DNA from: a virus
Direction: 5' to 3' (one strand)
Length of the DNA stretch: 24,568 nt
IMG/VR virus record: IMGVR_UViG_3300048033_000561
Location: 1-24,568 of that record
Shown here: positions 1 through 24,568 of the stretch, piece by piece
Layout: each line of letters starts with the position of its first letter
Numbering within the stretch: the stretch's first letter is position 1
The notes under the pieces: model-generated
Seen by the model: only the letters and a program-made list of their open reading frames with translations
Told to the model about the DNA's origin: nothing
The model's database searches: none
Position numbers and translations under genes: made by a program

Positions 1-802
1 GTTCTGCACATTCAGTACGAATCTTTTCAAAGTCAGGATCTTCTTTAGGTAGGTTTTTGATAATAGTTTGAGATGCAGCAAGGTGTGTATTCTCATCACG
101 TGCAATAAATTTAATAATCTTTGCATTGCCTTCCATCTTCTTTAACTCAGCGAATGCCCATGAACATGCGAATGAAACATAGAAGCGAACACCTTCAAGA
201 ATATTAATAGAATTGAGTGCAACCCATAAGCGTTTCTTTAATTCATATTTGCTAATAATAACTGTCTTACCATTTACTTTATGCTTACCTTCACCCAATA
301 GATCATACCATTTCTGGTAGTCAATAAAGTCATCATAATATCCTGAGATATCTTTTGCACAATCAACAATCTCTTCAATGTCAAGCATCTCATCAAATAC
401 CTTTGATGGATTAGCATATACATTACGAATAATATGAGTATAAGAACGTGAATGGATTGTCTCAAAGAATGCCCATGCCATAACCAATGGTTCAATCTCT
501 GGTACAGATGCTGCAGGCATAAACGTCTCTGTTGGGCCACGACCTTGAACCGAGTCTAACAAGATTTGACGTTTTAAGTTTGATGTAAAGATATGCTTTT
601 CAAAGTCAGTTAGATTAGCAAAGTCAGATCGATCTTTAGATACATCAACCTCTTCAGGACGCCAGTAAAATCCTAGCATTTTTTCTGTAATCTTTTCTAA
701 AGCAGGGTTTTGCACCTGGTCATATCGTGCAATATCAACACCACCATCAAAAAACATTAACGAATTCATGTGGGACTTTTCTTGTTTCTCAAAAACTGAC
801 AT
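1..802 (-). CDS. nrdB: Class Ia ribonucleotide reductase, beta subunit (partial)
   Basis: Small radical-generating subunit that works with NrdA to reduce ribonucleoside diphosphates to deoxyribonucleotides. I translated about 267 residues; the C-terminus lies beyond the left edge. Visible motifs are WRPEEVDVSKDR near residue 47, the first metal-ligand set with the radical tyrosine (ETIHSRSY: E114, H117, Y121), D83 in LLDSVQGR, and a second ligand helix ARDENTHLA. The spacing matches E. coli and T4 NrdB. The start is the second of two nearby ATGs: the first (806) runs into a stop after five codons, and AGGAGAAC sits upstream of 802. This Shine-Dalgarno overlaps the nrdA stop codon, so translation is probably coupled. 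Seen: motifs and start. Known: family function. Confidence 0.97.
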   Translation of the reverse strand, partial: MSVFEKQEKSHMNSLMFFDGGVDIARYDQVQNPALEKITEKMLGFYWRPEEVDVSKDRSDFANLTDFEKHIFTSNLKRQILLDSVQGRGPTETFMPAASVPEIEPLVMAWAFFETIHSRSYTHIIRNVYANPSKVFDEMLDIEEIVDCAKDISGYYDDFIDYQKWYDLLGEGKHKVNGKTVIISKYELKKRLWVALNSINILEGVRFYVSFACSWAFAELKKMEGNAKIIKFIARDENTHLAASQTIIKNLPKEDPDFEKIRTECAE

Positions 803-813
803 TCATTGTTCTC

Positions 814-3123
814 CTATATTGTGCAGCTATCGCAGTAATCATCATATTCAGCATCAGTACTAAAATCTGAACGTGTTAGTTCTGTTTGTGTATCATCTTT
901 CATCTCACCAGATCCATCGTGTGTATTATTATAGTATAGCTGTTTACCACCATACTTATAGAACGTAACCATATCTGTAATCAATTGAGACATAGGTACT
1001 TTACCTTCATCAAAGTGCTCTGGATTATATGATGTATTAACCGAGATACCCTGATCAATATATTTTTGTAATACTGCACAAACTTTAAGATAACCTTCTG
1101 GAGACTTTTGATCCCATAATAGATCATACTTATTTTTAAGGTGATGATAGCCAGGAACAACTTGTGCCATAACTCCATCTTTAGAACCTTTATACGAAAC
1201 TAATGCACGAGGTGGTTCAATACCATTAGTAGAGTTACTAATTTGAGCAGATGTTTCTGCAGGCATAAGAGCCATTAGTGTAGAGTTACGGATACCAGTT
1301 TCTTGTATTTGTTTCCTTAATTTTTTCCAAGGCATGCGTTCTTTATGAGGTACTAGACCATCTACTTCTTTCTTATATGTATCAATAGGAAGAAGTCCAT
1401 GATGATATTTAGTTTCATCTGATTTAGGACATGCACCTTTCTCTTCGGCAAGATCAGCGGATGCTTTAATTAAGTAATAAGACCATGCTTCTGCATATTC
1501 ATCAATGACTGACAATGCTTCATCATCATACTTAAGTCCACGCTTTGCAAGGAAGTATGCAAGATTAATGATACCAATGCCTAATGGGCGACGATTCATT
1601 GTACTAATTTGAGCTGCAGCCATAGGGTATTCTTGGTAATCTAGTAATGCATCTAGGGCACGAACAGCAAGAGTACATGGCTTCTCAAAGTCTGAAGGGT
1701 CATTGATCATTCCCCAGTTAATAGCACTTAGTGTGCACAATGCAATTTCACCATCAGGATCATCAGCATTCTGCAAAGGCTTTGTAGGTAGATCGATTTC
1801 AGTGCATAAATTAGATTGTTTAATCGGTGCAACTTCTGGTAAAAATGATCCATGCTCGTTTGCATGATCAACATTCATAAGATAAATTCGACCAGTATCT
1901 TTGCGCTCTGTCAAGAACTGAGAGAAAACTTCAATGGCAGGTAATACCTTTTTACGAATACTTGTGGCACGTTCATACTTCTCATATAATGTTTTAAACT
2001 TATCTTGATCTGAGAAGAATGCTTCATATAGATCTGGCACATCACCTGGTGAAAATAGTGTAATATTACCACCGGTCAATAGGCGCTCATACATTGTTTT
2101 ATTAAACTGAAATGCATAATCCATTTGACGGACACGGTTCTCTTCAGTACCTTTATTGTTTTTAAGAACAACAAGATCTTCAAACTCAAGATGCCAAACA
2201 GGAAGATATACTGTAGCTGCACCACCACGAACACCACCTTGTGAACACGATTTAACAGCAGCAGAAAAATACTTTAGAAACGGGATGAGGCCCGTATGTA
2301 CAATCGAACCATCACCGACGCGGCTGTCGACAGCACGGATTCTACCCGCATTAATGCCAATGCCAGCTTTTTTAGAAATATAACGTACAACTGATGTTGC
2401 TGTAGCGTTAATGCTTTCAAGCGTATCGTCTGACTCAATAAGAACACACGAACTGAACTGCCTCGTAGAAGTACGTACACCAGCCATAATAGGCGTTGGT
2501 AAAGAGGTCCCGAACGTCGAAATATCATCATAGTAATCTTTTACCCATTTTAAGCGAGTCTCCTTTGGATAGTCGGAAAATAGTGTTGCGGCAACCAACA
2601 TATACAATATTTGAGGTGATTCAAATAATGTTTTAGTACGTCGGTCTTGTACTAGATATTTACCACGGAATTGTTCCATACCAACATATGTGAATGTATC
2701 ATCACGATCATGTTTAATATAATTATCAAGTTGATTTAGTTCATCGCGGGTATAGTTGTCCATGATAGCACCATCATAAACACCCTTTGATACATTTTCT
2801 ACTACGATATCAACAAGAGGCCAAGGCTCATGCTGGTTATATACATCTTTACGAATCTTATAGTTAACTAAACGTGCAGCTACATATTGGTAATTTGGAG
2901 TTGCTTCTGAAATCAATTCAGCTGCAGACTTAATTAATAGTTCATGAATGTCATAGGCAGGTATTTTATCGTATAACTGAATGTTTGCACGCAATTCAAT
3001 CTCAGAAATCGATACAGCTGCAATATCAGTGGTTGCCCATTCTAATACGCGGTGCACCTTTTCAAGATCAAACGGTTCAGTTCTACCGTCACGTTTTGTG
3101 ACGTTAATTATTTTGGTGTTCAT
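814..3123 (-). CDS. nrdA: Class Ia ribonucleotide reductase, alpha subunit
   Basis: Large catalytic subunit of aerobic ribonucleotide reductase, 769 aa (E. coli NrdA is about 761). An apparently intact N-terminal ATP-cone (KRDGRTEPFDLEKVHRVLEWA region, residues 9-30) suggests the enzyme keeps dATP/ATP overall-activity control. Active-site residues are in place: C226 (FSSCVL), N438, C440 and E442 (SNLCTE), and C463 (ALCTLS). The radical-transfer pair is Y730-Y731 (QLYYNNTHDG), and a C-terminal CxxC (C764, C767) can be re-reduced by a thioredoxin or glutaredoxin. It is the first gene after its own early-type promoter and is followed 11 bases later by nrdB. It supplies deoxynucleotides for phage replication together with the deaminase, ThyX and hydroxymethylase encoded to the right. 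Confidence 0.98.
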   Translation of the reverse strand: MNTKIINVTKRDGRTEPFDLEKVHRVLEWATTDIAAVSISEIELRANIQLYDKIPAYDIHELLIKSAAELISEATPNYQYVAARLVNYKIRKDVYNQHEPWPLVDIVVENVSKGVYDGAIMDNYTRDELNQLDNYIKHDRDDTFTYVGMEQFRGKYLVQDRRTKTLFESPQILYMLVAATLFSDYPKETRLKWVKDYYDDISTFGTSLPTPIMAGVRTSTRQFSSCVLIESDDTLESINATATSVVRYISKKAGIGINAGRIRAVDSRVGDGSIVHTGLIPFLKYFSAAVKSCSQGGVRGGAATVYLPVWHLEFEDLVVLKNNKGTEENRVRQMDYAFQFNKTMYERLLTGGNITLFSPGDVPDLYEAFFSDQDKFKTLYEKYERATSIRKKVLPAIEVFSQFLTERKDTGRIYLMNVDHANEHGSFLPEVAPIKQSNLCTEIDLPTKPLQNADDPDGEIALCTLSAINWGMINDPSDFEKPCTLAVRALDALLDYQEYPMAAAQISTMNRRPLGIGIINLAYFLAKRGLKYDDEALSVIDEYAEAWSYYLIKASADLAEEKGACPKSDETKYHHGLLPIDTYKKEVDGLVPHKERMPWKKLRKQIQETGIRNSTLMALMPAETSAQISNSTNGIEPPRALVSYKGSKDGVMAQVVPGYHHLKNKYDLLWDQKSPEGYLKVCAVLQKYIDQGISVNTSYNPEHFDEGKVPMSQLITDMVTFYKYGGKQLYYNNTHDGSGEMKDDTQTELTRSDFSTDAEYDDYCDSCTI

Positions 3124-3149
3124 AGAATTCTCCGCTTCAATATGTGTAT

Positions 3150-3178
3150 ATTATACCACACTATTAGGCTAATGTAAA
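3150..3178 (-). promoter_or_regulatory. Early-type sigma70 promoter for nrdAB
   Basis: On the minus strand, -35 TTTACA (3178-3173), a 17-base spacer and -10 TATAAT (3155-3150) preceded by TGG, which gives an extended -10. It lies between the o-spanin stop and nrdA and belongs to a set of six near-identical promoters in the window. Confidence 0.88.
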
Positions 3179-3182
3179 CAGC

Positions 3183-3560
3183 TTATTCGCTATTTTCTTC
3201 AGTTTCTTCAGGCGCCACGGCCGTCTCGTAATATACTATAATTTGTTTTTGTTGTTCTATGTATCTTCGCAATTCAGCGAAGTTAAGAGACAAATTCTCA
3301 TAGTCTTTTACTGAGATAGCAATATAGGCATCTGCGCCATTCTTAGCTTCAAACTCTTGTCTAAACTCTTCGTAATTTTCGTTTGATACGACATATATCT
3401 TAATGTCGTTTAGTTGAACTTGCTTTGGTAGAGGTACTGTAGGTACTACAGTTTTAACAGTATTAGTTACTGTTACTATCTTCGGTTCCGGCCTCATCGA
3501 GCTGCACCCCATCAGGGTCAGTGATACCAGCAAGATCGTTCCATAATTGATCAGTCGCAT
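3183..3560 (-). CDS. Outer-membrane spanin (o-spanin lipoprotein, Rz1-like)
   Basis: 125-aa putative lipoprotein. The N-terminus is a signal peptide with a lipobox (LTLMGC), giving lipidated C19. The mature part has a short proline-containing segment and an acidic, probably helical C-terminus. The 5' end overlaps the 3' end of the preceding gene by 98 bases in another frame, the classical arrangement of Rz/Rz1-type spanin pairs. The pair would bridge inner and outer membranes and fuse them in the last lysis step. The mature protein (about 107 aa) is longer than lambda Rz1, closer to larger o-spanins. The assignment rests on lipobox, overlap and the partner's single N-terminal membrane segment; no homology search was possible. 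Confidence 0.82.
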   Translation of the reverse strand: MRLINYGTILLVSLTLMGCSSMRPEPKIVTVTNTVKTVVPTVPLPKQVQLNDIKIYVVSNENYEEFRQEFEAKNGADAYIAISVKDYENLSLNFAELRRYIEQQKQIIVYYETAVAPEETEENSE

Positions 3561-3885
3561 TTTGCATCCTATTTTGAATAAGGCCAGGTTTCTTATTGGC
3601 CAAGTGAGTTAAATTATGTTTTTGTAAAGTACTTCTTAACTCATCACCATATTGCTCTGCTCGTCTAAGATTTACACTTAGCTCTGAGTTGAGCTCATTT
3701 AATCTACTGTTTTCTGATCTTTCAAGTACAAGTGAAGCTTCACTGGTTTGAACAGCTACTTCCATTCTTGCAACATTAGCCCTAGCGATTTCTAGGTCGT
3801 CTCTCATTTTTTTAACATATAGTCCACCAGATACTACTGCACTGGATATAATAAAAACAGCTGCTATTTTAATAGATGAAAACAC
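3463..3885 (-). CDS. Inner-membrane spanin (i-spanin, Rz-like)
   Basis: 140-aa protein with one N-terminal transmembrane segment (about residues 5-24) followed by a long periplasmic coiled-coil-like region (about 27-95, rich in E, L, R and S), the standard i-spanin layout. The start is GTG at 3885: GGAG lies six bases upstream, whereas the ATG two bases earlier is out of frame. The C-terminal third overlaps the o-spanin lipoprotein gene. Together they should make the spanin complex that disrupts the outer membrane after endolysin action. The genes lie at the end of a late transcription unit, which fits timing for lysis. No endolysin is seen in the window. Confidence 0.82.
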   Translation of the reverse strand: MFSSIKIAAVFIISSAVVSGGLYVKKMRDDLEIARANVARMEVAVQTSEASLVLERSENSRLNELNSELSVNLRRAEQYGDELRSTLQKHNLTHLANKKPGLIQNRMQNATDQLWNDLAGITDPDGVQLDEAGTEDSNSN

Positions 3886-3888
3886 ATA

Positions 3889-4158
3889 CTACTCCTTAAC
3901 ATAATCCTTAAAGCGTTTAAAAGGCTTTTTCTTTAGTTTAGCCTTTTTACCAGGAGATAGATCAACACCTCCACCAGCAACAGCATTAGCAGGAGCTTCT
4001 TCTTTTCGAAGTTGATTCTTCTTTGGGGCCATATGAATCCAACCCTGCTGAACATATTTACGAACTTCTTTTTTATCTACCTTTTTGGCTATTTTTGTCA
4101 CCGGATGCATTACCGTTGCCTTTGTCCCAAGGATTTTAAGATACTTATTTTCGTTCAT
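3889..4158 (-). CDS. Small basic protein, unknown function
   Basis: 89 aa, very lysine-rich, starting at an ATGA overlap with the preceding gene. The central stretch is alanine/glycine-rich (NAVAGGGVDLSPGKK) and the C-terminus reads FKRFKDYVKE. That ending resembles the FKxFxxYVxE pattern found at the N-termini of the head-cargo proteins further right, although here it is at the wrong end for a capsid-targeting signal. It sits in the late unit between the 190-aa gene and the spanins. No family recognised. Confidence 0.72.
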   Translation of the reverse strand: MNENKYLKILGTKATVMHPVTKIAKKVDKKEVRKYVQQGWIHMAPKKNQLRKEEAPANAVAGGGVDLSPGKKAKLKKKPFKRFKDYVKE

Positions 4159-4727
4159 CGGTATAAATCTCCAGCGGTCACATAGACCATTTGCTTAGTT
4201 GCCAAGTGTCTCACCTCATATATAGGAATATCTAATATATGACCGGAAGGTTTTGTGCCTTCAGCGACTGATACGTTAGTACCAGACTTGGCAATAACCT
4301 CTGCAGTCTTAGGTGATAAAATATCTTGGTGTAATATGTATACGCCAGGAAGCAGCTGTTCTTCAAGAATAAAGAAATTTTCTTTAACTTCTGGTGTAAA
4401 ATCTATTTCCATTTTGGAAAGAATATCTTTGATTTCTTCTTCGCTCATTCCTGTTTCTTCTCTTAGTAGAAACAAGGCTGCAGCATATGAAGATAATCTA
4501 GATTTGCCAAATGGTAACTTTTCTAGAATTCTTTTAAAATTAAATGCAAGTCTAAAGAATACTGTATATGCATCCTTTTCCTCAGATGTTTTTGCTTTAC
4601 GAATGCTTTTACCATTGCCATCAATTAGACCTAATTCATATGCATCAGTATCTTTCCAAGGTGTAGTTAACACCTTAATAAACCGGTATGTGTAGTAGAG
4701 GTCTGCTACTCTTGATACTGCTGGCAT
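4155..4727 (-). CDS. Conserved T4-like phage protein, unknown function
   Basis: 190 aa. The N-terminal half (about 1-110) looks helical and contains YYTYRFIKVLTTPW, a short G/D-rich turn, and TSEEKDAYTVFFRLAFNFKRILEKLPFGKS. I recall similar sequences in T4-like marine phages, where they are left as hypothetical or structural. The C-terminal part (about 118-190) is beta-rich and ends with IYEVRHLATKQMVYVTAGDLYR-type strands, suggesting a small barrel. Its 5' end touches the stop of the 122-aa gene (1-base overlap), so the two are translated together from the late promoter at 5130. Late expression suggests a virion or assembly role, but no specific function can be assigned. Confidence 0.8.
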   Translation of the reverse strand: MPAVSRVADLYYTYRFIKVLTTPWKDTDAYELGLIDGNGKSIRKAKTSEEKDAYTVFFRLAFNFKRILEKLPFGKSRLSSYAAALFLLREETGMSEEEIKDILSKMEIDFTPEVKENFFILEEQLLPGVYILHQDILSPKTAEVIAKSGTNVSVAEGTKPSGHILDIPIYEVRHLATKQMVYVTAGDLYR

Positions 4728-5095
4728 TATAGATTCCTTAACACATTTATAATACGAAGATCTAATGGTATTTCAACGTACTCATCTTCTTTTAAATAAT
4801 TGAGGTATACCAAAAACGTTTTTAAAGCTGAAAGAGATGTTGGATCTGTTTTAAAGAATACCATTCTCTTCGCATGTTGTATACCAAATACATTGAATAA
4901 AACTATAAGATGATTTAGTATTAGCCTTTCTTGTAGTTCGCCGTTACTTTCATAACGTCTCAATAATCGTTTTAAATATTTGAAGCGGTTTAGGTCTTCA
5001 TAGAACTCTTCCACTTCTGTGCATTGTTTATTGCTATAAAACTTAGAAGCATATAGCATGAAATTATCATTAGTCAGTTCATCAAAGAGTTGCAT
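4727..5095 (-). CDS. Conserved T4-like phage protein, unknown function
   Basis: 122 aa, predicted mostly helical, starting with QLFDELTNDNFMLYASKFY and containing EEFYEDLNRFKYLKRLLRRY and ERLILNHLIVLFNVFG. From memory this pattern recurs in T4-like marine phages as a small conserved late gene. It is the first gene downstream of a clear TATAAATA late promoter, so it should be expressed late with head, tail or lysis genes. No catalytic motif is visible. Confidence 0.82.
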   Translation of the reverse strand: MQLFDELTNDNFMLYASKFYSNKQCTEVEEFYEDLNRFKYLKRLLRRYESNGELQERLILNHLIVLFNVFGIQHAKRMVFFKTDPTSLSALKTFLVYLNYLKEDEYVEIPLDLRIINVLRNL

Positions 5096-5129
5096 TAAAT
5101 AGCCCTACATTAAATTAATAGTATAGGAC

Positions 5130-5137
5130 TATTTATA
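5130..5137 (-). promoter_or_regulatory. T4-type late promoter TATAAATA
   Basis: Exact TATAAATA on the minus strand in a 49-base intergenic gap, about 35 bases upstream of the 122-aa gene start. In T4 this octamer is recognised by the gp55 late sigma factor with gp33 and the gp45 clamp; none of these genes is in the window. Confidence 0.85.
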
Positions 5138-5144
5138 CTTTATA

Positions 5145-5429
5145 TTATCGTTTAACTACGTACTTTAGTACATCAATTAACGATGCTTTTTTCTCACGTT
5201 TATCAAGTTCAATATCATGCTCACGACCAAGGGCTTCAAGCTCATCTTTAGTCATAGATTCCAGATTAAGTTTTGGTTCTGGTTTAGGAGCAACAGTTTT
5301 CTTTTCGAAACCATTCCACTCATTGATTTGCGCTTCAGACATTTTTCGTCGTTTTAGCATTTCGCCGTGTGCAGTAACGATACCCCGAGGAGTAGCGATA
5401 CCATCTTTTAACCATCCTGCTTTTTTCAT
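5145..5429 (-). CDS. Small protein with C-terminal HeH/SAP-like helical domain
   Basis: 94 aa. The N-terminal 40 residues (AGWLKDGIATPRGIVTAHGE...) have no recognised fold. After a proline/lysine linker, the last 35 residues (LESMTKDELEALGREHDIELDKREKK then ASLIDVLKYV) have the helix-extended loop-helix pattern of HeH/LEM/SAP or Rho-N-type domains, which often bind DNA or RNA. It overlaps the stop of the 312-aa scaffold-like gene by ATGA. It is the last gene of the head-cargo operon. Confidence 0.74.
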   Translation of the reverse strand: MKKAGWLKDGIATPRGIVTAHGEMLKRRKMSEAQINEWNGFEKKTVAPKPEPKLNLESMTKDELEALGREHDIELDKREKKASLIDVLKYVVKR

Positions 5430-6364
5430 TTTCGAATATCCTTCATACGTTTAACTGGTGACTTATCACCATCGGCTTTATCACCAGGGCGTTTAGCCGC
5501 CGGTTTAGTAGCATCAGCTGCTTTAGGCTTATCAGCATCTGGACGATCAACGATAGTCTTTTTATGCTTAGCAATAAAGTCACCTTGCTCTTTATCTTGT
5601 TGAGCTGCATCACCCTCTGGGTTTGCTGCTTCAGCAAGAGAATTCATTTCAGTTTCAAATGCATCAAGTTGTGACTCATCTAGAGAATCGATAAATGCAT
5701 CTACTTGATCATCATTCATTTCTGAGATCTCATCCCAATTGAAAGATTCTTTTTTCACTGATTCTTCCTTTCCATCATCTTTTTTATTCTTTACAACGAT
5801 TTTTTCTTTTTTCTTTTCAGGAGCCGGCTCATCTTTTTCAGGAGCAGGTTCTCTTTCAGGAACAGGTGTAGGATCCGGAGCATCGGCAGCAGCAGCACGA
5901 TCATCTTGTGATGGAGCATTTGTTGCAGCAGGATCTGCTTCTTTTTTCTCAGGCTGTTTCTTTTTAGCCTTTGCAGCCTTTGGATCTTCAACATCTGTTT
6001 TATCATCATCTGTTTCGATTTCAACAGCTTCTTTGAATTTATCCCATGGCGTTTTACGTAGAGATACTTTGCTTTTTCCTTTAGCTTTCGCTTTGTCAGC
6101 AGCAAGAGCTTTACGTACTTGATCAGGAGTAAGGCCACGTTTCTTTGCCTCATCGATCATTGCCTGCTCTTCTTCAGTAAACTCTTCTTTTTTCATAGAC
6201 TTTTTAATAGCCTTACGACGCTTATGCAGATACTCATCAGATGAATCCACATCACCATCATTATCGATATCAGCATCGCCCTGACCTACAGGATCAAGCT
6301 TATCTTCTTTTTTATTTCGTTCTTGAAGCATCTTAATGTATGCTTCTGCGATTGGATTGTCCAT
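5426..6364 (-). CDS. Highly charged head core or scaffold-like protein with a Ca-binding-type loop
   Basis: 312 aa, low complexity, alternating Lys/Glu/Asp and Ala/Pro-rich stretches, like T4 prohead-core proteins in composition. Residues 32-43 form a textbook dockerin/EF-hand-type calcium loop (D32, D34, D36, G37, V39, D40, D43). Candidate prohead-protease sites of the (L/I)xE type are IAE|A at residues 5-7 and LAE|A near residue 241. An acidic helix pair is seen in ISEMNDDQVDAFIDSL and DESQLDAFETEM. The start has a good AGGAG. Placement at the end of the capsid-targeted operon supports a head-internal or core role. I infer this; I cannot name a T4 orthologue. The repetitive codons create long spurious frames on both strands here. 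Confidence 0.78.
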   Translation of the reverse strand: MDNPIAEAYIKMLQERNKKEDKLDPVGQGDADIDNDGDVDSSDEYLHKRRKAIKKSMKKEEFTEEEQAMIDEAKKRGLTPDQVRKALAADKAKAKGKSKVSLRKTPWDKFKEAVEIETDDDKTDVEDPKAAKAKKKQPEKKEADPAATNAPSQDDRAAAADAPDPTPVPEREPAPEKDEPAPEKKKEKIVVKNKKDDGKEESVKKESFNWDEISEMNDDQVDAFIDSLDESQLDAFETEMNSLAEAANPEGDAAQQDKEQGDFIAKHKKTIVDRPDADKPKAADATKPAAKRPGDKADGDKSPVKRMKDIRK

Positions 6365-6423
6365 CCTATTCTCCTTGTAAATTGTTTTTCAACTAGCAGA
6401 AGCAATTACTGCTAACATTCTTG

Positions 6424-6705
6424 TTACATCCAAACTTGGGCTGCAATTGCACTCCCGATAGCAACAATAGCTACCCAGAATAATTTATTTATAGTATGTA
6501 CAGTACGAGCATTATCATCGCACTTCTTTTCAATAGTGTCTAACTTAGCTGAGAACTTATTCATTCGTTCCCATGACCTATCGCGATACTCATTATAAGC
6601 ATCCATCTTTTCTTCGAAGCGCGCTAGTGATACTAATACTTCACTCATCTTATCCATTTTTTCTTCGATTCGATCTAGGCGATTTTTCCAGTCTACATCT
6701 GACAT
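6424..6705 (-). CDS. Coiled-coil protein with C-terminal membrane anchor (XhlA/holin-associated-like)
   Basis: 93 aa. Residues 5-68 are a continuous heptad-type helix (NRLDRIEEKMDKMSEVLVSL, then FEEKMDAYNEY...). Residues about 73-92 are a hydrophobic membrane segment (LFWVAIVAIGSAIAAQVW). This tail-anchored coiled-coil layout matches phage haemolysin XhlA-type proteins that accompany holins, and similar small proteins occur in many phages. A role in lysis timing or membrane association is possible but unproven. It is one base from the preceding gene and 60 bases before the scaffold-like gene. No other holin candidate is obvious in this window. Confidence 0.75.
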   Translation of the reverse strand: MSDVDWKNRLDRIEEKMDKMSEVLVSLARFEEKMDAYNEYRDRSWERMNKFSAKLDTIEKKCDDNARTVHTINKLFWVAIVAIGSAIAAQVWM

Positions 6706-6706
6706 A

Positions 6707-7048
6707 TTAACACTTCCATCTCTTCAGTGACATAGCTTTCCGTGTAGGTCTGCCTTTATCATCTTTCATAGGGCCTTTCATTCCGCTCATACGAGCACAG
6801 AATGACTTACGTCTACCTGCAGCTTTACTGCCCGGCTTGACTTTACCAGTGACAGCAGTTTTAAGGTTTCCGCCAGTTTTTCTATTAACTGCAGCGACAC
6901 CTTTTGCCGTCATCCCAGCCCCCTTTTCGGTGCTTCGATAATGTCCTTTTGAATCAGCGCCTCGCTCGTTAACGCTATTCTCACACTGTTGGCAACAAGC
7001 GTCTGTTCCACAGTTAGGATGTTCTAGAAATAATTTAAAACTTTTCAT
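6707..7048 (-). CDS. DUF6321-like Cys-rich basic protein with capsid-targeting-like N-terminus
   Basis: 113 aa from the ATG at 7048. An upstream in-frame ATG at 7078 exists, but GGAGG sits seven bases before 7048 and inside the preceding gene's last codons, so 7048 is preferred. The N-terminus MKSFKLFLEH resembles the capsid-targeting sequences in this operon. It is followed by a cysteine cluster (C13, C18, C19, C22 in CGTDACCQQC) that could bind a metal. The rest (STEKGAGMTAKGVAAVNRKT, LKTAVTGKVKPGSKAAGRRKSFCARMSGM, ending RWKC) matches what I remember as the DUF6321 family of phage proteins. Function unknown; the strong positive charge suggests nucleic-acid binding inside the capsid. Confidence 0.8.
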   Translation of the reverse strand: MKSFKLFLEHPNCGTDACCQQCENSVNERGADSKGHYRSTEKGAGMTAKGVAAVNRKTGGNLKTAVTGKVKPGSKAAGRRKSFCARMSGMKGPMKDDKGRPTRKAMSLKRWKC

Positions 7049-7049
7049 A

Positions 7050-7496
7050 TTAACCTCCAAACTCGTGACCGGCAACACGCTTCATTTGCCGATTAAATTC
7101 TGCTTGATCTGGCTTTGACTTATAAAGCTTAATAGAAATCTCAGATCGATCTTTCCCTTTGATACGCCAATTATAACCCTTTTCTTTATGCTCAGGGTCT
7201 GTTGTCTTTATAACACGACGTTTATATCCGGCTTCCCATGATTCTGGTTTACCGGTACCTTCTTTAATTTCTGGTTTTTCGTGACCATATCCCATTTTTT
7301 TCATACGTAAATGGTCAGCTTCTTTTTCAGCTTTATAACCTTTACCAGTTTTAGGATCATACATCATATGTGGAGTAAATGCTTTCTTCTCACGCATTGC
7401 ATGAAAATCAGCTTTGCGCTGTTCTTCTTTACCAGCGTTTTTAGACCATCTACCACGTGCACGGTGATACATCTTTTGTAATTCAGTCATCCTCAT
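7050..7496 (-). CDS. Basic protein, unknown function
   Basis: 148 aa, rich in K, E, H and M, with the segment MMYDPKTGKGYKAEKEADHL that I recall from other marine phage proteins. The C-terminal part (EISIKLYKSKPDQAEFNRQM) may form a small alpha/beta unit. The start at 7496 overlaps the polyprotein stop as ATGA; a second ATG at 7490 is also possible but has its GAGG too close. It is translated with the cargo genes on both sides, but has no capsid-targeting-like N-terminus of its own. Confidence 0.72.
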   Translation of the reverse strand: MRMTELQKMYHRARGRWSKNAGKEEQRKADFHAMREKKAFTPHMMYDPKTGKGYKAEKEADHLRMKKMGYGHEKPEIKEGTGKPESWEAGYKRRVIKTTDPEHKEKGYNWRIKGKDRSEISIKLYKSKPDQAEFNRQMKRVAGHEFGG

Positions 7497-8881
7497 GATC
7501 GCACTTTAGCAGCAAGATCTTTGTCTGCTTTGCCCCATGTTCCAGATGATTTAGTAACAAATGAATTAACCCGAGCGAATCCCCATTGCTGTGGAGTTGT
7601 ACCAGGCCGATGACCAGTTTTCCATGCAGCAACACCACGATTATAAACTTGTCTTAGAATTCCAAGGGGCATACCAGATTTTTCAGCTTTTGCTTTTAAA
7701 CCTTTAGTTGCATCTTCGTCTAATGTTTCGTTGTATTCGCTAAATGATTTCATTTCTTCACCGTACATTTGTTGGTATTTTTTAGTATGCTTAGATGGTT
7801 TGGTTTTTGCATCTTTATCGCCAGGTGCTGGTTTATATGCATTAGGATCATCATCGTCCATTTTTGCTTGTTTCTTAAACTGTGCATCTCGTTTAGCTTT
7901 AGTAGATTTAGCAAGACCCTTATGATAATTAGCTGGCTGAGAACCTTTACGATCGCCGATATCAGGATCTTCAGAAGCTTCTTTTGGTACACAATTTGGA
8001 ACTTGTTTACCATTCTTGGTTTTCATTCCAACTTGTTTATGGGTATCCCAACATGCTTCATCAAGTTTTTCGATGTCAGTTAACCACTTACGCATTTTCT
8101 TACCGTCAGCCATTTCGATCAGCACATAGTTAGATCCCAGCATAGAAACCGTTCCGACTTCATCTGATTCCTTAATTGCAACGAGATCTCCTAGTTCAAA
8201 TAATTGTCCTTGAACATAGGCTTCTCGTTCTTCTGACACTGTTTGCAATTGTATGTGCTGACGGTAATCATGGGATTCTTTAAGTCCCATGGCGGTACGC
8301 AAATCATTAAATAATTGCTTACCATCTTTAAAGTTTTTAGGTAGACCTTTAGTGAATAGACTGAAATCATTTGCTTGTGCAGCAGCTCTCATCTTAGAAG
8401 CTGACATTCCAGATACACCTTCTGCATCAGGATCACGCTCACCAGCAGAGATTACATTAACTCCACCTTCAAAGTTATAGAAACCATGACGGCCTTTTTT
8501 AGCATTGTACCTACCAATCAATGCTTCGAACTCATTAACACGATCTGATCCAACAACCATATTGACACGGTTATAACCTTGATCGTATATCTTTACAAGA
8601 ATATCAAATACATTTTTGACAGATTTATCTAATTGAATTGATCGCGCATGACGTGGGAACATCTTGCGCATATACTTAACTTTATTATTATAGTCTAATG
8701 GATTCTTTTTTGCATCGTTAGACTGAGAAGCGAATACCATATATTTAGATCCGCGTGCAACCTTAGCTACAGCGTCTAACAGCTTCTCATGACCTACTGT
8801 AGGAGGATTAAATCTTCCGAAAGTAAAGGTAATTTCTTTTGTGGCTTCAGTGACATACTCACTAAATGACTTGAACGACAT
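7493..8881 (-). CDS. Capsid-targeted polyprotein: nucleotidyltransferase + SH3/KOW-like + DUF5824-like
   Basis: 462 aa with several modules. Residues 1-12 (MSFKSFSEYVTE|A) look like a capsid-targeting sequence. Residues 16-200 are a cytidylyltransferase/NMNAT-like domain with the nucleotide-binding motif FGRFNPPTVGH (H31 of TVGH) and a C-terminal SASKMRAAA motif like the ISxTxxR of that superfamily. Residues about 229-270 resemble a small SH3/KOW barrel. Then come KLDE|ACWDTHKQVGMK, a basic linker, a second internal MKSFSEYNETLDE|DA (377-391), and a C-terminal DUF5824-like segment (VYNRGVAAWKTGHRPGTTPQ...). The LDE|A and LDE|D sites fit the (L/I)xE specificity of T4 gp21 prohead protease. Domain assignment is confident for the nucleotidyltransferase and moderate for the rest. 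Substrate unknown (NMN, CTP-alcohol or other). Confidence 0.85.
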   Translation of the reverse strand: MSFKSFSEYVTEATKEITFTFGRFNPPTVGHEKLLDAVAKVARGSKYMVFASQSNDAKKNPLDYNNKVKYMRKMFPRHARSIQLDKSVKNVFDILVKIYDQGYNRVNMVVGSDRVNEFEALIGRYNAKKGRHGFYNFEGGVNVISAGERDPDAEGVSGMSASKMRAAAQANDFSLFTKGLPKNFKDGKQLFNDLRTAMGLKESHDYRQHIQLQTVSEEREAYVQGQLFELGDLVAIKESDEVGTVSMLGSNYVLIEMADGKKMRKWLTDIEKLDEACWDTHKQVGMKTKNGKQVPNCVPKEASEDPDIGDRKGSQPANYHKGLAKSTKAKRDAQFKKQAKMDDDDPNAYKPAPGDKDAKTKPSKHTKKYQQMYGEEMKSFSEYNETLDEDATKGLKAKAEKSGMPLGILRQVYNRGVAAWKTGHRPGTTPQQWGFARVNSFVTKSSGTWGKADKDLAAKVRS

Positions 8882-9240
8882 TACTTATCCCCAGATTTCT
8901 TTTTCTGGAGTTTAGCCCTATCTTTTTGCCTAACAGTTTTAAGAAGTTTCTTAGCCAATGTTTTAATGGCTTGCTTCTTTTTAGCAACTCTGTCTTCAAC
9001 GCCCTTACGAGCAGCATAAGACAAGTCAGACTTATCTTTGTCACGTAACATCTTTTTGACCATAGCCTGACGTGCTTGACGTTCTGCACGTTTTACAAGT
9101 ACTTCTTTAGATGCTAGTTTACGCATGGATCTTTTACGACCCATTTGAATCTTCGCCTTATTGCGACGCATTGCCTGTTTTAATTTCATGCGTTGTTGTG
9201 TATTCAACGCTTCGTTTGTTTGTTCCATGTTTCTTCCCAT
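8881..9240 (-). CDS. Very basic helical protein, conserved in T4-like phages
   Basis: 119 aa, more than a quarter Lys/Arg, predicted helical throughout (QRMKLKQAMRRNKAKIQMGRK, then ASKEVLVKRAERQARQAM..., SYAARKGVEDRVAKK...). I recall close relatives next to ligase-like and nucleotidyltransferase genes in marine T4-like phages. The composition suggests a DNA- or RNA-binding head-internal protein, though it lacks an obvious capsid-targeting N-terminus. The annotated start overlaps the preceding stop (TAATG). An ATG at 9228 has a better GGGAAG upstream and would drop four residues. Confidence 0.8.
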   Translation of the reverse strand: MGRNMEQTNEALNTQQRMKLKQAMRRNKAKIQMGRKRSMRKLASKEVLVKRAERQARQAMVKKMLRDKDKSDLSYAARKGVEDRVAKKKQAIKTLAKKLLKTVRQKDRAKLQKKKSGDK

Positions 9241-10490
9241 TAGGAGCGAGACGGCGTGTCCCAGCCTTTAATAACATCAGAGGAGAAGTTGTTATAACTG
9301 AACGTCATACGATCAACTAATTTAACTGCTCCGCCCTTTAACTTATCAATAGCAACAAAACCTTCTACGCCAGTAACGTGGTATCCGTCTCGTTTCTTGA
9401 TAAATGTATCAATTTTATTTACTTTATTAAGTTTATTTATAATAACTAGTTTCGCCACTACAATAGCATTTTGTAAATCAAATATAGCTTTTAAGTTAGC
9501 TTTATTACCTGGAGAAAAGAACTTAAGCAGCTCATCTCTCTTTGCAAGTTTACGATCTTTTGCAACTTGAGTTTTTACTTTGCCGGCTTCTTTTGCAAAT
9601 CTTTCTTCAATCCATTTGATAAGACCATCTACATGTTTCGATGTATTTGTAACCTTTTCTCCTCGTCTAACGAACGAGTTATTATAGGTTTCGATAAGTC
9701 CTGCTAGTTCTTCATTCCTAGAAAGATCGTTAAGTGCTGTACCTTTAATCTTTTTAAAGATTGTACCAGCAACACTAAGTGCTTTAGTTACTTCATCAGT
9801 ATCTTTCTGTGTAAGAGTAGCTGTTCCAGATAGGTCTCTTAGGTTAGCATCTTGTAACCATACAGATGATGCACTTTTAAATGAAGAGGCTTTAACATTA
9901 AATGTAGCTCTCATATTTTCAAAAGAATCACCTGAGTAAGAAGTATGTACAACAATGCCAATCTTAGACTTACGTATAAGTTGAGCCTCTGCAGAATCTG
10001 CACGTACGGCATATACAATAGTATTAGGATGGAAAGTAATATACTTGACACCGTCTATAGTTTCAGTCTTGAGATCATCCTTTGTAAACATAAGATCTCC
10101 TTGAATCACGCCAGTAATTCCTATCTTACTTAGTTCATCAAATGAAACTTTAAGTTTTGTTGACAAGTCTCCAGATGTATCAGCATCGATTTCAGCATGT
10201 GATTTATATACTTTAGGATTCTTATTAAAGATACCTTTCTTTGCCACAAAGAACTTCTTATCAGTTGGATCAATACCAGCAAATACTGCAGGTGCACCAT
10301 CCCATTTAACAGTCACATCAGTTGTTTTCTTTGAACTACCTGCTAACATATCTCGCATTGCTCTTAATGCAAGTATAGCATCACGTGCACCATTAACACC
10401 ACCATAAATCACACGATCCTCAATATGAGTCATATGTGTATTCTTAGAAGAGGCAGCTTCTGTTATTGAGTGTGACTTAAAATTAATCAT
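9240..10490 (-). CDS. Capsid-targeted ligase/covalent-nucleotidyltransferase-like protein (DUF6267-like)
   Basis: 416 aa. N-terminus MINFKSHSITE|AA fits a capsid-targeting sequence with an IxE cleavage site. The body carries an ordered set of motifs like those of ATP-dependent DNA/RNA ligases and capping enzymes: motif I KWDG (K62, D64, G65) as the candidate adenylated lysine, FFVAKKGIF near 80-87, GVIQGDLMF (127-135) as motif III, VEGFVA (375-380) as motif IV, and GGAVKLVDR (386-394) as motif V. A helical insertion (about 230-350) separates III from IV. I remember this family as DUF6267. Ligase fold is inferred from motifs; activity and substrate are unknown. It is in the late cargo operon with a TAATG overlap upstream. 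Confidence 0.83.
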   Translation of the reverse strand: MINFKSHSITEAASSKNTHMTHIEDRVIYGGVNGARDAILALRAMRDMLAGSSKKTTDVTVKWDGAPAVFAGIDPTDKKFFVAKKGIFNKNPKVYKSHAEIDADTSGDLSTKLKVSFDELSKIGITGVIQGDLMFTKDDLKTETIDGVKYITFHPNTIVYAVRADSAEAQLIRKSKIGIVVHTSYSGDSFENMRATFNVKASSFKSASSVWLQDANLRDLSGTATLTQKDTDEVTKALSVAGTIFKKIKGTALNDLSRNEELAGLIETYNNSFVRRGEKVTNTSKHVDGLIKWIEERFAKEAGKVKTQVAKDRKLAKRDELLKFFSPGNKANLKAIFDLQNAIVVAKLVIINKLNKVNKIDTFIKKRDGYHVTGVEGFVAIDKLKGGAVKLVDRMTFSYNNFSSDVIKGWDTPSRS

Positions 10491-11479
10491 TATATTACCT
10501 TAGTATTTCTATTTTTAAGTGCTGTACCTTTTGCAACTATAAAGAATCTAGCTCCTGGAATTCCAAACTGGTTTTTAGCTTGCTCTGGTCTCACATAGTA
10601 ATAACACTCGTAATCGTTTTTAGGCAATTCATTATGATATTGTGTATGATTTGAAGTAATTGTGTATATAGGAATACCGTCTTTTACTCCAGATCTTTTA
10701 AGGTTCATAGGACCTTGATATAGAACATCGATGTTTTGACGGCCGTCTGGCTTTGACTTAAACCCTTTACCATACATTGTCATACGTATAATTTTAGGAT
10801 CAGTAACTTTACGTGCATATGCAGTCTTCATAGGAAAGCGTTTAGCGCCATTAAGTTCTTTTACCACGGCATCTACAAAACTAAACATATCTTTTGATTT
10901 AGTATTCTTTAGCTCAGGCATGCCACCATACTGTTGGAAGTCATTTGCCTTATTACCCTTTTTATGAGAAATCCAAAATACTTCTTTTCCTTCTGGATCA
11001 AGCATATGGAAGTCTGATTTAGGAACACCAGGAGTAGATTCAATAGCAGCAACACGTTCAGTACGCTTACCTATTTTTACTAGAATAAAAGGTACTGTTT
11101 CTTTATCGAATACTGCTTGAAGTTTTTTCTTTAGATCTGCTAGTGCTTCATCTTCTGCACGGGTGCCTGATCCTTTACCCTTACCACCAAATTCTGGAGA
11201 TTTAGCCAGATCTGCTAATTGATATTTTTTGCCGTTGACACCAGTAAATTCAATGGCATTCATTGCCTTTTTATTACCATCTCTAACAGCTGTACGATAT
11301 GTTTCTAGGGAATTATCTTTTCTAAGAATAACAGTATCACCTTTCATTGTAAGAAATGGATCTCCGTCATTAATTTTGCGAACAATATTTTCTGCTCGGC
11401 CTTCTCTGCCGGGCTTTAACAATTGTTCTCCAGATAGTTTTACATACATTTCTGAAATAAACCCTTTGAAAGTAAGCAT
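10490..11479 (-). CDS. Capsid-targeted protein, possible PD-(D/E)XK-type nuclease
   Basis: 329 aa. MLTFKGFISE|M lines up residue for residue with T4 internal-protein capsid-targeting sequences (pattern M-x-T-aromatic-x-x-F-I-x-E) and ends in an IxE site. Mid-protein, an acidic helix (RAEDEALADLKKKL, 108-120) is followed by SDFHML (D156) and a strand VFWISHKKG (S171-H-K173), then DFQQYGGMPEL. Spacing and context resemble a PD-(D/E)XK nuclease core with a changed second acid, but this is a weak fold guess. It is the first gene after a strong late promoter and therefore the operon's lead cargo protein. Similar sequences occur as hypothetical proteins in marine T4-like phages. Confidence 0.8.
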   Translation of the reverse strand: MLTFKGFISEMYVKLSGEQLLKPGREGRAENIVRKINDGDPFLTMKGDTVILRKDNSLETYRTAVRDGNKKAMNAIEFTGVNGKKYQLADLAKSPEFGGKGKGSGTRAEDEALADLKKKLQAVFDKETVPFILVKIGKRTERVAAIESTPGVPKSDFHMLDPEGKEVFWISHKKGNKANDFQQYGGMPELKNTKSKDMFSFVDAVVKELNGAKRFPMKTAYARKVTDPKIIRMTMYGKGFKSKPDGRQNIDVLYQGPMNLKRSGVKDGIPIYTITSNHTQYHNELPKNDYECYYYVRPEQAKNQFGIPGARFFIVAKGTALKNRNTKVI

Positions 11480-11508
11480 ATCATATTAGTCCCGTGTTAT
11501 GTTTATAC

Positions 11509-11516
11509 TATTTATA
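11509..11516 (-). promoter_or_regulatory. T4-type late promoter TATAAATA for the head-cargo operon
   Basis: Exact TATAAATA on the minus strand in the gap between the SprT-like gene and the first capsid-targeted gene, about 30 bases before the start at 11479. It directly follows the U-rich tail of a terminator, separating early from late transcription. Confidence 0.88.
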
Positions 11517-11544
11517 CAAAAACAAAAGCCTACTAAAAGGCTTT
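11517..11544 (-). terminator. Rho-independent terminator after the SprT-like gene
   Basis: Minus-strand stem AAAGCCT / AGGCTTT (arms 11544-11538 and 11531-11525) with a 6-base loop, followed by the tail TTTGTTTTTG. The stem overlaps the stop codon of the metalloprotease gene. The two-strand geometry and T-rich tail fit only the minus strand. Confidence 0.78.
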
Positions 11545-11968
11545 ATAAAATTTCGGTAAAACAATCACGGGCTAATTGAGCTTCAACTTTAAAAGCTTCT
11601 TTTTCCCAAGGTTTATTTTCGTACTTAAAGTTTGAATTGTAAACTTTTTTCTTCCAACGAATACGTCCATCATCTAATGCCACCATTTCTTTACGGTAGT
11701 ATTGTTTAAGATGAGTCAGCTCATGACAAATAGTTGATACAAAATCGAACAAACGCAATGTCTTATCGATTTCAATATCAAATTCTTTATGTGTGTCAAG
11801 CTCAAGGCAATAGCCATAAGCTCCTTCATTAGATAAGCAATTTGTGAGACGTACTGTGATATCAAGTGTACGTACTCGTGGTAATACTCTTTTGAGATAC
11901 CACGAGACTACTTTATCGGCAATAGCTCTTTGAGCTTTAGTGCCACCAGTGATTTCGATATAGTTCAT
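11543..11968 (-). CDS. SprT-like zinc metalloprotease
   Basis: 141 aa from the ATG at 11968; a GTG three codons upstream (11977) overlaps the previous stop, but GGTGA is well placed for 11968. The zinc-metallopeptidase motif HELTH is at residues 82-86 (H82, E83, H86), preceded by a hydrophobic FVSTIC helix and followed by WEKEAFKVEAQ, a typical glu-zincin third-ligand region. Size and pattern fit SprT/Spartan-like domains, which in cells cut DNA-protein crosslinks. In phages the target is unknown. It is the last gene of an early-type unit and ends in a terminator. Confidence 0.83.
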   Translation of the reverse strand: MNYIEITGGTKAQRAIADKVVSWYLKRVLPRVRTLDITVRLTNCLSNEGAYGYCLELDTHKEFDIEIDKTLRLFDFVSTICHELTHLKQYYRKEMVALDDGRIRWKKKVYNSNFKYENKPWEKEAFKVEAQLARDCFTEIL

Positions 11969-11973
11969 ATCGA

Positions 11974-12237
11974 TCACCGACGGTAGATGTACGCGTCTAC
12001 CTTTTCTGCCAATGGAAGTGGCAGTGATTGATTATAGCGTCGAACGCCTTGACGATGTCCGCGACCTTGACACTTAACATAGAACTGATAGTCCATATTA
12101 GCCTCACGCAGGTCGCGGTTCATGTGTTTAACCATAGTACGCAGATCATCAAGTTGAAACATATCATCACTATTTTTATAGTCAAATGTTCCGATGTAAG
12201 CATCTGATACGCGGTTTTTATTTACTTTAATACCCAT
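11974..12237 (-). CDS. Small unknown protein
   Basis: 87 aa, charged, with predicted alpha/beta structure (DAYIGTFDYKNSDD, LRTMVKHMNRDLRE, YQFYVKCQGRGHRQGVRRYN). First gene after an early-type promoter and overlapping the metalloprotease start, so they are co-transcribed and coupled. No family recognised. Confidence 0.72.
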   Translation of the reverse strand: MGIKVNKNRVSDAYIGTFDYKNSDDMFQLDDLRTMVKHMNRDLREANMDYQFYVKCQGRGHRQGVRRYNQSLPLPLAEKVDAYIYRR

Positions 12238-12266
12238 TTTCTCTCTCCTTATGATATTATGTAAAC

Positions 12267-12295
12267 ATTATACCACATAAAAAAGAGAATGTACA
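12267..12295 (-). promoter_or_regulatory. Early-type sigma70 promoter upstream of the 87-aa gene and SprT-like gene
   Basis: Minus strand: -35 TGTACA (12295-12290), 17-base spacer, -10 TATAAT (12272-12267), TGG extension. Its -35 lies in a 19-base element repeated exactly at 13854-13872. Confidence 0.87.
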
Positions 12296-12307
12296 CAGTT
12301 AATTTAG
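12289..12307 (-). repeat. 19-bp direct repeat around a promoter -35 (copy 1)
   Basis: CTAAATTAACTGTGTACAT on the minus strand, identical to 13872-13854. It includes the TGTACA -35 and the 13 bases upstream of it; a short hairpin borders it on the upstream side in both copies. Confidence 0.85.
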
Positions 12308-12310
12308 CTT

Positions 12311-12511
12311 TTAGCTAAAATATTTATGGAGCATATCAATTCGATCTTCAGAAGCAGCCATTTTATCAAGTTCTTCTTGAATAGCTTCTACAATATCGCT
12401 ATGCTCACCAATACCAACTGAGTGGTTCATGTAAACCATGATATTAGTTTTTGCCCGTTCGAGCTCTCCTTCAGCATGCATTTTAGCTGCTTTAACTAGT
12501 TGTTCTTTCAT
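12311..12511 (-). CDS. Small conserved T4-like phage protein
   Basis: 66 aa, helical (KEQLVKAAKMHAEGELERAK..., VGIGEHSDIVEAIQEELDKM...EDRIDMLHKYF). I recall near-identical patterns in many marine T4-like phages, always as hypothetical. The start is the second ATG (12511): AGGA is seven bases before it but only one before the first ATG at 12517. The stop codon lies in a small inverted repeat (TTTAGCT/AGCTAAA), a weak possible transcript end. Function unknown. Confidence 0.8.
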   Translation of the reverse strand: MKEQLVKAAKMHAEGELERAKTNIMVYMNHSVGIGEHSDIVEAIQEELDKMAASEDRIDMLHKYFS

Positions 12512-12528
12512 TATCATATCCTTTTGAT

Positions 12529-12663
12529 TTATAGCCCTAAAATACCAAACAAATTAAACCAACCCATACTAACTCCTATAATAATAGGAATGCCTATCAT
12601 AGTTATTGCTATAATAAGGAATGCTAATCCAACACCCTTATTATGATAAGGTTCATTACTCAT
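12529..12663 (-). CDS. Small membrane protein
   Basis: 44 aa from the ATG at 12663, which overlaps the preceding gene's end by eight bases. A longer frame starting at 12735 would run inside the preceding gene and lacks support. After a polar head (MSNEPYHNKG) the rest is one long or two short hydrophobic segments (GLAFLIIAITMIGIPIIIGV, then WFNLFGILGL). Likely a membrane peptide; function unknown. Confidence 0.68.
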   Translation of the reverse strand: MSNEPYHNKGVGLAFLIIAITMIGIPIIIGVSMGWFNLFGILGL

Positions 12664-12949
12664 GTTCACCACCTGGACCACGTGAATTTGCGCGGAACAT
12701 ATCTGGACGACGCTTTGCCGTTTCAAACATGCCAACAGTTATACACACACCGCCTAATAGCAACGCGTGAAACAAAACATTGACTCCTAAATACATCCAT
12801 GTACCAGTCATCATTGTAAATATTAGACACCACATCCATGCAAGAATCTGCATTACCATATGTCTAACTCGTAGATCCTGAATATTGCTTAATGGATTCT
12901 TACTGTGATCCATTACAACTTCCCAGTTATTTATAATAAATTTTTTCAT
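12656..12949 (-). CDS. Membrane protein, two transmembrane segments
   Basis: 97 aa with hydrophobic helices at about residues 34-52 (LAWMWCLIFTMMTGTWMYL region) and 55-75 (VLFHALLLGGVCITVGMF), a polar N-terminus and an RGPGGEHE tail. I recall this C-terminal tail and the AWMW...TGTW pattern from T4-like marine phages, but with no known role. AAGGGA precedes the ATG at 12949. It is in a cluster of three consecutive small membrane genes and might alter the host envelope or exclude superinfecting phage; that is a guess. Confidence 0.75.
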   Translation of the reverse strand: MKKFIINNWEVVMDHSKNPLSNIQDLRVRHMVMQILAWMWCLIFTMMTGTWMYLGVNVLFHALLLGGVCITVGMFETAKRRPDMFRANSRGPGGEHE

Positions 12950-13143
12950 TATTCCCTTTCACAGACTCCGGTTATTTCACCTTCATCGTTGATTGATATA
13001 ATACGCTCCTTTTCTAGCATATCTAAAGTAATGTCGGCCCCATCTTTGAGGCCGTCTCTAAACGCCATTCTTCCATGCTGGCGCAGTGCAATGACAAAAA
13101 ATATCAATAAAGATATTTCTTGCCAATAATCCTGTAGGATCAT
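12949..13143 (-). CDS. Small single-pass membrane protein
   Basis: 64 aa with one N-terminal hydrophobic helix (ISLLIFFVIAL, residues 10-20) and an acidic, probably cytoplasmic tail (GADITLDMLEKERIISINDEGEI). It overlaps the preceding stop by ATGA, and its own stop overlaps the start of the next gene. Unknown function. Confidence 0.68.
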   Translation of the reverse strand: MILQDYWQEISLLIFFVIALRQHGRMAFRDGLKDGADITLDMLEKERIISINDEGEITGVCERE

Positions 13144-13454
13144 GCAGCTTCCTTTCCAGGAGATACACGTATGGCATTGCTCTCTAAAAATTCAGCGTAT
13201 TCAGGCGATAGTTTGCCTAGCTCTTCCTTCCATTCATCATATGATCTGAAAGTAACAGGAAACTCCTTATAGGAGATATCGTTTTCCATACACAAGGCAG
13301 CAACAAATGCTGCAGCATCCTGTATACGGTCTAAAGTAGAAACGATATAGTCGTTACCGCCTTTAAATTTCCAATAAGCGTTACCGCTTGAGTGCTTACC
13401 GTCTTCACTGTGAGCACCATAGTTTTCAAGAGTTTGAGTTGAAATAACGTACAT
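13140..13454 (-). CDS. Conserved phage protein, unknown function
   Basis: 104 aa, beginning MYVISTQTLENYGAHSEDGK, then YWKFKGGNDYIVS and a region AAAFVAALCMENDISYKEFPV. I recall this N-terminal pattern (VISTQ..ENYGAH..YWKFKGG) in many unrelated tailed phages, so it is a widespread accessory family with no characterised function. One-base overlap with the preceding gene. Confidence 0.76.
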   Translation of the reverse strand: MYVISTQTLENYGAHSEDGKHSSGNAYWKFKGGNDYIVSTLDRIQDAAAFVAALCMENDISYKEFPVTFRSYDEWKEELGKLSPEYAEFLESNAIRVSPGKEAA

Positions 13455-13795
13455 TATACTGCCTCCACTTTAATTTGTTTAAAACCAATATTTGAACAAA
13501 GAAAGAATTCTCCATTCAATTCAAAGATATCGCCTACAGAAGAACTATGGTTACGATCGCCAATTGCTTCAACCATATCTTGTCTATTCCAAAGGTTAGT
13601 CCATTCAAAAGCTTGCTCTAAACGAGTAGTCGCTACTGTATAAGCTTCAGTAAACATTGAGAACATGCTTGAGTCAAATCTGTCAGCACCGAAGATAGAC
13701 AATTTGTTTTTTGTTTCAAATGCTGGTACAGTTTCGCCAGCGTTTACGGCATCGATTTGATCGCTAGTTAACTGAATTTGGTGAATCGTAATCAT
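13454..13795 (-). CDS. Unknown protein with a YodL-like C-terminal motif
   Basis: 113 aa. The C-terminal segment SSSVGDIFELNGEFFLCSNIGFKQI resembles the short SxSxGDI...GF..I pattern seen in YodL-type and related phage/plasmid proteins. The N-terminus is a beta strand followed by LTSDQIDAVNAGE. First gene after its own early-type promoter, with GGAG eight bases before the ATG. Function unknown. Confidence 0.74.
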   Translation of the reverse strand: MITIHQIQLTSDQIDAVNAGETVPAFETKNKLSIFGADRFDSSMFSMFTEAYTVATTRLEQAFEWTNLWNRQDMVEAIGDRNHSSSVGDIFELNGEFFLCSNIGFKQIKVEAV

Positions 13796-13831
13796 AATAT
13801 AGTCTCCATACTGTTTTCATCTCTTGATACC

Positions 13832-13860
13832 AATATACCACGTATGGATGCATATGTACA
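13832..13860 (-). promoter_or_regulatory. Early-type promoter for the small-gene cluster
   Basis: Minus strand: -35 TGTACA (13860-13855), 17-base spacer, -10 TATATT (13837-13832) with TGG extension. The -10 differs by one base from the others in the set, so it may be a little weaker. Confidence 0.82.
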
Positions 13861-13872
13861 CAGTTAATTTAG
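13854..13872 (-). repeat. 19-bp direct repeat around a promoter -35 (copy 2)
   Basis: Exact copy of 12289-12307 in the same orientation and the same place relative to a promoter. Confidence 0.85.
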
Positions 13873-13906
13873 TCTATTTGCATTTTTTTTACAAATAGAC
13901 TAAATT
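13866..13906. other. Perfect 15-bp inverted repeat upstream of an early promoter
   Basis: Arms AATTTAGTCTATTTG (13866-13880) and its exact complement (13892-13906) flank an 11-base T/A-rich loop. It lies in the 132-base gap between the 72-aa gene and the promoter at 13832. On neither strand is the stem followed by a clear run of T, so it is not a classical terminator; it could stabilise the upstream mRNA end, form a factor-independent pause, or be a protein-binding site. Confidence 0.8.
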
Positions 13907-13927
13907 TGTGACATTTATGTTACAGTA

Positions 13928-14146
13928 TTAATGAAGTTTTGGTTCAAGCTTCTTAATACCTAAAGCCCAGTTCTCTGCAGCATCTTCTGCATATCTAACT
14001 GTTTTACCTGGAAACTCTTCTATAAAGAATTGCTTAGAGTGATTATCAAAGTATTTAATATAGGCTAGTTCTTCTTTAAAATCAAAATGAACTTCGGCAT
14101 ATCCTTTGCCTTGTTCAGATTCATGTGTACTAAGTCTTTTACCCAT
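13928..14146 (-). CDS. Small conserved T4-like phage protein
   Basis: 72 aa with beta strands YAEVHFDFKEELAYIKYFDN and KQFFIEEFPGKTVRYAEDAAENWALGI. I recall relatives in T4-like marine phages annotated hypothetical. GGAG lies seven bases before the ATG; the gene follows thyX by four bases. No function assigned. Confidence 0.76.
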   Translation of the reverse strand: MGKRLSTHESEQGKGYAEVHFDFKEELAYIKYFDNHSKQFFIEEFPGKTVRYAEDAAENWALGIKKLEPKLH

Positions 14147-14150
14147 TAAT

Positions 14151-14837
14151 TTACTCCTGTGTGAAATCTAACAATTTTGGATAGATCTGGCCGATTGCTG
14201 TTGCAATCTCTTTAGCCAGAACCATATGCTCTAGTTGTGTACCATTAGAAGATCTAAGTTCACAATAATGAATCCATGATCTAATAGTACCGTTAACATA
14301 TAAACGAGAAGGTGTATTACCTTCAGGTAAAACAGCCCTTGCTTGTTCTTTAGCAATGCCGTTATCAATTGCCCACTCATAGGCTTGCATAGCAGTGTGC
14401 CAAATATTACGTTGATGTTGTTCCCATTGTACATGAAGGGAAGTATCATCTGTAATTACACTATTCTGTCTATTCTTTAAATCCTGTAGACGTGCTTTAC
14501 GAATTACAACAGAGTTACTAAGATCGCGTATGTCAGCATACCGCTGAGAAAACTCTTGGAAGCTGAAGCTTCTATGACGTAATAGTTGCCTTGCAATGTC
14601 TCGGGTTGTGTTAACTTCGATTGTTGCACTTGCCATTTCGAATGGTGACCAGTGTTTATGTTCGATGAGATAGTCAAGTAACTTTGGAGTTGTCTTGGTG
14701 TTAGCTTGATTTTTCGGGTTTGAGACACGGGCGCAATAAGCGATGAGGTCCTGGATGTTATCCAATCCGTTGTGGTCACGTTCACCTGCATGAATCCTAT
14801 GTGTGAGTTGAGTATGTGCGACTAATTTAGCTTGCAT
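14151..14837 (-). CDS. thyX: Flavin-dependent thymidylate synthase ThyX
   Basis: 228 aa. Makes dTMP from dUMP using methylene-tetrahydrofolate, FAD and NADPH. The signature RHRxxSxNExSxRY is present as RHRSFSFQEFSQRY (residues 87-100); the usual Asn is Gln94. KHWSPFEMAS (61-70) is the conserved HxSPFE segment. A C-terminal RSWIHYCELRSSNGTQLEH segment carries the typical substrate-binding arginine region. It would use dUMP produced by the phage dCMP deaminase. ThyX in place of the T4 ThyA-type td gene is common in marine phages. Confidence 0.95.
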   Translation of the reverse strand: MQAKLVAHTQLTHRIHAGERDHNGLDNIQDLIAYCARVSNPKNQANTKTTPKLLDYLIEHKHWSPFEMASATIEVNTTRDIARQLLRHRSFSFQEFSQRYADIRDLSNSVVIRKARLQDLKNRQNSVITDDTSLHVQWEQHQRNIWHTAMQAYEWAIDNGIAKEQARAVLPEGNTPSRLYVNGTIRSWIHYCELRSSNGTQLEHMVLAKEIATAIGQIYPKLLDFTQE

Positions 14838-14846
14838 GATCTATTC

Positions 14847-15032
14847 CTATTTATTCAAGGGTAAAATTTCAGTAGACATATTATCATGGTAATCACCGCT
14901 TTCATAATATCGTCGACTTACTGTAGTAATCTTTACTCCAGCATCTACTTCTTCATATGTTATAATTTTACGTTTTATAGCTTTTTTCGGCCTGCGATTT
15001 GCTTCTGCAGTAAAAGGTCCTTCGTCATTCAT
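14847..15032 (-). CDS. Small unknown protein
   Basis: 61 aa, basic N-terminal half (RRPKKAIKRKIITYEEVDAG) and a polar C-terminus. The start overlaps the helicase stop (ATGA). No recognised family; probably translated with the helicase. Confidence 0.66.
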   Translation of the reverse strand: MNDEGPFTAEANRRPKKAIKRKIITYEEVDAGVKITTVSRRYYESGDYHDNMSTEILPLNK

Positions 15033-16408
15033 ACTTTAAAATCTCCATAATCTTTCTTTTCTCTGTTACCAAATGTATTTATTGGCGCAGAATCTTGACC
15101 CGCGTCAGATATATTCTGTGCAGAATCTTCTACATCATACAGTCGCATCTTTGATCTATCAACTCCAACTATAAATCTTTTGTTAATACCAGGATCATTA
15201 TAACGATTTTTAAGCTGCTTAACAAGTATTTGATTTAGTCCTTCGAGTTCTTCGTTTGAGATGAGAGCAAACATAAGATCGGCTGTAGCAGGTAATCCGA
15301 ATGACTCAGACGTGTCTTCGAGACCGACATCACTCGATCCATATCCTGTTCTAGTTGTCTGAGTCGCTGATACAACGGGCACGTTGTATTCGACTGCAAG
15401 TCCGCGAATCTCTTCTGCAATAGATTTGATGAGGGAATACGTATTGACACCGCCACTTAATCCTTTTATACGAGACGATGCACAGATGTTCAAGTAATCA
15501 ATAAATATAATATCCGGTGCAAAGTCTTTTTTGAGTTTAAGTTCATTGAGCAATGCACGGAAATGGCCGACATGCGCAGAACCAGTTGGATATTCTTTAA
15601 TAATCAATTGGCCTGAAGTCTTGGATGCGATCTTGTTTACTTTATTATGAAACATATCTTTCGATAGATTTTCAAGTTGATCAATAGGCACGTTAAACAA
15701 GTTAGCATCAATACGTTCAGCTATTCTTTCTTCTGACATTTCCATGGTCAGATAAAGAACGTTTTTACCATCGGTCAATGCACCAGCAGCACAGTGACAC
15801 ATATATAAAGATTTACCAACACCGGTACCAGCAAGGGCGATGTTTAGGCTTTTCTTCGGTAAACCACCTTTTGTAATAAGATTAAACTTATCAAGATCAA
15901 AAGGCAATTTTTCTTCAGCAGTATGATAAAAGTCATACCGAGCATCAGCGTTACCGACATAGTCGTGGCCGATGTTAGTATCGAATGAAACAGCAAGAGC
16001 GTCAGATAAGATTTCAGGCAAAGCATTCTTTGTCTGTTTCTCATCACGACCATCAATAATTTCAATCGACTTCATGATGGCAAGATAGATTGCTCGATCC
16101 TGACACCACTTTTCACATGATTCAAGGAGCCAACCCATATCATCTGGGACGAACTCCTTAATACTATCTACAACTTCATGAGCTTGAATATGTGTTTGCT
16201 CAGGAAGATTAGCGTTATCTAATTCAATAGACAACGCTTCAGGGGTTGGCAGTTTGTTATACTTACTAACAAACTTTAATATTTCATCAAATACGAACCG
16301 CTGTGCACCCTCAAAATATTCTTTCTTTAAGAAAGGAATAGTTTTACGGGTAAACTCATCATTGGTTAATAGGTTCCGCAGAATCGTTGTCGGTACGTTT
16401 GCTATCAT
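15029..16408 (-). CDS. Replicative DNA helicase (T4 gp41 / DnaB family)
   Basis: 459 aa from the third ATG of an ATG triplet (16408), chosen because AGGA is seven bases upstream; 16414 is the longest frame. The RecA-like core has Walker A AGTGVGKS (about 193-200), the adjoining ETMEMSE-like segment (LTMEMSEERIAERI), Walker B IIFIDYLN (about 300-307), and SATQTTR (347-353) as motif H4. The N-terminal 150 residues are the helical DnaB/gp41-type domain. It should form the hexameric 5'-3' helicase at the phage fork. Gene position, just after uvsX, matches T4. No gp61 primase is seen in the window. Confidence 0.95.
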   Translation of the reverse strand: MIANVPTTILRNLLTNDEFTRKTIPFLKKEYFEGAQRFVFDEILKFVSKYNKLPTPEALSIELDNANLPEQTHIQAHEVVDSIKEFVPDDMGWLLESCEKWCQDRAIYLAIMKSIEIIDGRDEKQTKNALPEILSDALAVSFDTNIGHDYVGNADARYDFYHTAEEKLPFDLDKFNLITKGGLPKKSLNIALAGTGVGKSLYMCHCAAGALTDGKNVLYLTMEMSEERIAERIDANLFNVPIDQLENLSKDMFHNKVNKIASKTSGQLIIKEYPTGSAHVGHFRALLNELKLKKDFAPDIIFIDYLNICASSRIKGLSGGVNTYSLIKSIAEEIRGLAVEYNVPVVSATQTTRTGYGSSDVGLEDTSESFGLPATADLMFALISNEELEGLNQILVKQLKNRYNDPGINKRFIVGVDRSKMRLYDVEDSAQNISDAGQDSAPINTFGNREKKDYGDFKV

Positions 16409-16709
16409 CATCATTTCCTATCTTATAATTACCACTGTCAAAAGCATCTTCTAAAATGTTTTGCAATACTTTACCTATATAGTCTTGAAAGGCAGGATTC
16501 TCGGCAAGATCTTCATCACCTTCAATTAGCGTCCACATAAAGTTTAGCCTTGCAATACCATCTTCATCATCATTGATTTCTTCAATCTTAGCGCTTACTT
16601 TACCATATTGATACTTAGTACCAGCCCAATCGCCGGTAGTAAGCTCAACAGTATAAAAGTCGTCATCAGCACGTTCAACGAATTTATAATCATTTGTGGT
16701 TACATTATA
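16359..16709 (-). CDS. Unknown acidic protein overlapping uvsX and helicase genes
   Basis: 116 aa if started at GTG 16709, which has GGAG seven bases upstream and overlaps the uvsX stop by five bases. A longer frame from 16760 would sit inside uvsX without a Shine-Dalgarno. The protein begins MYNVTTNDYKFVERADDDFYTVELTTGDWAG-like strands and ends in a very acidic tail. Its 3' end overlaps the helicase start by about 50 bases. I recall similar small proteins beside uvsX in marine T4-like phages. In T4 this slot is gp40, but no resemblance to gp40 (a membrane-associated head-assembly protein) is visible. Confidence 0.72.
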   Translation of the reverse strand, partial: YNVTTNDYKFVERADDDFYTVELTTGDWAGTKYQYGKVSAKIEEINDDEDGIARLNFMWTLIEGDEDLAENPAFQDYIGKVLQNILEDAFDSGNYKIGNDDDSKRTDNDSAEPINQ

Positions 16710-17778
16710 CACTGGTTGTCTCCGATTGTACATCGCTAAATACATCAACATCTTCACCAAGCATTGATTTTAATCCAATGGTATAATGAGACTTAATGTA
16801 TTCTTTGAGATTAGTTTCTGCGAAGATAGGTTCCCAGAACTCTTTAGTCAGTGTTTCTTTCTCACGGCATTTAGGATCTTCAAGGACACCAGTTTCTTGA
16901 TTAACTCTACAATACCATCCATTAGAAGGTTTAGCAACAAAGTTACCATGCATTGCAATATCAAGTAAACCACTGTAACGTTCAATACCACCATCCCATG
17001 TTACAGATACCGGAATCTTAGATTTCTCTTTAACAAAACGTGATTTCTCAACATTGATAATAAAGTTATAACCTTTAATCTCTGTACCAGTCTTTTGTTG
17101 TTGACGACCAAGAATCCAGATGTTATCAGCTGAATAGTAAATACCTGTACCACCACCAACGATATCCTTTGGAAACAAACCAATCTCTTTGTAAGTATGA
17201 TTGATAGCAAGTAAAGGGATATTCTTCATTGTAAGATATGGCGTAACCATACGGAACAAACCTTTGAGTGCTTTTGCACGAGACATATCAGCAACTGATT
17301 TCTCATTAATAGCATCTTCTAATTCTTTCTTAGAAGCAAGGTTACCAATAGAATCGATTACGATAATTACACGATCATCTTTCTCAATAGCTTCAAGTTG
17401 AGATACTAGATCAAACTTAAGCTTTTCAACATCAGTGATAGGTGTATGCAAGATACGTGATGTATCAATGCCAAATGATTCGAAGTATGTTTGAGGTGAA
17501 CCAAACTCTGAATCATAAAATAACATAATAGCATCTTTGTGCTTGTTCATATATGCTGCTGCCATAAGCAAAGCAAATGAAGTCTTAAAGTGCTTTGATG
17601 GACCAGCAAGGACCGTTAGCCCAGAGCCTAGACCACCATCAGGATCGCCTGATAGAGCCACATTAATCATTGGGACTGGCGTACTTGCAAAGTCCTGTTG
17701 TGAGAAGATCTTCGAGTTAGCAAGGATGTCTGTACCCTTGATTTTCGAATTCTTCTTTAGTCTATCCATTACAGACAT
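16705..17778 (-). CDS. uvsX: UvsX, RecA-like recombinase
   Basis: 357 aa, T4 UvsX family. Strand-exchange protein for recombination-dependent replication and repair. Walker A is the unusual GPSKHFKTS (59-67) typical of UvsX, and Walker B is VIIVIDSIGNLAS (137-149). Also present are LFYDSEFGSPQTYFESFGID and the ILGRQQQKTGTEIKGYNF segment. The start has AGGAG seven bases upstream. An early-type promoter lies just upstream, at the end of the 341-aa gene. It begins the uvsX-(small)-helicase-thyX unit. Confidence 0.97.
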   Translation of the reverse strand: MSVMDRLKKNSKIKGTDILANSKIFSQQDFASTPVPMINVALSGDPDGGLGSGLTVLAGPSKHFKTSFALLMAAAYMNKHKDAIMLFYDSEFGSPQTYFESFGIDTSRILHTPITDVEKLKFDLVSQLEAIEKDDRVIIVIDSIGNLASKKELEDAINEKSVADMSRAKALKGLFRMVTPYLTMKNIPLLAINHTYKEIGLFPKDIVGGGTGIYYSADNIWILGRQQQKTGTEIKGYNFIINVEKSRFVKEKSKIPVSVTWDGGIERYSGLLDIAMHGNFVAKPSNGWYCRVNQETGVLEDPKCREKETLTKEFWEPIFAETNLKEYIKSHYTIGLKSMLGEDVDVFSDVQSETTSV

Positions 17779-17807
17779 ATATTTCTCCTATAAGTTTCAT
17801 TAGGTAT

Positions 17808-17836
17808 ATTATACCATAAATTCATCGAGTTGTACA
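17808..17836 (-). promoter_or_regulatory. Early-type sigma70 promoter for uvsX
   Basis: Minus strand: -35 TGTACA (17836-17831), 17-base spacer, -10 TATAAT (17813-17808), TGG extension. It overlaps the last codons of the upstream 341-aa gene. Confidence 0.88.
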
Positions 17837-18834
17837 CCCTTTTCTGGCGGTGTACCTTGTCTTTGTTCCCATCCTGATTCCCAGCCTGAAGCATTCATCA
17901 GGTCTGCAGATACGTGATCAAATGTACCATTACCACGAGGTACATAGTTTTGACCAAAGCGAACAAAGTCACACATCACATCTTCAAGGTCTTTTGCTTT
18001 TCCACCGGTACGTTCTACCAGCAGGTTCATAAAGTCGTCTGGTTTCCACCCTGTTGAGAGCCTTTTCATACAGCGGACAGCATTGTTTCCTAAATAGGTA
18101 TGGCTATCTACATTAACATATTGAGGGAAGTAATCAGAGCAATCCATAGAAAAGGCAGCGTACACGAAATTAAATTTTCGGTGGCCTACTTCTTTGTTAT
18201 AGCCATTAAGATAATCAACAATATCTTTATGACCACGGGTTTCCTTTTGTAACCATTCTGTGAAATTATTTATCAAAGTTGGTAATTCACGCGTCATAAA
18301 ATCTACATTAGATGTACCTTTTTTTGGCGCAGGTGGTTGGTTGCCAATGGATGTGAACATTGACTTCCCTTGCTTTTTATTGAATACAAGATCGTTTGCC
18401 ATCTCATCAATAGTTTCAAATCTACCCCAGAATTGTATTACATTATTACGATATCCATGATCATTTTCGAATGACGCACCTGATCCCATAATCCTATGAC
18501 ATAAGAATACATATAACCAGGTTTTTAAATTCCATTGAATAGAATCATTTGATTTGTTAAGTGCACGGCGTTCTTCATTCTGCCATCGCCATTTTGGAGT
18601 CTTAGATCCAAACCATAAGTCTTGAAGTACATTAGAGAAACCAGCAGCATTACGAGTATAGCAATCATATATGTCAATAGTCTGCATTAAAGGATCATTG
18701 ACAGCTTTATCAGCTTCATCACATTTATAATCTAGATTTCCCCAGTTTACATTCTCTTGTAACCATTTAGCACGAGGATAATAGTATTCCGAGAATACAT
18801 CTAAAGCTTCTTCATTCAGCCACTGTTTTTTCAT
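17809..18834 (-). CDS. Possible amino-acid:DNA transferase / aGPT-Pplase-type enzyme in the base-modification cassette
   Basis: 341 aa, mostly helical, with strongly patterned segments likely to be catalytic: YTRNAAGFSNVLQDLWFGSK (59-78), RIMGSGASFENDHGYRN (114-130), IGNQPPAP (163-170), DCSDYFPQYVNVDSHTYLGN (231-250) and GGKAKDLEDVMCDFVRFGQNY (277-297). The last two recall HhH-glycosylase-related proteins called aGPT-pyrophosphorylases or amino-acid:DNA transferases in thymidine-hypermodifying phages, but I cannot confirm membership from memory. The overlap of 23 bases with a PLP-enzyme-like gene and nearness of dCMP hydroxymethylase support a DNA-modification role. Alternative: a nucleotide-metabolism enzyme of an unrelated helical family. 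Function is inference only. Confidence 0.62.
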   Translation of the reverse strand: MKKQWLNEEALDVFSEYYYPRAKWLQENVNWGNLDYKCDEADKAVNDPLMQTIDIYDCYTRNAAGFSNVLQDLWFGSKTPKWRWQNEERRALNKSNDSIQWNLKTWLYVFLCHRIMGSGASFENDHGYRNNVIQFWGRFETIDEMANDLVFNKKQGKSMFTSIGNQPPAPKKGTSNVDFMTRELPTLINNFTEWLQKETRGHKDIVDYLNGYNKEVGHRKFNFVYAAFSMDCSDYFPQYVNVDSHTYLGNNAVRCMKRLSTGWKPDDFMNLLVERTGGKAKDLEDVMCDFVRFGQNYVPRGNGTFDHVSADLMNASGWESGWEQRQGTPPEKGVQLDEFMV

Positions 18835-19717
18835 TCTTCACCCAATCTCTATATGAATCAATTCGATCGTATATAGTTTCATCTTCTAATACAGGTTCCG
18901 CACCTACATTCCAGAACAAGATATCTTTATCACTGTTCTTAGGTATATACTTCCACACCTTACCGTCATATGTATCGATATTAGGGAATGGCGGAAGGTT
19001 TTCTTTTTTCTCTGATGCAGTAAATGCAAGAGGTTCTGATATCGGTTCTGCTACACCAAGTTCACCAGCTTTCATATTGCGTGATACACAAACAGAAGTA
19101 AACTTGGCATTAGGCCAAGCTATTTGAAGTGCCCGTGTGAGCACGCCCGTGGACGTGGCCGTATAGACTTCATCTGGTTCTTCTATATTTTCGTATGCTA
19201 CCTTTACAATACCAGCGGTTACTAATTCATGTTTTAATCCTAACGGAACAAAGAATGCATTAGGATGAGCATCAGCCCACTTCTTCGCAATCAAGTTTAA
19301 GTTAGGCATTGCTGCAATACGATGGAATTCATATTCACATCCACGTTCTATACAGCAGGCCTGATGCATTGATATACGTTTAGAAGAAGGCATGAATAGT
19401 CTTACCTTCTTACCATGTCGCTTTGCTACATCAAGCAGAGAAACACCAGCAAGACCAGTACGAGGTTGAACATAAACAATGGTATCAATATGATCAGGGA
19501 GCGAAGAGATGAGACAATCACCCCCGCGGACTTTGCTACCAACCAAGTCATCATCCCTGACAACCCTAATACCATCATGAACGGTAATACGAGGTACAGG
19601 ATTAGGATCTTCCCAATCATAAGCAAGGTAAAGAAATTCATCTCTAGCATCTTCAGCTGTATATAAAGGTCCGACATCTTTATTCACTCCATCAATTATA
19701 TGTTTATTATGCGCCAA
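18812..19717 (-). CDS. PLP-dependent fold-type-II (tryptophan synthase beta-like) enzyme homologue
   Basis: 301 aa from a TTG start (19717) with GGGGAG nine bases upstream. VRDDDLVGSKVRGG (53-66) resembles the Schiff-base lysine region of ACC-deaminase, threonine dehydratase and cysteine synthase proteins (candidate K62). VYVQPRTGLAGVSLLDVAKRHGKKVRLFMP corresponds to the next strand-helix, but the usual SxGNxG Asn that contacts PLP is absent (PRTGLAG). YTATSTGVLTRAL resembles the phosphate-binding loop. So fold is likely, chemistry uncertain. It overlaps the SGNH-like gene by 11 bases and the 341-aa gene by 23. In thymidine-hypermodifying phages PLP enzymes process amino acids attached to bases, and a parallel role is plausible here. 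Confidence 0.72.
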   Translation of the reverse strand: MAHNKHIIDGVNKDVGPLYTAEDARDEFLYLAYDWEDPNPVPRITVHDGIRVVRDDDLVGSKVRGGDCLISSLPDHIDTIVYVQPRTGLAGVSLLDVAKRHGKKVRLFMPSSKRISMHQACCIERGCEYEFHRIAAMPNLNLIAKKWADAHPNAFFVPLGLKHELVTAGIVKVAYENIEEPDEVYTATSTGVLTRALQIAWPNAKFTSVCVSRNMKAGELGVAEPISEPLAFTASEKKENLPPFPNIDTYDGKVWKYIPKNSDKDILFWNVGAEPVLEDETIYDRIDSYRDWVKNEKTVAE

Positions 19718-20681
19718 GTCCGGTTACTCCCCAATCGTTTCTTCTATAAAATGGCGGAGCAATATGGAAAGAAGATCCATGCTCCATATAGGTTTTAGCA
19801 TATGTTTCAGGATTCATAGTATACCATTCTTCTGGTGGCATAACAACAGATCCAGCTTGTTTGTGCAATTCATCAATAAACCTATTTGTCAAATCATGAC
19901 GTTCTTGCCATGATCCATAGAATGGTTCTTTCTTGTAGAACCCAGATTTAGGTATACGTCTTTCCTCGAACTCAACTGGAACTGGAGCAGCAAAGAATAC
20001 TTTACAATCATACATGGTCTCCAAAGCTTTACCTTGAGTTACATACTCCCGAATAAAGTTTTTAAGAACAAAATCATTGTGTCGTAATATATGATGCCGA
20101 ATATCAATAGAACCCAAACATAAAGTGATTGTACCAAACGGAGTAACTCCTCTGAGGAGAGACCGAATGCCTGCTTTAAGCGCCCCGTGTAAAGTTTTGC
20201 CATCGTTACGAAACACCATATCATTACGGTGGCTAAAAGAGCTTGTATGACTGTCACCAATTGTCATTCCTTTCATTTTAAGATTTTCTTGTTTCATTGA
20301 AGAAACAGAGGACAATCTTGAACTTAGTCGGTCACACCATTCTTCAGTTATGCCTTCGTATGTGGTATTAGCACCAATACGTTTCTTAAGCATTTCGCCA
20401 TAATTCGGCATATCATGATCAAGCGAAATAATATCATTACAAGAAGCAATGAGATTAATACGGTCAAAAACCTCTTTAGTTGCTCCACCAAAAAGATTTA
20501 ATGTTCCACCGAAGTTTGCACCGTGATCAATATAAACCCTATCATATGATTTTACCTTAGGTGTGCACTTATGGTCAATACAAGATCCTAATTGATCTCG
20601 CCATATTTGTGTCCAGCCATGTACATGAGATTTCTCATTAACAGGTATATTAGATATTGGATTTGTAATCACAGAATTCAT
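19707..20681 (-). CDS. SGNH/GDSL-like hydrolase or acyltransferase
   Basis: 324 aa from the ATG at 20681 (GGAG six bases upstream); a longer frame from 20702 is less likely. GMTIGDSHTSSF (near residue 140-150) matches SGNH block I, CLGSIDIRHH resembles the block III strand, and SSFHIAPPF near the C-terminus carries a possible catalytic His. The N-terminal 100 residues (YIDHGANFGGTLNLFGG..., SLDHDMPNYGEML) are of unknown fold. SGNH proteins remove or transfer acyl groups; in this neighbourhood it may act on a modified base or a precursor. It overlaps the dCMP deaminase by 32 bases. Confidence 0.68.
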   Translation of the reverse strand: MNSVITNPISNIPVNEKSHVHGWTQIWRDQLGSCIDHKCTPKVKSYDRVYIDHGANFGGTLNLFGGATKEVFDRINLIASCNDIISLDHDMPNYGEMLKKRIGANTTYEGITEEWCDRLSSRLSSVSSMKQENLKMKGMTIGDSHTSSFSHRNDMVFRNDGKTLHGALKAGIRSLLRGVTPFGTITLCLGSIDIRHHILRHNDFVLKNFIREYVTQGKALETMYDCKVFFAAPVPVEFEERRIPKSGFYKKEPFYGSWQERHDLTNRFIDELHKQAGSVVMPPEEWYTMNPETYAKTYMEHGSSFHIAPPFYRRNDWGVTGLGA

Positions 20682-21129
20682 ATTCAACTCCAGCTTCTTC
20701 AAATATTGATTTGCTTAATGCCCAAGAATCTTGCCAATTAGCAGGTATCTCTTGAGAGGGCATTACTATTTTTTTGATTCCTACTTGGACGATGCCTTTA
20801 GCACAATCAGAACAGACAGGAAGACCAAACACAAATAAAGTTGATCCATGTAAAGATACTCCGTTATATGTAGCATTGTAGATGACATTCATCTCAGCAT
20901 GTACTACTAGTTTATATTTAGTGGGTCGATCATTATATCGATCCTCGGAGTCATTAACTCCACGTGGGAAACCATTGTAGCCTTGAGATAAGATTTGGCC
21001 TTTATCTCCAACTGCAACAGATCCTATTTTACTTGAAGGATCTTTAGACCAACTTGCTACTTGTTCAGCAAGTTCTAAGTATCTATTGTTCCATTTATTT
21101 GACAAGATCGAAATGCCTTTCATAGACAT
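20650..21129 (-). CDS. cd: dCMP deaminase
   Basis: 159 aa. Zinc-dependent conversion of dCMP to dUMP, feeding ThyX. The zinc site is clear: HAE (H77, E79) and PVCSDCAKGI (C106, C109). SKDPSSKIGSVAV and QGYNGFPRGVND are typical of phage and bacterial dCMP deaminases. The N-terminus overlaps the hydroxymethylase gene by 35 bases. The chosen ATG (21129) has AGGTAA upstream; a start six bases later or at a TTG near 21103 cannot be excluded. Deamination competes with hydroxymethylation for dCMP, so both enzymes together set the ratio of dT to hydroxymethyl-dC. Confidence 0.93.
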   Translation of the reverse strand: MSMKGISILSNKWNNRYLELAEQVASWSKDPSSKIGSVAVGDKGQILSQGYNGFPRGVNDSEDRYNDRPTKYKLVVHAEMNVIYNATYNGVSLHGSTLFVFGLPVCSDCAKGIVQVGIKKIVMPSQEIPANWQDSWALSKSIFEEAGVEYEFCDYKSNI

Positions 21130-21787
21130 GTAAGTTCATTACCTGCCATGTTAGCATACCTTTTTCAATAGGTGCTTTTTCATGCACATAAGCTAGTGCA
21201 TTGTAATCATCTACAACTTTATCCATAAGATGTTGGGCCCAAGCATAATCGTTCTTATAACCGAATACTACATCATTAGAACGCATTTGCGATACCATAT
21301 GTAATACATTATCACGAATATAAAATGTTTGAGCATTCGTACAAATGAAATCAGACTTACCATTCTCATCGAATTCAGTCCAGATAGATGGACGATTGTA
21401 TACCATCTGAGCACGACGAGAATCAGGGTTTTGCCATAGTTCTTCTAGTGCACGCTCATATTGAGAATAATACTTTTCTGAAAATACTAAATGACCATAG
21501 TTAGAATTAATATTGCCATCATCATCTGATGCATATTGCCATGCTACAGGTGGTTGTCTACCTGGACCATAAATATCAAGGATATTAGTAGAACGTGACT
21601 CATACCATTTAATCTCTGCATCGATGTATTCTTGTACTGGTGTGCCGAAGATAGCAGGTTCGCTTGCAATAAAGTTTGCACCAATCATTTCGATAGTCTT
21701 TTGACCAGTCTTATCGATAGTAAATGCTTCATCAGCAAGTTCACCGATGAAGAACTCTCGAATATCTTTTACACTATACATTAGCAT
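21095..21787 (-). CDS. 42: dCMP hydroxymethylase (T4 gp42-like)
   Basis: 230 aa (T4 gp42 is 246), thymidylate-synthase superfamily. Similarity to T4 gp42 is evident throughout: DKTGQKTIEMIGANF, INSNYG, QNPDSRRAQMVYNRPS, SDFICTNAQ with the nucleophile C149, MRSNDVVFGYKNDYAW, and LHVYERHF. D180 in KNDYAW replaces the Asn that selects dUMP in thymidylate synthases and matches the T4 residue that selects dCMP. It makes hydroxymethyl-dCMP, so phage DNA probably carries 5-hydroxymethylcytosine or a derivative. GGAG seven bases before the ATG; TAATG overlap with the preceding gene. Confidence 0.94.
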   Translation of the reverse strand: MLMYSVKDIREFFIGELADEAFTIDKTGQKTIEMIGANFIASEPAIFGTPVQEYIDAEIKWYESRSTNILDIYGPGRQPPVAWQYASDDDGNINSNYGHLVFSEKYYSQYERALEELWQNPDSRRAQMVYNRPSIWTEFDENGKSDFICTNAQTFYIRDNVLHMVSQMRSNDVVFGYKNDYAWAQHLMDKVVDDYNALAYVHEKAPIEKGMLTWQVMNLHVYERHFDLVK

Positions 21788-22104
21788 TACTCATCTCCTA
21801 CTTCATAGCGATCATCCATATGAATATGGCCATCAGACATATGAGTCATAAGAATCATAAGCTGAGTAGATGCATGTGCAAGATGGCTTAGGCCAGATTC
21901 AGGATCTAGATCTTCACCAGACCAGAATGCATTTAAGTGACGTTGAATAGATGAGTATGTACGAGACCACTCAGTGCTATCGCCATCATCACGCCAGTTA
22001 TTAGGACCATACTTGTTAGCACCGAAGCCGAGTACTTCAGCAACCTGATTGATAGCATCGACAGGAACTAAAGCTAAAGGGGCTTTGCCATTATCATATT
22101 TCAT
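21787..22104 (-). CDS. DUF5664 / dATP-dGTP diphosphohydrolase N-terminal-like protein
   Basis: 105 aa. The pattern KYDNGKAPLALVPVDAI...VLGFGANKYGPNNWRD...WSRTYSSIQRHLNAFWSGEDLDPESGLSHLAHASTQLMILM is the phage family I know as DUF5664, related to MazG-like all-alpha nucleotide pyrophosphohydrolases (the S-2L MazZ type). It probably hydrolyses a dNTP or a modified dNTP precursor. It is the first gene of the unit with dCMP hydroxymethylase, driven by the promoter at 22134. Substrate unknown. Confidence 0.85.
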   Translation of the reverse strand: MKYDNGKAPLALVPVDAINQVAEVLGFGANKYGPNNWRDDGDSTEWSRTYSSIQRHLNAFWSGEDLDPESGLSHLAHASTQLMILMTHMSDGHIHMDDRYEVGDE

Positions 22105-22133
22105 AGATGTCTCCGTTTCATTATTATTTGTAT

Positions 22134-22162
22134 ATTATACCACATTATAAAGTAAATGTAAA
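22134..22162 (-). promoter_or_regulatory. Early-type sigma70 promoter for the hydroxymethylase / modification unit
   Basis: Minus strand: -35 TTTACA (22162-22157), 17-base spacer, -10 TATAAT (22139-22134), TGG extension. Confidence 0.89.
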
Positions 22163-22564
22163 CCTATTTTCTTCATTTAATTGATTTAATGCTTCTTTTG
22201 CATCAACAATAGCAAGGATCTCATACTTAACACGCATTCCTTCTTTAAGTTCTGTATAGAATGGCAGCCATCTCCATATCACAAGTTTGTCTAATACATC
22301 TTCTTTAATACATTTTTGTATTGATGCTGATATGTGTACACCTTTTTGACTATACATTTTATAGTCTAAAGATGCAGATAATCCAGAATGATATGTGTCA
22401 TAGTGGTATGTTTCATTTAGTTCTTGCATAGAATCTATTTCTGATTGGTGATGTTCAGGAAACTCAGCGTCTGCTCCGAATATGCCAGCATTAAATACTG
22501 GAGCCATAATATCTCTTCGTTCAATAAATTCTTTAGAAACTACTCCTTGATGTATTCCGATCAT
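22145..22564 (-). CDS. Unknown protein
   Basis: 139 aa, mixed alpha/beta, no recognised motif. The middle has ETYHYDTYHSGLSASLDYKMY and the end is KYEILAIVDAKEALNQLNEE. ATGA overlap with the AEP-like gene indicates coupling. The last codons overlap the downstream promoter's -35. Confidence 0.68.
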   Translation of the reverse strand: MIGIHQGVVSKEFIERRDIMAPVFNAGIFGADAEFPEHHQSEIDSMQELNETYHYDTYHSGLSASLDYKMYSQKGVHISASIQKCIKEDVLDKLVIWRWLPFYTELKEGMRVKYEILAIVDAKEALNQLNEENRFTFTL

Positions 22565-23487
22565 AATTGATTCTCCATAATATATGATATTGCACGTTCA
22601 GCTTCAGTGTCAAACGCTCTATTTTTGTACCATCCGCCAGTATCTCGATCGAGCTCTTGACACATCATCACCAATTCTTGTGACGTGATGGGATATTTTT
22701 TACTTACTGCATTACCAGCTACGGATACCATAAATGAATACATTTTGGCATACCAACCAGTCTCACTAATTGCATTGTATTCAGCAATCATTCTACGACT
22801 TACGAATGGGCAATCAGTATATGAAGTCCATGAGTAGTTTGTATTAGTTAAACCATTTGCTCTATATTGCATGATAGCCTGCTTCATTGATTCGGGCATA
22901 CCGTCAAATATAGTCTTGGCTTTCTCAGGCATAGGATGCCTGCTTATAAGGAGCATAGGATCGATATGATTACCAGGATTACTGAATATAAAGTTGTTAG
23001 CGTTATTATACGTCGCTGGAATGTAATACATTCTAGATAAGTCTTTAGTCTGCTTATCTCCGATTGATCCGAGCTCGCTATTGAGTGCCCACCAAAATCT
23101 TTTGATATCAGCCACTGCAACCTCTGATGTAAGTGGGAAGACAAGCCTGAACTTCGGTTTTTCCAGCGTACTACTAGCAGTACTATAGCAAACGTAACAG
23201 AAATCTCCAAAGCTAGTACGTAGTTCATTTTCTAAATCTCCTTTAAAATCATGGTCATCAACATCTACTGCAGCCCATCCACCCCAACCAGTTACATTTT
23301 TATTAGCACGCGTTGTGCCTTTAATGTAACTAGCAGGGGAGATAAGTTGGGCTGACTTTTTATCCTCTAATTTTTGCTTAGACAGTTCATACAACAAAGC
23401 CTCGAACTGTTGCCAATTCGAGAACTCCATAGACTTTTCAGTCTTATTGTCGTATATACTTTTAAACAGCGTTAGGGAAGTCACCAT
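22561..23487 (-). CDS. Archaeo-eukaryotic primase (AEP)-like protein
   Basis: 308 aa. Visible AEP-type motifs in order: DxD-like AAVDVDDHD (D75, D77, D78), a strand YSTASST (101-107) at the place of the usual STHSS motif, KFRLVFPL (112-119), and DLSRMYYIPA (149-158). This arrangement is that of small phage and plasmid primase-polymerases, with the catalytic-motif His replaced by Ala. A helical domain follows (about 190-308). It may prime replication or initiate it, which is notable because no gp61-type primase lies beside the helicase gene. AGGA precedes the ATG; it overlaps the MazG-like gene by 26 bases. Confidence 0.74.
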   Translation of the reverse strand: MVTSLTLFKSIYDNKTEKSMEFSNWQQFEALLYELSKQKLEDKKSAQLISPASYIKGTTRANKNVTGWGGWAAVDVDDHDFKGDLENELRTSFGDFCYVCYSTASSTLEKPKFRLVFPLTSEVAVADIKRFWWALNSELGSIGDKQTKDLSRMYYIPATYNNANNFIFSNPGNHIDPMLLISRHPMPEKAKTIFDGMPESMKQAIMQYRANGLTNTNYSWTSYTDCPFVSRRMIAEYNAISETGWYAKMYSFMVSVAGNAVSKKYPITSQELVMMCQELDRDTGGWYKNRAFDTEAERAISYIMENQL

Positions 23488-23872
23488 GGTTTCCTTCGTG
23501 TGTAGGTGATGTCCACCCTTCTGGTTTCATTAGATCTGGTAAACCCCATGGGTTTGGCCGCTCTTCTTTAACACCAGGTTCTTTTGCCATATTAGCTTGA
23601 TATACACGGTTCCATGCTTCATTAGCATCAACACCAAATACATCAAGTGTACCAATAGCAAATACACACATATCAATAAGACCATCAACGATCTCTTCTG
23701 AATCACCGGCATTCATTGCATCGAATGTTTCGGTTACTTCTTCTTGACACATATCTAATCGAAATTTAAGGTATTTCTTCATTAGATCTTTATCATCTTT
23801 GTTCTTTTTGAACCAATCCTTTACACCAAACTTGTGATGCATCATGTGGATATCATGTGCCCAATCTGTCAT
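23462..23872 (-). CDS. MazG-like nucleotide pyrophosphohydrolase (all-alpha NTP-PPase)
   Basis: 136 aa from the ATG at 23872 (GGAG six bases upstream); a longer frame from 23884 would leave almost no leader after the promoter. Acidic metal-binding pattern CQEEVTET (E48, E49 and E52 in the longer numbering) and EEIVDGLIDMCVFAIG (D67, D71) fit the MazG/dCTPase/dUTPase all-alpha superfamily, and WNRVYQANMAKEPG is the typical closing helix. In a hydroxymethyl-dCTP-using phage, a dCTP pyrophosphatase is needed to keep plain dC out of DNA (T4 gp56), so dCTP is a plausible substrate by inference. Confidence 0.85.
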   Translation of the reverse strand: MTDWAHDIHMMHHKFGVKDWFKKNKDDKDLMKKYLKFRLDMCQEEVTETFDAMNAGDSEEIVDGLIDMCVFAIGTLDVFGVDANEAWNRVYQANMAKEPGVKEERPNPWGLPDLMKPEGWTSPTHEGNHGDFPNAV

Positions 23873-23900
23873 GTCTTTCTCCATTTTCTATTATGTTATA

Positions 23901-23929
23901 ATTATACCACATTATTAATGGTTTGTACA
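23901..23929 (-). promoter_or_regulatory. Early-type sigma70 promoter for the MazG-like/AEP-like unit
   Basis: Minus strand: -35 TGTACA (23929-23924), 17-base spacer, -10 TATAAT (23906-23901), TGG extension. It overlaps the 3' end of the 93-aa gene. Confidence 0.87.
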
Positions 23930-24183
23930 CCATTATTTTCAAGTATAGTATCTATTATAGGATCTACATTTACTACTGTAATTACAGCATTATCGGCATA
24001 TGGATTCCTATACAACGCAAAGTAATGCGAACCATATTCTGGATGTGCATCCTCACGGTGGAATATATCCACGTGATAATCAGCAATCTTAGTTAGTTTA
24101 GTAGTACATATGTATTTTACTACAGTACCATGCTTATTGCTATATTCTTTTTCAGTCTTTGCTGTATCAAACAATGGTGTCAT
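23902..24183 (-). CDS. Small unknown protein
   Basis: 93 aa, predicted beta-rich ([39 protein letters not shown]). ATGA overlap with the DNA polymerase stop; its last codons carry the next promoter's elements. No family recognised. In T4 the gene following 43 on this side is different (imm region). Confidence 0.7.
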
Positions 24184-24568
24184 CCAAAGAAATCCTCTAG
24201 TGAGATTCTAGGTTCCGGTGACCAGCCAATCGCATCAAGGATTGGGATGATTGGATCTAGAAATGTCTTTTCGAATTGTTTATTGTAATCAATGTACTTA
24301 TCAAGCTGAAGCTCAGGCGCCAAATACGTTGGAAATGACACTACATTCTCACGAATAGGATTCGGAAGTTTAAGATAACAAAACTTAATCTTCTCGCCAT
24401 TCTGAATCAGTTCATACTTCTTCTCGAGGCTTGCTGCTTTAATATGATAGTTATATAGCAAAGCCCCACGTACGTGTATGGGTGTGCCTTTTGCATATAT
24501 GCCATCACGCTTACGTGCCCACTTGCTAATATCATTTACACCACGAGGGAAAGCAACCTGTTCAGCTG
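24180..24568 (-). CDS. 43: Family B DNA polymerase, C-terminal end (partial; T4 gp43-like)
   Basis: The last 128 residues of the polymerase; the gene enters from the right edge. I translated beyond the first possible internal start and found [12 protein letters not shown], then [16 protein letters not shown], matching the thumb region of T4-like gp43 (KxP-x-H-x-R-G-x-L-x-Y-N). The tail [23 protein letters not shown] and SLEDFFG resembles the T4 C-terminus, where the final residues (SLFDMFDF) bind the sliding clamp; ISLEDFF is therefore a candidate clamp-binding motif. Catalytic domains lie outside the window. Confidence 0.93.

Follow-up and report, generated by a model that had tools for sequence, protein, structure and literature searches.

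A conserved gene cassette beside dCMP hydroxymethylase in T4-like phages, proposed to hypermodify cytosine

What, if anything, decorates hydroxymethylcytosine (hmC) in phages that carry gene 42 and lack glucosyltransferases is a question raised in 2010 (PMC2993671), and the locus described here provides concrete candidates for an answer. The locus lies in a window of 24,568 nt (the whole stretch of DNA analysed, IMGVR_UViG_3300048033_000561), for which megablast against phage isolates gave no match, and the minus strand carries all of its genes. On that strand the C-terminus of 43 is followed by five small genes, dCMP hydroxymethylase, dCMP deaminase, SGNH, PLP, 341-aa, uvsX and helicase 41, and the order in T4, as read from NC_000866, is 43, imm.1, imm, 42, b-gt, segA, uvsX, 40, 41. 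The initial annotation had placed a cassette between 42 and uvsX, in the beta-glucosyltransferase (beta-gt) slot of T4, and our reading of the window together with the T4 record bears this order out. The features are as follows.

24180-24566, minus strand: C-terminus of DNA polymerase gp43, by sequence character; the window holds only the last 128 aa
23462..23884, minus strand: MazG-like nucleotide pyrophosphohydrolase, by sequence character; possibly a dCTPase
21787..22104, minus strand: neighbouring dATP/dGTP diphosphohydrolase N-domain gene, 105 aa (PF18909, 1e-30)
21095..21787, minus strand: dCMP hydroxymethylase of the T4 gp42 type, 230 aa (profile against T4 gp42, 1b49)
20650..21129, minus strand: dCMP deaminase, 159 aa, for nucleotide supply (PF00383, 8.1e-18; phrog_174, 4.8e-43)
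19707..20681, minus strand: SGNH protein, 324 aa from the likely ATG, 331 aa if the TTG at 20702 is used
18812..19717, minus strand: PLP-dependent enzyme of fold type II, 301 aa, whose TTG start coincides with a conserved N-terminal MAHN (phrog_7093, 9.3e-30)
17809..18834, minus strand: 341-aa protein with a DNA-glycosylase (HhH) fold (AF2 model, Foldseek)
16705..17778, minus strand: uvsX recombinase, the boundary of the beta-gt slot (phrog_97, 3.6e-90)
15029..16414, minus strand: DnaB-like helicase, gp41 (phrog_19, 3e-126)

The five genes between the end of gp43 and the hydroxymethylase encode a 93-aa protein, the MazG-like protein, a 308-aa primase-like protein, a 139-aa protein and the dATP/dGTP diphosphohydrolase N-domain. 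Within the cassette neighbouring genes overlap, the deaminase and SGNH genes by 32 bases, SGNH and PLP by 11, and PLP and 341-aa by 23.

The product of 21095-21787 is, judged by its sequence, a genuine dCMP hydroxymethylase that would make hydroxymethyl-dCMP. Its family profile matched T4 gp42 (1b49) with an E-value of 2.6e-98, compared to approximately 1e-14 for thymidylate synthases. Moreover, the catalytic C149 and the dCMP-specifying D180 are invariant in the family alignment (30/30); the latter is the Asp that replaces the Asn of thymidylate synthase, and corresponds to D179 in T4.

Linkage was counted in 64 deduplicated related loci. The SGNH gene is present in 64/64, and the hydroxymethylase and the PLP gene are each present in 62/64; in most loci the PLP gene adjoins the 341-aa gene. 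At every locus the module genes are all on one strand, with a median span of 4.6 kb, while their internal order is reshuffled. That the three genes and the hydroxymethylase stay clustered on one strand despite this reshuffling indicates that they form a module, and since 62-64 of the 64 loci retain them together with the hydroxymethylase over so short a span, the association is not due to chance. Gene content, protein families, folds, conserved residues and this tight linkage are direct observations. Homologues that are common in phages without base-modification genes had been named at the outset as evidence against a role in modification; the comparison of neighbourhoods showed the opposite, as the hydroxymethylase accompanies 62 of the 64 loci. 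The dCMP deaminase (55/64) is a common neighbour and not an invariant member of the module; MazG-like relatives occur in 56/64 loci and the dATP/dGTP diphosphohydrolase N-domain gene in 16/64. One IMG/VR scan yielded 516 relatives of the 341-aa protein. A scan with SGNH alone yielded only 8 loci because short SGNH peptide patterns are poorly conserved, and the counts were taken from neighbourhoods instead. The phages that bear the module are T4-like and mostly aquatic.

The SGNH protein (AF2 model, pLDDT 90.7) consists of two parts, an N-terminal beta-gt-like domain at approximately residues 10-140 and a C-terminal domain of the SGNH esterase/acyltransferase type at approximately 142-326, with SGNH fold matches at Z about 10.6-12.7. 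The catalytic residues Ser151/Asp200/His313, as well as block I (G149-D150-S151), are kept in 133-134 of 134 sequences. Pfam Lipase_GDSL gave no match over the cut-off (one distant relative only, E 0.047), and PDB profile searches with the SGNH alignments gave nothing. Decarboxylase-like PDB matches of the model (rank 7 onward, TM ~0.2) were set aside as chance. The N-terminal domain appears to resemble the acceptor domain of T4 beta-gt, such that a beta-gt-like domain has apparently been kept in the slot. In hhalign the two gave a probability of 80.5 (E 1.3e-5, score 41.5), compared to a maximum score of 20.7 over 100 shuffles and at most 16.6 for unrelated families, and they have an N-x-F-G-G motif in common. 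Below the cut-offs, PF09198 matched 5 of 16 SGNH relatives (best 0.0016) and phrog_7922 (beta-gt) matched 4 of 16 (best 0.0013); the SGNH protein of the window itself matched neither PF09198 nor the PHROG beta-gt family. The C-terminal domain showed no match to beta-gt and no UDP-glucose-binding domain. Thus, the earlier proposal that the slot is filled by three overlapping genes of a different kind from beta-gt holds for the three overlapping genes, but the difference in kind does not extend to the N-terminal part of the SGNH protein.

The 341-aa protein is proposed to be an amino acid:DNA transferase acting on hmC. Its residues E284, D285 and C288 are conserved. The top named match of its AF2 model (pLDDT 87.7) in a Foldseek search of BFVD was A0A6J5L8T5, annotated 'Amino acid:DNA transferase domain-containing' (E 1.4e-13, TMq 0.79), followed by weaker matches to a 5-hmdU DNA kinase and to aGPT-PPlase clade 1. 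Among solved structures the AGOG (8-oxoguanine) DNA glycosylases were the best folds (Z to 9.7), and the only ones found in the PDB fold search, with no E-value below 0.001; the solved transferases 8z2m (glycinyltransferase) and 25qc were not among these matches, an absence that we do not take as evidence against the assignment. Searches of Pfam, PHROGs, NCBIfam and PADLOC placed the protein in no family, a single PHROG match having an E-value of 0.094, and it matched neither ADDT PF18724, HMUDK_hel PF18723 nor the aGPT-PPlase model. Pfam searches with 32 relatives returned chance-level matches only, tblastn of the protein and one distant relative against phage isolates returned none, and 12 related contigs scanned for ADDT and HMUDK_hel had no match at the cassette. 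Related contigs gave weak kinase and ADDT matches, which we rejected because they fell on the clamp-loader gp44 and on a P-loop kinase encoded among the head genes. In hhalign the family was not significantly similar to the M6 gp51 (ADDT) family (probability 2-7) or to HMUDK_hel. Given this lack of profile similarity to the M6 transferases and of solved transferases among the PDB matches, the assignment is based on the BFVD structure match and its annotation.

The PLP enzyme is related to a PLP protein of Pseudomonas phage M6. Its family aligned with the M6 gp52 family in hhalign (probability 96, E 3e-9), the Schiff-base Lys62 is invariant, and the S-x-G phosphate loop of fold type II is present. 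A C-terminal motif, PPFP..YD.KAW..FWN, is common to the PLP protein and M6 gp52, and recurs in Erythrobacter phage R6L, in a PLP domain that interrupts a DNA methylase. The protein scores below the PALP cut-off in Pfam, and phrog_7093, which it matches, is labelled threonine dehydratase. M6 gp52 directly follows gp51, a Pfam amino acid:DNA transferase, and is reportedly a decarboxylase. We propose that the cassette enzyme is gp52-like and would act as a decarboxylase or tailoring enzyme on an attached amino acid. The M6 set for thymidine hypermodification to 5-aminoethyl-dU comprises gp51 (amino acid:DNA transferase), gp52 (PLP), gp53 (radical SAM), gp54 (kinase) and gp55 (helical domain). Both systems have a DNA-glycosylase-fold transferase (in our case a candidate) adjoining an M6-type PLP enzyme, and a hydroxymethylase of the thymidylate-synthase family in the genome. 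However, the M6 base is hmU whereas that of the cassette is hmC by hydroxymethylase type, no kinase or HMUDK_hel family member was found in our searches, an SGNH protein is present instead, and the candidate transferase is unrelated to gp51 at a detectable sequence-profile level.

Taken together, we consider it probable that the cassette serves cytosine hypermodification, in which hmC gains a decarboxylated amino-acid group to give an amine-bearing 5-substituted dC. According to this hypothesis, the gp42-type enzyme would supply hydroxymethyl-dCMP that replaces dC in phage DNA, and the SGNH protein would engage hmC in DNA through its beta-gt-like domain and act on the hydroxyl. The 341-aa protein would then attach an amino acid to the flipped base at its 5-methylene carbon, and the PLP enzyme would strip the carboxylate or otherwise trim the attached amino acid. 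The catalytic step of the SGNH protein is the least certain of the pathway; it would most likely be acylation (activation) of hmC, with final capping or deacylation nearly as likely. Past the hydroxymethylase, we infer the catalytic steps, their order, the amino acid used and protection against restriction. Searches of 12 and of 14 large related records, several of them incomplete, detected no 5-hmdU kinase over the cut-off, and the activation step known for thymine consequently has no visible counterpart. A more specific and rather tentative version is independent of a kinase: the beta-gt hmC-recognition domain, joined to an SGNH serine acyltransferase, would esterify hmC, the DNA-glycosylase-fold transferase would put an amino acid in place of the ester, and the PLP enzyme would decarboxylate this amino acid.

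Alternatively, acylation could be the end point. The SGNH protein, as a beta-gt derivative, would then acylate or esterify hmC, with the 341-aa and PLP proteins supplying or tailoring the donor, and the base would be acyloxymethyl-dC and not an amino-alkyl dC. This would suit the constancy of SGNH, the combination of its two domains, and its occurrence without the other two genes in the hmC phages 25 and 44RR and in a 194-kb contig. A DNA-binding DNA-glycosylase fold would, however, be odd in a donor-making enzyme, and the PLP protein groups by homology with PLP proteins of DNA hypermodification, and we regard this alternative as unlikely. Glycosylated hmC, with SGNH as a diverged glycosyltransferase or as a sugar de-acetylase that cooperates with a glycosyltransferase of the host or one encoded elsewhere in the phage genome, is less probable still. 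The beta-gt-like domain is consistent with it, as is the position of the phage 25 SGNH gene beside UDP-galactopyranose-mutase-like and glycosyltransferase-like ORFs. Yet neither an alpha-glucosyltransferase (AGT) nor a beta-gt over the cut-off was found in the window or in 13 large related records, and the weak beta-gt matches that we inspected (G018 at 3601; Pfam-tested relatives) were the SGNH N-terminal domain itself. The C-terminal domain is of the SGNH and not the UDP-sugar-binding type, and glycosylation leaves the PLP and 341-aa proteins unexplained.

It is highly improbable that there is no modification pathway, such that the 341-aa protein acts as a DNA glycosylase in repair or against the DNA of the host, the PLP protein serves auxiliary amino-acid metabolism and the SGNH protein is an unrelated esterase. 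The AGOG folds and the threonine dehydratase label would fit such roles. Against them stand the conserved physical linkage of all three genes with the hydroxymethylase, the hypermodification enzymes among the closer BFVD matches of the 341-aa model, and, for the PLP protein, a score below the PALP cut-off and the motif it has in common with M6 gp52 and the R6L methylase; moreover, no defence-system model (PADLOC) matched. The preferred reading of amino-acid transfer to hmC agrees with the initial annotation insofar as it had predicted decoration by a group other than glucose, perhaps amino-acid-derived or acylated, and the 341-aa fold, the M6-like PLP enzyme, the SGNH domain and the lack of AGT or beta-gt over the cut-off in the window and 13 large related records all support this prediction.

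To our knowledge, the hmC derivatives described so far carry sugars or carbamoyl groups, and in the literature we reached the decarboxylated amino-acid pathway is known for thymine and was not found for cytosine. The cassette shares with T4 the hydroxymethylase and the 42-uvsX slot, and the N-terminal domain of its SGNH protein is beta-gt-like; the donor domain of T4 beta-gt binds UDP-glucose, whereas the cassette has SGNH in its place and two extra enzymes of other chemistry. In a second system, an hmC carbamoyltransferase makes 5-carbamoyloxymethyl-dC from hmC provided by a thymidylate-synthase homologue, the genes being linked (PMC8670742). That system resembles ours in modifying hmC further and in its thymidylate-synthase, dCMP-deaminase and MazG-type neighbours, but employs a single carbamoyltransferase (PF02543/PF16861) and not PLP, SGNH and DNA-glycosylase-fold enzymes. 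CmoX/CmoY, a carboxymethyltransferase and an amide ligase, make 5-carboxymethylcytosine-glycine in situ (PMC12783734); this likewise places an amino acid on cytosine C5 of phage DNA, but has no hmC intermediate, and the enzymes are unrelated to the cassette.

Because a gp42-type hydroxymethylase shares a conserved module with enzymes of the amino-acid-transfer type, we predict that many uncultured T4-like phages contain a new base, and the three-enzyme cassette would, if chemistry confirms it, mean a new kind of DNA letter. Should the kinase-independent route be true, amine-bearing cytosines would be found throughout the genomes of widespread, mostly aquatic T4-like phages. These bases would be relevant to escape from restriction, resistance to CRISPR and the sequencing of marine viromes, and new hmC-specific enzymes would be useful reagents. 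The same route would, through stand-alone or fused SGNH relatives, explain the fate of hmC in Aeromonas phages 44RR and 25, in which gene 42 is present and glucosyltransferases are absent (PMC2993671). Both encode an SGNH protein of the same family (ORF233c in 44RR, ORF225c in 25), far from gene 42 and without a PLP or 341-aa partner; the SGNH-bearing genomes outside the module, these two and the 194-kb contig, all encode a gp42-type enzyme. In 44RR the SGNH protein is fused to an HMUDK_hel-like domain, which ties the two folds together.

The long genes of the window, a 24,568-base IMG/VR virus fragment, lie on the minus strand, and reading them in that direction bore out the order proposed in the initial annotation (43, 42, deaminase, three overlapping genes, uvsX, 41), with the nuance that several genes lie between 43 and 42. 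In minus-strand order the genes are:

Minus strand, first: gp43-like DNA polymerase, final 128 residues only
Minus strand, next: five small genes (93 aa; MazG-like; 308-aa primase-like; 139 aa; dATP/dGTP diphosphohydrolase N-domain)
Minus strand, then: thymidylate-synthase-family enzyme, dCMP deaminase, SGNH, PLP and 341-aa genes
Minus strand, then: uvsX, 133-aa gene, helicase 41

The T4 annotation gives 43, imm.1, imm, 42, b-gt, segA, uvsX, 40, 41. The three genes in the b-gt slot overlap by 32 (deaminase/SGNH), 11 (SGNH/PLP) and 23 (PLP/341-aa) bases. Elsewhere in the window, minus-strand ORFs starting at 11479, 10490, 8881 and 7048 carry short hydrophobic/acidic N-termini (MLTFKGFISE, MSFKSFSEYVTEA, MKSFKLFLE) like T4 capsid-targeting sequences.

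A profile built from 30 relatives of the thymidylate-synthase-family enzyme matched T4 gp42 at 2.6e-98 and thymidylate synthases at only ~1e-14. Since the match is of the gp42 type, and since the Asp that tells dCMP from dUMP enzymes is, like the catalytic Cys, invariant among these relatives, the sequences argue strongly for a dCMP hydroxymethylase with cytosine as its substrate base.

For the 341-aa gene, queries of increasing breadth against IMG/VR returned 131, 437 and 516 relatives; an IMG/VR scan gave 94 PLP relatives, and bacterial MAG contigs contributed 7 loci. Linkage was counted in the 64 of 154 distinct loci in which the 341-aa gene is flanked on both sides by at least 4.5 kb. All 64 contain the SGNH gene, 62 the hydroxymethylase, 62 the PLP gene, 55 the dCMP deaminase and 49 uvsX, with the module genes all on one strand (median span 4.6 kb). 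Several orders were seen, among them hydroxymethylase-deaminase-341-aa-PLP-SGNH-uvsX, hydroxymethylase-deaminase-SGNH-PLP-341-aa-uvsX and hydroxymethylase-341-aa-PLP-SGNH-uvsX. That linkage outlasts such reshuffling is a strong sign that the module genes work jointly. One of the two loci lacking PLP (L293) has a homologue elsewhere on its contig, and the other (L302) is a near-identical 20-kb fragment; in L302 a stop interrupts the 341-aa gene (6992-8143), which is intact in L293. For the two loci lacking the hydroxymethylase, none was found elsewhere in either record (L343, and L299, which is a 14-kb fragment).

The SGNH protein was modeled with AlphaFold2 at pLDDT 90.7. Residues 135-326 match SGNH/GDSL enzymes, including the PatB O-acetyltransferase (Z about 10.6-12.7), and Ser151, Asp200 and His313 are conserved in 133-134 of 134 sequences. 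A T4 beta-glucosyltransferase family scan met this protein itself (G018 match at 3601) with scores below cut-off, as were all matches of its relatives to PF09198 (5 of 16) and to phrog_7922, beta-glucosyltransferase (4 of 16). Profile-profile comparison of the N-domain with T4 beta-gt scored 41.5 (probability 80.5, E 1.3e-5). Shuffling the columns 100 times never gave more than 20.7, no unrelated family scored above 16.6, and the C-terminal half did not match beta-gt. The matched segment centers on N-x-F-G-G, the counterpart of T4 N70-F71-F72-G73-G74, which has a role in base flipping, and an Asp lies close to the T4 D100 position in 109 of 134 sequences. Moderate, though not firm, support thus exists for reading the protein, which occupies the beta-gt slot, as a new catalytic domain attached to one that recognizes hmC in DNA.

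Phage M6 is said, after Lee et al. 2018/2022, to make 5-aminoethyl-dU (5-NedU) using a PLP decarboxylase. The M6 PLP gene (gp52) comes directly after gp51, which Pfam identifies as an amino acid:DNA transferase (1.4e-46); radical SAM, 5-hmdU kinase and HMUDK_hel proteins are encoded downstream of it. Our PLP protein, for which phrog_7093 is the best family (9e-30), aligned with the gp52 family over 220 columns (hhalign probability 96, E 3e-9). Conserved features of the PLP family are a lysine, an S-T-G loop and the C-terminal motif PPFP..YD.KAW..FWN; it shares the lysine and this motif with the proteins of M6, Erythrobacter phage R6L and Microcystis phage Mae-JY30. 5-NedU was confirmed in M6's phage group in 2025 (PMC11946847).

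The 341-aa protein matched no Pfam or NCBIfam family, and its only PHROG match was marginal (E 0.094). Its all-helical model (AlphaFold2, 33 homologues, pLDDT 87.7) gave, as best viral-model matches in Foldseek, three uncultured-phage proteins (1e-13 to 1e-14), of which one bears the name amino acid:DNA transferase. Behind these came another protein of that kind, SP10 5-hmdU DNA kinase, aGPT-PPlase clade 1 and the HMUDK helical domain. Among solved structures, AGOG 8-oxoguanine DNA glycosylases have the nearest folds, with Z values of at most 9.7. Because sequence profiles of the 341-aa and M6 transferase families showed no significant similarity, and the solved glycinyltransferase 8z2m was absent from the PDB matches, the transferase-type assignment is a structural one. 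Membership of the amino acid:DNA transferase family fails with sequence models and passes by fold; we therefore claim a predicted functional resemblance, not membership. An extra gene of 329-341 aa, absent from the window, adjoins the module or 341-aa gene in 21 of the 64 full loci, with weak similarity to the 341-aa profile (hhalign probability 38.6; motif e.g. HEDQLCWFSKF). Examples are:

L037, 5196-6188: extra 341-like gene
L299, 7093-8079: extra 341-like gene
L343, 6680-7702: extra 341-like gene

Building on the module genes, folds, conserved catalytic residues and linkage demonstrated here, we propose that the SGNH protein would act on hmC within DNA, the 341-aa enzyme would attach an amino acid and the PLP enzyme would trim it. 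The cassette would then resemble the M6 pathway in how it works, except that its target is cytosine and that another enzyme performs the activating or finishing step. A 5-hmdU kinase was not found in 12 and 14 related records, possibly incomplete, and it is this gap that SGNH could attractively fill as an activating enzyme. Acyl activation is only a tentative best guess for the SGNH step, and a role in finishing the modification is almost as good a fit. In related contigs, weak matches to the 5-hmdU kinase model fell on a conserved P-loop kinase ORF (L196 1414-2100 and L197 1405-2085, both minus strand), which appears to encode an unrelated kinase from among the structural genes. No AGT was found, and no beta-gt above cut-off, in the window or 13 large related records, possibly incomplete. 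In the literature searched, the related cytosine chemistries are carbamoylation (PMC8670742), carboxymethyl-glycine (PMC12783734) and pentosylation (PMC12838424), each carried out by enzymes other than the cassette's; an earlier prediction of this cassette may exist in preprints or subscription papers.

Aeromonas phages 44RR, 31 and 25 and their kin also have SGNH relatives; these phages carry gene 42 but no glucosyltransferases, and a 2010 paper left their modification unexplained (PMC2993671). The 44RR protein, ORF233c (L002 5007-7394; 795 aa), resembles HMUDK_hel in its C-terminal part (E 0.0036) and is a candidate for that phage's unexplained hmC modification. In phage 25 (L003 2776-6047) the SGNH gene follows UDP-galactopyranose-mutase-like and glycosyltransferase-like ORFs. 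M6-type PLP domains also occur inside a ParB + N6/N4 DNA methylase fusion in R6L (L004 4936-7356) and beside two ParB/sulfiredoxin genes in Mae-JY30 (L005 5992-6699), contexts that suggest another PLP-dependent DNA modification.

Follow-up and report, generated by a model that had tools for sequence, protein, structure and literature searches.

The main question raised by this locus is the function of T, a protein of 341 amino acids encoded in a virus record of 24,568 bases (the window, to which all coordinates below refer). According to a preliminary description of the same DNA, T might be a helical enzyme related to the amino-acid:DNA transferases and acting on hydroxymethylcytosine (hmC). 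Overall, the results are probably best explained by T belonging to a three-part cytosine-hypermodification cassette of T4-type phages, in which it would serve as a base-flipping transferase on hmC, next to a PLP-dependent enzyme (P) and an SGNH-fold protein (S). The genes discussed here are collected in Table 1.

Table 1. Genes of the window considered in this analysis, with the matches or features used to name them
Feature	Coordinates	Strand	Remarks
ThyX-type thymidylate synthase	14151..14837		
uvsX recombinase, far boundary of the b-gt slot	16705..17778	minus	phrog_97 E 3.6e-90, PF21134 E 8e-14
T (341-aa protein)	17809..18834	minus	uninterrupted 341-codon ORF
P, PLP-dependent enzyme	18812..19717	minus	phrog_7093 family, PLP lysine K62 in LVGSKVRG
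S, SGNH-fold protein	19707..20681	minus	phrog_13881 E 2.8e-100
dCMP deaminase	20650..21129	minus	PF00383 E 8e-18, phrog_174 E 4.8e-43
dCMP hydroxymethylase, T4 gp42 type	21095..21787	minus	predicted to make the hmC precursor; Asp at the T4 D179 position

The ORF of T is a real gene. Across 17809-18834 the plus strand is full of stop codons, and the ORF lies on the minus strand. Purifying selection on it is strong, with a dN of 0.017 versus a dS of 0.33 for one pair of sequences and 0.079 versus 1.16 for a second. Hundreds of relatives exist in uncultured viruses, and together these results confirm the 341-aa protein given in the preliminary description. Among the IMG/VR stretches matched by pattern, 131 of 133 encode a relative with high identity, which is far above chance, and the profile scan of IMG/VR finds relatives in 171 of 266 matches. 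A second T subfamily, having about 31% identity to the window protein, is represented in 303 of 414 IMG/VR matches; the relatives analysed below are the best 80 of each IMG/VR scan. As for annotated phages, tblastn against 50,697 phage records reports no match, and none of the annotated phages there encodes T. The genome scan detects T on two contigs (L216 and L217, with 96% and 69% identity) of a single Rhodobacteraceae bin, Water_Bin34, which are probably binned phage contigs.

Regarding conservation, the four motifs that had been singled out as invariant-looking (GSGASFENDHGYRN, IGNQPPAP, DCSDYFP, and LEDVMCDF) are all found in T. Much of them, though not every position, is indeed invariant in 20 relatives with 61-84% identity. 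When 37 members with identity down to 27% are aligned, the invariant core consists of H113 and R114, G117 and S118, G127, Y128, and N130, followed by T161, S162, G164, Q166, and P168, and finally by E284, D285, V286, C288, D289, and R292.

Sequence profiles assign T to no known family. A Pfam search returns no model for the window protein up to E 1, nor for two of its relatives up to E 10. No PHROGs or NCBIfam model matches T either, the few hits with E < 0.1 being scattered over the members, and a PDB sequence search with T gives only two hits, both at chance level. Thus, the finding that would count against the original proposal, namely that the profile of a characterised but unrelated family recognises T, does not occur in Pfam, PHROGs, or NCBIfam. 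The profiles of the proposed relatives do not match T either: the amino-acid:DNA transferase (ADDT) profile PF18724, the HMUDK_hel / aGPT-Pplase profile PF18723, and the Pfam glycosylase models each detect 0 of the 37 members at E 0.1, so the suggested search against Pfam transferase and HhH-glycosylase families comes out negative. Profile-profile comparison by hhalign, run with 20, 19, and 37 T sequences, is non-significant for ADDT (E 0.065, 0.069, and 0.11) as well as for HMUDK_hel (0.29 and 0.5), and the resemblance to aGPT-Pplase is therefore not upheld at the level of sequence profiles. Column-shuffle controls score as high in 6 of 59 shuffles for ADDT and in 23 of 59 for HMUDK_hel. This profile-profile test is a weak one, as HMUDK_hel against ADDT, which are presumed relatives of each other, yields only P 0.0013. 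A collinearity of motifs between T and HMUDK_hel, seen by eye, was dropped as evidence, since neither the profile-profile nor the shuffle tests bore it out. For T we thus claim a predicted fold, and do not claim membership of PF18724 or PF18723.

The fold comes from an AlphaFold model built with 20 sequences, which is almost wholly helical, in line with the helical protein predicted earlier. Its confidence is moderate (pLDDT 73.6, pTM 0.74), with the conserved loop 119-129 and residues 295-305 falling under pLDDT 50. According to VIA-align, the closest structure is the AGOG 8-oxoguanine glycosylase (Z 9.1), followed closely by PUGT (Z 9.0, rmsd 4.0, 201 aligned residues), the 5-PmdU glycinyltransferase gp46 of phage PaMx11, a PF18724 ADDT protein with a solved structure (8z2n). 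HhH-type DNA glycosylases, homologues of glycosylases, and PUGT fill ranks 1-13 throughout, and at the first unrelated row Z falls to 4.8. Foldseek against the PDB reports no hit for T below E 1, PUGT being found by VIA-align only. In BFVD, the three best matches have E-values of 2e-10 to 3e-12 and 27-30% identity, one of them being named amino acid:DNA transferase domain-containing; the ADDT-named A0A6J5L8T5 scores E 5.2e-11 with TMq 0.77 and 28% identity. Next among the named matches, with E from 0.01 to 0.13, come a second ADDT-named protein (E 1.2e-2), an aGPT-Pplase, and proteins with the 5-hmdU kinase helical domain. All BFVD hits with E < 1 and a functional name come from DNA hypermodification families. 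Structure prediction, which the preliminary description had called for, therefore points to the HhH glycosylase / PUGT fold on VIA-align, with Foldseek against the PDB non-significant, and the possible likeness to amino-acid:DNA transferases appears to hold at fold level (PUGT and the ADDT-named BFVD matches) and at that level only.

The same ranking, in which AGOG glycosylases and PUGT share the top places within one superfold, also raises the possibility that T is a true HhH DNA glycosylase excising bases, e.g., from host or competing phage DNA, with the cassette marking the phage's own hmC for protection. We regard this as very unlikely: no Pfam glycosylase model recognises any of the 37 members, as noted above, and the obligate linkage to a PLP enzyme from a modification family, an SGNH protein, and an hmC synthase would be atypical of a repair glycosylase. 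Other roles of T in infection or repair were set aside on account of the linkage to the hmC synthase.

Of the two partner genes, P matches phrog_7093 with E 9.3e-30 and PF00291 with E 5.4e-4, the latter below the curated cut-off. Its PLP lysine column is invariant in the P alignment and is the same column as in the phrog_7093 family. The gp52 protein of phage M6 ('threonine dehydratase') matches phrog_7093 at E 2.2e-159, and by both profile and PLP lysine P is an enzyme of this gp52 type. In the M6 thymidine cassette gp52 comes after the ADDT gene gp51, and we take both of them to function in thymidine hypermodification, where such PLP enzymes reportedly decarboxylate the attached amino acid. 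PMC9476957 includes a PLP-dependent enzyme in the M6 thymidine cassette. A relative of P is also present in gp1 of the Erythrobacter phage R6L (L082:6927-9356), as part of an apparent ParB-like/DNA methyltransferase fusion; judged by eye, this is an independent link of the PLP family to DNA modification.

As for S, its ORF is listed from a TTG at 20702, and homologues start at the ATG at 20681. The nucleophile motif GDSH, whose Ser is S151 in the 331-aa numbering, is invariant in a 42-sequence alignment, and S also carries GxIDxRH and SxH motifs. The AF2 model has a pLDDT of 91.3 and a pTM of 0.89 and resembles SGNH esterases with Z 10.8-12.8 over the top 50 rows and a Foldseek E of 9e-5; S is thus predicted to combine an SGNH/GDSL fold with the GDSx nucleophile motif. 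Proteins with SGNH folds are mostly esterases. In the Aeromonas phage SW69-9 (L084:6007-8394) an S domain forms part of a 795-aa protein, whose C-terminal region weakly matches PF18723 HMUDK_hel, with an E of 0.0037 that stays below the cut-off; this fusion may be the sign of an hmC modification not yet reported for T4-like phages of Aeromonas. Homologues of S in phages AS-gz (L225:1783-5047) and IME13 (L223:276-4053) have a UDP-galactopyranose mutase gene and an ORF without any match in their vicinity, which hints that Tulanevirus has a different modification, perhaps with a sugar.

The three genes are closely linked. P starts with a TTG that overlaps the S gene by 11 nt, and the ATG of T overlaps the 3' end of the P gene by 23 nt; the two overlaps suggest that S, P, and T are translationally coupled. 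Across loci, the genes were detected with HMMs, and loci count as testable if the anchor is flanked by 3 kb or more on each side. T, P, and S are found on a single strand within 4.5 kb in 34/34 loci fetched with T and 39/39 fetched with P, two sets that share contigs and are not independent, as well as in 37 of the 40 testable loci of the second T subfamily. Four gene orders are seen (S>P>T, T>P>S, T>S>P, and P>T>S), and such reshuffling of genes that nevertheless stay together argues for a shared pathway. Among the three exceptions in the second subfamily, L259 has S about 4.8 kb away, and L285 and L286 contain T and S with no P within reach; given the latter two, P is not strictly required. 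In both of these loci (4889-8536) the ORF after S looks cytidylyltransferase-like by eye and the ORF before T epimerase-like, so that they perhaps represent a variant donor pathway.

The position of the cassette is constant as well. In all 63 complete loci with distinct T sequences it is located between the dCMP hydroxymethylase gene and uvsX; for 8 of the 40 testable second-subfamily loci, no hydroxymethylase is present inside the fetched stretch. On the minus strand of the window the order from 5' to 3' is hydroxymethylase, dCMP deaminase, S, P, T, and uvsX. T4 has the order 42, b-gt, segA, uvsX, with b-gt and segA filling the slot of the cassette. According to PMC6024577, b-gt of T4 is situated between gene 42 and uvsX, and RB69 keeps its module for arabinosyl-hmC in the same plastic region. 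The cassette thus occupies the place of the modification genes in a T4-type hmC module.

The hydroxymethylase itself indicates the substrate. The window enzyme matches the T4 enzyme (1b49) with E 5.1e-65 versus E 8e-8 for thymidylate synthase. As described in PMC8670742, cytosine specificity is set by an Asp replacing Asn in the hydroxymethylase. This Asp is found in 203 of 207 hydroxymethylase/thymidylate synthase hits; among the 4 misses of the regular expression, L287 and the Microbacterium phage Koji (L219) carry it by eye, and L213 and L215 are non-cassette phages. Judging by the T4 match and the specificity Asp, the phage DNA likely contains hmC, and the earlier suggestion of hydroxymethylcytosine as the substrate gains support from this neighbour. 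Besides the dCMP hydroxymethylase, the window encodes a ThyX-type thymidylate synthase, so that the syntheses of dTMP and hm-dCMP are separate.

Since the dCMP deaminase, the hydroxymethylase, and the nearby PF18909 protein and ThyX all point to nucleotide metabolism, the cassette might instead act on free hm-dCMP or hm-dCTP before replication rather than on DNA. The predicted fold of T, however, is that of DNA glycosylases and a DNA-base transferase, and T4 keeps its DNA glucosyltransferase in this slot, which makes this alternative very unlikely. That the cassette modifies hmC in DNA is, in our judgement, highly probable.

Genes of the known pathways were searched for in 14 long cassette records of 53-168 kb, none of which is known to be complete and which are possibly fragments. 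The 5-hmdU kinase PF18748, the companion expected in a PF18724 context, is detected in 0 of these 14 possibly fragmentary records, with the M6 and Goe26 controls positive. The earlier statement that no such kinase is visible in the window and that the pathway would therefore differ agrees with this count. A search of the window itself also detects no 5-hmdU kinase, with the genomes serving as built-in controls of that search negative too. PF18723 and PF18724 are likewise found in 0/14 records (M6 is positive for both, and Goe26 for PF18723). The T4 glucosyltransferases PF09198 and PF11440 exceed the curated cut-off in 0/14, with T4 positive for both; sub-threshold PF09198 matches appear in 2/14 records (E about 9e-5), so that glycosyltransferases of other kinds may be present. 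The gp54 protein of M6 (L209:8281-8844) is annotated as 'terminase small subunit' but matches PF18748 with E 1.1e-19, so the annotation looks wrong. In Koji (L219:1364-5220) an HMUDK_hel-type gene is adjacent to a gene annotated as ThyX. The product of the latter resembles thymidylate synthase and carries an Asp (WGYRADW) close to the specificity position, and this phage may have a kinase-type hmC pathway.

Based on these data, the following pathway can be proposed. By homology, the phage dCMP hydroxymethylase would produce hm-dCMP, which would be polymerised into DNA as hmC. According to its fold and context, T would swap the oxygen substituent on the C5 methylene of hmC for an amino acid or a small amine after flipping the base out of the helix, and we lean towards T being the transferase. 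S would stand in for the missing 5-hmdU kinase, most simply by O-acylating hmC and thereby creating a leaving group. This is the weakest step of the scheme; it is suggested because an S domain is fused to an HMUDK_hel-like region, as the kinase is in Goe26, and the assignment of hmC activation to S is tentative. P would either trim the appended amino acid (decarboxylation being one option) or produce the donor, and the chances that it tailors the appended group are about even. The product would take the place of T4's glucose and protect the DNA from host nucleases. The kinase-free route as a whole, in which S acylates hmC in DNA, T puts an amino acid or amine in the place of the ester, and P tailors the result, would give uncultured T4-type phages a class of hypermodified cytosine instead of glucosylation; it is slightly more doubtful than the activation of hmC by S.

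The fusion in SW69-9 and its parallel to the kinase-HMUDK_hel protein of Goe26 are open to another reading, in which T is a DNA- or base-recognition subunit like the 5-hmdU kinase helical domain, S is catalytic, T and S together esterify or acylate hmC, and P makes the donor. The persistence of T and S as a pair in loci lacking P fits it as well. T, however, has a dense set of invariant polar residues of its own, and BFVD ranks ADDT-named proteins over HMUDK_hel ones for it. Hence, we consider a recognition subunit unlikely, and T as the transferase remains the reading preferred here.

In T4-type phages the known modifications of hmC are sugars, and it is in thymidine pathways that hypermodifications derived from amino acids are known. 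The present cassette seems to join an hmC synthase with thymidine-type transferase-fold and PLP enzymes, and to have an SGNH protein in place of the expected kinase. Both thymidine hypermodification with amino acids and hmC glycosylation are thus known kinds; an hmC cassette made up of transferase-fold, PLP, and SGNH genes has no prior description in the titles and abstracts of the open-licence papers searched. If the proposal is true, it predicts a new DNA base together with a new activation chemistry for DNA tailoring, and it names three concrete genes (T, P, and S) that can be tested on readily made hmC DNA.

Among known systems, PaMx11 gp46 and M6 gp51 (PF18724) are close to T, which appears to share their HhH-glycosylase-like helical fold. 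By eye, gp46 and T both have E-x-x-x-C-x-[FW/Y] near the C-terminus (E243-C247 and E284-C288, respectively), and a PLP-enzyme gene adjoins M6 gp51 as it does T. PF18724 proteins, however, occur in a thymidine/hmdU context with a 5-hmdU kinase, whereas T has an hmC context without this kinase and no profile match. The overall predicted fold of T is also that of HhH DNA glycosylases such as AGOG; T differs from them by having no glycosylase profile match and by its base-modification context. As for whole cassettes, the thymidine cassette of M6 (gp51-gp55) also combines a transferase-like helical protein, a phrog_7093 PLP enzyme, and a hydroxymethylase of the thymidylate synthase family. In addition, M6 has a kinase, a photolyase-like/radical SAM gene, and HMUDK_hel, while the window cassette has an SGNH protein and a dCMP hydroxymethylase. 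T4, with gp42 and beta-glucosyltransferase, and RB69, with arabinosyl-hmC, are alike in having an hmC synthase and, in T4, a modification gene between 42 and uvsX. In contrast, the window slot holds three non-glycosyltransferase genes, PF09198 and PF11440 being below the cut-off or absent in the 14 records. The S domain has homologues with 27-32% identity in the Aeromonas T4-like phages 44RR, 31, and 25 (phrog_13881/phrog_17781). SW69-9 differs by the fusion to an HMUDK_hel-like region and by the lack of a PLP enzyme in the annotation of the stretch fetched, and AS-gz and IME13 differ by having the S homologue beside a UDP-galactopyranose mutase gene.

Follow-up and report, generated by a model that had tools for sequence, protein, structure and literature searches.

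Described systems and the locus under study

Amino-acid-based hypermodification of phage DNA with the participation of a PLP enzyme is already known for thymine, and to our knowledge amino-acid-derived bases in phage DNA have been established for thymine only. In Pseudomonas phage M6, gp52 serves as the PLP enzyme in the pathway to 5-(2-aminoethyl)uridine DNA and is reported to be a decarboxylase. According to Lee et al. in NAR, PLP-dependent decarboxylases reportedly act in this type of pathway on amino acids installed on the base. The gene neighbours in Bordetella phage CN2 and M6 comprise ADDT, a radical SAM protein, 5-hmdU kinase, HMUDK_hel, Nmad5 and a hydroxymethylase, and a PLP enzyme has been listed in the M6-like thymidine hypermodification cassette (PMC9476957). 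In phage T4, the gene order of the corresponding replication cluster is 41-40-uvsX-(segA)-b-gt-42.

The window, that is, the whole stretch of DNA analysed here, was a virus record of 24.6 kb. The following genes were central to the analysis:

16705 to 17778, minus strand: UvsX recombinase, the syntenic anchor (T4 uvsX adjoins b-gt and 42)
17809 to 18834, minus strand: 341-aa all-helical partner protein, predicted AGOG/PUGT-like fold, ADDT-like by comparison of the predicted structure
18812 to 19717, minus strand: 301-aa fold-type-II PLP enzyme of the M6 gp52/phrog_7093 family, as predicted from fold and profile matches
19707 to 20702, minus strand: 331-aa partner protein, phrog_13881, possible divergent T4 beta-glucosyltransferase-like transferase (weak similarity and context)
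20650 to 21129, minus strand: dCMP deaminase (Pfam PF00383)
21095 to 21787, minus strand: dCMP hydroxymethylase of the T4 gp42 type with the catalytic Asp present (PDB 1b49, E 2.4e-96)

The order in the window was helicase, small ORF, uvsX, 341, PLP, 331, dCMP deaminase and hydroxymethylase. Since b-gt lies between uvsX and 42 in T4, the cassette occupies the b-gt position. The locus shares with that of T4 both the place in the replication cluster and the enzyme for the hydroxymethylcytosine precursor, whereas three genes, one of them for a PLP enzyme, stand instead of b-gt. Among 10 large relatives and records, none yielded a T4-type AGT, and sub-threshold BGT matches came from one contig alone, the strongest of these falling within the 331 gene.

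The GxxND motif with its diagnostic Asp was invariant in 20 hydroxymethylase sequences. A 5-hmdU pathway in the window was ruled out, the hydroxymethylase being of the dCMP type with Asp. An ORF at 14151-14837, separate from the hydroxymethylase, was recognised by eye as what we take to be ThyX-like. The base modified here is most likely hydroxymethylcytosine, a point absent from the initial annotation, as are the two partner proteins. On balance, we favour the reading that the PLP enzyme would perform the M6 gp52-family step in a post-replicative hypermodification of the phage's own DNA, on 5hmC.

Other nucleotide-related genes were observed in the window. A short protein of the dATP/dGTP diphosphohydrolase type (PF18909) is encoded at 21787-22104, adjoining the hydroxymethylase, and may clear unmodified dNTPs together with a MazG-like protein at 23462-23884. 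In addition, a 462-aa ORF at 7493-8881 opens with a nucleotidyltransferase-like motif (FGRFNPPTVGHEKLL).

The 301-aa protein: fold, kinship and active site

The coding part of the PLP gene spans 18815-19717 on the minus strand (301 aa), with the stop codon at 18812-18814. The TTG start named by the initial annotation was present; it is kept in most of the closest relatives and is replaced by ATG at the same spot in others. Relatives of the gene were found in 94 IMG/VR loci in one scan. The ORF is real and far from chance; a chance ORF or a pseudogene was ruled out by the conservation in many loci and by the conserved active site.

The AlphaFold2 model of the 301-aa protein, built on a 70-sequence alignment, had a pLDDT of 91.9 and a pTM of 0.89. 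The nearest folds were those of D-cysteine desulfhydrase and an ACC deaminase homologue (Foldseek E 1e-10; VIA Z about 22-22.9), with 256 residues superposed at an rmsd of 3.3-3.8 in the Foldseek and VIA comparisons. Searches of the PDB with single sequences gave chance matches only. The model thus assigns the protein with confidence to the fold-type-II PLP fold, as had been proposed from the sequence; the Z of 22.9 to D-cysteine desulfhydrase / ACC deaminase bears this out. Compared with these closest solved folds, the 301-aa protein is shorter, shares about 16% identity with them, and lies in a different genetic setting.

The direct match of the 301-aa protein to Pfam PALP was 19.8 bits, under the 35-bit cut-off, while relatives exceeded this cut-off with 46 and 40 bits. 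The match to phrog_7093 ('threonine dehydratase') had an E of 9e-30; this name is annotation only, and the gene context argues against a metabolic role. Furthermore, the family aligned with M6 gp52 at an hhalign probability of 98.5 and an E of 3e-15 over 216 columns, and the reverse HMM check gave an E of 8e-14. The alignment revealed a common signature of SK-x-RG, PFP-x4-YD-x-K-x-W and FWN. By these profile comparisons, the 301-aa protein is a distant homologue of M6 gp52, with about 22% identity. Both belong to the fold-type-II family, carry the SKxRG lysine and a loop without Asn, and are encoded in a hypermodification cassette with a hydroxymethylase.

Residue conservation was counted over 72 members of the PLP family, and equivalences were taken from profile alignments to E. 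coli DcyD and CysK, whose scores were weak but which agreed with the fold and with each other, shuffled controls being far lower. The predicted active-site elements were as follows:

19532 to 19534, minus strand: codon of K62, predicted PLP Schiff-base lysine (GSKVRG), 72/72, aligned with DcyD K51
19445 to 19465, minus strand: PRTGLAG, codons 85-91, the Asn-loop without Asn (L89 at the Asn position)
19133 to 19156, minus strand: TSTGVLTR, codons 188-195, predicted phosphate-binding loop, G191 72/72, aligned with DcyD SGSAGTHAG
18959 to 18970, minus strand: YDGK, codons 250-253, predicted N1 contact, 72/72, Y250/D251 on DcyD Y287/T288

The GSKVRG motif and the STG-type phosphate loop had been named in the initial annotation, and both could be placed on DcyD: K62 matched the PLP lysine of GGNKLRKLE, and ATSTGV at 187-192 aligned with ASGSAGT. 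The protein is predicted to bind PLP through a Schiff base to K62. PRTGLAG fell on CysK PTSGNTG, with L89 at the place of Asn. The lack of the usual Asn had been named in the initial annotation. The observation is true, but it applies to the whole family, M6 gp52 included, and does not set this protein apart: position 89 was L33/G35/K2/Y1/A1 and Asn in 0/72 members, so that its absence characterises the family and is not a lesion. The SGNTG substrate loop of CysK is thus absent from the 301-aa protein and from all 72 members. A degraded PLP enzyme that had lost its Asn was ruled out, because the Asn is absent family-wide and the other active-site residues are all kept.

At the pyridine nitrogen, Thr288 of DcyD is the counterpart of the contacting Glu of ACC deaminase, and in DcyD it is Thr315, a Leu in ACC deaminase, that makes this contact (PMC3344862). 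The PLP family had Asp at the former position and Val or Ile at the latter. Y250/D251 occupied the place of ACC deaminase Tyr294/Glu295, with Tyr and an acidic residue kept in 72/72. The 301-aa protein hence resembles ACC deaminase in having an acidic residue at the Glu295 position and, in place of Thr315, a hydrophobic one; D251 is predicted to make an acidic contact at the pyridine nitrogen as in ACC deaminase.

The loss of the usual Asn would be consistent with a PLP-fold scaffold that has no catalytic function and aids the 341-aa or 331-aa protein or positions DNA, and so would the case of the Erythrobacter phages, in which a DNA methyltransferase carries a homologous domain within its sequence. 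K62, R64, Y250, D251, K253, W269 and N270 were nevertheless invariant (72/72), which goes beyond the needs of a scaffold, and we regard such a role as very improbable.

Another alternative is action on a free metabolite. The PLP enzyme would then convert, for instance, serine, cysteine or an activated amino acid into a building block such as an amine or an aminoacrylate-derived group, for transfer to hydroxymethylcytosine by the 331-aa or the 341-aa protein. Small free amino acids are the normal substrates of fold-type-II enzymes, and the closest folds are those of D-cysteine desulfhydrase and ACC deaminase. However, the substrate-carboxylate loop is altered throughout the family. Ser78 of DcyD is a loop residue tied to specificity (PMC3344862), and this residue and Asn79 are replaced by G88 and L89 in the 301-aa protein. 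Moreover, homologues are tied to DNA-acting partners in three unrelated contexts. A free substrate is therefore unlikely in our judgement, and catalysis on the modified base of DNA remains the preferred reading.

Further homologues of the PLP enzyme were also observed elsewhere. One distant branch (L168-L247, e.g. L168:410-2625 and L002:7384-9702) immediately follows a ParB/Srx-like protein and an N4/N6-type DNA methyltransferase (SPPY...YSDDP); this ParB-MTase-PLP trio recurs in about 80 diverse phage contigs, and we know of no function for it. In Erythrobacter phages ZS04 and R6L (L003:2326-4764 and L001), the PLP domain is inserted in the methyltransferase between the SAM-binding and SCPPY motifs, with a PAPS-reductase-like gene near the fusion. 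The PLP homologue of a phage-like contig (L093:1790-5964) adjoins a PAPS-reductase-like protein and a methyltransferase with the YSDDP motif.

Gene coupling and the two partner proteins

The PLP gene overlaps its upstream gene (19707-20702) by 11 bp and its downstream gene (17809-18834) by 23 bp, in keeping with the tight overlaps from which a tie to the neighbours had been proposed. This coupling holds across loci. Among the 118 T4-like loci in which the PLP gene was flanked by 1.5 kb or more on each side, the 331 gene was at most 200 bp away in 114, the 341 gene was within 1.5 kb in 115, and a hydroxymethylase was present in 108. The 331, 341 and PLP genes shared one strand in all loci compared (187/187), with their order shuffled among lineages.

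The 331 family showed an hhalign E of 2e-4 to T4 beta-glucosyltransferase over 48 columns, the best of 20 shuffles reaching 0.02. One member matched PF09198 with 18 bits, below the cut-off, and a PDB profile search with the family gave no match. An SGNH hydrolase, considered because of a GDSH motif, was without Pfam or PDB support, and the beta-glucosyltransferase-like assignment was favoured over it, though weak. In Aeromonas phage 25 (L095:3776-7047), the 331 homologue (phrog_13881) adjoins UDP-galactopyranose mutase. In Aeromonas phage 31 (L094:6007-8394), phrog_13881 forms a fusion with a long C-terminal region, which matches the 5-hmdU-kinase helical domain weakly. Since each of the two phages has a gp42-type hydroxymethylase, modification of cytosine may occur in them as well. 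Beside the marine cassette, UDP-glucose dehydrogenase was found in 37/213 loci and an epimerase in 23/213. The cassette is directly followed by UDP-glucose dehydrogenase and a sugar-nucleotide epimerase in several lineages of marine phages (e.g. L033:7895-9675). The weak BGT similarity, the Aeromonas context and the sugar genes together favour a glycosyltransferase, and the 331-aa protein is possibly a divergent beta-glucosyltransferase. Given that some cassettes have sugar genes as neighbours, the substituent may consist of sugar in part or as a whole.

The same observations (the similarity of the 331 family to the T4 enzyme, the two sugar-nucleotide genes and the mutase of Aeromonas phage 25) would fit a pathway that is mainly one of sugars: hydroxymethylcytosine would be glycosylated by the 331-aa protein, and the sugar thus attached, or its uronic acid, would be the substrate for amination or trimming by the PLP protein. 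Sugar aminotransferases, however, are of fold type I, the M6 gp52 pathway is one of amino acids rather than sugars, and most loci had no sugar genes within the stretch read. We consider such a pathway improbable, and an amino-acid-based modification of 5hmC is preferred.

The model of the 341-aa protein was helical with a pLDDT of 87. Its nearest solved folds were AGOG glycosylases (Z 10.2) and PUGT (8z2n, Z 9.6); for a helical protein, a Z of about 10 is a modest score. The model also matched predicted structures of viral proteins that bear the name amino acid:DNA transferase (BFVD ADDT) with an E of 1e-13, whereas a sequence-level match to ADDT was not obtained. Likewise, no sequence link was found between the 341-aa protein and M6 gp51, CN2 ADDT, HMUDK_hel or the C-terminal half of the Aeromonas phage 31 protein. 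The helical glycosylase-like fold is thus comparable with that of PUGT (5-PmdU glycinyltransferase gp46 of phage PaMx11), while sequence similarity to PUGT or ADDT was not detectable and the 341-aa protein is linked to hmC rather than hmU. In one set of lineages, an extra protein of about 324 aa was observed between the 341-aa and PLP genes, at L086:2103-3074, L318:5605-6591 and 43 other loci; it carries FSHRLHW and RHARxDLFQIYYPK, and profile comparison hints at a distant kinship with the 341 family.

Proposed modification of cytosine

By analogy, we infer the following order of steps, substrate and final base structure. The phage would make 5-hydroxymethyl-dCMP, as suggested by its gp42 homologue, and incorporate it into DNA, after which the two partner proteins would elaborate the hydroxymethyl group. 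Loading of this group is probably the task of the 331-aa protein as a transferase, and the 341-aa protein probably flips the base out and attaches or exchanges the substituent. The PLP enzyme, through its Schiff base with K62, would then work on an alpha-amino acid carried by the base. The carboxylate of this amino acid would most likely be removed to give an amine, the reaction that is reported for M6 gp52. An Asp at the pyridine nitrogen and the loss of the usual loop Asn/Ser would suit decarboxylation better than beta-elimination on a free amino acid. A DNA-attached amino acid had been offered as an example of a substrate in the initial annotation; this suggestion is plausible in view of the homology to M6 gp52, which belongs to a pathway for a thymine derived from an amino acid.

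The two pathways differ in several respects. The hydroxymethylase is of the dUMP type in M6 and of the dCMP type in the window, and the radical SAM protein and 5-hmdU kinase of the M6 cassette are replaced by the 331-aa and 341-aa proteins. No match to 5-hmdU kinase (PF18748) above the cut-off was obtained in 8 large relatives, which may be fragments. No radical SAM gene was found in the conserved cassette; such genes were found elsewhere in 5/8 large contigs. As the M6 radical SAM protein and kinase are not in the cassette, an alpha-amino acid on the base must arise by another route. Two contigs of marine phage (G007 63959-76582 and G004 61430-68178, behind L071 and L284) carried clusters of radical SAM genes, 4 to 8 in number, in stretches of up to about 13 kb.

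The virus group with this cassette is frequent in ocean metagenomes, with more than 575 matches to the 341-aa partner in one scan. A broader proposal, made tentatively, is that abundant marine T4-like phages may have replaced b-gt by a transferase, a helical base-flipping transferase and a PLP enzyme, which would convert 5hmC to an amine-bearing base derived from an amino acid and perhaps a sugar. In the limited open-access literature searched, no description was found of a PLP enzyme linked to a dCMP hydroxymethylase, of such a cassette in the b-gt position, or of these partner proteins. The absence of Asn together with an Asp at N1 provides a testable prediction on fold-type-II catalysis on a macromolecule. 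A PLP enzyme tied to a dCMP hydroxymethylase would extend amino-acid-base chemistry from thymine to cytosine and, if true, would be the first PLP chemistry on cytosine in DNA. It is probable that the cytosines of a large group of ocean viruses carry a decoration not yet described, and the cassette bears on the escape of marine phages from restriction and CRISPR.
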